Assembly (NCBI GenBank): GCA_032821775.1
Contig: JAVLRN010000001.1
Coordinates: 868,001-932,000, forward strand
Length of the DNA stretch: 64,000 nt
Reading direction: 5' to 3'
Origin: Sanguinoderma infundibulare
Taxonomy: Eukaryota; Basidiomycota; Agaricomycetes; Polyporales; Polyporaceae
Shown here: positions 1 through 64,000 of the stretch, in pieces
How the letters are laid out: each line of letters opens with the position of its first letter
Numbering within the stretch: the first letter of the stretch is position 1
Position numbers and translations under genes: made by a program
Notes under the pieces: model-generated
What the model was told of the DNA's origin: nothing
Seen by the model: only the letters and a program-made list of their open reading frames with translations
Database searches by the model: none

Positions 1-680
1 GATTGTCTCGAAGGATCTAAAGAACTTGTCAAACAATGTGTCTATGCTCTACCAAATCAGCTGTGCAGATGATGATATCGTTCAAATACACAATGACTTT
101 TTCATGAAGAATCAGATCTTGAAAGATTGTGTTCATCATTGTTTGAAAAGTAGCAGGGGAATTTATTAAGCTGAAGAACATGACAAGAGGTTCGTATAAG
201 CCACAATTTGTGATAAACACTGCTTTTTCCTCATTGCCATCGACTATTCGAATATTATTGTATCCCCAGCATATGTCAAACTTAGCATAGTATTTGACAC
301 CTTTTAACTGATCTAAATTTTTTTGCATTAGAGGGAGGGGGTACACATTTTTCTTAGTCATAGTGTTCAGCTGCCAATAGTCCTGAACAGGATGCAGCTT
401 CCCATCCTTTTTCTTGACAAAGAAGAACAGTGCTTCCCATGGAGATTTTAAATGACAAATTCAATCCATGGCAAGATTTTCCTCTAAGAAGATATCTAAG
501 GCATTCTGTTCATCTTGGGTCATGGGGTATAATTTACCACAATAAGGTTTAGCACCTTCAACTACCTCAATGGTATAATCATAAGACCATCATTCAGAAA
601 GAGTAAAGAACATCACTTCATCAAAAACTTCACAGAAATCTCGATACTGTTCTGGGGCCATTTTCTCAAATATGAATTCC
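1..680 (-). pseudogene. Reverse transcriptase relic (Ty3/gypsy pol)
   Basis: The minus strand reads through RT core blocks: FFFVKKKDGKLHPVQDY near 440-385, then YPLPL, AKFDICWGYNN, FINSPATFQTMMN-like sequence (here FFSLINSPATFQTMMN) and YLNDIII at about 70. Upstream sequence with EEKAVF and EQYRDF-like blocks places the protease-RT linker at 500-680. The catalytic box normally reads YxDD; here one aspartate is asparagine, so the enzyme would be inactive. Stops occur at 29-31, just downstream of it, and at about 470 and 580. The ORF from 361 to 29 is only the longest intact piece. The family is clear; the exact ends are not. Confidence 0.8.
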
Positions 681-819
681 TTCTTGACCTCATTCTGCTT
701 GATCATGATTTCTATAGCTACAGAGATTTTGGTGTGAATCTGAACTGATTGGGCTTTAAGCCACAATCGTACATTAAGGGAGAATACTCATTCACTAGTG
801 CTAACAATGTGTTGGCAAG

Positions 820-1200
820 TACTCAGACATTGGTTGAACTTGACTGTCTTATTCTTTCAATGTATTGATGGATTGTGGTGCTCAATCCAGTCATGTAAAT
901 GTCCATCTTACCTAAATCAGTAATCAAGAGCGGGATGTGCTCAGCATGATTTTCAATTATGAGTTCTATGTCAACATAATATGTGATTTGGCCACCCATG
1001 TTGGAAGATCCATCAGCATTGAACACATCAATAGGATGTGGAAATGGCTTAGGCATCAAGCCTGCATGCTGAATGAAGTTTCTATTGATATAAAAACCAG
1101 TGCATCCTGTATCCATGAGAGCCTTGGTGTCATAAATCTGAAGAGTTTCCAAGTTTTTAATTATAATAAGCATGTCCAGTTGTTTGGTACTGGTGCCTCA
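820..1200 (-). pseudogene. Retropepsin-like aspartic protease relic of the same element
   Basis: The minus-strand ORF 1173-823 holds an ALMDTGCTG box, matching the D-T/S-G active-site signature of retroelement proteases, followed by FNADGSSNMGG, YYVDIEL and a LITDLGKMDI stretch that fits the flap and second hydrophobic-D/G-K segment of gypsy proteases in agaric fungi. It lies between gag-like sequence to the right and RT to the left, as expected for pol. It is joined to its neighbours only through frameshifts, so it is not translated as a polyprotein. The catalytic D-T-G looks intact, but the element around it is dead. Confidence 0.65.
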
Positions 1201-2720
1201 TACTACCTTGAAGTACATGGAACCATAGGACATTACCTGAATGATGTTACTGGGTTTGGATTTTAACTTTGTCACATACACAGATTTTTTACATATTTTT
1301 GTATTTTTGGAAGAGAAATTAAGCATGGATTTCTGTCCACCATGCTGATCATTGCCTGTATGTTGGCCCCAATGATCAGACATCTCTTCGGTGAATATAA
1401 GGTTATATAGCTGGATATGGTGGGGAATAGTGGTTGAGTCTGGTGAATAAGTAGGCATATCTATAGCACAATCTGGAATGGGTATATCCAAATTCAAAAC
1501 AGAAAAATAATTATTGTACAGTGTTGAGCAAGATGTATGTGCACTCACATCTGCTCATAGGAAAAAAGTGATTCATCAATCTCATTCATGAACTGGGATC
1601 TGACATCTGCATATCTATCCTTATAGTGGTCCTGCTCCAGCTCGGTGTGGTATCCAGGTAACTCCAGCCCAGACATCTGCACAATGAAGTCCTTGAGGTT
1701 TTTGGCTGCAAACTGCTGAAGTTCCATTAAAAAGGGTTCCCAGTTGTCTCATTCTGCTCTGCTTTGCACTGCACTTCCAACATGGACATGCCCTGAGCTG
1801 ATTGATGTCCATTGGCTGACCTCTTTCACCATATGTAACATCAGTGCCAGTCTGCATATCTCCACATCATAGAAAGCAAAGGCAGTCTCACTGGTTGCAG
1901 ATAGAACTGAGGTTGTCAAGGGGCATAGTACAGTTGAATATAGCATGGTTGGTGCAGAAGATATTGTGGTGGTGGATACTGTGGGGCAGTATATTGTTGC
2001 AGTGAGAAACGGGAAGGTGCTCATGGGACAAATTGCTGTAAGGGTGGTCATCATGGAGCCTCATACATTTGATGGTAGATGCGCTGGTCATTGTCCATCT
2101 AAATGATGAGGTTCTTCCATTTCACATAGATTGTCAGCAGATTGACTGCCATGCTAATCTATGTGAGGATGTTCTGGAGAAGCACATTTTTTAACCAGTA
2201 AAGGTGATTGGCTGTGTCATGTGCTTGAACTGTTTTCCCAGCTCAATCCATCAGATCTTCCCATATATTAAAAAAGTCCTCTGCCCGCATCCTACTCATC
2301 TTCACCTTACTGAGCGTAATGACAGTGTCATTCTGATAGCTGACCAGCTTGAACTTGGTCATGAGAATGGTCCAGAATTCTGCTATATTATTGTATGATC
2401 ATATATTAGTATTCACCACAAACTTGTCTCTAACCAGATTTCTCTTCCACCTGTCCATGTTCATTCCTTTAATCTACAATAAGATTATAGATATCACTGA
2501 ATCTTTTTTCAAGCTGGCCACATAGACCTGCATTGTAGACTTTCATTCTTCGAAGTCTGGGGTGACTTCATCAAAGAAGTCAGGCTTGATGGGTTTTGAA
2601 GCAGAAGCATGAACTTGTTGGGTGGGTCAGAGATTTGTGATGCTGGCTGTGAGTGCTGTAAATTCATTTATGAAGAATTGTTGCATTGCCACATCAAGTG
2701 AAAATGTTTGTGTCATTGCT
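1198..2720 (-). pseudogene. Gag-like region relic
   Basis: Broken minus-strand frames carry pieces that look like the capsid region of fungal gypsy elements: DFFDEVTPDFEE at about 2580-2550, and AEFWTILMTKF with MRAEDFFNIWEDL at about 2380-2230. Further on, a QPMDINQ piece precedes a short Cys-containing stretch near 1790-1760 where a zinc knuckle would sit; no intact CCHC is visible. Many stops and shifts separate these pieces. Assignment rests on position next to the protease and on general Gag resemblance, so it is weaker than the RT and protease calls. Confidence 0.45.
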
Positions 2721-4083
2721 TGATGACAGCTGGGTGGTTGGCTGATTGCAGGGGTCTGGGTGGGAGGCTGAATGGTGCTTTAGGTAGTGGGAATGGGTCA
2801 TAGGGTTTGGTCAGCAGCAGAAATACTAATGCAGAGTTCTGTGAGGGCTGTGGTGAGGGTGACCAAGTCAGATTTATTATGACTGGAGACTTCTGAGTTA
2901 AATCAATCTGCAGACAGGGCTTTTTTGGCTGATTTTTGGTGCTCAGCTCAACTGCTTCCTGCAACTGGTGATGCTTGTGAGGGTCCTGCGGCTTGAACAG
3001 AGACAGGGATGTGTGTGACGGTGAGAGAAGAAGCTTTGGAGCACTCTGGTCACTCATAAAGATAAGGTTCAGATTTGGGCTGGAGATGTTGACAAGCTCA
3101 TTTATGAGACAGTCAAGATACTGGAGATGATGGTTCCAATACTTGATCTAAAGGTTTAGGTTCTTCTGGAATTGGCAGTGCAAGAGATGATTCAGAAGTG
3201 GGTGGAGTCAATGATAGATGTGGTGTTTTCTCTGTGATATCGGTTGGGGCAGGGTTGCTCATCGCAGTAACAGAGTTTGAACTGTCCATTGATGATTTAT
3301 CTGGCACAGTCTTTTCACTCATTGTCATTGAGGTATTGGTGGTGCTTGTTTCCTTGGCAATCTGTTGTGACCAGTTTTCCTATGCAATGCTTACATGGAT
3401 GTCAGGCAGTGGAGATGAAGTTGAAGATGAATACTTGTATGTGTCGTACAAAGCAAGTAGTTGATCCCAGTTGTTGTCCATGTAACTAAAGAAAGTGTAT
3501 GTAAGTGCACAGTATATGCTATGTAAGAGTATTTAAAACTATATAGCAGTTTTACTGTGATATGGCAAACTGGAGTCTCCTGCACATGATTGTCACACTG
3601 AGTGACTGACTATCACATTTGTATGTGGGGGGCATAAACAGAAAAGAGTATTCTAAATATATAATAGTGCATGATGACCTCGATTAAGTAACTGTAACTG
3701 ATGTAGAAAGGGAATATGAATGTGACATGGAAAGAGAGTGTGTGATGAACAAGGTGTGACATGTACACATCGGTGAGCATGATGCTGTTAAGGTTGAGGT
3801 TGGAGTAGTGGATGATGTAGGTGTTGTTGGTGGGAATTCTGGGGATGGAGAGTATGAAGTGAAAACTGGGAGCATTAGAGTCATTATCATCATAGTCATC
3901 AGAGTCTATGGCAGTTGAAGTTGAGAGGCAAGTCAAGTCAGTGTTTTCTTTGGCCACTGCACTGGAGACTGGAGACAAGGAATGCAGGGGTGGAATTGGG
4001 ATGGGCAGTGTTGAGGTACCAGATGCAGTAGTCAGCAAGGGGTTGGGGATGAGGAAATGAAGGGATCTGTCAGTGAGGTGCAT
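2713..4083 (-). other. Pro/Ser/Thr-rich minus-strand ORF fragments, unrecognised
   Basis: Three minus-strand ORFs (3057-2713, 3328-3113 and 4083-3613) encode low-complexity Ser/Pro/Thr-rich protein with an acidic DSDDYDDNDSN stretch. They lie between the gag-like region and the candidate LTR, so they may be the decayed leader or N-terminal part of the retroelement polyprotein. No known domain is recognised. They could equally be chance ORFs in AT-rich repeat DNA. Confidence 0.25.
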
Positions 4084-4213
4084 GACATAGTTAGGATATT
4101 AGAGTTCAGGAGGAATGGAAGAGGAGGAGGTGGAGGATGATGAGGATGCCACAGTTGGCAATGAAGATGGTGCACTATAGGTTGAGGGGAAGGGGTAGCT
4201 TTGAGTTATGATA

Positions 4214-4478
4214 TGGCCAGTGGCAGGCTAGCAATAAGCCTTAAACTGGGAGGGTAAATACTAACTCAAAGCTGAGGATCCTCCAGCTCCAAAGTGGCTG
4301 TATATATACTGCTGCAGCTTAAGGCTAACTAACCTAGCATGTGATACATGAGTAATACTAAGAAAGGTGCTGGAATGCCATGAAATGTCTAATCAGCATA
4401 TGCTGAGTAACAAGTAACTAAAGGTAGATAGATAAGCGGCCTGGTCATATGCACATGATATTCATAATATTTATAACA
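4214..4478 (-). repeat. Candidate 5' LTR of the gypsy relic
   Basis: On the minus strand this 265-bp stretch begins TGTTATAAATATT and ends with CA, the usual TG...CA ends of LTRs, and lies upstream of the gag-like region. It contains a TATATATA box around 4301. The next bases, TATCATAACTC, loosely resemble a primer-binding site. The partner LTR is outside the window, so this cannot be proven. The TGTTATA start is shared with the inverted repeat arms at 10.5-10.6 kb. Confidence 0.3.
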
Positions 4479-4876
4479 GGGCACCTCACACTTTGTGGAG
4501 ACTGTGGAGGAGCTCATCTGCTGTGTCAGTGTCTTCAATCTCAAGCGAAGCCTGCATGCAGAGCAGGATTGAGCCTATAAGGAACATTTATCAGCCCTTC
4601 ATCTTCAAGATGCTGCAGTGGCCCTGGATAGTGAGCACGCTCACATCAATGTCCAGCTCATGCATCTGGTCCTTTAGACCACTTATGCTTGAAAGGAGAG
4701 GTTCACTTCCTACTTTATGTTTACATCATCATTTCCTGAAGGGAGGGTCATAGTTTCAGAAGGTTGTCTTTCACAGCTGAATGGTTGGGGAAGTCCATGG
4801 TGGATTGATTGATTACTTTGTTTATGAGAGGTGCGGGTCCATACAGCCACTAAGGTAGCTGCTGCAGCAGAAGAAG

Positions 4877-5850
4877 TTGAGGGTCCTGTTGAAGTTTGAT
4901 GCCATAGTCAATATCATGCCTGACATATATCTTCATCTTCATTTACTATGCCACTCATGTGTCCTTCTGTCTCCTACCATCATGTCTGCCACTCCATCTA
5001 CCAAATCACCTTTTCTTGACATGGTTCAGGGTCTCCATCAACTTTCCATCAAGCATGTATATGGACCCCACCTAGTGTCTCTCCTTCAGGAATACATTAG
5101 CATCATAGAGACTAACCCATCTCCCAGTCTCCTCCATGGTGATGCTCCCTTTGGTGATGTCTTCAACATTCTCAAACTCTTCATCAATCAGAAGCTCTTT
5201 TCCCATGACAAGGCACTCAACTTTATTTGGCAATACTCAGTTATGTCCCATGAGCACAAGGTCGAAGCTCACAAGGCCAAGCTCATTGTTACCCAAGAGA
5301 GTCTTGCCACCACCAATGTTGCACTTTGGAATGCCCAGTCTTCTGATGGCATTGCCTTGCTCACTGCATGCCAGTCTCAGGAACATGCGAGCATAGATAT
5401 TCAGAAAGCTGTGTTGATGGTGGGATTTGGAGAAGCCCTTCATAAGTGCCATGCTTTATATCTATCTTTTCCATCACTAACTTTTTATAGTTGAGTATGC
5501 TGAGATCCATGGTTATTTTGATGACAAATACACTCTCCTGGAGGTTCCAGTGAGTTGCCCACCCCATACAGATTCCTGTTCAAGGCTCATAATTCACCTG
5601 CTGGTGACATCCAAGCCAAAGAACTTTCCATCAGTCCCTCCTGCTGAGACTGTCCCAACTATTGTGGTCCTCATCAATGACATTGATTTCACTTCAGCCC
5701 CTTCAAAACCAAAACCATGCCCACAAGATAAAAAGACTTTCAAGCACAAGGCTGTTGTGGCAATGAGTATCTCCATCCATCCTGCTCATAAATCCTCAAA
5801 GTTGAAGGCCCAGGTTGATGCCTTTGAGGTGAAGAACATTCTCATGCAGT
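4877..5850 (+). pseudogene. Unrecognised plus-strand ORF relic, AT-rich repeat region
   Basis: An open frame of 205 codons ends at 5494. A second frame continues at 5550-5852, so this looks like one protein split by a shift or an intron. The first part has hydrophobic and His-rich pieces followed by a likely helical region (HKVEAHKAKLIVTQESL). I do not recognise a domain. Together with the Cys cluster at 5908-6003 and the ORF at 6148-6753, it resembles multi-copy agaricomycete repeat-associated proteins, but this is an impression only. Confidence 0.25.
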
Positions 5851-5907
5851 GAAATAACATCTCCAAGGTATGTGTCATACAATGTCTATTCTCCACTTTC
5901 AGCTAAC

Positions 5908-6003
5908 TGTTGCCTCCAGTGCAATGAATGCTCCCATCGAGGGTTCGACTGCACCCCCAGTCTGGATCAGGGCAAGTACTGTTGCTTCTCTTGCTATGCT
6001 TGA
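5908..6003 (+). other. Cysteine cluster (possible zinc-binding motif) in a decayed ORF
   Basis: The plus strand encodes two adjacent Cys, then CNEC, a further Cys after HRGFD, and finally CC-x2-C before a TGA stop. The C-x2-C spacing followed by more spaced cysteines suggests a small zinc-binding module of the kind found in gag-like or repeat-associated fungal proteins. The surrounding frame is broken. No function is assigned. Confidence 0.25.
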
Positions 6004-6147
6004 CTCCTCAAATGCCTTTGATATGGGGTGAATCTTTGTGAAGAGATAGAGGGTCCTGGTCTTTCAAGCCCCCTCGCTGTATTCAATGGAGAAGGTTTCT
6101 CCATTAGTATTATGACAGCCACTGGTCTCTGACCATGGGTCAAAACT

Positions 6148-6753
6148 TTGATTCATACCCTCCTGAACACTCCAGATGCTTTGCCCCAGGTCATTGAGGG
6201 GAAGGCAGATGAAGTCTTGGCAATCATGGCCTCCAGTCAGTATGTTTCTACCAGTCATGGGCCCACCTCTTTTCTGTTCCAACCCAGTGTAATCAAGGAC
6301 TTTGATCTTCATGGCCTCAGAGGCTCCATCCTAGCACCAGGTGTGCACCCGCTCCCTTCGAAGAGACTGGAGCCCTCATCACAGCCTTGCTCTTCATTGG
6401 CCATCAGTCAGCCAGTGAAGTGCATATGTGTCACTGCCTCTGCTTCCTCCACCACTGCCGAGCAGGACCAGCTCACAGATGATGTGTCAGATCTCTATGT
6501 CATTGAGCCTGACACCACTACATCTTCTGACATGGGCCCTAAAGCATTGTTAGCTCAGATCTGGTCCTTCCATATCAACTACTCCTACCTTGCTGCTTGC
6601 CACCAGATCGACCTGGAGGCCATGGCATTTTATGCCATGAAGGAGACCGAGTACACTGGGCTACCATTCGGTCAATACACCACACCTGATCTGCACCCCT
6701 TTAACCTGGACAAGTTTGTTGAAAAGCTGACCAATAAGCCCCACCACCTTTGA
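6148..6753 (+). pseudogene. Unrecognised 201-codon ORF, probably repeat-derived
   Basis: The frame encodes an acidic, Ser/Thr-rich N-terminal half and a better-ordered C-terminal half with aromatic and leucine residues (SFHINYSYLAACHQID, FNLDKFVEKL). The ATG at 6148 may not be a true start because the frame may continue upstream through a break. It follows the Cys cluster and could be the 3' part of the same decayed gene. No conserved domain is recognised. AT-rich composition and repeat neighbours argue against a single-copy gene. Confidence 0.25.
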
Positions 6754-7189
6754 CAGTCCATGAAGGCAGGTCCTATGTAGCTCATTGTGCTGCAGCATGA
6801 AGAAGTTGAGTGACTATCTGGGGTGTATGCTGGAATGAGAGTGGAGGTAAGTTTGAAGGTGCAGTCCTGTCTGCAAAGAAAGAGAATCAGGATGCATGTG
6901 GCTGTCGATCAGGCTGTGAGGTGGGAAAGGCTGCAGTAGGATGGTTCAAGAGATGCATATGAATATGAGAATGAGAAGAATTGCTGAGGGTTGAAATCTG
7001 GAAAGGTTGTTACTGTAGTTATTGATATGAGTGGCTTGAAAGCAAGGCTAGAATAAAGTCTGATCAAGGAGTAAAGATGTCTGCAAGGCCTAAGAATGGA
7101 GAACAGATAAGATTGAACTGGCTACTTAAGGGTTTGTGTGCATAAGCCTTGCCAAAACTCTAACCCTGGTGCTGGGTGCTGACGGTGCT

Positions 7190-7411
7190 GATGGGGCTGG
7201 CATTAGCACCCTAAAGAAGTCGAACCGGAAGGCGCGTCCAGCGAGGGTGATGAGTCAGACACTGTGCCAGAGTCAGATGAGGAATCTGAGAATGGTAGGG
7301 GGAAGGAGGATGAAGAGTCCTTGAATGATGAGGATGATCTTGGGGTGGAGGATGGGGAGGATGGAGATGGTGGGAATGAGTATGCTTGTGTGGGCTACTA
7401 TGCACCTATGT
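7190..7411 (+). pseudogene. Acidic ORF fragment
   Basis: One plus frame encodes a highly acidic tract (DESDTVPESDEESENG, then DDLGVEDGEDGDGG) ending in YYAPM and a stop at about 7411. No start or partner exon is visible. It could be the tail of a repeat-borne protein or simple-sequence drift. From 7412 to about 9190 I see no other coding signal: short AT-rich ORFs, a TA dinucleotide run at about 8180-8195, and a G-rich patch near 8310. Confidence 0.2.
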
Positions 7412-9194
7412 AACTACTATGTACACTTGTTTCAATCACACACTATTATTTCTAATGGGGACAGCAAGACCTTATCCTATTGCTAACTATCTATATACAG
7501 GGTTTGAAACCAAACTTATGGGCATGTGTGCAAATCCAATCGTCATTCAAAAATCCCACTCACTCTTATTTAATACAATCAGTTAACAATTGGCCCTCCC
7601 AATTGTGCTCAATCAGTGCTCAAACAGTGCACAATGGACCCAATTGTGCTCATGCATAAACTGGGTCAATTGAACATCTCATTGCCAACCAGCCCAAGTG
7701 GGGTCATGTGTTTTGCACTTTTGCTGATAGTTTGCTTTCAAGTTGTCACTGTGGCCAGTGCTTCACTGGCAGGTGAGAGCCTCATTGACATTGTAGTCAT
7801 TGAACTGAAACTAGGTGTCCTTATCACTCAACTCATCAGTCATACTAACCATGCTTGACAGGATGATGATCATCAGCAAAAGTACAGAACATATGGGCTT
7901 CAACATGTGTGAATGCGCTTAAGTACAGTTCTCTCGATACACCCAATTTTCGGTGACTTTACTCAACTCCTGCTCAAACCTGTCTGAACCTGATTGAGGT
8001 GTGTGAAGCAGGCTCAAATGGGAGTGACCCCAAGCAAGCCAATTGAACCCAATTGACAGGATTGCTCCACCTGAGTGGGAGCAATTAGGTGGATTGTGTG
8101 CCAGTGGGGGTACACACATACAGTTGGGAGAAATTGACAATAGAATAGATTAGCCAGTATATTCAGATGGAATCATGAATATATATATATATATGTGGTA
8201 TGTAATCACAATAGTGAACATCAAATAGAAATATATTGGAGCTGTACTACTAGCATACATGCATACAGGATGACACAAATACAGGAAATATGATGAGTGG
8301 AGGCATGCAGGGGTGGGGGGGGAGGCATGGTTCAGGAAGAGGGCACTCACCTGGCTCAGACTTGAAATGCATCTGAGAAGGATAATGAGCATGCATTGAC
8401 ATACCTCGGTTGTCTGCAGGAGCCCTCATGAAAGAAAATGGACATACCTGATATGACAACAAGTGGTAAAGAACTCACCTTGCCTCAGACACATGGAAAA
8501 GATACTTATGATGCACATACATGCAGTCCCAGCACTTGGACCTACCAGTAGGGCAGCCAGGACTAAATGAACTCAAAGTAACCACATACTGTACTATCCC
8601 TTGAGAGCAATGCTAGAGTGAAAGGTGTCTTGCACAGTGTTTCAAGTTTAGGAGGGGGTCAAGATGAGAGCAGAGAGAGGTAAGGGCTGAGGTTGAAGGC
8701 ACAATGACACAAGTTTGGGGACTGGCAACTGGTTTTATGGGGCAGAATAAAGATACATCATACATCAGGGCATCAGGGTCAAATTGGGATAAGCCTTGGA
8801 CATTGGGCAGCTGCCTCCATGTCATGCATGCCCTGGTGAGCATCAGTCTCGGCCCATGAGTAATAACAGTGCAGACATTCGAACGACCTTATTTCTATCA
8901 ATTATGGCTTGTTAGTGAGCCTAAGAAAGTACATAGATACTTGAATCAAGTGCATTCACACCCATAAGAGTAGGATTTGTCCTAAGCAATTCTGTCTAAC
9001 CTGACCTCTCTGGCAAATCGAGCTCAATTGGCTATACTATGATCAATCAGTTTCAATTGTGTGTGAGCGCAAGTTGCCCAATTTGGGGTTTCAGACCCGA
9101 TTGGCCCAATCTGAGCTGAGCATTTTGCACTTTTGCTGATGATATCTTTGCCATGCTTGACACCTTCATATGCCTCTGAGCTTCTGACCTTGGA

Positions 9195-9601
9195 GATGAA
9201 CTTGAATGCTATCTAACCACTCCACTTAAAGACATATCTGATGCCCTTATCTGGTGGACTGAACAACACTCTTTGTATCCCTGCCTGTCATACATGACCC
9301 TCAACTATCTAACTATTCCAGATTTGTCTCGCCTCTCCTATGCCCATTGCATACCACTAATCTTGACTGCTTATCTTGCAGCAACTTTTGTCAACATTGA
9401 GCACATTTTCAGCCATGGCCACCTGTTGCTCAGCCACATTCACAGCCACATAAATGCTGAAATAACTTGGGCAATCTTGTGTGTTGATGCCTGAATGTCA
9501 GCAGGTCTCATCATCATTGATGATGCTCACAAAGCTGTCAAGTTGCCAGACCTTGAGGAGGGGTTTGATGTCGAGATGGAGGATGGCAGGGATTGGTAGC
9601 A
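9195..9601 (+). pseudogene. hAT transposase relic, C-terminal dimerisation domain
   Basis: The frame from 9195 reads DELECYLTTPL, then ALIWWTEQHSLYPCLSYMTL and LNYLTIP, the conserved start of the hAT family C-terminal dimerisation domain (Dimer_Tnp_hAT). After 9328-9383 it resumes as ATFVNIEHIFSHGHLLLSH, matching the usual ATS-VDVER-FS-GRLLLSH block. The gap between is an intron whose expected donor GT is AT here, while the acceptor CTTGCAG is kept. A stop follows LCVDA at 9492-9494, and the frame reopens to an acidic tail ending at 9601. No N-terminal zinc finger or catalytic core is seen, so this is a truncated dead copy. Confidence 0.72.
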
Positions 9602-9734
9602 GTCAGCTTGTATATTCTTATATGCCTCTAGTACATTGTGAATCTGAACAAAACAAAGATGAAATGTTTAGCTTGCTCTGGAGCAGAAGCATGAGCTCAG
9701 CTATGCATCTAGGCTCACAAAATTAAACAGATGT

Positions 9735-9935
9735 TTATATAGTTGTATCCTTTGTACCTACACAAGTCCACTATGTGCTATAAACCTGTCTGTTGACCTG
9801 CACCTATGACACCCAGCACTAACACCCATAACCTGCAAGCACCTGTGACCTGTGGGTACAGATTTTTTGCAGGTGTGGGTGCAGATCAGCTCTTGAACAC
9901 CTGCAGGTTCACCCGTACCACAGTCTAAAGATAGG
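9735..9935. repeat. ACCTGCA/GGGTGCAGG-type subterminal repeats, probable hAT element end
   Basis: Short motifs related to CACCTGCA, GTGGGTGCAG and their complements recur in both orientations just after the hAT transposase relic. Such clustered subterminal repeats are usual at ends of fungal hAT elements. I cannot see a clean terminal inverted repeat or target duplication, so the end is approximate. Confidence 0.4.
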
Positions 9936-10531
9936 TGTGAGCTAAAAGGCACAACTCTGATAAAGAGAGAGATGGATATAGAATAAATGTATATAAAACT
10001 GGAGTGATGCCAGCACAGAGATAGGGCCAGTACAATGATCAGAGACACAGAGAGATAGAGAGAAAGAGGGATAAAGGTGGATAAATTTAATAATGGCAAA
10101 GACAAAGCTGACATGAGGGTACAAAATGTTTGCAAAGCTAACTCCCAGTGCATGTATATTGAGCTAGCTCCAATGACTAAGTTAGTATTATAAAGATAAG
10201 TGAATACAAGATGAAATAGCTCACCTAGCCCCAATGACTAAGAGGTTGAGATGGAGTGCTAAAGTTACCTATAAGGGTGCTTAAAAACTACAAAGGACAA
10301 TAATAAACATAGAACAATGACATGAGAATATAATGTATAGAAAACAATAGAGGAATGTAGCTATGGTGATAAGAGAACAAAGACAACTAATCAGAAAACA
10401 AGAATGTGCAACCTTCTGCAAGTACAATAAACCTGTCCTAATTAGAACAACTATCTAAATGAGACTGTCTGAATATGCAAACTGAGTGCTAAAGAAATGA
10501 AAACAGATGCTGGTCCCTTCTATCTATAACA
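9925..10531 (-). repeat. Left arm of a large inverted repeat, LTR-like
   Basis: Read on the minus strand, this arm starts TGTTATAGATAG then GGGACCAGCATC and runs in parallel with the plus-strand arm starting at 10639. Shared blocks include TTCTGATT, AGCTACATTCC, a GGGGCTAGGTGA-like block and TCATTGGAGCTAGCTCA. By eye the arms are about three-quarters identical over about 600 bp. No protein is encoded. This could be a solo LTR or an uncharacterised non-coding repeat. Confidence 0.65.
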
Positions 10532-10638
10532 TGTTATGAGCTTATGTGCACCTCTAATATTGCTGTAACAGTTTCCAGATGATTACTCATTATTACCTTC
10601 TTACAAGTATCCCTATCCATTGACTTAACAGGGCTTTT

Positions 10639-11282
10639 TGTTATAAATAGCAGGGACCAGCATCTTTTTTTCATTTTTCTAGCACTCAGTTTTCACATTC
10701 AAACAGTTCCATTTAGATAGTTGTCCCATTTAGAATGTGTTCATTGTACTTCACAGAAGGCTGCATGCTCTTGTTTTCTGATTGACTGTCTTTATTCTCT
10801 TACCACTATAGCTACATTCCCCTATTAATCTCTATTGTTCTCTGCACATTGTACTCTTATGTTATTGTTTTCTATACATTGTGCTCTCATGCTATTGTCT
10901 AGTGTTTCCTATTGTTCCCTTAGGTATATAAGCACCCCTGTAGGTGACCTTAGCTCTTTATTCTGACCTCTTGGTCATTGAGGCTAGGTGAATTACTCTG
11001 CCTTATACTGGCTCATCTTTGAATGCTAACTTGGTCATTGGGGCTAGCTCATTGTGCATGCACTAAGAGTAGCTTTGCAGAAGTCTTGTGCCTTCATACT
11101 GACTCTGTCTTTGCCATTGTTGGGTTCATCCATCTCCCTTCACCTTTCTCTCTCCCTCTTGACCCTTGTGTCTCCCCCTGTGTTGTGTCAGTGCACCTCC
11201 ATTTCATACATGTTTATCACATGCCTATCTCTCCTACCCATCAGAGTTTACCCATTTGGCTTGTGCCTATCTTGCGCTCATG
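10639..11282 (+). repeat. Right arm of the large inverted repeat, LTR-like
   Basis: It starts TGTTATAAATAGCAGGGACC at 10639 and mirrors the left arm across a spacer of about 107 bp. About 280 bp inside lies GGTATATAAGCACCCC, a good TATA box, followed by pyrimidine-rich DNA, as in an LTR promoter. Both arms beginning TGTTATA supports LTR ancestry, and two LTRs facing outward would imply separate insertions or a rearranged element. No target duplication could be fixed. Confidence 0.65.
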
Positions 11283-11399
11283 ACACTTTTGTTACCTGTG
11301 ATCATCTATTTTTACTGCATCTATAATACTAGTTTAATAGTCTTCTAGTTATTCTTTGTTACCCATGTTACCTCTTTACAATCACTTCTACATCTATCT

Positions 11400-11790
11400 A
11401 ACAATCCCTTTGTTATTATTTGTTATTCACATTCAAGGACCTCTAACATCAGTTTAATAGTCCCCTTGTTACTCTTTGTTATCTTTCTTGAACAAGTTTC
11501 TTTATTTCATAGCTTCAGCCACTCATCTTTGTTCTCAAAGTTTATATTCTTGCACTATGATTTAACAATACTGTGTACAATAACTTTCTTATTGTATATA
11601 ATACACTACTGGTCCTGTTTCTCTTATTTGATGTGCCTATCACTATCTATTGTCCACCAAGTTTCTATTGTCCCATAGATATATATAAACACCTGTACTT
11701 GCTACCTAGAGACCCTGTTTTGACCTCTTCTCAGTTGAGCTTTATTGTATATCTCACTTGCTTACCTCACTCAATATACCTTGTTTCCAG
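11400..11790 (+). repeat. Third, partial copy of the LTR-like repeat
   Basis: The segment around 11640-11760 (CTATTGTCCACC, ATATATATAAACACCTGTA, TTTTGACCTCTTCTCAGTTGAG) parallels 10880-10985 of the right arm in the same order and orientation, including the TATA box. Similarity fades toward both ends, so the limits are rough. Confidence 0.45.
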
Positions 11791-12029
11791 CCTCAAATAT
11801 ATTTTCATAGACATGATGCACCATGACAAGTACTGGTCAAAAGCTAGCCCATAATAAACAACTTCTTTGTTACACTCATCAGTGATAATTGATCAAGTGT
11901 GATTATATTCTGATTGTACTGAGCTTAAGCCTGATAAGCTTTTTGGAATAACAGAGATTAGCTCTATATGAGAGCTTCTCCATGTCTTTTATATGTGGCT
12001 ACTTAACACAACATCAGAAATTCCCAGGA

Positions 12030-12195
12030 GTTCTGACAGGTCTGACACAGATGTTTCAAATGTTTTCAGATGTTTTCAGATACTTTCAGACCCATTTCAG
12101 ACCTGTCAGAAGTCAGAGGTCAGAGGTGCAAACCCCCCCCCCCCCCTCAGACATTTTGAAATGGAAATGCACAGTGCGGTGACAGGTCTGACGAG
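12030..12195. repeat. TCTGACAGGT-type short repeats and a C homopolymer
   Basis: CTGACAGGTCTGAC occurs near 12036 and again near 12181, with an inverted CAGACCTGTCAG near 12098. Between them are repeated GTTTTCAGAT units and an uninterrupted run of about 14 C at 12127-12146. This may be the end of a small element or simple-sequence DNA. From 11850 to 13100 I see no gene. Confidence 0.35.
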
Positions 12196-13106
12196 GCCCA
12201 CAATGGCTTGGATGTCCCCTGCAAACACCCTCCAATGACGAAACTGGCGCATGACAGGCATCATCATCAGCAATGCTGGTCATCACTGTGCATCAATGTG
12301 CAAGCACCGACAAGCTCTCCAGTCCCTGCACATGGGCTGTGCTCTCCCAGACGGTTGCGCAAGAGCAATAATACCTCCTGCACCTCAAACCCTGGTGCTG
12401 CGAAGGGTAGGTGGCCGACGGTAGGTCGATGTCTGTGTTTTCGGCCTCTTAGGTGCCATAAGCGCCAAATATCCAGACATTCAGAACTCATGTGAATTAC
12501 TGATGAACATCAAATAAATAGAGTCACCAATGAGACTAGGCATGGTAAATTTCAATGCAGGGTGAGTTTAGGAATATACAATAGTAAGTGTGCACATTAG
12601 AAGGTGGCACAACAGCTGATAGTACTCATCAATGGCCAGGATAATGTGCAGGCAAATGAACAATATAGCAGGGAAGACTTGAGGCATTGCCCCAAAATTG
12701 CTATTGTACAAACAAGACCAAACCTGGAGGACCCGGAGCTCAACGCATACTAACACCAGTGAACTGACCAGTTAATGGCCCGTGGATCGAAGGTCAGTTA
12801 AATGACTTTATTGACTTTATTGACCTCCTGACGGACCTGACCTGATGCCTGCCAGCACTCCTCGTGGCCCTTTCGCGATGCTCCAATACACGGATGCTCC
12901 CCAGCATATATCCTGCATGATCAATTCCAGGATCTCTCCCAATTTAATGTTTGGGGAAGGCCGAAGGCCCTCCCACATAGGCCCAAGCCCGCTTCGATCA
13001 CCCTCACCGTGAACAGCATCGGGAATGCCTAATTAGGGTTGGTGCGGTAGAAACCCACACAGATGGCCCCTTACGTTACAAGACGAGTTTACATTACAGT
13101 CACCTG

Positions 13107-14455
13107 TTACAATGAGAAAACACCATGCTCCAATTGATCTTTCCATGTACTGCCTAACCCACCCTCCCCGCCATCAATGTCACTTGTATGAACCCTGCGT
13201 TGCACAACTATGCTGGGCACCAATGAGAATGCTCTGAGACGACCACTCTTGACAAGCCACGAAAACGCTTGATCGAGAGCCCGAGAGTGTAGGAATGGCG
13301 GATGAAGGAGATGCAGGAGCAGACGACGAACACCGGTATGGCTGAGGGCATAGGCATGGGTGCATTTCGGCGCAAAGGAAGGGTGTATCGTAGGGCTCGA
13401 GAAAACGCCTGGTGCTTCCAATGGCTGTCCAACGTCAATCAACGCTGGGTAGAATGATTCATTCGACCAACAGTGGCCTGGGTGTAATTAATCAGGTCTC
13501 TTGGATCCATGAAAACAATGGGAAACTTGCCTAAGAATACTACGTCCCAGTCAATTGGTAGGATGCGCCAGACGACCTGCAATCTTTCACGTATATCGCG
13601 CTCCATGTCGACGTCGTCTTCCAGAAACAGGGCAGCACCCCCCGAACGATTGACTTGGGCAGCGAACTGGGCAATCGCCATCACATGAGAATACCAGCAT
13701 GCGACCTTCGCCGGTGTTAACAGCATGTGGGCCGGTAAAGAAGGACTGAAGTCGACACCATCGGTATGATTCGCAACAGCACAAGTCAATGGTATGGTGG
13801 AGGGAGAAGGAGGGCTTGAAAGGTGATGGAAGCGCGAGTGTGAAGCCACCGGGAGTGGTTCCTCGTAAGTCGAGCTCGTGTTGGATCCGGTAGTAGCAGA
13901 CCTCCCGACAGCGAGCGGTGGCGTGCAAGGTACGGATACGACAGATGGCTGGGTGATGTTCAGGGGAAAAGTAGGGGGAGTCATGGAGTTCGGGGCATCA
14001 AAGTCAAGAGGCCATCCAAAGACAGACGTATTGTACTGCTGTCGAAGAAGTCGTACACAGTCAAGGGCCTCGTCTATGATTGGATCGTCGGGAGAGATGG
14101 CATCAATGTAGGTCCAGTTGAGCATAAGGGTATGTCGTAGTTGCTCCATGGCGGCACGGCGGTCAAGGCGCGTAGGACGAGAAATGACGAATATTTGTGA
14201 GAATACACCAAGAGTATCGTAGGGGCTTCCGCCCACTGGCCTCGGCGAAGTCGCAGATTGTTGGTCCAGGAGAGCGAAACGATAAGAGTCGAAGTCGTTG
14301 GACCCAGTCAATCGAAGAAGGCCAAAGGTCAAGAATTCGGATGAGCGACCGTGAAAGGTGGGGAGGATGTAAGTCGTGGATGCAAACAGACAGACCAGGA
14401 TAACGCCCAAGGCGGACATGAAATTCAGCTGTCGCCAAGTGCGCATGGCAAGCAT
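13107..14455 (-). CDS. GT25-like glycosyltransferase, type II membrane protein
   Basis: Exons 14455-13531 and 13477-13107 give 431 residues. The N-terminus has one hydrophobic segment (about residues 13-33), suggesting a signal anchor and a Golgi/ER lumenal enzyme. FVISRPTRLDRR (about 88-100) and ALFLEDDVD (about 277-285, acidic metal-site motif) fit the GT25/LPS-glycosyltransferase fold, and FLGHCWSNESFY plus LHPSFAPKCTHAYALS-like sequence (IHPSFAPKCTHAYALS here) continue the domain. The intron is GC-AG: the GC donor is required to keep FLGHCWS in frame. Several N-x-S/T sites occur in the lumenal part. The sugar and acceptor are unknown. Divergent from UTP18, 276 bp apart. Confidence 0.85.
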
Positions 14456-14731
14456 GAAGAGGCAAGAGACGGATCAAGGGACCCCTGCAATTTCAAAGCA
14501 AGGTAGAAGAAGCCTGTACGGTAGAGCGCAAAGTGGGAGTTCAGTGGCAAGTTCAAGGCCTAGGCTGGCCAGCGCACCTTGCATCAAACCAACCGGGCAG
14601 GATCGGCCCGTACACGTCGGGAACCAAAAGAAATTTCGGGCGCCATACGATCCTCACCAGTCCTCACCGCCTCTACAACCTCTCCTCTCTCCGACTCCCC
14701 CACCACCTCCACTCTTCTAATCGACCCCACG
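14456..14731. promoter_or_regulatory. Divergent intergenic region between the glycosyltransferase and UTP18
   Basis: 276 bp separate the two start codons, so both promoters must lie here. The UTP18-proximal half is pyrimidine-rich (CCTCTCCTCTCTCCG near 14683), common before fungal transcription starts. No clear TATA box is seen. Confidence 0.5.
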
Positions 14732-16446
14732 ATGGGAAAGCACACACGGAAGAAGCAGAAGGTTTCCGACGACGTCGAAGTCCAGCCTTTAGGTGCGCTT
14801 AGGGACCGGGCGCCCAAAGACGAGGACGAGGTTCGCCTCGAAAGCCTTGTCTTCGGCCCAGCCGAAGAACCTGTCGGCCCGGTCCTTTTCGGCGAACTCG
14901 ACTTCATCGAGGACGTCGATGTCGGACCTCAAACGAGGACAAGTCGAAAGCCGCCCGCATGGACCGACTCCGATGACACCGGCCTCGAGGTCTCCCTTGC
15001 TACGGACAAGCGACGGCGCAAACTACGGAGCACATTAATCGAAGACACCATAGACGGTCGTGATTACGAACGTCGCCTCCGACGGCAATTCGAGAAAACA
15101 AATCCTACGCCGGACTGGGCGACTAGTGCTCGGAAACGGCTGGATGCCCCCACAGGCAAGCGTAGGCGAACATCCGAAGCGGAAGAGGAAGGGGATCGGG
15201 AAGGTGCGGAGCTGGAGTTGGATACTCTACTGTCAGGGACAAAGTCTGTCCTTGACGGACGCCGTTCCAAGGTTCTGCCACAGAGCATCCTCGCGATTGA
15301 ACGGTTGCGCGACGTGAACCTCTCCTCAAAGGCCGAAGGAGAGATCAGGGTTGTGCAATTCCATCCTTCCCCGCGGGTTCCCGTTCTTCTTACTGCCGGC
15401 TCAGATCGACGGTTGCGCCTGTATAACGTAGGTGATTAACCGTCTGTATCGTATCATATCCTGAGCGAGCCTCTACGCAGGTCGACGGCCATACAAACCC
15501 TCACCTCCAAACTCTGCATATCCCCGCTCTTCCTTTCTCCAATGCTGTCTTCCACCCCGGTGGCACCTCCGTTCTCCTCACGGGTCCTAGACCGTTCTAT
15601 TACACGTACGATCTAGAGACTGGCAACACACAACGTTCTCCCCGTGGGCTGTGGGGCACAACCTTTGGGAGCAACAATCAAGCTACTCAGGATGGAAGCA
15701 TGGAGGTGTGTGCTTTCAATGCAACAGGCTCCGTTCTCGCGGTCGCTGGTCGCAGAGGGCACGTGCACCTCGTCGACTGGCGCAGTGGAGGTGGACAGGT
15801 TGTAGGCAGCGTGAAGATGAATGCGGGTGCCAAGTCCCTTTGGTGGTCGGGAGAAGAGCTATTAACCCTCGGGGAAGATTCGGAGGTGTACGTGTGGGAC
15901 GTTGGTCAACGCATGTGCGTCCGACGCTGGAAGGATGATGGCGGGTACGGCAGTCAGGTGTTGGGTGGGGATCAATCAGGGAGGTATTTAGCCATTGGGT
16001 AAGTCAGAACTGTTGCATTACAGCGTTCGCGGGCCTGACGTCATGAAGTTCGAAGGTCGGTTTCGTCAATGTCTACGGGTCAGATGCCGTGCAAGGCAGC
16101 GTAAACCAGCCAAAGCCACTCAAAGCTCTCGGTAATCTGACGACAACGATCACCTCATTGCGGTTCAACCACGACTCTCAACTGCTCGCCATCGCAAGCA
16201 ATGTGAAGAAAGATCAGATGCGTTTGGTGTGTATTGCTTCCATAATCGTTGTATGAAAGATCGCCAATTATTCAAAATCAGGTCCATTTGCCTTCCCTCA
16301 CTGCATTCTCTAATTGGCCAACATCCAGCACTCCGTTAGGGCATGTGACGAGCGTGGATTTCTCAGCGCAAAGCGACTATGTGGCAATAGGCAACAGTCG
16401 AGGACGGGTACTGTTGTATCACCTACAGGATTTCAGTGCATTGTAG
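14732..16446 (+). CDS. UTP18: U3 snoRNP protein Utp18 (WD40)
   Basis: Exons 14732-15427, 15481-15998, 16049-16226 and 16282-16446 give 518 residues. The N-terminal 200 residues are charged with basic nuclear-type patches (KHTRKKQK, KRRRKLR, KRRR), then a beta-propeller begins at VVQFHPSPRVPVLLTAGSD. SSU-processome features include FHPGGTSVLLTGPRPFYYTY and a last repeat ending SRGRVLLYHLQDF. The usual role is 18S rRNA maturation in the nucleolus. All introns are 50-55 nt GT-AG. The start chosen is MGKHTRKKQK; the frame stays open upstream to 14579 but that part lies in the promoter and looks non-coding. The stop lies 37 bp from the stop of TRS33. Confidence 0.93.
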
Positions 16447-16483
16447 TTTGCCATATCCATTTAATTCAGGCGACTATGAACGG

Positions 16484-17432
16484 TTACGAGCCCTTGGGCA
16501 GCTTGACTTGGAAAGTACCTACGGCGGGATGACTCTCAATCAAGGCACCAAACTTAACACACACCAGGCAAACTTACATTGTGGCAAGACGGTAACTTCA
16601 GGAACCACCGTAGCTTGGAATCCAAGCCTGGCCAGTGCGCCACGGATGATCCCCGCAGGCATAGCGACGTACTGCAGGCACGTGAGCCCTCCTCGCGCGA
16701 ACGGGGAGCAATGGACGGAACGCACTACTTTTGCTCGTTTGAGCGACTCTGCACGACCTTCCCACCCAGAGATACGAGTTAAGGGTTTAAACGAGTTGTC
16801 TTGAAGAACATACACGCCCTGAATGGGCTTGAGAAAGACTAGTTAAAGAGCAAAGGTATGGACGTACTCGGTGGTTTGTTCTTAAGTTATCTACCTGCTT
16901 TTCCCAACAAGTGTTCCACAGATCTTTGCATATGAACTTGATTGCGTCCAAAGTATCCAAGAAAAGGCCACGCTCGTGACACAAACTTCGGTGATCTTAG
17001 AGAAGAAGGTAGGTTCGTGTTGGTGCACACATACCGCTCAGCAATATTTGCTCCGACATGCATCCCAATAGCGTCCAGCCGGGCGCGGAGCTCATCCTCA
17101 TCCTCCTCTTTCCCATCCTTCGCTGTCGAATTACGAGATGCATCGCTGCCAAAAGAGTCTCGGAGTTGACTTTTCTTGAGGGCGGGGAGCGCAGGGGCAG
17201 TGGGGGGCATGAGACCAGCATCCACCAACTCTTTCTCCACCTTCTTCGCACGAGCTGTTGCAACAACGGAAGAAGCTCGTAGGGTATTGACCATCTCGAT
17301 CACGAAGTAGTCCATGGCTGCACCGTCGACATAGCGGGGAGGCGGATCTGCGACGGCAGCAAGGGAGGGGACAGAGGAAGTAGATGAGCTTGGGCGATTT
17401 GTTGGGTTTTGGAAGGAGCTTCTTGAGGACAT
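16484..17432 (-). CDS. TRS33: TRAPP complex subunit Trs33/TRAPPC6
   Basis: Exons 17432-17035, 16985-16868, 16818-16578 and 16518-16484 give 263 residues. Family blocks are clear: MDYFVIEMVNTL near residue 36, LDAIGMHVGANIAERLCHER, FLDTLDAIKFICKDLW, VDNLRTNHRGVYVLQDNSF, PAGIIRGALARLGF and the end LPQCTFQVKLPKGS. The protein is a Bet3-superfamily core of the TRAPP tether that activates Rab GTPases in ER-Golgi traffic. A Ser-rich N-terminal extension and an acidic insert (KEEDEDELRA) make it longer than yeast or human copies. The start MSSRSS is preferred; a longer in-frame start at 17576 would run into the shared promoter. The last exon is only 35 nt. Confidence 0.93.
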
Positions 17433-17607
17433 GGCTGCCGGTCTCGAATGCAGAGGCCGGATACGGACGAGTGGAGGTGAGAGACGAGCAGAGGGAGGAC
17501 AGTGGTGGCCAGGAAGTGAGTAGACGATGACGCCCGTCGACTGGCAAGTTGGGGTTTGCCATCGACTCTCATCCATCTGTCATCGCACTTGTCCGCCGTC
17601 TACCACG
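17433..17607. promoter_or_regulatory. Divergent promoter between TRS33 and UBR1
   Basis: Only 175 bp separate the two ATGs, so the promoters must overlap or share elements. No TATA box is evident. Confidence 0.5.
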
Positions 17608-20600
17608 ATGAGCAGCCTTAGCTCCTTCTTTCCTTCGAGGCTTTTAGGCTCTATACACTCTAACCCTCGTGATCGACAGACGGATCCTCTTTCTCGTCTC
17701 CGTTTCACCCTGGAGACCATGCCCGGCTCGAGGAAGTACAACTTCACTGCAGCCACAAGAGCGGAGATCCTCGCAGAACTTTACGACGCTTTCTGGGGTT
17801 CCTATGCTCACCTCTTCCTGCCCAACTCCAATTCGTCTCTTCCCCTCCATGCCACTCTCAGCGAGGTCCAGGCCAGTGTGGGGCAATTCAAGGAACCCCA
17901 AGTCGTGGTGGGTAGGCCATGCGGTTACATCTTCAAGAAAGGCGAGAGCTGCTTTCGTTGCAAGTGAGTGCCTTCATTTACCCCGCCGTGCCGTGGCGCT
18001 CAAAGTTGGCATCTAGGGATTGCGCACTCGATGATAGCTGCGTCCTCTGTTCACGTTGCTTTGAAGCTACCGACCATACGGACCACAACGTCAGTTTCTT
18101 CATCGCTCAGCAGCCCGGCGGTTGCTGTGATTGTGGAGACGTCGAGGCATGGCGTCGACCCATCAACTGTCCCTGTCATCCCTATGCCCTCGAGACCGCT
18201 GAATACATCTCTTCGTTCGAATCTCGGACCCTACTCAACACTCCACGCGCTCACCCAAAGACACTAACTGGCCTCGACATTCCTCCAGTCAAGAACTATC
18301 CCTATAGAGTCTCCGTCCCCCCTGAGCTCAGGGAAAGCATTGGTCGCACGATAGGTTACGCCATCGACTTCGTCCTCGACACTCTCGATTCCTCTCCGGA
18401 CGAGACCATAGTTCCTGTCAGTGAAACGGACCTCCGCCTGCAGCCCTCTGGAGACCCCCTCATGCACGATCTATTCGCCGTTGTCATATGGAATGACGAC
18501 AAGCATTCCTTTGACGAAGTCATCGAGCTTCTCCACGATACTACCACCCGCTCTCGCGAGGAGGCCGCTCAAGTGGCTGATCGAATTGACGAGCATGGTC
18601 GCGACATCATCGAGATGTCTACCAACAGTGCTCGCTTGCTCGAGATCGCCCAGGCCGTCGCTCAAATTGACTTGGGGGTCACCGTTCGTCGAGCGTTCGA
18701 CACGTTCCGCGAGCAGGTTTCCGCCGTCATCATCGAATGGCTCTTGGATCTCACACGCAGCCGACTTAGCTCGGACACCCTCATTCTCCGCGAGATTCTT
18801 GCAGCAGAACTCCTCTCTCCTCGACGGAACTCTTCACTCCTCTCTGCCCAGGATCCCAGTCGCGTGTTGCCGGATATCCATGAGCCTACTAGGCTTGACT
18901 GGCTCTTCCTCTACCACGCTCGCCTATGGAAGAAACCCCGTTTGAACCTTAAGGAGATTTATGCGTCTCTCCTGACCTTGAGCCATGAGCACAAACTAGG
19001 AATAGGTGAGTCTTTCTTTCTTCCAAAATCATTCGATAAAACTAACTGCTCGTAGCATCTCACTTCGCCAGCGTGTATCATCGTATAATCGATGCCTATC
19101 TGCTCAGCGACCGTGAGGCCGAAACCTCCATCAAATACTTCGCTCTCCAGCTCTTCACCGTTGCATCCGTCGCGCTGTATATCGTACGGCATCACAACAT
19201 CGTTTCGCGCCTCCTCGCTATCATTTCCGCCTTCTTCACGAACCAGATTCAAGAGAAACGCATCATATTCCCTCCAAATCCGGACGCAGAGCTTGACGTC
19301 GATACGTTTCCGTTCAAGTCGAAGCGCTTCATGCCCGTCTTCAGTGACCTACGGTATCTTTGCCACAACGAACCCGTCCAGCAACTGATTGCCCACAACC
19401 ACGAATTCATCAGCCAGTTCGCAAAGACCTGCCAAATCTTCATGTGCATCAACCCCAACAAACGTGCTGCCTCTAGTCACGTTGAATACGAAACAGATGC
19501 GTGGATTAGCGTCTTCAACGTAACACTCTCGCTTTCCCGGGTCATCAAGGTGTATGGAGAGGCCTACTCGAAGGCCACCGTAGGGGAGCTAGTCGCCGCC
19601 ATCAACACCGTAATGCACCACATCCTTATGTGTATCACTGTTGTCGATGAGCGACGTGATATGACGCGCTTCCCGCCCGTCGAGTTTCACGAAGTGGTCT
19701 ATGGGGAAACGACATACAAGATCATCAACTTCGATGTCATGGACGGCTCGATCAGCTTCCATCACTCCCTACAATGGCTCCTTGCCGAACTTTTCAAGCA
19801 TGTCGATATCCTGGATGAGTCTTCGTTGAAGACAGTTGGTCTTCCAAGTCTTAAGGATGTCTGTCTCAACAAGGCGAGCGAGGAGGCGATGCTCACTATC
19901 ATAGACTACCCGTTGCGAGGTCTGTGTTATATCAGTTTACTCTCCAATAAATGCTCACAACATGCCCAGTTCTCGCGATGATTGCACAGATCCGAACAGG
20001 CCTTTGGGTTCGCAACGGGTTTGCCATCCGCGGACAGCTTCTACACTACCGGGACTTCATGCTGCGAGAGCTTTGCTACGATCAAGACTTGTTCATTCTC
20101 CAGACTGCTCTTGTCGTACTCGATCCGAACACCGTCATTGTCAGCATGCTCGACCGCTTCCAGCTCCTCGGGTATTTCTCGGGCGCCACACTCCATCCTT
20201 CCTACGACACATCCCACCTTTCTGGAATGGTCGAGGAGTTTCTCTATGTCCTTGTCACCATCCTTACCGAGAGCGCAAGTGCGACGAAGATGCCTCTGGC
20301 TGTCGCTGTGCGGCGAGAGATCGTTCATGCTCTCGCTGTTGGCCCTTGCACATTTACGGACCTAGTCAAACGTGTTGCGGAGCGGATGGTAGATGATGTC
20401 TGTTTCGAACGCGTTCTCAAAGAGGTAGCGAACTTCAAACCCCCAGAGTCGACAGCGGACTTCGGGACCTACGAGTTGAAGGATGAAGTTTACGATGAGG
20501 TGAATCCCTTTTTCTATCACTACACCCGCAACAAGCGCGAGGAGGTCGAGCTCGTCCTTCGCAACCGGCTGCGGAAGAAGCTAGGTATCCAAGACCCCGT

Positions 20601-23338
20601 GGTTGTTCCCAAACCCCTCAGCATTGTCCAGGGACCTTTCGTCACTCTACCCTCCTCGTTCGAGTCCGAGGTACTGGTGCAGATCTTCTTCTACGGCATC
20701 TACAACATCATTACCCTCACTGACGCCTCTGGCGCTGCCCCACCGTCTGCGGAAGCAATTCTCGACCAAGTGCTCCACCTCACCATGGTCGCCTCTGTCG
20801 AGAGGCCTCAAGTGTTCAGTGGGCTCGCAGTCTACAAGACCTACGAGGAGGGCAAGACACTGCTTGAGATACTCTGTACATTCGAGTATCACGAGAAGTA
20901 CCCCGCATACAAGGCCCGCGTTCAATGGGTCCTTGATCAGATGGCCAAGCACCAACCGACCGAGGTCAATGGCTGTCGTCGAGCTCCCGACGCATCGCAA
21001 CCGGATACGGAGGACCCCAACGAAGCAAAGAAGCGCGCCGCGAAGGCTAGACAAGAGGCCATCATGCGACAGATGAAAGCCCAGCAAGCCAGCTTCGCTG
21101 TGAACTTCGAGGACATCGACGACGAGGAAGACGAGGAGCTTACCGATACCCCTGAAACGCCTGTCTCGTACGGAACATGTATTGTATGCCAGGAGGAGCT
21201 CAACAGCTTGAAGTCGTTCGGATCCCTTGGCTTCGTCCAACCGACCAGACATCTTCGTCGTCACCCTGACGGCCATCAATCGTACACGAACGAGGCCTTA
21301 ACCTGTCCCGAATCTCTTGATAGGGTCCCATCACAAGCCACCGAGGTTGCGTTCCCTCCACCAAGTACAGATGTCAAGGCGGCGAGACGTATCCACGGGA
21401 CAAGCTTCGATGCCTTCCCGTCTCCGTTCACTCGTTTCGGCCTCCACGCATCCATCTGTAGCCACATGATGCACCTCGATTGCTTCACTGTGTACAGTGG
21501 GTCCATCCGCCAACGTCACCGCAACCAGGCTACTCGAAACCATCCCGAAAGCATCCCTCGCAAGGAGTACATCTGTCCTCTTTGCAAGAGCTTAGGCAAC
21601 GTCATTCTTCCTGTAGTCGCGTCGAAACCACCAGAAGTGAACTCCACACCGTTCCCAGACTGGATTCGGGCCGCCGGCATCAGTATCCTAAAATCGAAGC
21701 CCGATCCTATCCTCGAGTCCTTGCAGTTCCGAACAGGAACTGGCGAGTTCGTGTTCTGGACTGCGCAGGATTCTGCGTATCAATCTCACCTACGAGTCGT
21801 TGATCGACCAGACAGCACGGAACTACACAAGATGGTCGATACCGTGATGGTAGTGGCCAAGAACATATCGCAACAGTCTAGGCACTTGCGGGAACGCACC
21901 GAACCCGACTCCGGTGAGCGTGGCGCAGGCATGTACCTCCCGGAGGAACTTGTGGGGTACACGGTGTCTGCGTTGGAAGTCGCTCTACGTGGACAAGGCA
22001 TCCCAGGCAAGACGGTCGCGGATAGTGTCACCGACTCACAATATCGTATGGTCCGCGGCTTGCTGACTTGCTTGACGAAGCTGGTCTCTTTGAACTTCAA
22101 AGGGAGGCCGGATGAGGGGCGGGAGGCCGTCCGTCAGGCGATCATCAAGCGGCTGCTGCCTGAATGGAGTCGAACATCCTTCACTTCCTTTTCTCATCCC
22201 CTCCTTCTTCGAGATCCTTTCACTGTCCTCGTCGAAACCGCTGCCGTCGCGCCCGACATGCTCAGGCACGTTCTCATCCTTACGTACTACGCATACCTCG
22301 CTCGCACGGTTGTTGGCCTTGTATACACCCTCAACAAGAGCAGAAGCGGCCAGACAACCGTTGTCGAAGCACGGAAGTATGGCGATGTATTCGGCGACAC
22401 TCGAATGTTCTTCATGTCTGTGGTCCGCCACTCCCCCATCTTTGAACAAGCGGCTGATGGCGTCTTCTTGTCATTTGGCGAGGCCCGCATAGAGCAGCTG
22501 CTTTACACCTTCACACTCCCCTTCCTGCGACGAGCTTTAATCCTCTGCCGTTCTGCGTTACCAATCGCCTTTACCGCACCATCGGACCTGGATCCTGCCG
22601 CATGCGAGTACCGCCGACTGTTGCAGATCATGGAGATTCCCCCGCTCGCTGACCTCCCAAAGCATGACACTCTTCAGAACGCTCTCTCTGGGTGGTGTGC
22701 ACATTATGGCCACTCACAAGCGGCATCTCAGCTGAACTGCGGTGTCATGCTCGAATACCCCCTCGTCTATCGCCTCGCCCGTCTCCCACTTGTCCTTGAC
22801 CATCTCTATCTAGACCAGGACAAGACGATGTTCTGTTCGCGGTGCAAGACTGTTCCACTCGACGCGGCGATCTGTCTCTTCTGTGGGACGGTATGCTGCT
22901 TCCAGAGTCACTGTTGCATGGAGTTTGATCACCAGAGTCGCGGGGAATGTAACATGCACACACGAGAGTGAGTAGAGGCCAACGAATTCATCACTACTCT
23001 AAAATATTTAACCGAGTTTTAGGTGTTCTGGGCCTGTCGGGCTCTACTTCCTTGTCAAACGCTGCTCTTTGTTGTACCTGTACGCGAACAACGGCGCATT
23101 CGGGCAGTCGCCGTACCTCGATGTTCATGGAGAAGTTGACGTGTCAATGAGGTACGAACATCGTTGGCGGACAAATAGAAAATTAGCTGAGTTCATAACT
23201 AGGCGTGGACGGCGACAATACCTGCACCATTCGCGATGGGAAGAAGTGCACAAGATTTGGCTGGCGCATGGAATACCAACGTTAATTGCGCGACGGCTAG
23301 AAGGGACGGTTGACAACGGGGGTTGGGAGACCTTATGA
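17608..23338 (+). CDS. UBR1: E3 ubiquitin ligase Ubr1, N-recognin
   Basis: Exons 17608-17963, 18017-19005, 19056-19919, 19970-22967, 23023-23151 and 23203-23338 give 1823 residues, near the yeast Ubr1 length. A UBR box (GRPCGYIFKKGESCFRC, then C/H pairs ending GGCCDCGD) lies at about 105-180. A ClpS-like type-2 N-degron domain (FAVVIWNDDKHSFDEVI) lies at about 268-330. A RING-H2 split by a long linker (CIVCQEEL at about 1139; SHMMHLDC and CPLCK near 1235-1275) and a C-terminal Cys/His cap (CSRCK, CLFCG, HTREC) complete the ligase. It recognises destabilising N-terminal residues and ubiquitinates substrates with an E2. Introns are 50-55 nt. An alternative start is MPGSRKY at 17719. The stop faces the synthetase stop across 80 bp. 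Confidence 0.96.
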
Positions 23339-23418
23339 TGTAGGAACAGCAGTCTCCGATGCATTATAAATTATAAGCGACAGTACTTATGTACCCTACT
23401 AGTACTACACTCTACGCG

Positions 23419-25841
<2,423 letters not shown>

Positions 25842-27986
25842 ATGTCGTCCTCGTACAAGGAATCCGCTGACCCCGAGTCTTGGGCTCTCCTCGCCGACCA
25901 GAACGATGATGTCCCTCTCACCCATTCATCCTACCGCACCTTCCGCACTCGCCACCTCGTTCTAGCCTACGCCGCTGGCATCCTTTCCGCTGTCCTTGTC
26001 GAACTTCTCCTCTGCTCCCATTATTCCATTCTTTTCTTCCCACCTGCTCCTCCCCAGTCCTCACTCAACGCGGACTTTGCTTCCCCTGGCGCTGGCTCTA
26101 CAGAAATCCACCATTTTCCGCCACCTTCACCGACCAACCTCTTCCCTTCTCTCTTCCCCACCAACGTCGGCCACGCAGGGCCAACCCCCACAGGCGCGGA
26201 ACCCGGCCTTGTCGCCACCGCGCCTTCATACCCTATCCACAGCGGCGCACCCCACCTTGTGTCTCCTCTGTCTCTCGATAAGAACAGCTCCAAGCACGAC
26301 ACACGCCCTCCATTCGATATCTTCAAGCACTGGGGCAACCTCTCTCCATGGTTCACCGTCGACCGAGGCTCATTTGGTGTCGATTCTGGTCCCGAAGCCC
26401 CCGATACCTGTCGTGTCACAGGTCTCCATCTCCTTCACCGCCATGGAGCTCGTTACCCCACCGAGTGGGCCTCATTCGGTGGTCCTGCTAATTTCTCTGG
26501 CCGTCTTCACAATGCGGCAGCCCGATGGAATGCTTCAGGAAAACTTGATTTCATGAACGATTGGTGAGCACTCTTTCGCCTCTCATGCATCAGCGATTGA
26601 CCAGGTGCAGGACATACAAACTCGGAGAGGAAATATTGACTCCGTTCGGTCGCCAGCAGCTCTGTATGTCTCACCCCGCATCTCTTGCCTTGATTTGACC
26701 TCATGTCTAAACAGTTGACCTTGGCGTCTCCATGCGTATGAAGTACGGTTTCCTGCTCAAGAACTTCACCGAAACCAACACCCTCCCTGTATTCCGCACC
26801 GAGTCTCAGGATCGTATGCTTGCGTCCGCCCTCAACTTCGCCCTCGGGTTTTTCGGCTACCCATTTGAAGGTCAATATCAGCAGAGTATAACCATCGAAG
26901 ACAACGGTTTTAACAACACCTTGGCCCCTTACAAGACGTGTCCCAATGCTCGCGATCGCTCCAAGTCAGACCGTGGTGTCGAGTATGTGAAGCAGTGGAC
27001 GGCAATCTACCTCAAACATGCTTTGGATCGTCTCCGACCTCAACTGCATGGATATGAGTTGACGATCGAGGATGTATACACGCTCCAGCAGATGTGCGCC
27101 TACGAGGTATGCATTTTCTGTAGTTTCTCCGCTTGCAAGGTCCTCACTGCTTCCAGACCGTCGCCATTGGTTATTCCAAGTTCTGCGAACTATTCACGGA
27201 GGAGGAGTGGAAAGGTTTCAACTACGCGTACGTTCCAATCTTAAGTCTTCTACCACCCAATGTTCATCCTTACGCGCCCGTGCAGAATGGACCTCTTCTT
27301 CTGGTATGGTTCCGCTTTCGGCTCACCTGTCGCACGCGTGCAGGGTATCGGATACGTCCAGGAGCTTGTTGCGCGACTTACGCATACCCCCATTCCCGTC
27401 CACAACTCGTCAACTAATGCAACACTTGACAACAATCCGGCCACGTTCCCTCTGGGACAGAGCTTATATGTTGACGCCACCCACGAGGTCGTCGTTCTCA
27501 ACGGCGAGTCCCATCATGCTCTAGATCCAGTTGGCACCTTGTGACATATTTCACAGTGATCACGGCGTTGAACCTGTCCACCTTCGCGGAGGGAGGTCCT
27601 CTTCCCGCCGATCACATTCCTGATCATCGCAAGTTCAGGTCGTCGCACCTAGCTCCATTTGCAACCAACATTCAATTCCAATGTACGTTTTCCAACCCAT
27701 GCCACGCTACACTGCCTCATGTTTCATCGCAGTGTTGTCCTGCGACTCCCACGCAGACCCACAGATCCGGGTAATCATCAACGATGGTGTTGTCCCATTG
27801 ACAGGCATTCGCGGCTGCCCTGAGGATAAGGATGGCAAATGTCCCATCCCCACCTTTGTCGAGGCGCAACGTGAGATCATTGCGGAGACGGATTGGAACT
27901 GGGCGTGTCTCGGCGATTGGCGTGTTCCTCCTGGGCCTGCGTGGAACACCACTACAGGTGATGCCCCAGCACCCGGAACAGTTTAA
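25842..27986 (+). CDS. Histidine acid phosphatase / phytase-like, membrane anchored
   Basis: Exons 25842-26563, 26611-26663, 26715-27106, 27157-27227, 27286-27503, 27557-27682 and 27733-27986 give 611 residues. A single transmembrane segment at about 36-60 follows a charged N-terminus, indicating a type II protein with a Pro/Ser-rich stalk. LHLLHRHGARYP (about 195-206) is the catalytic RHGxRxP motif. The C-terminal proton-donor site reads DATHE (about 478), Glu where many phytases have HD. NDGVVPLTG and several N-x-S/T sites follow. It likely hydrolyses phosphomonoesters outside the cell or in a secretory compartment; phytate is only a possibility. The intron 27504-27556 uses a GC donor (GCGAGT); no GT alternative restores the frame. 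Confidence 0.87.
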
Positions 27987-28907
27987 GAGCAATGTCGGTT
28001 TAGATGTCGTCCTTGTCGTAGGTTAGAGGTATACAATATGGACTTGACTTATTGTAGATGCACATCGAGTCCCCGGTGCGATTAAGCTGAGCAATCGATC
28101 TTTTCGCACACTGCGTTGCAATTGAAGCAGTTACTCCTAGGGGCGATGTTTGCAGTTAGATGGCAAGGAGACTCCTTCCGCTCGCAATCTAGGGCTTAAA
28201 TGATTGCACGAGGAAGATCCCTCCGTGTATATGACCGGCAAGCCTGCAGAGCACATACTACATGTTGCTAGTGTCACGCGCCGTCTATATACATAAGCGT
28301 GTGTCAGCGAATAGAAGGGTTTGATAGACTTGCTTTGAAGCCACTTGGATATAAATCCGTCGCACTAAACCCTCATCGTCATGCTCGGGCCTCTTCGTCC
28401 CCACAACCCTGGCAGGCCGTAGTCCGCTGACCGAAATTATAGTACACGTCGCAATCCGTCTGTTACCTTCGGCTTTCAGGGCTTAGGCACTAGACTCAAC
28501 ACAAACCCCCCATGACCGTGGACAGTGTTCTTGGCATGAGACTAGGGTAGGCGTTTGCTCGCAAGAAGTATGCATACAGAGGTTCTTCCAATTGCCATTT
28601 ACACCCATGAAGCGCGATAATCTCATCGGGGTGAACACGTGAATGGTTTCGTCGCGTTTGAGCTTGTTAACGCGCCACTTCAGCCGTGAAGTCATATTGA
28701 CTTGAAACTGGGAGATGAAGCTTTGAAGACTAGTATATATTGGCTGCTACAGCTGTATGGCATTAAAGAGAATCATCATGAATGTTTGTCCATATCCACA
28801 GGCAGGTTGCATCACTATATCAGCGTCCATCGCTCCCGCACTCTCCTGCCAATGCCCCCTCCTGACGTGAAAACAAATACCTAAGCTCGCTCTCACACCA
28901 TGCCTGT
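27987..28907. other. Convergent intergenic region
   Basis: 921 bp between the phosphatase and CHS7 stop codons. Only short ORFs are present (longest, minus 28695-28483, 70 codons, no recognised feature). It should hold both 3' UTRs. No repeat stands out. Confidence 0.6.
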
Positions 28908-30245
28908 TTAAAATCTCTCCATCGGGGGTGGGTATCCACGGCCACCAGCGCCATTCCCATACAACTGCTTGCCGCTTACGCCACCCACCAGGCTCGCAGG
29001 GGGACCATGCGTATAGTTGCTCGCAGAATCTTCATCGCCATAATCGGTACCACCAGCAAGGAGCGGGTCTTTGACTTCCCAGACAGTCGCCTTGGAACCA
29101 ACAGAAAACTCCAGGTCCTCGCGCTAGATACAGAGAATGAGCACCGATGAGCACCTCGAAGGACAACGGTACCAATGCGACACACCGTGATACTGTCCCA
29201 ATACTTGTAGACCATCATGACGCTGAGAAGCATACAAAGCGTGAAGAAGAAGAGACCGTCGATGTAATGCTTGATTGCGTCGCATATTGTGACCGAGAAC
29301 GCAAAGAGGATGACCTGGGCGACGGTGAAGAACGCAGTGCCGAAGACAATGTCGCCAATGGGCCAGCGATCCTCAAGGGTGCGGAAGACGAGAATGAGTT
29401 GCGACACAATGTAGATGACGGTGCAAACGAGCGGCCAAAGGATATAGATGATCCAGAGACCGAGCGGCTTTGCGAAGTCGAAGCCAGCAATTTTCTTGAA
29501 CGTCGCAATTGAAACGAAGAAAGACACGCCGAAGACGACGAGAGTAGATATCCGCAGGAGCTGTAAACAATTCAGCGGAAGAGTCGGAGCAGACACAGAA
29601 GCAACACTAACCCATAGCGAGAGGGGCGTGCCGTCTTCCGCGAATTGGAAGCCAACGAACCCATTGATAAGGAGACAGGTGTACGCGCCTGCGACTAGTC
29701 CTGTGTAAATTGCGGCGAACCACTGGGGATGCGCAAATCGTGAATGACAACGCTTAGACGAATGCAACTGAAAGCACTCACGGGGTAACTGACATTGGCG
29801 GTAGGGATGATGCCAGAGTCAAGGAAGATAGCAAGGAGCTCGATGATTGCGTAGAGATAGAAGAACATGAGGATCTCCTTGCGACCTAGATACCACACAA
29901 ACCCGAGGAGGTAAGGCGACATGAAGCAATACGAGATGATACAATGACGCACCCACTGCCGTATACTTGCTTCGGATGTGGAATATCATAATACCCGTCA
30001 TGAATATGGCCACGATGTGAACGAAGCATGTTGCTTCAAACGCATCAGAGTAAGAGTGCGGCGTGACAAAGACGAGACATCAACTCGGAGAAGGACTCAC
30101 AAGGCTGGAAGATGAGGGTGCCAGAAATCTCGACATTCCTGCTATAGCACGAGGGCTCGATGCCTTGGCTGGAACCGATGAGGGGACAGATGACGAGGGC
30201 AGCGGTTTGGCAGATTTCGTCGAAGGAACCAAATTGGATCCCCAT
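28908..30245 (-). CDS. CHS7: Chitin synthase export chaperone Chs7
   Basis: Exons 30245-30101, 30033-29953, 29885-29782, 29722-29612, 29560-29186 and 29123-28908 give 343 residues. Typical blocks are [75 protein letters not shown], and [29 protein letters not shown] in pieces. About seven hydrophobic segments fit the polytopic ER membrane protein that folds and exports class III/IV chitin synthase. The cytosolic tail is Gly-rich and ends PPPMERF, as in basidiomycete copies. Introns are 51-67 nt, slightly longer than in neighbours. The start is the only ATG before the conserved N-terminus. Confidence 0.94.
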
Positions 30246-30307
30246 GGCGGAGGGAGAAGAATGAGAGACTGAGTCGGTCAAGCGAGCGTGTAGAAGCCGT
30301 ATGTAAG

Positions 30308-31156
30308 GTGTGGTGCGTTTGCCGGTCGACGGAAAGGGTGGGCAATGAGGTGGGGGTGGACGGCACCCTGTCGGCGTCGAGGTCGTTGGCGGCGAGCAAC
30401 GCCGCCTGCGGGGATATTGTCGTGACCTTGTCACGTTTCGTGACGCCCGAAGCCAAGCTCAACGCTGGCGCTGGAGCCTCGCTAGGGCTATTCCTCCTCC
30501 GACTCGAGTTCACTCGACCTTGTCGCATCCGACATCGTATGCATACCCCTATCGCGCTCAGCCCGTCGCTGTCCTTAATGCTGCTCTCGTGCTACCTAGG
30601 CGATTGTGCCATCACGCCTTGCGAACCGTCTCGCGTCCCTTCAAGCACTTCCATGGCGCAATCCCCCTGGCGCGCCCGCTTTCGCTCCGTCAAGGTCTCA
30701 GCCCACGAGGATGCTGCTGGTTATAATTTCGGTTCGGCCGCATCTTCAGCATTCCACCTCTCGCCCGTTGAAAGATCGCATGCCTTGAGGACGGTAAGGA
30801 TCTCACTTACTCGTGATCTGCATCCACGGGAGCGGCGAGCCAATAGCACGGAAATCGCCTTGGGTGTGCAGCTGCCGCAGGCTCACGCGCTCGCGTGCGG
30901 TGTGGTCGGCGCGGGGCTCGTTTCATCGACTTTTCATCACAAACCCCACAAGTTATTCCTCTTACCTAGAATCCCGAGAGGCGGATCCAGGGCACCACTC
31001 CTGAGGACAAAAACCACTTGTTTTGTCGTTCGTTGCTCACGAAATGCGTCACCCTTACCACAAATGAGGTTCGGGGAAGCTCAGGTTGTGACCAAGCACA
31101 CGGCATCTGTCGCCCAGGTGCATGTTCGCGACCGCTTGCGGGATTCAGTCCGTTGA
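30308..31156 (+). other. Long ORF of doubtful coding status
   Basis: The frame is open for 282 codons in GC-rich DNA just upstream of CHS7 on the opposite strand. The product is Arg/Ser-rich with no recognised domain and overlaps the CHS7 promoter. A possible inner start MAQSPWR at 30653 and a GTAAGG donor-like site at 30794 would fit a first exon, but I find no convincing continuation. It may be a chance ORF. Confidence 0.2.
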
Positions 31157-34100
31157 GGCGTTCTCAGCGGTTGCGTTGCGGCGCTCCGCAGTCAATGTTA
31201 CTTACAGCTGATGTCTTCTTGAACTTTCGACCGACATGCACGCAATGCCACGCATCGAATGAGTGGTGCCAGTGATCCAGACCGTCCCAGCGACGCGTTT
31301 CGGGGCACGGAACCGACCTCTCGCCGCTCGCGAGCGTGAGCAGGTGAGCGCTCTAGTAGTTGGACGCGGGTTGGACGGGATGGACTGAGGGAAACGACGG
31401 ACCTAGCCGCATTCGCCGCAGTCGGCGACTGTCGGTGCGTTCAGGGTGAGACCGTAGACGGTCCGTGAAGCCACTGTGTAATAAGCGGTCGGTCCCCCAG
31501 TCGGTACGCAATCGGATAGAGAACCATCCCTGTAAGAGGATATGTACTTATCGTGTTCGGAAGAGCCGTATATTGAAAAACAATCTGGAATCTGTTTATA
31601 TCGAAATGTGAACATCCTTGGCCCGCTCTTCTTCCGCCAAGTCTTTTCGAGAGGCTATGGCCTAATCAAATGAATAGAAGCCATTATTGTTCCGCCGACA
31701 TTGCACGCCTTCCCCATCGCCGACCATGTCTGGATTGGCGGAGTCGTCCTGCCCTATTATACCTGTGGTTGGTGCCGCCACCATCTATAGACTAAGATGG
31801 CTTGTGGAAAATATCTAAGCCACGGGCGTGACGGGCAGGTCGGATGTAGGGCTGTCGCAAGCCGATGGGTGATTCTAGGTGATTCTTGGGATGATCATCC
31901 AGCGAGTACGTACTTAGAGCAGGTAAGCCGCCTCGGCGTGACGCTGTTGAGCACATCTGTCGCCGATTCTCTTCTCGAGCGTGGGCCGGAGAGAATGACG
32001 GCACAGGCACGATCTCCTTCGCGATCCGGATTGTAGCTCGCGCAGCCGGGATTGGCAGGTGGGAGGGCGCGAAACGGAGCGGGGGTGGGCGTTGAATCTG
32101 ACTGTGATCTCACCGTGATCTGGCGCGATGTCATCGGCCACGACGGAAGGAGGAGACTTGACCTGGCTTGACACGCCAGCCTGCCACGTCCTTCGCTGCG
32201 AACGGTAGCCAGGCTGCTCCCGGACCCCTCCACAGCCGCATGCCGCAGACTTGAAACCGTGCCTATTAGGGCCGCTCAATTCTATCGACACCGCGCACTC
32301 GTTATCCAGTCGTTACCCTGGTCCCTCTTCCCGGAGCGCCTACGACGTGCCCATCAACAAATGCCTCCAAGTGTCCCGTTCCCATCACCACAGCCTGGGT
32401 CGTCTCTCGCCCAATATCATTCCATCGTACGTTCCATTTCAACTCAAGCACAGTGTGTGCCTCATTTGCTTGCCGGTCACCGCTGAACCGCTGAAAGGTC
32501 CTATCCCACCATCCCCTCGGTCTCTGCCGAGGCCAACTACATAACTACAAGTTTTTCTCTATCCCGCCTTCCCCGCTCTTATACGTAAATACGTCTCCAG
32601 CCTCACTCGCACGGTTCGCCTCTGCCTTATACCGGCGATCGGACGACTCAACCGCCTCGTCCCAACGACACGCTAGATGCAGATGCCGCCTGTTACCTCA
32701 ACCCCAAAAGTTGTCTTGACGTCCGACGCTGTCTCTCCACCGTCTCGTACCAGGCTAGACAATCAACATCAATGTTTCGCCAACACCCTCCCTGAAAGAT
32801 ATCGCCACCTGAACAGAACGACAACCACCTTCCCCTCATCGGCCGCCCGGATCCTGTTTCGATCTCTTAATACCTTCGCGCAAAATTAAGACGCTGTGCG
32901 ATACGTTTTTACTTTGATGCTGGTACCGGCAACCTGCGTCAAATTAGCGGACGAACGCAGGTCCGAGTGGCACCGGTGACCTTCAAAGCGCGGGCACACG
33001 TCCCGATGTTTAATTACTTACATACTGTTACCTTGAAAAGCGACGTTCAATCATCACCGAACAACGCCTAGTTTGGCGCTGTGCTGCCGGAGCACGCTCA
33101 CTTGCCGAACGACCTACAAACTCTATGAATAGAGCAATAAACTTACTAGAATGCTGCAACTGCACCAATAGGTTTCATACAGACCATCGTGTATCCGCCT
33201 CGGCCTTAACATCGAGTCCGGAACGCTATAAACATTGTCTAGCCAATGGGAATGTCAGAAGCCAGAGGCTTGACGTTGGTAGCGTGGGGTGCACCTTCGG
33301 AATTTGTGAAGACGCAGTTTATGCGCTCGCGCCTTCCGGAACCCCGCTCATGTCCGTAAATGCCATTCTCGCACATGGCTCCTGCCTGCGAGCATCCGAT
33401 GCCCTGTTTGATGATCCCCTTGGTGCAGCTGACACAACCAGGACACGGCAAGACTGGGAAGCTATGTATACCTGGGTGAAGCCGCAGCTGCAGCTCGGGT
33501 GTTGGTTGCAGTCTCATCTTCCGCCTCCGAATACCCACATGATGCCGGGCCGGTACAATACACAAGAATGACGTACCCACAGAGGGATGCCTCGCCTCAT
33601 GTCAACGTAGTCTCGGCCGGGATCTCGTTCGGATGATAGCACGACAAGGAGAAACGGGGTGCTCGGGATGTGGCTTATTAAGTGGAAAAATGAACCTGAT
33701 TTCAAAGTTCCAGTATTCCAACACTTCTACGTCCAACAAGTACAGCACCGCAGGGCTCTATAGTTGGAGATCCCATGGTTGCCACTCTTCGAGACGCATG
33801 CGCAGTATCCGCTGCCGTTAGCGTGCACCGGGCGATTCACAGGGCGATATGTTAGTGTACCGAACAATCTGGACAATGGTGGTCTGACTTGGAAGCTTGT
33901 GCACAGGCTCCACGCGGCCTGTTTGGTGCGACCCAACTGTTTTCTGTTCGCAGTCAGTTCAAAGTTCAACCTTTGTGAACAAATCTGGTATTGCTCGGAG
34001 AACACGAGGGCCCGCGCACGACCCTGAACCCTCCATTGCGGACCGCAAATCAAGGGGGCGGCTGGGCCAATGCTTGTCTGAGATGTTTATAACTACTTAC

Positions 34101-36786
34101 ACTGCGACGAAGTCAACTTTTCCTCTGAGCGGAAATGGAACAGATTGTCTTCGGAAAGAGACCATTTCTCTCAAAATTTTCCAGGACAGGAAATGGCATG
34201 GAAAGGCGTGAGAAATCCTCCTCATTTCCTCAGCTTTTCCGCACTGCAGAAACAGTGGTTTCTTTGCTGTGTTACAGAGAGCGAGAATGCGCCTTCCGAA
34301 CGAAACAGGCCGCAGGCGCCGTCTTAGGACCGTGCGTGCGTGCGGCTTCACGGGCGCACGTTCCAGGCAGTACTGGGAGCGGGACGAGCGCACGTAAGAG
34401 CAGGCTTGGGCCTCGCGCCGAGCGAGAAGCACATGGACGAGATCAACGTCCATCTACACCCGGAACCGGTGAGACACCGGTTCCTTACGGGTTTATTTAT
34501 CACCTGTTACACCTTTGAGCTATCCGATGCCAGGACCGAGAATTATGATAGAAGCGCACCAAGCCGCAAACGGAACAGAAACAATGAGGCGAGACCTGTA
34601 AGCCTGACTTCCCCGGATTCAACTCTACTTCCTCCGTCGCTCGCGTGTCCGACGAGGTAAATGGCGCCTGAGCGCTCCAGATGTCAGGAGACGAGCTGCG
34701 GTAAATACAGGGCAAATACACGCTGTGTTGGCCAGCTCCTGATAAACAAATGAAGTGCTGCAGGTCAACATGTGGTAGCTCCTGCGATCCGAAAGATGAG
34801 CAGTTGTCTGACTAGGCCCTCGACTGTAAGCGCGGCGCGAGCTGGTCCATAAATCGCCTCCGCCGAATGACAGATCTCTCAATTCTCGTGTGGATTATAT
34901 GATCCCGCTCGCATACATACTTGGCGCCGCACGGCGATCAGGAGGCGAGAAGGGAAGATTTGTCATCGTGCATGCCCCTTTCGGGACACAGGGGGCTGGT
35001 GCCAGGCGTCTGGCCACGCTTCGTCGCTCAGACAACTCGTTGACAATATTCAGATAGGTCAGCGAAGGGTCTGGATGGACAAAATGGCGCGGCGTTCGCC
35101 AGCCTCACACTCATTAAAGATTCTGCGCCGCCTGAATGTGACTGACTCAACTTCGTGGCTCCTCTGGGTCGGCGGCGTTGCTGGGCGTTTGAAACGACAT
35201 CCCATCGCAGAGCATCGGATCCCAACGTGGGATCTTACTCTACGCCGTTCAGTTAGGGCCAGGGAGGGAATGGTCCAATCAAGAGATTAGGATGGTGAAC
35301 ATAGCGAGAGAACGCTCTTTGTAGGTGCTGGACGTTGGTAGTAACGGGGCCGGTCCCGTCTTGGGGGGCATGTCTCATGCGCATTGAGTCGATACGACAA
35401 GACAACAAAGGAACGGAAGCTGTGTTGGAGAAATAACTAAGTAAAAAGGGACAAGAGTGCGTAAGTAACTACTTAGGGACAGAGATAGGTATCAGAAACG
35501 GAACGGGTTCGGCGGAAGCTTCGCGCAACGAGAATCCGACAAGGACGAGATGAGGTCAGCGAGGCGAGGCAAGGCCAGGGAAGCAGCGAAAGAGCAGGGC
35601 TGGAGCGTACAAGGTTGTGTGGACGCAAGAGAGCGGCGTCGGATGAACTGATGGGCTCGTATCCACCAGGACGAACAGAGTCCGCGGCTGGACAATTAAT
35701 TTTGCAGATAGCCCCTTGATCGGAGCCGGCGCGGGACCACTTACATATCCTTATCCTAACTTATCCACCCGACCCTTTCCATGGCAGGCGCTCGCGGCGG
35801 GAGTGGAAATGGAGAAGCCCGTGACGTTTATCCGGCAGGATGGGCCACGAGGCTATCATTCCACTCGCCCAACCGGGACGTCCGTTCGAGGCTAAGTCAA
35901 CACGCTAGTCAACGGCAGCAGGGGTAGTACCTTCTGAGGAAATTTGTTGGGGGGTTGGTAGGTGTGTGCCATCGGAACTAGGAGGTTGTCAATATCTATT
36001 TTGGCGAGTGAGACAAGGGTGAACGTTAGCCAGATATTTCCATGGCACGCCCAAGAGAAGTCGTAGGCAGATGAGAGACATATCAGGAAGCAAACGAGTT
36101 ACGAGAGGTCGACGACCACGGACGACCACGCCGTGGCGCAGGGCGGTAAATGGTGTATTATCTATGTTTGCAGAGAACACAACAGAAGCTTTGCTTTCCT
36201 TGCGACTCGCCAACCGTGTGGTCTCTGTCTCTCAGGCAGATGCGCCAGATCCGTCGACAATCGACTCCCATCATACTTAGATACCCCATTTCCTCTCATT
36301 TTTGCGCGGGAATGGACGGCGGGATCAAAAGCACTTGCTCTTTTCGGGAGACTAGCGAAAGTAACGTGACGTTCACGCGCAGAACTGGTCTCGTGGCCTG
36401 TCATACGGCGCCGGATTAGGGCGAAATGGGGGGAAAGGCTATGGGGAATCCCCATCAGACGGGAATGGCCGTGATGCCGGCGGCGGGGCGGGAAAGGACG
36501 GCCGGGGGAGGAGGAAGAAAAGGGAGGGGCGGGAAAAGCGGCGAGTTGTGCGGGGTGCGAAATGGGGGGTTTGCGATTGATGGGGTACGAGTGTGGGAAG
36601 GGAGACACATGGCCGGATATGGGAGCTGGGACGGCCCCTGTTTGTTTCGAGGTTTAGCGTTTTGGACGCTCTCAAATTGCGGTAACCGTCCTGAGCTCGA
36701 TCTCAATCTCAATGCTCGTCCACTCCGTTCTTTTTTAAATCGTTCCTTTCCTATCCGTCTACGCTACGCTTCGGGCTACCATACTT
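31157..36786. other. Gene-poor interval upstream of the cyclin
   Basis: No ORF above about 150 codons and no recognised protein on either strand. Base composition is near that of genes, unlike the AT-rich repeat DNA at the left. Many short ORFs on both strands would act as upstream ORFs if transcribed. A purine-rich, G-rich patch lies at 36420-36560. No repeats or tRNA genes were seen. Confidence 0.5.
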
Positions 36787-38901
36787 ATGCTCTCTCCTTA
36801 TTACCCCCCGTTCCGCCTCCCGCCCTCTCCCTCACCTTCGCCAATGTCTTCTGCACCCCTCCTACCAATTGAACTGGTCTCGACTGTGTCCTCTTGGAAC
36901 GAATGGCGGCCAACAAAGTCCGAGGCTCCTCTCACTCCTCCACTTTCCTCCGTTCCGACGAGACGCGTCCTAGTCACCCAGCAGCAGACACATACCATCC
37001 TTCCACCGATCTCCTACTTTGACCGGAGTATCTCGCGACACTCACCAGGTGTGTACTTACTTAGAACTAGTCGTCCACCTGTGTCCCCTCATGGGTCTAC
37101 CGAAGTAACACCACCGCCATCGGACGAATATGACCACTGGGACAAATACGACGCGCCATCCTACCACCTTCCATCTGTGCCTCCTCCGCCTCGTTCACTC
37201 GAACCTTCACCATCGTCCTCCCAGTACGAGCCGTTAGAAGACCCGTTCGTGTCTGCGACACATGCCCTCGATTGGTTTGGAAGCGACTCTCACCGGTCCT
37301 CGCGTTTCATCGCGGAGAAGTTCTGCGAGATGATTTGCTACCTTTGGTTCTCTACCATCTCGACCACTTCCGCGTCCCCTTCGAAACGGAACCGCGTCGT
37401 ACCCACCCAACCGGATTCTTTTTCCCCTCACAGTAATTCTGCCACTGCGAAACTTCAGTTCTCGGTTTCGCCCGCGTTTGTACGCTTCATGCAAAAAGTA
37501 CTGGAGACGACGCAAGTTAGCCATTCGGTCATCGTACTATCTCTACACTACATCTGCCGGCTCAAGGCGCGTAATCCCTTCACCTCTGGACAGGCTGGGA
37601 GTGAGTACCGCGTGGCCATCGCGGCACTAATGCTTGCGAACAAATTTGTGGACGAGTGAGTGCGCCTTTCTATCTCATACGACGCGTCTTGCTGACGTTC
37701 TGTGCGTTCAGCAACACGTACACAAACAAGACCTGGTCCGAGGTGTCAGGGATCGAGCTCGGGGAGGTGAACGGCATGGAGCGGGAGTTCCTGCTGGGGC
37801 TGGACTTCGACCTGTACGTGAACAAGTCGACGTACGAGTCGTGGCTCAAGTTCCTTACGGGGCTGGTGATGAACAAGGACAAGGACTCGAAGCGGTGGCG
37901 TGCGCGCTGTCCTGTCCGCACATCGCACCTGCGCCATGGCTGTCACAGGCACGGTCAGCTCGCTTCGTCACGTGCTTCGTCACACCGCGCGCGATCGACG
38001 TCTCCCCGGCGGGCGTCCATCTGCGCCGTCTCCCATCCGCCTCCCGTCGCGACACGCCATTCCTACTCCCCCTCTCCCCCCCGTCCAGATGGCCCCTTCC
38101 GTTCCAAGCGCACAGCATCCGACGCCTTCTCCCCCACCTCGGCATCCTTCTCTGCTGCACAGCTCCCTCCTGCCCAGGTCCCCAGGCGCATGCACGGCCT
38201 CACTCTCGACATTCCCCAGCCGACTGCCCACTCTCGCGAGAGCTCCGCATCGCCCCTCGAGTCCCTCCAGTCCTTCTCCAAGCTCTCCCTCGGTGCTTCC
38301 CCCGTCGACAACGGCTCCTCTCCTGCTTGGTCAGTTAGGCATGATCAGTACCCGCGAACGCTCGTGTCGTCGTACCGGATCGACGACCAGCGTCCTCCGG
38401 TTGCACCTCAGGTGTGTATTTCTCCTCATCGTGTCGTTGCATGCCGTCTGACATTGGACATGCTTGTAGCAATTGTACTTCTATTCCCTGGCCGGTTCGC
38501 CTCTCGAGTCAGAGGAGGAACGAAGGACACGGAAGGCGCGCCTTCGCGTCCACCAGGCGCCTCCTCCAACCGCTGCCGTTTATCAGTTTCCGCCTTCGAT
38601 GCCGATGGTCGTGCAGTCAGCGTCTGCCAGCCCATACGAAGTGCACTCGCATGTGGCTGCCCCGCAACCCGTCTTGCCCCCGTTCTCGGAGGTCTCTCAG
38701 GGCTGGCAGAACGTCACTGGTGTGCAGGTCGCGGAGAGGACGCAGCTCCCCCCTATTCACGTCGAGTCTCGCGTGCAGCACAGCTCAACCATTCCATCTG
38801 CGCCGTTTGCGAATGCAGGTCCGCCCGGAGTGCATTTTTACTCTACATTGACGCCAGACCCAGTCCCGCATTATTACAGGGTGCGTGGGAGGCAGGTATA
38901 A
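36787..38901 (+). CDS. PHO85-type (PCL) cyclin
   Basis: Exons 36787-37655, 37712-38411 and 38470-38901 give 666 residues; starting at the second ATG (36844, MSSAPLLP) gives 647. The cyclin box spans about 215-345: FSVSPAFVRFMQKVLETT, VIVLSLHYICRLK, RVAIAALMLANKFVDDNTYTNKTW split by the first intron, then MEREFLLGLDFDLYV. This matches the Pho80/Pcl group that partners Pho85-like kinases in phosphate, glycogen and cell-cycle control. Long Ser/Pro-rich flanks (SPTSASF, GLTLDIPQP, PPSMPMVVQS) with many SP/TP sites are probably disordered and phosphorylated. An unusually long gene-free interval lies upstream. Confidence 0.85.
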
Positions 38902-41754
38902 TTCAACCCATCGGTGCCGATTATAATACTACAGTATAGGTTTAGAACACTTTGGCATTGAACACGGACTCTACTGCAGAACATATTAGTTATTACGCTC
39001 ATCGCATACATACAGTACGTTCTACCAGCATTCTGATCACGCTCATCGTCGCATCGCATCGTCATCATCAATCGTGCATTGTAGTTTTCCAGCAAGGTTA
39101 CGTATCGCATCCGCACCCGTTGTTACATCGCATACATACATTCTCACATCATCCACGGTGTGTACTATCTCCGCTGCAAGCGCATTGCGTTTCTTTGGTT
39201 CATCGTATCCCCGCCCCATTCTAAGGGTTGCCATCAAGAGATCGCGTAACCGCTGGCAGGGTCATAAGCGCTTGATATCTTGCTCGGCGGATCGATTTTG
39301 TTCCAAGTGCAAGAAACTTGCGAGAAGCTTCCTTGAGCCATCTGCTTCAGACCTTGGCCCTGTGTCTCGCCACGGCTTGAAGCATACACACGTAAGCTTA
39401 TCCGGATCTTTCATCTACACGTTTCCTCACAGCGCCAATATGCAAGCACACGTAAGTCCGCCTGCGCCGGAGGTACCCCTCTCAGTCTCTCTCCTTTCGT
39501 TCACGGGTATCGGCACAGATGACGGGTTCGGATTCTCGCCGGTGCGGTTGGACAGCCGGGAACGTCGACAGGCTAAATGTTCGGTATCGAGGTTACTTTG
39601 GCAGTTCCACTTTCTTGACAGCTACCGCTTGTCCTCCAACTCTTTGTTCCATCCACCACCCTATGACCGCCGAGCCGTTATCCGAGACTCGGTACACATG
39701 AGCTTGGGCTCTGCGCCACCACCTGCCACCACCTCAGGCGCAGTTCGGACACCACTACAGATGAAGATCGGTGGCGGAGGTAGAGGCGAGGTGTGTTCAG
39801 GATCCATTGATCCAGTCCAGTGTTCATCGCCAACTCCGAGTTTCTTTCCACCACCACAGTTCCAGCCAAGCTTGCAGTAGGTGTCGCTGAAATGTGAAAA
39901 TTGGGACTACTTACTCCCATTCAATGACCACTCTCGCAGCCCGCAGCGCAGCGATGTGGGCGTACGGCGAACACAAAGTGCGATGTCACGCTCAAGGGTC
40001 GCTCAAGTTGGTCAGAGTTGGTCAGAGTTGGTCTCGTGGTGTTGGCCGCGGTGTGGGTGCAAGCGTGAGGTACAAAGTCAGCTCATATCCGTGTCATAGG
40101 ACTCATCACGTCGGGTAATATGGGCGATGATGGTGGTGTATACACTAGTACTGCCATTTCTGAAAGATAAAATCCATTAACTTAAGTATAATGAGCCAGA
40201 GGGCCAGCATCAATCTGCGATTAAACTCCTCGGTAAATGCGTCCCGAAGTTGATTTGATCAGACTCCCGAACCTCGTTCGGCTGAGACTGAGTGCGATGA
40301 CTCCATCGTTCAGTTTTGGATAAACTGTAAGCCCCATGCTGAGATCCAACGCTTGCAGTTTGATACGTGCTTCCGCACCAGGGGAACCGCATGTGTATTC
40401 GCGCATCAACGACCATCGACTTCTCTGCAATGTCACTTCCTTGAATATGTAAGCATGGCTGGATCGAGGCTGGGGAAGCTAGAGGCACGGTACAGAACGC
40501 CACCTGTAGAGCGCCAACAAATCTCGCCATGCGCATTAGAATTTAGCGGATTCCGATATGGGTTATGCGCAGATTGAGCAACAGGCCACACGGGCCCAAG
40601 AGAAAAAGCACATCATGTGAGGCCCTGGTATAACTCAAAATGCCGTTGCTACCTCAATGAGTAGTCACTGGGGATTTCACCGTAGCATGAAATTCGCACT
40701 GCGTTGGATTCTCGTGCGCGCGACCCAGAGCCTGCGGATCTCACCTTGGGCCTGACGAGTCCCGCTCATTACGGGAGTAGTGACATATCCCCGCGGAATC
40801 AGTTCGTGCAATACAGAAGGGTCTACCGGGGGAAAGAATGGAGGCACGCAGCGATGCGCAACGGTGGCTCGTGAACGAGACGGTCGGCAGTTGTCGGAAA
40901 GCTGCGGCACCAAGCCACGCGGTCACAATAGGCGTCGACGGACAAGGGAACACAGCGGCGGGTCTGATGCGAGTGCCCAGCACGGTGGCCGCTGATGCCG
41001 AAATCGTCGTACTGTGCCTGGTGCCGCTCACCAGCTGGATGTGGTCAGGCAGCCTTCAGGCATGCGTGCTGAATATGCTGGAGAACTGAAAGATGCAGGT
41101 ATGATGATCATGGACAGATGGATGGTTGGAAACCTCACCGGGCGTCAACTCGCCTGGGTGGTCTCTCACCACCTGCGGCAAGCGCAGAAGTCGCACCAAC
41201 GTGCGATCGTGCGAAGGTTCGGTCACAGAACAACGATATTTGCATCGAGGCCCTTGGGAATAACGGAAGCCTGGCTCAAGCTCAGGTAGCTAACACTTGT
41301 GACATACGCGGTGGTCGCCGGTTGGCAGGTTGCTGGCGGGAGGAGTCCGTGCCAGTGGCACTGGCACGCTCCGAGACGAAAGCTAGATTCCAGTCTTCGA
41401 TCTTGTACGTGTACACGTACGTGCCTTTGGACGGGGTCGAACGATGTGATGAGCGGATAGGCGTCCGGCGGATTCGGAGGCTATTGGCAGGGCCAGTGCT
41501 AGAGACGGCGAGACCGGATCCGCGCACGGCGGTTAAGAATGGCGCCTTAGGGGCTTCTGGAGAACCCTGTCAGACAAATACAGGATTGGAGGTACAGGGA
41601 CAATAACGACAACGAAAACACTGCGATAAGCTGCCGTGTTAATATTATTACGGCGGGTACGTACATGCGGCATAGTGGCCGGTGGCTGACTGATGACCAA
41701 ATTTGAACTGTAGCTTGTTCATGTGCTGGGTGCAGGCTGGATGTGGCAGGGAAA
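38902..41754. other. Convergent intergenic region
   Basis: About 2.85 kb with no recognised gene. The longest ORF (39074-39880, +, 268 codons) lacks homology signs and codes a Ser/Pro/His-rich product. A small tandem of TTGGTCAGAG units lies at about 40009-40031. Two 3' UTRs are expected at the ends. Confidence 0.5.
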
Positions 41755-42346
41755 TCAGAACTTGGTTGAGGCGTCTTGGCCTTGCTCAGCGGAAAGCTTA
41801 TCCAGTCTAGCCTTTTCCGCGTCAATGCGAGCAATATTGGTGGCGAGGAAGCCTTGCGTAAACTGATAGCCCGAGACAATACCAGTCACTGGGTGAGGAA
41901 GACAGGAAGACATTAGCATCGGTTTTCCAGCCAGAGTATTCGGAAGGGGTCAGAAGGGGGAATAGTCAAACAAGGACGGGGGTTGAGGTGCGGTGAAAGG
42001 AGAGAGCTGTGTGAAGACGCTCACCTACGCCGCACAGGATAGTAGCGTTCCTGTTGAGGCGGAACAACTTCGATCCAAGGATGGCTAGATGAAGGTGGAT
42101 CAGAGCGAGCGGAAGGAACTGTGCGCAGCGCACACGATTTTGGGAGGACAACGGAGTGGACGATGGGGAAGGTGCGCACCGCTTACAAGACCCGAAGATA
42201 AGCCAGCGAAGATGCCGTCGCGCTGAGCTTGCTGGTCGGTGAATTGTGGGGTGAGAGGCGCAGACGAGGGCACATGGAGCGACACGTACCCGTGTGGCCT
42301 CTGCGACAGCATCAGTGCGCAGGACATGGTTGTTGCCTGTCGCCAT
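41755..42346 (-). CDS. Small conserved fungal protein of unknown function, probably membrane bound
   Basis: Exons 42346-42290, 42231-42187, 42118-42025 and 41888-41755 give 109 residues. The pieces read MATGNNHVLRTDAVAEATRQ, AQRDGIFAGLSSGL, AILGSKLFRLNRNATILCGV and VTGIVSGYQFTQGFL, then a charged helix (ARIDAEKARLDKL). Two hydrophobic Gly/Ala-rich segments suggest a small membrane protein, possibly organellar; that is inference. The join of exons 2 and 3 is uncertain: donor GTAAGC at 42186 with acceptor before 42118 is used here, but a longer intron ending before 42072 would also keep frame. The last intron is long (136 nt). The gene is divergent from SPO22, 222 bp apart. Confidence 0.6.
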
Positions 42347-42568
42347 CGTGCAATCACACGCACTCACCCTCGTCGCCGTCACGGTCAACGTTGCAATTGC
42401 AGTCCTCCCAGCCGGTAGCGCCAGCAGCGACGCCCAGGCGCCCAGACGCGTGACAGGATCGCGAGCGGTTACGCGTCCGTTGAACGCGTCCACTGACGCG
42501 CACTCTACCTCCGCCCACCGTCGTTTCTGCCACTTGCTCCCTCGCCTCCGACGGCGACGACGACAACA
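42347..42568. promoter_or_regulatory. Divergent promoter between the small protein and SPO22
   Basis: This 222-bp interval must drive a probably constitutive gene and a meiosis gene in opposite directions. It contains several GACGCG/ACGCGT-type sites (near 42446, 42471, 42484). No factor is assigned. Confidence 0.4.
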
Positions 42569-45500
42569 ATGGCCGGCCACAGAAAGCGAAAGTCATCGCT
42601 TGACGCCCAGGCAGCATACACCAGCATTCAGTGTCCGTTCCACCCTTCTGAGCCCATCCAGGCCCTGACTCGGCCTCTCTTCCCGCAGCTGCACTCGCAA
42701 GAATCAAACCCAAACTCAACGGGGCGCATCCAGATTGGAGTTCCATCCGCACGGACATTCTTCAGCTTGCAACACACGCCGAATCGTTCTCCTTGCATCG
42801 CCCGCGTGCTATCAACAATGAATGGTCTCATCGCGCCGACGAGTTGGATGGCGAAGGTCAGCTCCAGCACTTTCCCTTCGCGTGCCTAGGCCAAACCACA
42901 CATCTTCATCCCAGGCGTCGCTCTATGGAATGCATCTTTAATTCAGAGAGACGTGCCAGACGACGCATACCGTTCCGTCTCCGCAGCCCGTGCGTCTTCG
43001 TTCTCTTCTTTCTCCCACCAACCCACATATGGCTGTGACAGTCAGGCTTGCCGGCTTTCGTCTTATCGAAGCCGGAATCGAACCGAAACCAAGTATAGAT
43101 TGTACGCAATAATTTCCCTCATATTAACACATTGCCTCCAACTTTCCCACTAGCCCTTATTCATATCCTTCAACTCGCCAGCAAAGTCGGGGCGAGCTTG
43201 GCAGGTCAGGGCGTATTCTTCTGCCCACCCGTTCATAATGCGTTATTCCTGACGCCCGCGCCCTTGCGCACGTAGACGTGGGGGAATCAGATCTAGCTGC
43301 CAGTGTCCTGGCTTCGGCAGCAAAGGTTGGATTCCATACATCCTATCGATTTCGTGTGGATTATTGATAGCACATCTGTGACCCAGTATGAGGAATGTTT
43401 ACGGTGCGCAGAAGATCCGCGAGAGGAGCACGCCCAGGGCAAAGCTCGGGCGGTCGTGCTTTACTACTCCAGCCGGATGGAAGCTGTAAGCGGTGCTGAC
43501 TGTTATTGCGTTCCCAACTCCGCCTTACAACTTTCGCAGGCATGGCAAGAAGGCAATGCCGGTGTGGCCGAATTCATGCTCGAGAAGATTACAGGTTCGT
43601 CACCGACTGTTACACCGTTGGCGGCGAGTAACCGCCCCCCTCTATGCAGAGAGCGATCAATACCTCTCACTTCTCACCTCATCCGATGTGAGAAGTGCCT
43701 CTGCCTGTGCCGACAATGTTTGACGCTGATCGTCTGCGCTCAAGCGGAGAACACTTGCCGGAAAACTTCTGGCTATAGGGAAAGGAGTTCTCAAGGCGAA
43801 TATGCCAGATAACCTGACTGGGGATAGTCCCAGGAATTCCGCCAAATGGATACAGCGCGCCTTTTCTATTATCGAGCCGCTCGACGACGCGGATGATCCC
43901 GGAGAAGGCCAGCTGAAGGTAAGCCCCGCTCCGCATTCCTATATGCCGGTGACACGCAGCAGCTGGTCCTAGCGATCAATTTTAAGAACTTTGTGTAAGT
44001 GAACCATCCCCTGTTCCGAAGCGGAACTGAATGGCAGTACACGTGTGAACAGCTCGCGCGTACTTTTTGTCATCCTCACAAGACCCGGAAAACTTGACAA
44101 GAGCAGAAGCCGCGTTGCAGGAACTCATAGATTCCGCTGACACTTCCCTGGATCACGTAAGTGGGCCTTATGTTACTGCTGTCATCTAACCCTCCCAGCT
44201 GTTTCAGACATCTGCCGAGTATCAGCAACTTCGATGGATGAGGGTCGCGATTCTCAAGCGGCGTAAAGCGGCGCACGGTCCGCTTCTTGAAGGTAAGTTT
44301 ACCGGCTGTGTAACAGATCCCGACCGCGGTCAACATGTCGGATGCCATAGCATTCCGGTCCATCATCGATCATATGCAATATTCGGAACGCAACGTAACG
44401 GAGTACGTGTTCCTAACCCCCTGATGATCAAACAAGATGAGCTGACACGTCCATGGAATCGGGAAGCATTCTGCAAGAGCTACGAAGCCTCGGGCATGAC
44501 CAGTTAGGTTCAGCGTTCCATCGCCTCACAATCACCACTTCTGCATCACGTGAACTAAATAACGTTCTGTTCAGCGCGCTGGCTGTCACTATTCATCTTT
44601 ACTGCCTACAACAAGCACTCGAGCCCCGAAATAGTTCAGGTCTTGTTTATTTGGACCGTGTACTGCTTTCCTTGATTTTCCACAGTTCGAAGGATAGCGA
44701 CCACGTGCGAACGCAACAAGACCTTGGAAATGCTCTGAATGGTACGTCCCATCATATCTCGATGTGCGCCCATGCCCTCACGCGGAGGTAGTTCTGGACA
44801 GCAAGGGATTCGAGCTCCCAAAGATTCCAACAACGGCTTGCTTGACAGTAAGGAGCTCACGCCTTACTTCTGTTCGGCCTGTCCCAACCTCCGACGCAGC
44901 TATTCTGGCAGTTCGGAGATCGGCACTACCAAGCTAAACGCTGGTCGGAAGCCGCCGACTGGTTTCTTGTCGGAACACATCCCGTGTTTAGATCGATATC
45001 GCAAGTATCCAACCCCAAGTGTCTCCGCAAGGCTGCGCTATGTTATGTTCATTGCGGCGAACACGCTCAGGCCTCCACGCTCATTCGCCGCTGTCCGCTT
45101 ACCGATGCGGCGACCCACTACGTTGCACTACTGATTGCAGCCCATCAAGGTAAGATCTCTGCCAGTGGCGCCACATTCTGGAGCTGAAGTCCATGATCGA
45201 ATAGGCCTCGAGGACGAAGGTGGTTTGTTACGTTCTGGCCCACCTTCCCATGGTTGATAATCATTCTCACAGCTGTAGCGGCGGTCCATGAGATGGTGCA
45301 GGCATCCAATTTTAGCAAGAAGATGCTACTGCTCGCCACTCGTCTGGCTAATGAGTCCGGGATGAAGCATTTGCTCCTCTCGGTACTCCAAGTATTGCTA
45401 GACGCGTCCATCCAGGGCGGACTGGATTCTCAAGCGGAGGCCGTCACGTTGATCCGTTGTGTCATCAGGCTCGCGCTCAGAACGATGTCGGAACCTGCCG

Positions 45501-47380
45501 CCGATTTGTAAGTTAACCGTCGAATTCACAATAATTGCTTTATCTAATCCTCTGGAATGCCGATATGCCCCAGGGTAGCTTTCGTTCCCATGCTTGTACG
45601 CCATTTCTCCACCGGTGAGTTACTTGGGATAAGTGGATGTATGCTTCTGGTTCCGGACTGAGACGCGTGGGTCGCATGCTGTCAAGCTCTTTCACTAGTC
45701 TCTGCGCTCCAGTCAAACCCAAACACCGCCGTCAACATGAAAGACATCTCGTGGTTGTGGCGAACCGCCTACAACACCGCCGTGCAGGGATGTGGGGAGT
45801 GGGAAAACCATGATCACGACGTATCAGACCTGTTCGACATCTCGAGACAAGTCAGTGAAACAGTCATTCTATCCCCGTCCTCTTTTTCCGTCCCTCGCTT
45901 GCGCTCACATCTCCCAGTTGCTGGAATTGTACATGAAGTTCCCGGCGGTCGATGCTGAGATGGGACTTCACGTGTTCCTGATTAGTGCTTCCTTTGCGGG
46001 TACGGCGGGAAGAGGTGAGGTGGCCTCATTCTCATCCAGTGTCTCATCACGCTACACTGCATCCAGTTTTTGCGTGTCGTCATCGAATGCCAAACAATAG
46101 CGCCCAGGAGGTATGGCGTCTCTGTGCATGCAGATTTCCTCTTGGTTGATACACCCATTGCTTGTTGTGGCAAGGCGGAATACCGGAATAGAGTCGCCCA
46201 GGATATCATAGAGAACAAGAATCGGATTAAAAAAGTGTTGGGAACGAAGAATGCACTCGGCAAAGAAGACGTCCGTCGCGCACAGTCGTTCCTTAACATC
46301 CTGGCCGTATTCGAGACGGAGATTGCCTGTCAAAGCAAGTCGTGGGGTCGAGTATCGGAAGTGATTGAGGTCTGGCCTTGCCTCATTGGTGGTGCTGGGA
46401 GACCGGCTGGACTCTGACCAGCTCATCTCCAATAGGAAACCACCCACATGCAGTGTGTGGATCTAGGGACGTTCGAGGCGATCACAGACATACTGGTGGG
46501 TCCTTCCTTTTGCGCCCGTGTCAGATGATTGACACCGCTCTGCTACTTTGCTTCTTTGCATTATCAGTGGGTTCAGAAAGATTGCCCAATAGAAGGTACA
46601 GTCATTCTATCCCCATTCCGCCGTAGCTCATTTGAAAATTGGAATATCATCCGAACGCCAACGCGAACCGGCACCTCACCGCAGTCTTATTTGCCGCGCT
46701 TGAGGTGCGTCTACAGTCCGCGTCATCTTCTCTCGGAATCAACGTAACGCGCTATACCCTGGTCTCTGGGGCGGGGTTCCGCGATTGCTATCATAACCTC
46801 TTACCCGCAGGCTATCTTACACGCCAGTCTGGACCATACAATCCTCTCAATCGAAAAGTTCTCCAGATGGCTGCGGGCGATATGTACTATCCTCCTTTCG
46901 CGGAACTCAACCGCCGATCGGGCGAAAGCGATTGGATATGTCGAACAAGCCGTCGGCGTGCTTCAGGAACATGGCGCGGAGGACGATCCCCAGGTACGGG
47001 TCGAGTGTGCTAGAAACCGTGTCGTGTCGGCCTTGAAAATGTTCTCTTTATTGTTTCAGACGTACCCAATGGACGAACGGTATTGGCTGATGGGGACGGT
47101 GTATAACACTGGCATTGAGTGTCTGCAGTTCGTCCGTTTTGGTTTGCCCTATCAGTGGCATGTTAATTTTCACGGGACTCCGCCAGCGCATCATTCCTAG
47201 ACGACGCGAAGAGGTGGTTCGAAGCCGCCACTACAATCTGTCGGTTTGTACCCGACGGCGAAGCTCGCGCAGAAAGGGTGAGGACCATCCACACGTGTGT
47301 CTACATCGTGTCGTGCTCAAGTAGGATGAAATTAGGTATCCAGGACGTATGCTTCACTACTTGCTCGGTATGGCCAGTAG
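42569..47380 (+). CDS. SPO22: Meiosis protein SPO22/ZIP4 (TPR scaffold)
   Basis: Thirty-one exons give 957 residues: 42569-42632, 42689-42856, 42915-42989, 43042-43101, 43154-43204, 43291-43325, 43387-43485, 43540-43594, 43650-43687, 43745-43918, 43973-43994, 44053-44156, 44208-44292, 44351-44402, 44467-44502, 44575-44741, 44792-44847, 44900-45149, 45205-45219, 45273-45507, 45574-45614, 45687-45850, 45918-46014, 46134-46369, 46436-46495, 46568-46595, 46685-46704, 46811-46993, 47060-47127, 47187-47277, 47336-47380. Blocks such as ATHAESFSLHRPRAINNEW, RLAGFRLIEAGIEPKPS, YFLSSSQDPENLTRAE, LEPRNSSGLVYLDRVLL and SWLWRTAYNTAVQGC fit the family. It scaffolds crossover (ZMM/synapsis initiation) proteins on meiotic chromosomes. 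The start of exon 24 is the least certain boundary; 46101 also keeps frame. Confidence 0.85.
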
Positions 47381-48026
47381 TTTTCAGTGGCCATTCTTGT
47401 GAAGATGGTGGTCTGGACTTTTCGGTGCGCAGTCGCATTTCGCTCCGGTGGCGGGCGACCACTGCCCCCATGACTGCAGGGATTTATCTTGCTATTCCCT
47501 CCGGAACCTTGTTGGAATTCGGACACGTCTATCGAAACACCTGCCTTCTATCGACGGTCCTCGTGCTACTTGGCGACCTGCCTGGTTCTGCCCCTCTCTA
47601 TCGCGGATATCAGCGACGCCGGTCACCTCGGTAGATAATGCCTATAGGAGATGCAGCTAGGACTTGTCGCATGTAAACTGTGGTCGAACGTGGAGGAGAG
47701 TTAGGCCTGTGTGGATCTGCTTCCTTAGTAAATCGTATATTCGTTAGAGTTTGCCGCGTGATTTTGGACTTTCCTCCATCGTTACTAATGTGCATGTTGC
47801 CTAAAGTTAGGCATGCAGGACCGTGGCAAATTGCAAGCGCGAATTTCCAGTATGCAAAGCTCAACAGAGGGACGAAAAGCCCGCTGCAGAGCTTCTCGCA
47901 TTGGACGTGCAGGTACTAGCGCGATAATTGCCATAAGTGGGTAAGCGTCCTGTATTGGCGCCCGCGAGTTGGGTGGGCGAGGAGTGGACAGGATTCAAGT
48001 TCGTCATCGTCCTCGTCGCTCTCAAC
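47381..48026. other. Tandem intergenic region, SPO22 to cullin
   Basis: 646 bp with short ORFs only. It holds the SPO22 3' UTR and the cullin promoter. No repeat or RNA gene is seen. Confidence 0.5.
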
Positions 48027-51000
48027 ATGACCGACGTATACACCCTCCTGACATTTCCTTCGACATCGCGCGCCTTCAGCGCACTGTCGTCCCAGCCCAA
48101 AGCGATTTTGAACCCGAGAGACTCATCCCGGTCTGCTTCTCCTCCACGCAAGATCCCTCGTCTGGATGGTGCATCTGATACTCACTTCGCTTCTGCCTCC
48201 AGTTCGCGCGCGGGAATCACTGAGCCTGCGGACAGGAGGGGTCCCACCATTTTGCGCATAACTGGGCCATCGAGTGAGCAGCAGTCATCCTGTCCGCGCG
48301 TACGATGCTGAAAGAGATGTCATAGTCAAGGCCGCACCCGATACAGCGAGGAATGATGAATACTCGCTCGTTAGGCGCACCATCAGCATACTGTTAAGCC
48401 GGGGCGGCGATACACCGTTGCCAGCCACATACGAACATATCTCGCGCGCATGCCGTGCTGCCGTGAACGACGCCGGCAGGGGGGAGGGACTTTACGACGG
48501 CGTGAAGATTGCGCTCGAGCAATGCATGAAGACGTTGGTGGAGGAGTTGAGGGACGAACCCCGTCAGAGTGTGGAGTGGCTTGTCCCCTTCACGGAGGCC
48601 TGTGCATGGTTTGAGAAGCAAATTGTGAGTCCCCCTGTCGCTCGTCGCGTCGCCCACCATTCATGTATGATGGCCTAGGGTTTGCTTCAATCTCTCGTCG
48701 CGTACCTTGACACCCTCTATGTTGCGGAGAGAGAACAGCTGTCTGGGACGAAGTACGCGCGCTTGTTGTTGAACGCAGTCGCTAGCTTATGCGACAACAC
48801 AGGCGACTCGCTTACTCCATGTTCACCAATACGGTGATCAAGAGTAACAGAGTGAGCGATGCAATCACGACCGGCATCGCCGACTGGCTCGACTGGGAAC
48901 GAACGAACAAGTAAGTCGACCATAATAATTCCTCTCCTGCGACTGACAACACAACTTAGGGCGGTGCATCCCCTTCGGCCGTACCTTCCCAAGCTCGTCC
49001 GACATATGCGTGAATACGGCCTCTACGTCGAAAAGATCGAGACAGTCTACCTCAACCTCACACACACCTATTACACCAAAGAGTCCGCCGACCTCACCGG
49101 GGGAAACAAGCTGAAGGCCGACAAGTTCCTAGAACACGTCAAACGCCGCTCCGCAGAAGAGCGTGCCCGAGCAGAAGAGGTGCTGATAAGTAGTAGCGTA
49201 ACGTCGGTGCACGACACCACGGACAACGCTCTACTTGCGGGAAGGCTTCAGTGGCTTGCTAACGACGGTGAACCCTCTGTTGCCTTTTCGGGGTGTCAAT
49301 ACTGACTATTGCGAGGGGACAGCTCTCAACACGCTAATCAAGGAAAGGAATGACTCTCAAATCAAGTCTATGTACGGACTGTTCGCCAAGGTCGGCGGTC
49401 TCAAGGTGCTCAGTGCTTCGTTCAAGGTGCACATTCAGGTAAGACAACTGCCGTCGCATGCGGTTTTCTGTATGCTCATGACTGCTACAGCAAGAAGTGA
49501 AGGGAATTGTGACGGACGTCGCTCAGGACGATGAGATGGTATCTCGCCTACTCAAGTTCAAGGCCTTCGCCGACAAGCTAGTCAGCACGTCGTTCGTTGA
49601 CGTGGTCCCGCCGCCTCCTGGTGCTGCACCTTCCCAGCCTCAAGCATCCTCTTCAACTGCTTCTGTAGCTAGTTCCCCACCACCTGCTGTCCAACCCAAC
49701 CGCGAATTTGGGTACGGCCTAATCGACGCCTTTCAAGCTGGCTTTAAAGCTCGTCGCAACAAGCCTGCAGAAATGATTGCAAAGCACATGGACAAGGCTA
49801 TGCGAAGGGGACAGAAGGGCAAGCGAGATGAGGACTTCGCCGCTGACCTCGACGCCGTGCTCGCGCTGTACCGTTTTACGGATGATATGGACGTCTTCCG
49901 CACGTTTTACCTGCGCGCGCTCGCCAAGCGGCTGCTCCTGGGCCGCAGCGCGAGTGACGACTTTGAGAAGGCAGTGTTGAAGAAGCTCAAAGAAGGCGAG
50001 TCGTGAACAGTGATGAACGACGTGAGTGTATGCGCCCGTATACTGACGGATGTGTGACGGATGTAGAGTACGATCCCGAGTTTGGCAACGGAGACAAGAT
50101 GTTCACCGACCTCAGTCTGTCGCGGGACTTGATGGTTAAGTTCTACGAGGAGCTGAAGATACCGGAGACGAATTCGCTGCACAAGATGACGGCAATGGTT
50201 CTGCAACGGAGCTCGTGGCCGTTTGCAGCGCGCAAGACGGATATTCTTCTTCCAGGATGGGTAGGCAAGAGAGCTAGGCGTTCGAACTTGCACTCACGGC
50301 GGATGTTTCACGGTGGGTAGATGCAAGACGACCTTGCTAGCTTCACGAATTTCTACAAGTCGAAGCATCAAGGACGAACTCTAGATTGGGACCACGCGCT
50401 TGGGACTGCGACTCTGAAAGGGCGTTTCAATAATGGAGAGAAGGAGCTTTCCGTCAGTCTTTACCAGGCGGTCATCCTGCTGCTGTTCAGGGAGGAGAGC
50501 GAGGTGACGTACGTGGACATGAAGGAGCAGACGCGTCTAGGTAGAGCGTTCATGTCTTGCATACGTATTCTATGCTAACTTGAGTATGGTAGATGATAAT
50601 GAGCTCGAACGGACACTGCAGAGCCTTGCTTGCGGCAAGAAGCGGGTGCTGAAGAAGATACCGGCCGGGAAGGATGTGGAGAGGACGGACAAATTCGTGT
50701 TCAACGCGGAGTTTACGGACGCTCGGCATGTGGTACACATCAACTCGATCCAGTCTAAAGAGACGGTAGGTAGAGACAGTATGGCTCTGATAGAATGGAG
50801 GACTAATTGGATGGCTGACATGGCAAAGCCGGAAGAAACGAGGCGGACGCAGAGCTCGATCGAGGGAGACCGGAAGCACGCGCTGGATGCGGCGATCGTG
50901 CGGGTGATGAAGGGGAAGAAAGAGCTGACGTACGAGCAGCTGAAGACGGCGACGATCGAGGCCGTCAAGAACCACTTTGTGCCCGAGGTGGCGATGATCA

Positions 51001-51083
51001 AGAAGCGGATTGAGGGCTTGGTGGAGCAAGAGTATCTGAGGCGAGATGAGGAGGACCAGAGTCGGTTCTTCTACGTCGCGTAG
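48027..51083 (+). CDS. CUL4: Cullin, most like cullin-4
   Basis: Exons 48027-48273, 48317-48624, 48679-48752, 48803-48910, 48960-49267, 49323-49438, 49491-49995, 50067-50260, 50321-50540, 50593-50765 and 50829-51083 give 835 residues. IADWLDWERTNKAVHPLRPY, DVFRTFYLRALAKRLLLGRS, YDPEFGNGDKMFTDLSLSRD, SLYQAVILLLF and KKRIEGLVEQEYLRRDEED mark the cullin repeat, homology and winged-helix domains. AAIVRVMKGKKELTY (about 773-787) contains the neddylation lysine. The protein scaffolds a RING ubiquitin ligase. The Ser/Pro-rich N-terminus and WLDWERTN favour CUL4 (DDB1-linked) over CUL3, but the subtype is inferred. The intron 49996-50066 has a GC donor (GCGAGT), and the first intron is only 43 nt. 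Confidence 0.88.
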
Positions 51084-51496
51084 GGCTGGTGTAGGTTCTG
51101 AACGATGTTCGTATGTACGTTGAAGCATTGAATCGAGGATGCGGGTGAATCGAGTGTGTCTGAAACCGGGACGTTGTGGCGGAGGGGTTGAGTGCAAGTG
51201 CCGACGCCGTGACGTCGACAGGGGCGTCTGCATGGCCGGAGACAGTGCAGAGGGTGCCTCCGACTCTCCGCCCTGCGCCTGAGTCTGCGAGCGCGCTGGG
51301 CCACGCTGGGACGGCGGCGGGCGCTGGAAAGGGAGGCGAGAGCCGGGGGAGGGGAGCCGTCGGCACGCGGTCACGTGTGATGGTAGTGGGAGGGAAGTGG
51401 ACCCTGTGACGGCCTGTTTCGTATCTGGCTCTCTTAATAGACTGTAATGATAGCAGCCAAGGATGCAGCCTCGGTAGCTTGTCTGCGCCGCCCATC

Positions 51497-52856
51497 ATGG
51501 CCGCCATCCTCCCGACGAGTCCCTCCTTCGTCTCCATTTCCTCTGCTCACACCGCAGCCCCAGACTCGGACCCGCTCCCGCCTCTCAGCCCTAAGGTCCG
51601 CTTCGACCATGCATGTGTGGTTATTCCAGACCCCCTCCCCGCCTCAAGGCTCCCCCGCCTCGTCACAAAGTCTTACAGCCTTCCGCTCTGGAAGCGCAGA
51701 CGAGAGCCCTCGCTCGTCTCTGACTCGGAAGACGAGCCCCCCGACGACCATGTCGTATTCAAGGTCTCCGTTCCCAGGTCCGTCCCTGCCCTCTTCCATT
51801 CCTCCCAACTCCTGACCCGTCCTCCATCACTGCAGCATCACCACCAAAGCCCGCTCCTCATCCCGCGACCTACCTAACGCCCCTCTGATCTCCTGTCTCG
51901 TCCGCCCAGACTCCGAATCCTCCATCTCTCCCAAGCGCACAAGCCGCCCAAGGCGTGCTTCCTTGCCCCAGCCAACCCAATCCGATGCAGTCACCGTCCC
52001 GCTGCGGTCATGTTGTCCCCAATGTTACTCCTCAATCGACAAATGCGTCAGCGCAGGTGATCACTGGCAAATTCACTTCTCCCGCGGCGCCCTCCGCCGC
52101 CGCAAGTCCCTCTCCGATCCGCACACGCCCTCCCGCGCTCGTCATTGCCTCCGCGACTCCATGCCTGGCTTCGACGCCATCGTTGCCGTAGACGAGGTCG
52201 ACAGACGTCGCAAGTCCTCCGAAATCGATCCACTTACAGCCTTCACCATCGACATGCCTCCATCCCTAAACACTCCCACTGGCCCCAAAGATATCCCGTT
52301 GCGCAGAGCGCTCTCTCTGCCCGATGCTGTACATCCAAACCGCACAAAACGTTCTCCTGATCTCCATCCCGACATCCTCTCACCACCCATCGAAGAGGAA
52401 GACGAGCACCGTACTTCTCCCCACCGCTCGCCAGTTACCAGCCCTCGTACCTCATTCACTAATCTAGCCCCTCCCCGCCCTGTGCAACCAACTAGCGCAG
52501 CTGATCCGAGCGACCTGGACCCTCCTCCTCCACCCATGGTCCAGACCGCTTCCGACGACTCAAACAGCGAGGATGGCAGGCTGTCATCTTCACCAATCTC
52601 GGGCCTGACTGACGACGACAGGGAGACAATCTCGTCCTGGTTCTCCAGTCCGACCGCCGCTCACCAGGAGCGCGCACTTTCCGATTCGCCGACATCATCT
52701 CCCTCAGCATCACCGCGCATCAGCGACGGCCGCGCGCCGTCTGGTCTCGAACCGTCTCTTTCTCGCAAGAAGCCTCTCATGGGAAGCATCTTCCGTGCTT
52801 CAACCTCTGTTCTCAAGGGTTTCACCAGCATCGGCGGTGTGTCGATGAGTGTATAG
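51497..52856 (+). CDS. Ser/Pro-rich protein of unknown function
   Basis: Exons 51497-51777 and 51836-52856 give 433 residues. The ordered N-terminal part has SPKVRFDHACVVIPDPLP, KSYSLPLWKRR and a C-x2-C pair (RSCCPQC). Downstream there are repeated Ser-Pro sites, basic RRRKS motifs typical of AGC-kinase targets (ALRRRKSLSD, DRRRKSSE, PLRRALSLPD) and a C-terminal KPLMGSIFRAS. Most of the protein should be disordered and heavily phosphorylated. I do not recognise a family name; similar proteins appear to exist in other agarics. It follows the cullin by 413 bp on the same strand. The frame opens slightly before 51497 without an ATG. Confidence 0.75.
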
Positions 52857-54245
52857 CGTTTCATCCTTGGCCTCATCGCCGTCGTACCCACCGTGTTCTC
52901 TCTCCGCATGCGCTGTTTGTCACGACTACATTGTACTATACTTCAGCATTTCTCACTAGCATCCTGTTTTCCTCTCGGCTGTCGTTCATGGTCCTTGGGA
53001 TTTTTGTCGAGGGTTTGCCACTGGACTGTCGTCTACTTCTGCTTCAGTAGTGTATTCATACCTCTTTTCACCGCCTCTGTCGACTATATACTCCCTTCGT
53101 AATGACTTGGGCGCCAGCCCCGTGAGTAGGGATATGTACTTATACGTGTAACTCTAAACCTGCATCGCTTCACCAGCTTACAACAATCCGTCCTCGATGC
53201 GAAATCAACTCGGTATCATTGGACGCTTGCAAGCCAGGTTTTCTCCTTGGAAGTTTCGATGACCTGCATCTTCGGATGAGAGTTCATATGCTCTGTTCTG
53301 TGCCTGGGGCGCCAACCTACTTACGACATCTACCGTCCGCGGTGGTGGAGCGTGCCCAGCGGATCACGGTCAATAATGGACGGGCATAACGGAAATGGGC
53401 GGAGGCGCATCACCGATATCACAATCGGCTAATATCGGGGGGTGGATGCCTGCGAGCGCGTGGAGGGAATGTGCGCCTTTCACTCGCTTGGACACGGAAC
53501 GGTTTTCGTGGCGAGGCAGGAGCAGCTTCAAGTCGGCCAAGCAAGCAATTTCCGATAGAATCGACCATCAACATGCAGAATATTCAAGGGGCAGGCCAGC
53601 CCGATCCGTTCCACGCTCAAGAGCACACAAGTATAGACTAGAGGGTCAAAGTAAACACCCATACTGTGGTCGATTAATGAGTACGTATTCATCGTGGACG
53701 CCACTGGCACCGGCGTTCGAAAAGCTACTTACTGTGCACTCAATTTTCAGCCCACAGCGATAGGATGTGAATATACTCGCCGCAGCTTTCGGAGCACGGA
53801 GCCCAGTTAACGCCACCATTCAATCCCCTCTCGGACGCAGTTGCCCTCGGAGAAATGAGAGCGAGGCGCACGACGCCGATTACGATGTAGGCGTAGCGCG
53901 AGTGGAGTCGTCGCAGTCGGTCGGAAGGACCATCCACCACCTCTTGCTGAGCGCGGTCAACGAAGTGTTCGAGTTGCGTGCCGTGCACGCTCATACCTTA
54001 ATCACCGACCCTCCCGCCGCCCACACTCAGGCTCTGCAGCTAGCTTTCCCTATTACAAAGAGTCTTTCGTCTGTATACTGCTTCCATGGCGGCGCTCCCG
54101 ATCTTATACTCCAAGTTCCGGTCGTAGCATGTAAGCCGGACATGCGAGGGAACAGCCCGACTTACAACCTAATGCCGGGATTCTAGATAACCGAGAAGCC
54201 ACCGAAATCCAAATAGCTCTGTATCGCACATCAAGGCTAACGGCA
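52857..54245. other. Intergenic region left of the candidate TIR element
   Basis: No convincing gene. The ORFs at 53395-53763 and 53767-54186 (+) lack recognisable features and differ in style from the genes. The first part carries the 3' UTR of the Ser/Pro-rich protein gene. Confidence 0.5.
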
Positions 54246-55291
54246 CGTTGTTCGCGCTGTTGATGTACACGGCGCGTTTCCGGCCAGCTGGTCAGAGGCT
54301 GGGGGCTGGAACCTGGACCAGGTATAGCGGTCAGGTGGCAGCCAGCTGGCTACCGCCTGGGCGCCAGGAAAAACAGAGGATGGTGCCACAGTGGTACCAG
54401 CTCCAGCTGGATACCAGCTGTCGCTTCTACCTGGCATCAACATGTGTAATGAGGTGGTAACTGTCACTAGGACGAGCATATAATCACACAATCATAATGA
54501 TCAAAATTGGCCAGAAAGCGCGCAAACATCAATACAGACTCGGATGGGTCAAGAAAAATATATTCCATTGATCAATTCAGTACATACATATACATAGTAC
54601 AGTTACTGCCTACGATGTACCTATACTTAACACATCCAGGCTATACCACTCACTATAAAGAAAAGAGAGGACTCAACGAGGGCGGGTAAACTTAGGACTC
54701 ACCAAGCATGACTTCGCAACTGGTGAAGAGCGGGAAGGACTTACCGGACACAGGACACCACTCAAACTCAATGCGCATGATATGAATACCCAAGAAGGAA
54801 GACTTACCTTTCGGAGCCTGGCACTCAAGGTGGGAGACTCGCAGACGCGGAAGTGGGAGGATGGACTCACAGAGATATGGGATGGAAGCTGGATAACATA
54901 GGCGTAGATACACAGGAGGACTTACTTTTCGACACCCAGCACAAAACACAAAGACCCCCGAACAGCTGCGGACACTTGGTAAGTGGGAGTTGAGGGGGAG
55001 AGGTGAGTTGCAACAGAGACGACGTGTCAGACCATATATGTGCTGGCAAACAATTGGGACTCCGCAGAGAAGCGGTCGGCTATGATGGACTGGATATGGT
55101 CGAAGGAGTCGGGTGGTGGCCAGGCAGGCAATGGACCGTAATGGGCTGGAAAGCGGCTGGTAGATGGCTGGTTGGGCCAGCTGGTGGCCAGCTGTTTCCA
55201 GCCGGTCTCCAGCCGTGGTGACGGCTGGGCAGGCGCTGGCCGGGAGATCTGGACACCGGCTGTTGGGAAAATGGGCGTGTACAAAATCAAT
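54246..55291. mobile_element. Candidate non-autonomous DNA element with imperfect TIRs
   Basis: The left end reads CGCGCTGTTGATGTACACGG and the right end, on the other strand, reads CGCAGCATTGATTTTGTACA followed by CGCCCATTTTCC, an imperfect inverted repeat of about 35 bp with a shared GTACACG core. Both subterminal regions (54281-54425 and 55147-55262) are crowded with CAGCTGG, GGCTGG and CCAGCCG words in both orientations, while the centre is AT-richer. No transposase ORF is present. A target duplication is not clear, so the exact ends are open. Confidence 0.45.
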
Positions 55292-56719
55292 GCTGCGGGT
55301 TATCGTTCACGCGTTCACTTACCGGAGGTATCTTTTACATAGCGCAACAGCTCCATCACTTAAATGCTCTGTCTTTAAAGCGAAAGCTGCCATGACGCAT
55401 ATCGTATAGCTTCGTCGCTGGCAAAGAGAAGCGTTTTGTGATGATACACGGACTCGACGCGTCCCACGTCAGTTACACACACTGGCAGGTAACGCGGGGG
55501 ACGGCCCGGTCGGCTGGAGGAACCGTCCTTACGATTGGAACCGAAAGCAGATCGCGAGAAGCGAATGGCAGGATCCAGCATGGTTGCTTGGTGACGTCTG
55601 TCGGTATCAAGTGGGTATAAGCGGGGTTGCGCCGCTTGTGTAGAACTCGAAGCATTGCAATAAATGGCAAGGTGGCGAGCGAAGCGGCCCGGGTGTAACC
55701 GTGTAATTACAAGACGTGTACCTGTGCCCATGTCGCGTTCAAGAAGAACAGGAAGAACAGGGCGAGATTGATTGGACATGTGATTGGGTATACAGATGAT
55801 CTACTCACGAAGGACGAGAGCGACGTCTGGCTCATGAATCACTGTACGGGGCGGCTATCGACAAGGTGAGCCGAGGACGGAGTCTTTGCCACCGGTCTTT
55901 CCCAACAGCAACGGAGAAATTGCCATCGCCACGATACAGGTCGCAAACGCGTTTGGGCGCAAGGACAGTTGGTGACGTTATATACCGGATCAAAGATTGC
56001 TTGTAATAGCAGGGTGGACCGTCAGGGCTGGGCAGCCGATGATATTAGTGAAGAGACGGAAGTTGAAGACGAGCCAGGGCCGGGGTGTTTGAAGTGTTCT
56101 AAATATGAGTGATTCTGTGGTGTCGGTGAGGATGAAAGGCGGGGGTGTGCCCTGGAGGGTACGGGATTGAGCAGAATGGGCAGATGGCGGCAGAGGCTGC
56201 TGCTGGCTGCTGTCGGTGGGAAGGACTCGGAATGGACGACGAAGGCTGGCCGATCCAAAGGCCGAGCTAGAGGCCACGGCAGCTGGCCCGGATCAGGCTT
56301 CAATGTAGGATTTCGAGCTCCGCGGGTGGGAGAGTTAGCGGGGTTAATGGCTCGTGTTCGGCCGCTGGGGGAAATTGAGGGTCCGACAGGCGAGCGGGGA
56401 CGGAAGATCGGGTGGGGAGAGATTAGGGCGAGCGATGACGGGCAGAGACTGGTCGGACTATATCTCTCTCTCTCTCCTCCTCCCACCCGTCCCTCCCAAT
56501 TGCCGCAAGGTCGTCGCTCCTTTCGTCGTAAGTCATCCGTCCTGACCAGCGCGCATCCATCTGCTCACGGTAGATGCTCCTGTTCCCATCATTCTCCTCC
56601 CGCTTGATCTTCTCCCAGCCTCCGCTTCTGACGCCTTCTCGGCATACGAGGCTTTCCCCTCCTCCCTTTTCCTTTCTCACCTTCCCGTTCCTTTCCTTCT
56701 TCTCCTACAGCCGCCAGCC
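55292..56719. promoter_or_regulatory. Upstream region of the G-alpha gene
   Basis: No gene is recognised. The last 260 bp are pyrimidine-rich with a CT run at about 56463-56479 and further CTCCT tracts to 56712, which often mark fungal transcription starts. Further left only short ORFs occur. Confidence 0.4.
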
Positions 56720-58377
56720 ATGGGTGCTTGCATGTCCTCGGGCAGCTTCGAGGTTACTGACGAGGACAAGAGGCTCCACAAGGAGGCCGAAAGAAGCCTC
56801 AGGGAGGTGCGTCCCACCCTATCTACTTCCTAACCAGTCCATATCCAACATCCTTTCCATCCATCAGGCAAAGTTGAAGATGGCCAAGCAAGTCAAGGTG
56901 CGTTCCCGTCCTAGTCCCTTGCTCCCGTCTCCCGTCTCAGCCCGTGCAAGGTTCTCCTCCTCGGCTCCGGAGACTCGGGCAAATCAACCATCCTCAAGCA
57001 GATGCGTCTCATCCATCGCGTCCCTTTCTCTTCTCAAGAGATCGAGTCTTACCGCCAACTCATCTTCAACAACCTTACCCATGGCCTCAAGAACGTCACC
57101 GACGCCATGGAGGACATGGAGCTCGAAGTCTTGCCCGAGAACCGCGACCTGGTCCGCATCGTTGAGGACGCGTCCGACATCAAGGATGGCCAGCCCTATC
57201 CCATCGAGTTCCTCAGCGTCCTCAAGCGGCTATGGGACGATCCTCAAGTTCAGATCGCATATGGCCGCGGTAACGAGGCCGCGCTGCCAGAAAAGTCAGT
57301 CTTCCCCTCATATGCCGCCTTGACTGTGCTCATCCGTCTGCATCCCCAGTCTGATCTACTACTTCGCGCATTTGGACCGGTTATTCGATCCCTCATACGT
57401 ACCCAACGAGCAGGACATCGTCCACACTCGTGCACGGACAATCGGCATCACGGAGACCGTCTTCACCCTTCGCGACCACGACATGCTCATGGTCGACGTC
57501 GGTGGTCAGAAGAGCGAGCGACGGAAGTGGATTCATTGTTTCCAGGATGTGACCAGCATTTTGTTCCTCGTGAGCTTGAGCGGCTACGATCAGTGTCTCG
57601 TCGAAGACAAGGATGCAGTATGTCACTCCATTCGCGTTCTCTCTCACTCCCAGACATGATTGATTGCATCCATGGCACTAGAACCAAATGCAAGATGCGA
57701 TGACCATATGGGACTCGATATGTCACTCGCAGTGGTTCAAACAGACATCAATCGTGAGTCGTACGCGTCTTCACCGAATATGTGCTCCATCTAATCGGCC
57801 GCGTCCAGATATTGTTCTTGAACAAGAACGACCTGTTCGAGAAGAAGGTTCGCAATTCAAGCATCAAGAACTTCTTCCCGGTAAGTGTAGCGGAATCGTT
57901 TTCTTTGCATCCGCCCTGATCGCCGTTTCCAGGATTTTGAGGGCGAGGTTGGTGAAGCCAAGGCAGGACGGGAGTACTTCAAGAAGCGATTCGCAAGGCT
58001 GGCGCAGAAGGCCAACGCGAAAGAGAGGGAGATCTACATCCAGTGCGTCATCGTTCCTTCGCTGTTAAGGACGTGTCACGTCGCGGATCCTGCTGATTGT
58101 ATGGCTTGAAGTGTGACTACTGCAACGGATACAGCCATGCTTCGAGTAGTCATGGCTGCTGTGGAAGGTGCGTCCTAGTGTTTTACTGTGCCGAGCGTCG
58201 CTGACTGAGAATCTTTCCCAGAGTGAGTGTTTCCTTCTTTTTACCATCCCCCATCGCCTTCGTGTTTCTGTCCCGTTTTGGATCCTCTATTTTCGACAGC
58301 AATGGTGCGCTTACGGTTGCGCCGTCTCCCTCAGCATCATCCTCCGACAGAGCCTTGAAACGGCTGCTCTGATATGA
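56720..58377 (+). CDS. Heterotrimeric G protein alpha subunit, divergent class
   Basis: Exons 56720-56806, 56868-56897, 56951-57294, 57350-57617, 57682-57753, 57809-57880, 57933-58042, 58112-58167, 58222 (one base) and 58335-58377 give 360 residues, the normal length. MGAC offers N-myristoylation and palmitoylation. G1 is GSGDSGKST (Asp where most have Glu), switch I has [11 protein letters not shown]3 is [13 protein letters not shown]4 NKND, G5 TTATDT. The end, [15 protein letters not shown], aligns without gaps to the helix alpha-5 of other G-alphas only if a single A is spliced in as an exon. There is no Cys at position -4, so it is not a pertussis-toxin-type Gi. It relays receptor signals at the membrane; the receptor is unknown. 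Confidence 0.9.
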
Positions 58378-60531
58378 CCCCCCCGCATGGCTTGTGTCCT
58401 TTTTATTGATTCGCTATCTATTGACATTTCTGTAATACGGTACAGAGGCAGTTTTAAGCCACACTGCGTTCTCATCTCACGATCCCCATATCCCACCCAT
58501 CCTTCATGCATCCGTTGTTTTTTTTCCTTTACACGTCGCGGCACCTCTCCTCTCTTTGTTTTTTTTTTGCTCTGGCTGTCACAGTTGTAACTCATCATGA
58601 CCCGTTTCTATTTCTGCCGTGGTTCCCGACGAAATCTGGCCGGTCTTGCCCCCGCCCGCGCGCTACTTCTCCGAATTATCCACTTCGGCTGTTCCCATCT
58701 CGTCCCGGATACCTCCCGGGGGATCTTAACCCCTAAATGCTGCATTAACTCAAACCCGCCTCCACGGTCTGCAGTACGATCATCAGCAAGAACGTGAGTA
58801 CATTCTACACATTTCCTACGTTGGTGCTAGTCGCCACGTGGGTTTGCACCACCAGCGGTGACATCGCCAACGATTCCTCAATCTTTATATGCTGACCACC
58901 TCCTTTTGTCCACTTCCTGCTTGTGCGCGGTACCGCCCTGCTATGGTTTAGATCCGCGAAATCATGTTGTGATCGGCATTACCGACCGACCCAGCCATCC
59001 TCCGCTCTGTGGGTCACTTTCTCGAAGGGACAGCTTCACACCTCCTTCGCTGCGCCCTGGCAATCGACGTCTCCTGGGTACGAGCCAAGGAGGCCGGGAG
59101 CCTCTTATACGTGCCATATGGCGCACGCCAGGGGCTCCGACTTCGCACGCTGGACAAGCAACTTTTTCGGCGGCCTGAGGCACAGCCTCGCATTCGACGA
59201 CTCATGGATCTGGATTACTGGCTAGCCACACCAACCACGCATTCTTCTCTTCGGTCTACACGCTCGACCCCTCATATCCCATCGCATCTGCATCCGCTTC
59301 TGCTTCTCGCATTCTTGGCATGCCAGCCCGGCCTTCGTATTCGCGTTCGGGACCATCCCGTCCCGACCTTCTTACGTCGGTCCCCGTCCCGTTTGAAGCC
59401 TCTCCGTCTGTCCTCTCTCCCGCTTGTCGGATATCCTACGGCCGTAGATTGCCCACCCTGCCATGCGCTGACGTTTATTATTATTCGGGCATCCCTCCCG
59501 TTTGCAATATTGTTCTCGTGTTGCTCTGCATGCCATGTCTCCCTGTCTTGCCTTCCACCCTTCCGTCATCGCTCCGTCCCTGTACATCACGCTTTCGCCT
59601 GGTCTCGTGGAACTTTGTATGCAGCTACTATCGTCATCAGCACTGTACGGTACCTCAGTACGCAGCTTAATAGCCTTGCAAAATACAACCATGCCTCTCG
59701 GTGCCAGTCAAACGGTGAGACGACCACTCAACGATTTCACACGTCGTCGCGGTCGAAGGCGAACCATGATATCAATCCTTTGGTTGCACATTACACAAAT
59801 TCCCCAGTCGACGACGGTGGAATGTTCTGCACCGAAAAACTCATGCCCCAGAAACTAATCACACGCCCAGGGGCTTTCCGTTACGGTCATGGACTCCGCG
59901 GAACAGCCATCAGAGGTTCGTCTCCGACGCACTTAGCCATATGCATTAAGACACCTCCGGCCGGACGATCGAGAAATTGTCACAGGTGGCCCGGCCACAA
60001 GTATGCAAAACGCGTCGCCGAAATATATTTTTGACCTAGATGCACAGATCTGGATTCTGCGACCAACAAGAATAGGTGCAATCGCGTGCGCATCGGACAC
60101 TCTAGTACACAGAGCACGGTGCGGTGACGGTATCTCTCTCCGCATGCACATTCAACACATGGACTTTACACATCGGACAGTCGTGTCTCGCCGGACCCAT
60201 CGAAGGGAACGCGTTCTGATCCCCTGGCCATGAGCTTCTTCTGATCGACGCTCGCCGCCTGCCACAGGCGTTCAGCCACCCTCATGCTCAGGCTCAGGCC
60301 TACGACGTTCGAAGCTGCACTTGCTGTCGGTCAACCCTTACGTGTATTGACGTCCGCGTCCGAGACATCGACGGACTTCGCGGGGATGTCGAAAGATCGT
60401 CCACAGGCATGTATCCAAGAATAGGAGAAATGGACCGCTAAGTATGCGTGCAAGATCATAAACACGTTCGGCCTCCTCGTGCCCGTCTGAATGCATAACA
60501 CGGGCAACCAGAGCCGCGACCGATGGACAGT
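58378..60531. other. Convergent intergenic region
   Basis: About 2.15 kb between the G-alpha and dehydrogenase stops. The ORF 59009-60034 (+, 341 codons) is the longest but has no domain, an atypical His/Ser/Arg-rich composition and no splice context, so it is probably chance. T-runs occur near 58519 and 58559. 3' UTRs are expected at both ends. Confidence 0.5.
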
Positions 60532-61963
60532 TTAGATGCCCGCGCCCCCAGTGACCTCGAGCGTGTGGCCGGAGACGAAGGAAGCGAGGGGGGACGCCAA
60601 ACTGAACAAAGACAGGTATGCGATGATCAGCCACCCGAAGCATGCAGCGCATATAAAAAAGGCAAGGAAGACCACTCACAAGAGGACCCCACCAGCAGCC
60701 TCGTCGGGCGTCGCTGCGCGGCCGAGGGGGATGCCCGCAAAAGGGCTCGGGCCCTTACCTGCTGCCTGAGGGATGCCGAGAGCCACCTTCTTTCCGTCGA
60801 TCTCAATTGTTGCACCCGCCTCCTTGGCCGCTGTCAGCCTACACGCATTCCATGTCAGTCTGCGGAGGAAAGAAATAGAAGCCAGGGTCATACGAACCGT
60901 GTCTGGACGAAACCAAAGGCGACGGTGTTGGCGCGGACGCCGAACGGACCCCATTCCTTGCAGATGGTCTTTGTGAGACCGATGACGGCCGACTTGGCAG
61001 CGGCGTAGTTGGCCTGGCCGACGTTGCCGTGGAGGCCCGACGTCGAGGAAACGTTGATCACCGAGCGGTTCTCCGTGTTGCCCTGCAAAGAAGCACAGAA
61101 GAAATCAGCACAGGCACACAGACATCAGAACGAGCGGTACGTGTCCAACACCCCATGTTTCAACGGACCTTGATACGCATGTGAGGCGCGGCGGCGCGGA
61201 TGAGCCTGAACGGCGCACGGACGTGGACGCGGATGATGACATCCCACGCGTCGTCGGGCGTCGTGTGCAGCATGCGGTCGTACGTGAAACCGGCATTGTT
61301 CACGATGTGGTTGATCTTGCCGTACTTTCTGCGGACGGGCCAGGAACATTGTCAGCGTTCTGCGTTCTGATACCGCCTTCCGGCCTGCGGAGAAGCACAA
61401 TGGGCGAGACGCGGTACGCACTGAATAGTGGCGTTGATGACCTTGTCCGGGAAATCGTCGGCGGAGACATCTCCGCCGACTGCGAGGGCATCGCCGCCGG
61501 CGAGCTTGATCTCGTCGACGACGGCTTGAGCCTTCTTCTCGTCAAGGCTGAATATCACGTGAAAGTGCGAACATGGGGAAGATATGGCCGGTGAAGGTTG
61601 TCAGACACGTTGAATGGACTGCTGGGGCTGAGGACGTACTCGGTGACGACAACCTTCGCCCCTTCCTTGGCGAAGAGTAGCGCAGCGCTACGGCCGATAC
61701 CCTGAGCAGGCAGGCCTCGTCAGTCTCGAACGCCATCTGCGCAGACGCCGGCAAAGCGAAGCACACCTGAGCAGCACCTACACGGCAAAACAGACATACA
61801 GTCGGCCTCGTTAGCTTATGCTAGAAGGAACACCGAAAATCGCTTCCGTCGGCTGAATTAAATCTTGACACGCACCAGTAACGATTGCAACTTCGCCGGC
61901 GAGAAGGCCGCGAGGGTGTGCGCCCGAGAGGTGACCAGCAACTTGCGCGAGACGGTCGGCCAT
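60532..61963 (-). CDS. Short-chain dehydrogenase/reductase, FabG-like
   Basis: Exons 61963-61876, 61777-61767 (11 nt), 61701-61640, 61547-61422, 61328-61169, 61082-60898, 60838-60680 and 60601-60532 give 286 residues. TGAAQGIG (29-36) binds NAD(P), NNAG is at 106-109, SSTSG at 161-165, YAAAK at 175-179 gives the catalytic Tyr and Lys, and the end LEVTGGAGI is typical of classical SDRs. The Asn of the N-S-Y-K tetrad is replaced by His (RVHVRAPF, about 131). The closest activity is 3-oxoacyl-ACP reductase or a related beta-hydroxyacyl dehydrogenase; the substrate is unknown. There is no C-terminal peroxisomal SKL. Introns are longer than elsewhere (59-98 nt). Confidence 0.88.
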
Positions 61964-62400
61964 GTTGGTGTGTGTCAAATGGACTCGGTGGGGGATGAAC
62001 GAGCAAAGATTGTCTGGGACGTGGTGTGAGTGGGATGGCGATGGCGGGTTGGCAATGCACAGGCAAGGAAGGCTCTATAACGCCCCCTCCGGCTACCCCA
62101 CACTCCCCGGTCCGGCACCCATGTTTTCCGCCCCGCTTGCTCGTCGACCGTCATCGTCTTCCCTCCAAACACTTAGCATGAGTCCATCACAGGCAATTGA
62201 TGGCAGGACGAATTCACGGCAATAGCATCTACTAGACGAAACATGTTGTACTCATTGTCATTTAACATAGATTCGCGCATCACACAGATTATACAGAACG
62301 AACGCGTCCGATGAATCCGACATCGAGAAGCGTCAATCGCACATTGTTCGCATTACTCATACGCGCACACAGTTGACATACCAAGTGGTCAAGTGAGCGA

Positions 62401-63628
62401 TCACAAGAATCCACCACTCTTACCAGATCCGAACCGGTCTCCCAGCCCTCTCGCTTCTGATATGAACTTGTTGCGCGTCTTGTCGTCCATGAGCCTTCCC
62501 CCGAGGCCCATGTCACGGTCGCGGTCCCAGAATGCCGGAGGCTCGTCCTTTTCGCCCCGGTCTGCCTTCTCGACCTCTCTCGCGGAAGAGGCGCGTTCGT
62601 GCTGCTCGATCAGCGATGTGCCGCGTACCTTTCTCTGTTCACCGAGAGATGAGTAGCCGAATGAGGGATGAGCTAGAGCGGGCGCACCGTGTGTTCCTCA
62701 ACCCCTCTCCGCACATCTTCCTCATATCGTCTTCTCTTTCTTACGTCCACGTCGGCATCCTCTGTGACATCCACGTCAACAGCCCGTCTTCGCTTCCCTG
62801 CAACTTCGTCTGCTACCCGTTGCTGACGTTCCGCCGGTGTTTCAGTCCACAGAGAGGTATCCGTGTTTCGAGCAGGCTGCGCAGTACGGGCGAATTGTCG
62901 CGGTCGGGTCAGCTTGGTGGGATCAATTGCTATGAACGCCCCGTCAGCGCACTCTCAAAGTTATTCGGGAGAAGGATCTTACAGCCAAGAAGATCAGACG
63001 AGGACGGTGGGACAAGCATCCACTCCTCTCGCTTTGGTGCTTTGGGTTTGTTTTTTTCCTAATCAAAGCATCAGTCAAGTGCACCTTTGAGCCAAAAGCC
63101 ATGAGTTGTTTGGACGAGCGGTGAACTATCTGAAGGATTGATATAGCATAGAGTTGGTGCAGCAAGCGGGGCTGTATACAAGGAACGTACCTCGATGTTC
63201 TTCCTTCGCCGCTCTTCCCTCTCCAAGAACTCCTGGACACCATCTTTTTGCTCTATCATCACGCCCTGCGGCAACGGTCGCGGTCCAACGTCGTCGTCGT
63301 CGTCATCGTCGTCATAGCTAGGTTTGGCGACAGAAGGAGGGAGCGAAGGCCCGAGGACTTTCTTGGCCCGAGCGGCAGCAAGTTCAGGAGGCAGGGCGGG
63401 CGCGTAGTCGACCTCGTCCTCTTCGTCTTCTTCATTGGAATGCAAAGATGGGGTTGTCGATGCTTTGGGATTTGAGGGCAGAAAAGTTGGCGGGATCTGG
63501 GGACCAATTGACGGCGGGATTTGTGGGCCTATTGATGATGCGGGTTCGGGACTCCCGTCTGAGGTCTCAGCTTGTTCATCTGAGGATACTGGTGACAGGA
63601 GATGTGCAGGAATATCAGGTCCAATCAT
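62401..63628 (-). CDS. GPALPP-motif (DUF3752) protein
   Basis: Exons 63628-63191, 63058-62983, 62929-62688 and 62634-62401 give 329 residues. The N-terminus carries repeated IGPDIP, IGPQIPPS, LGPSLPPS and VGPRPLP motifs, the GPALPP signature, with a run of Asp between. The DUF3752 domain follows: KREEWMLVPPSSSDLLG, TRPRQFARTAQ, LWTETPAERQQRVADEV, and the end FWDRDRDMGLGGRL to GKSGGFL. The family is nuclear and poorly understood. The first intron (132 nt) is the longest in the gene; reading on through its 5' half gives a stop. The gene is in tandem with the dehydrogenase, 437 bp apart. Confidence 0.88.
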
Positions 63629-64000
63629 GGCTGGCTTGGAGAGTAGGTGGCCACGAAGGGAACGGGGATCGGCTGAGGAGGACGAGGAGAACGAAACCAG
63701 ACAGACCACCACGCCACCCTCCGCCGACGAGTCACGGCCCGTCGGACCGGACACAGCTCTGATCGTGGATGAGCCTGATGAGCCTTTCGACGAGTCTGTC
63801 GACTCTTTGGCTACCTTACACGGTGCATTCGATTGGTATGTTTGCTGTGTGTTTTTAAAATAACTTTGGGGATGTCGTGACAATTATTGAGCAGGTTGCA
63901 AAGCGTGTCCACGCGTACAAAATCTAGCAGCGGGCGACGGCTCCCGGACCAATTTATTCGGTGACACGGTTCTCATCCCGATACCCATCCCAGCCATTCG
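63629..64000. promoter_or_regulatory. Upstream region of the GPALPP gene
   Basis: The minus frame stays open to 63883 but the extension lacks the family motif, so the start at 63628 is preferred and this stretch is taken as promoter/5' UTR. An overlapping plus ORF is the antisense shadow of the acidic coding region. Confidence 0.35.

Follow-up and report, generated by a model that had tools for sequence, protein, structure and literature searches.

The window analysed here is a 64,000-nt stretch of the Sanguinoderma infundibulare genome, whose gene content and short introns suggest a mushroom-forming fungus, and it carries a G-alpha gene whose introns are, in order, 61, 53, 55, 64, 55, 52, 69, 54, and 112 nt long, all of them GT-AG. 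The product has a full-length G-alpha domain (Pfam PF00503, 387.9 bits, profile positions 2-333 of 333), and the PDB matches printed for it were G-alpha chains or chimeras, with two of the printed chains aligning without a gap over the junction that concerns us. The gene and the parts of its 3' end were as follows:

56720 to 58377, forward strand: G-alpha gene, 10 exons and 9 GT-AG introns, 360 amino acids, spliced frame free of stops
58112 to 58167, forward strand: exon 8, 56 nt, 3' end GTG GAA G, phase 1
58168 to 58221, forward strand: intron 8, 54 nt, GTGCGT...CCCAG, 3' end letters TTTCCCAG
58222 to 58222, forward strand: predicted one-nucleotide exon A, middle base of GAC, the Asp347 codon
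58223 to 58334, forward strand: intron 9, 112 nt, donor GTGAGT, 3' end CCCTCAG
58335 to 58377, forward strand: final exon, C ATC ATC ... ATA TGA, containing the end of the alpha5 helix and, at 58375-58377, the stop codon

The A at 58222 stands directly between an AG and a GT with a complete intron on either side, which is the layout of a single-nucleotide exon, and the letters opening the last exon after 58334 are CATCATCC. The initial annotation, which had proposed such an exon, had read the junction as GTG GAA G, GTGCGT, a 54-nt intron, A58222, GTGAGT, and CCCTCAG, and every one of these elements was confirmed.

When A58222 is included, the reading frame closes without a gap and stops at 58375, but when it is skipped the frame shifts, as had been claimed, and the stop moves to 58370. 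Retention of intron 8 gives VEGAS* and retention of intron 9 gives VEE*. Omission of the A thus breaks the frame, and its inclusion restores the conserved protein without a gap. We enumerated GT/GC-AG splice pairs from 58150 to 58345 with introns of at least 40 nt, and 20 one-intron and 46 two-intron combinations reached the C-terminus. Only two of them were gapless, one with the A58222 exon (Asp) and one with a T58228 exon (Val), and inclusion of A58222 was the only choice among the enumerated splice-site pairs that was gapless and kept the Asp. The T58228 one-base exon (VEVIILR) was rejected because the Asp is lost and its donor GTTTCC scored below all 121 donors of the reference set described below. 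A 5-nt pseudo-exon CAATG at 58300-58304 has two fair sites, but it leaves a 30-nt intron and breaks the frame, so it was rejected too.

The helix had been said to match G-alpha residue for residue; the match is gapless and the acidic residue is present, yet some positions differ (AVEDIILRQSL in this gene, AVTDIIIKENL in the best PDB match). Among the 18 loci aligned, the split-codon column was D or E in all 13 paralogue models that reach the C-terminus, assuming no gap, and the two paralogues closest by score (L009 and L010) have the same codon uninterrupted. The A-containing product gained 3.5 Pfam bits over the skip product and 3.3 over the product of a weak donor discussed below, a gain that is small because the profile ends two positions past the split codon.

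Site strength was compared with a reference set of 121 introns between 45 and 110 nt in length, of which 15 paralogue loci supplied 114 and the G-alpha gene 7. The aligner that yielded these introns itself favours consensus sites, and for this reason the following percentiles are not fully independent: the donor of intron 8 (58168, GTGCGT) was at the 99th percentile, at or above 120 of the 121 reference donors, and its acceptor (58221) at the 36th, while the donor of intron 9 (58223, GTGAGT) was at the 42nd and its acceptor (58334) at the 47th. Branch-point-like sites lie 17 nt before the end of intron 8 (CTGAC, A at 58204) and 21 nt before the end of intron 9 (CTTAC, A at 58313), compared with a reference median of 18 nt. 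The arrangement goes beyond chance: dinucleotide shuffling of the intron core produced YAG-A-GTRNGT, flanked on both sides by 40 nt or more, in 37 of 20,000 trials (about 0.2%), and 119 of 20,000 had the pattern when any middle base was allowed; YAG-N-GTRNGT was present in 1 of 52 other introns of at least 110 nt of G-alpha loci.

To see whether homologues recover the exon we used 16 queries, a PDB-derived Gt/Gi chimera and 15 paralogues from the same genome, and 14 were informative, as two end before the helix. A purpose-written splice-aware aligner returned exactly the exon at 58222 with the C-terminus of the chimera, and 11 of the 14 informative queries recovered it, the chimera being the sole fully independent one because the paralogue models had been built with the window G-alpha protein as guide. 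The remaining three (L014, L017, and L023) preferred acceptors in the 3' flank, downstream of the stop. The aligner accepts GC donors, hence substitution of T58224 by C was uninformative. We also used a small ab initio gene model whose costs were set by hand and whose training material was paralogue coding sequence plus two ORFs of the window, with the G-alpha gene left out. It recovered all nine G-alpha introns exactly, and its score was 116.1 versus 111.7 with both A58222 sites forbidden, a small margin of 4.4. With only acceptor 58221 forbidden, the model chose a 13-nt exon at 58210-58222 (VEESFPDIILR); this candidate is in frame, but it was rejected, its acceptor lying about 5 nt past the branch-point-like CTGAC and scoring below 120 of the 121 reference acceptors. 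The one-nucleotide exon proposed earlier was therefore borne out as a prediction by the enumeration, the queries, the gene model, and the site scores.

None of the 153 internal exons of the 15 paralogue loci was below 4 nt, and the smallest were 4, 6, 8, 9, and 9 nt. One G-alpha paralogue (L018, G000:C11:759000-762500) has predicted exons of 4 nt (CGGC, 1472-1475) and 6 nt (TGAACG, 1616-1621) with flanking introns of 53-58 nt. On another contig (C19 of G000, 310 kb) at least seven G-alpha-like copies lie about 20-22 kb apart between about 155,700 and 285,740, with the look of a tandem array, and a copy similar to them lies at C1:4525117-4527757. A genome search with the junction DNA (58112-58377) detected no other copy, within the sensitivity it had, and scans of viral and prokaryotic contigs returned no relative.

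Other readings of the junction were weighed against these results. A single 163-nt intron (58172 to 58334, forward strand) with the weak donor GTCCTA would join the exon end GAAGGTGC to CATCATC (junction letters GAAGGTGCCATCATC) and give VEGAIILRQ, which is in frame and needs only one intron. But this product is one residue longer and has Gly-Ala instead of Asp, so the alpha5 helix would gain a residue and lose the D/E column of the 13 paralogue models, and the donor scored below all 121 reference donors although GTGCGT, at or above 120 of them, lies four bases upstream; we consider this reading very unlikely. Skipping of A58222 as the main product, with a 167-nt intron and a G-alpha that has a different tail, seems less likely again. 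Its donor (58168) and acceptor (58334) are both good, and the shifted frame is open to 58370, where its stop lies within the last exon five bases ahead of the other one, a position that should not trigger nonsense-mediated decay. But the conserved helix end is replaced, and at 167 nt the intron would be two to three times as long as the seven upstream ones (52-69 nt).

Error or decay usually shows itself as a frame problem at a single junction, and one further case described below (L070) does look decayed. However, the seven other introns and the remainder of the 360-codon frame are intact, a fitting base between two typical splice sites has a chance of only about 0.2%, and the same arrangement is predicted in genes of other families, and we find it hardly credible that the gene is a pseudogene, or that a sequencing error deleted exon bases at the junction, with the A a coincidence. 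The least probable reading, to which we give almost no weight, is a [D1,2] stwintron in which an internal intron (58168-58223) splits an external donor G58167|TGAGT. The letters would permit it, since CAGAG holds two acceptors and G plus TGAGT makes GTGAGT, but its product is VEHHPPTEP* and the acceptor at 58223 scored below 120 of the 121 reference acceptors. In a stwintron the internal intron interrupts a splice element and nothing is retained, whereas here both donors are intact without that reading, and because the reading breaks the frame, the A58222 region is not a stwintron. It is also not a recursive ratchet point, where a zero-nucleotide exon leaves AG against GT, as one frame-essential base lies between the AG and the GT.

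We are confident, on the evidence of the genomic sequence, in the prediction that A58222 by itself forms one whole exon of the ten in this G-alpha gene, likely joined in by two successive ordinary intron removals. The prediction is well supported by the reading frame, by homology, by the strength of the splice sites, and by a separately built gene model. The initial annotation had thought that so short an exon would probably rely on recursive or stepwise splicing, but nothing we saw requires special recursive splicing, each flanking intron having its own donor, branch-point-like site, and acceptor, and since both are full canonical introns, two rounds of ordinary splicing are probably enough. 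By intron definition, each short intron would be recognised through its own pair of splice sites, and exon length would then be irrelevant. The AG at 58221 and the GT at 58223 lie so near each other that simultaneous use would not be possible, so the introns would be removed one by one, probably intron 8 first and intron 9 second, because intron 8 has the usual length and the best donor and is transcribed first. After its removal A58222 would be the last base of a 57-nt exon, and the predicted intermediate with intron 9 still in reads GAAGAGTGAGT. The donor context AGA|GTGAGT is unchanged by the removal of intron 8 (same score), so the second reaction would not be weakened and nothing special would be needed. 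As for the origin, the pair may date from the insertion of a new intron at AAG|A, a single base ahead of a donor already there, in a near miss of a stwintron.

The decamer CAGAGTGAGT occurred 109 times in the 48.9-Mb genome, compared with 53 times for the reversed control. We examined 81 of the 108 other CAG|A|GTGAGT sites, and a one-base exon was called ab initio at seven of them (3/41, 3/20, and 1/20 by batch). Three of the seven had homology support:

G000:C3:3822300-3825800, reverse-complement position 1771, minus strand: aspartic protease (L051), one-base A, introns of 83 and 73 nt
G000:C5:2067800-2069200, position 661, minus strand: aspartic protease copy (L070), one-base A (GAC, Asp), introns of 83 and 73 nt
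G000:C7:2328900-2330200, reverse-complement position 639, minus strand: cyclopropane-fatty-acid (CFA) synthase (L091), one-base A (ATT, Ile)

The product of L051 is an aspartic protease (PF00026, 273.6 bits) in which the predicted G|A|C codon (Asp) gives QND-LEYVVPVKIGTP, and this Asp was aligned with Asp in all five printed PDB alignments, two of which read ND-EEYIT. A single 177-nt intron is in frame as an alternative, but it drops DLEYVVP and costs 4.1 Pfam bits, and read-through meets an in-frame TAA at locus position 1758. The aligner left the upstream intron unplaced with penicillopepsin-type queries because these start at the junction, so the support for that intron is the in-frame TAA and the ab initio model. 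In four other protease loci the split codon apparently lies inside one uninterrupted match, judged from match ranges, although one of these matches contains stops. L070 has the same structure as L051, and is 94% identical to it over 348 bases around the junction. Its frame meets a stop further along, a TAA was noted in it, and the alignment needs an implausibly short intron, so it is probably a decayed duplicate with no separate origin.

For the CFA synthase, the aligner with a homologue query flanked the A with introns of 84 and 79 nt; the predicted product reads RKW-I-FPGGFLP with the I encoded by A|TT; the three printed homologues read KYIFPGG or KYIFPNG, and the A restores the IFPGG motif. 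A second homologue query misplaced the upstream intron and kept the one-base exon. The ab initio acceptor was nine bases beyond that of the aligner. PF02353 scored highest, at 106.7 bits, when the one-base exon was joined to the nearer acceptor; a rival with one intron, which adds VSN, reached 100.8, the ab initio alternative lacking the exon 92.8, and the exon joined to the farther acceptor 84.9. The remaining four ab initio calls (L041, L047, L071, and L078) had no Pfam support at the junction and so were not counted as cases, and a one-base G exon at L013 was not counted because it won by only 0.7. In the F-box gene L078 (G000:C6:2168900-2170300, minus strand), a one-base and a 5-nt exon were modelled side by side, with no homology support at the junction. 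Altogether, 4 of the 82 examined CAG|A|GTGAGT sites, in three families (G-alpha, aspartic protease with its decayed copy, and CFA synthase), appear to need the A for a conserved motif.

Over 63 kb of the window and both strands, the ab initio model also produced two 2-nt and two 0-nt exons. The latter (AG|GT, acceptor against donor, ratchet-point-like) lie at about 7772 and 46704 of the window, both on the forward strand, and may be noise. A survey of 217 sites in 99 loci gave ten one-base calls, with margins of 4.1 for the window, 3.7 for L051, 2.7 for L070, and 4.8 for L091, but an antisense one-base call in L051 had a margin of 3.6, as large as those of homology-supported cases. These other tiny exons and the antisense call mean that such margins prove little, and the ab initio model alone is an insufficient test of a one-base exon.

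Predicted one-base exons are probably less rare than thought, because two further gene families in the same genome appear to have one. More tentatively, and with some doubt on our part, they might form a recurrent class in this genome and not an oddity, with perhaps dozens when other bases and splice-site variants are counted, made by new introns landing one base upstream of older donors, and inclusion or skipping of the A in the G-alpha gene could switch its receptor-contacting end between two tails of the same last exon. If the prediction is true, the receptor-contacting helix of a signalling protein hinges on one spliced base that annotation pipelines easily miss, and automatic gene models are likely wrong wherever one-base exons occur. 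Three families found through one ten-letter motif would make one-base exons a countable class, no longer a curiosity, and would provide a natural test of the smallest exon tolerated by intron-definition splicing and of adjacent intron gain.

One-base exons with cDNA or RNA-seq support have been described in plants (PMC4674806, PMC8831610) and Fusarium (PMC12940212), so that published cases are spliced in vivo (PMC4674806, PMC12940212). A one-base exon is also reported for placozoan mitochondrial cox1 (PMC5436844), and in P450 genes of Phanerochaete microexons as short as 6 bp are described (PMC1184071). The best-ranked matches in the open-access full-text literature included no one-base exon from a G-alpha gene or from a nuclear gene of a basidiomycete. 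Arabidopsis APC11 has a constitutive one-base exon, shown by cDNA and reporter constructs, for which the authors proposed intron definition and stepwise removal (PMC4674806). That base is also a frame-essential A and the proposal is the same combination as ours, but APC11 is a plant gene with a 422-nt intronic region (PMC4674806), whereas here the exon lies among short introns of a G-alpha gene and is predicted from genomic sequence. The 1-nt microexons of plant APC11 and VPS55, two clusters in a study that covered ten plant species, are described as conserved, missed by annotation, and found via RNA-seq and modelling (PMC8831610). In [D1,2] stwintrons, two adjacent U2 introns are removed consecutively, which the authors credit to intron definition; there the donor is interrupted by the internal intron and nothing remains of the region in the transcript (PMC12403724), whereas the A58222 region has both donors intact and one base kept. 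A stwintron may arise similarly, but with its donor split. In fungi, Fusarium CYP621A (2026) has a one-base exon G (AGGGT) in the middle of a conserved codon, inferred from a phase mismatch in a 139-nt intronic region of F. graminearum, backed by 18 public RNA reads, and claimed by its authors as the first one-nucleotide exon in a fungal gene (PMC12940212). It resembles A58222 in being fungal, one base long, and the middle of a conserved codon, but it is a G in one P450 family of an ascomycete with RNA behind it (PMC12940212), whereas ours is an A, predicted from sequence in three unrelated families. As the exons of APC11, VPS55, and CYP621A are already published, the kind itself is not new; the unexpected element here is the sign of recurrence within one genome.
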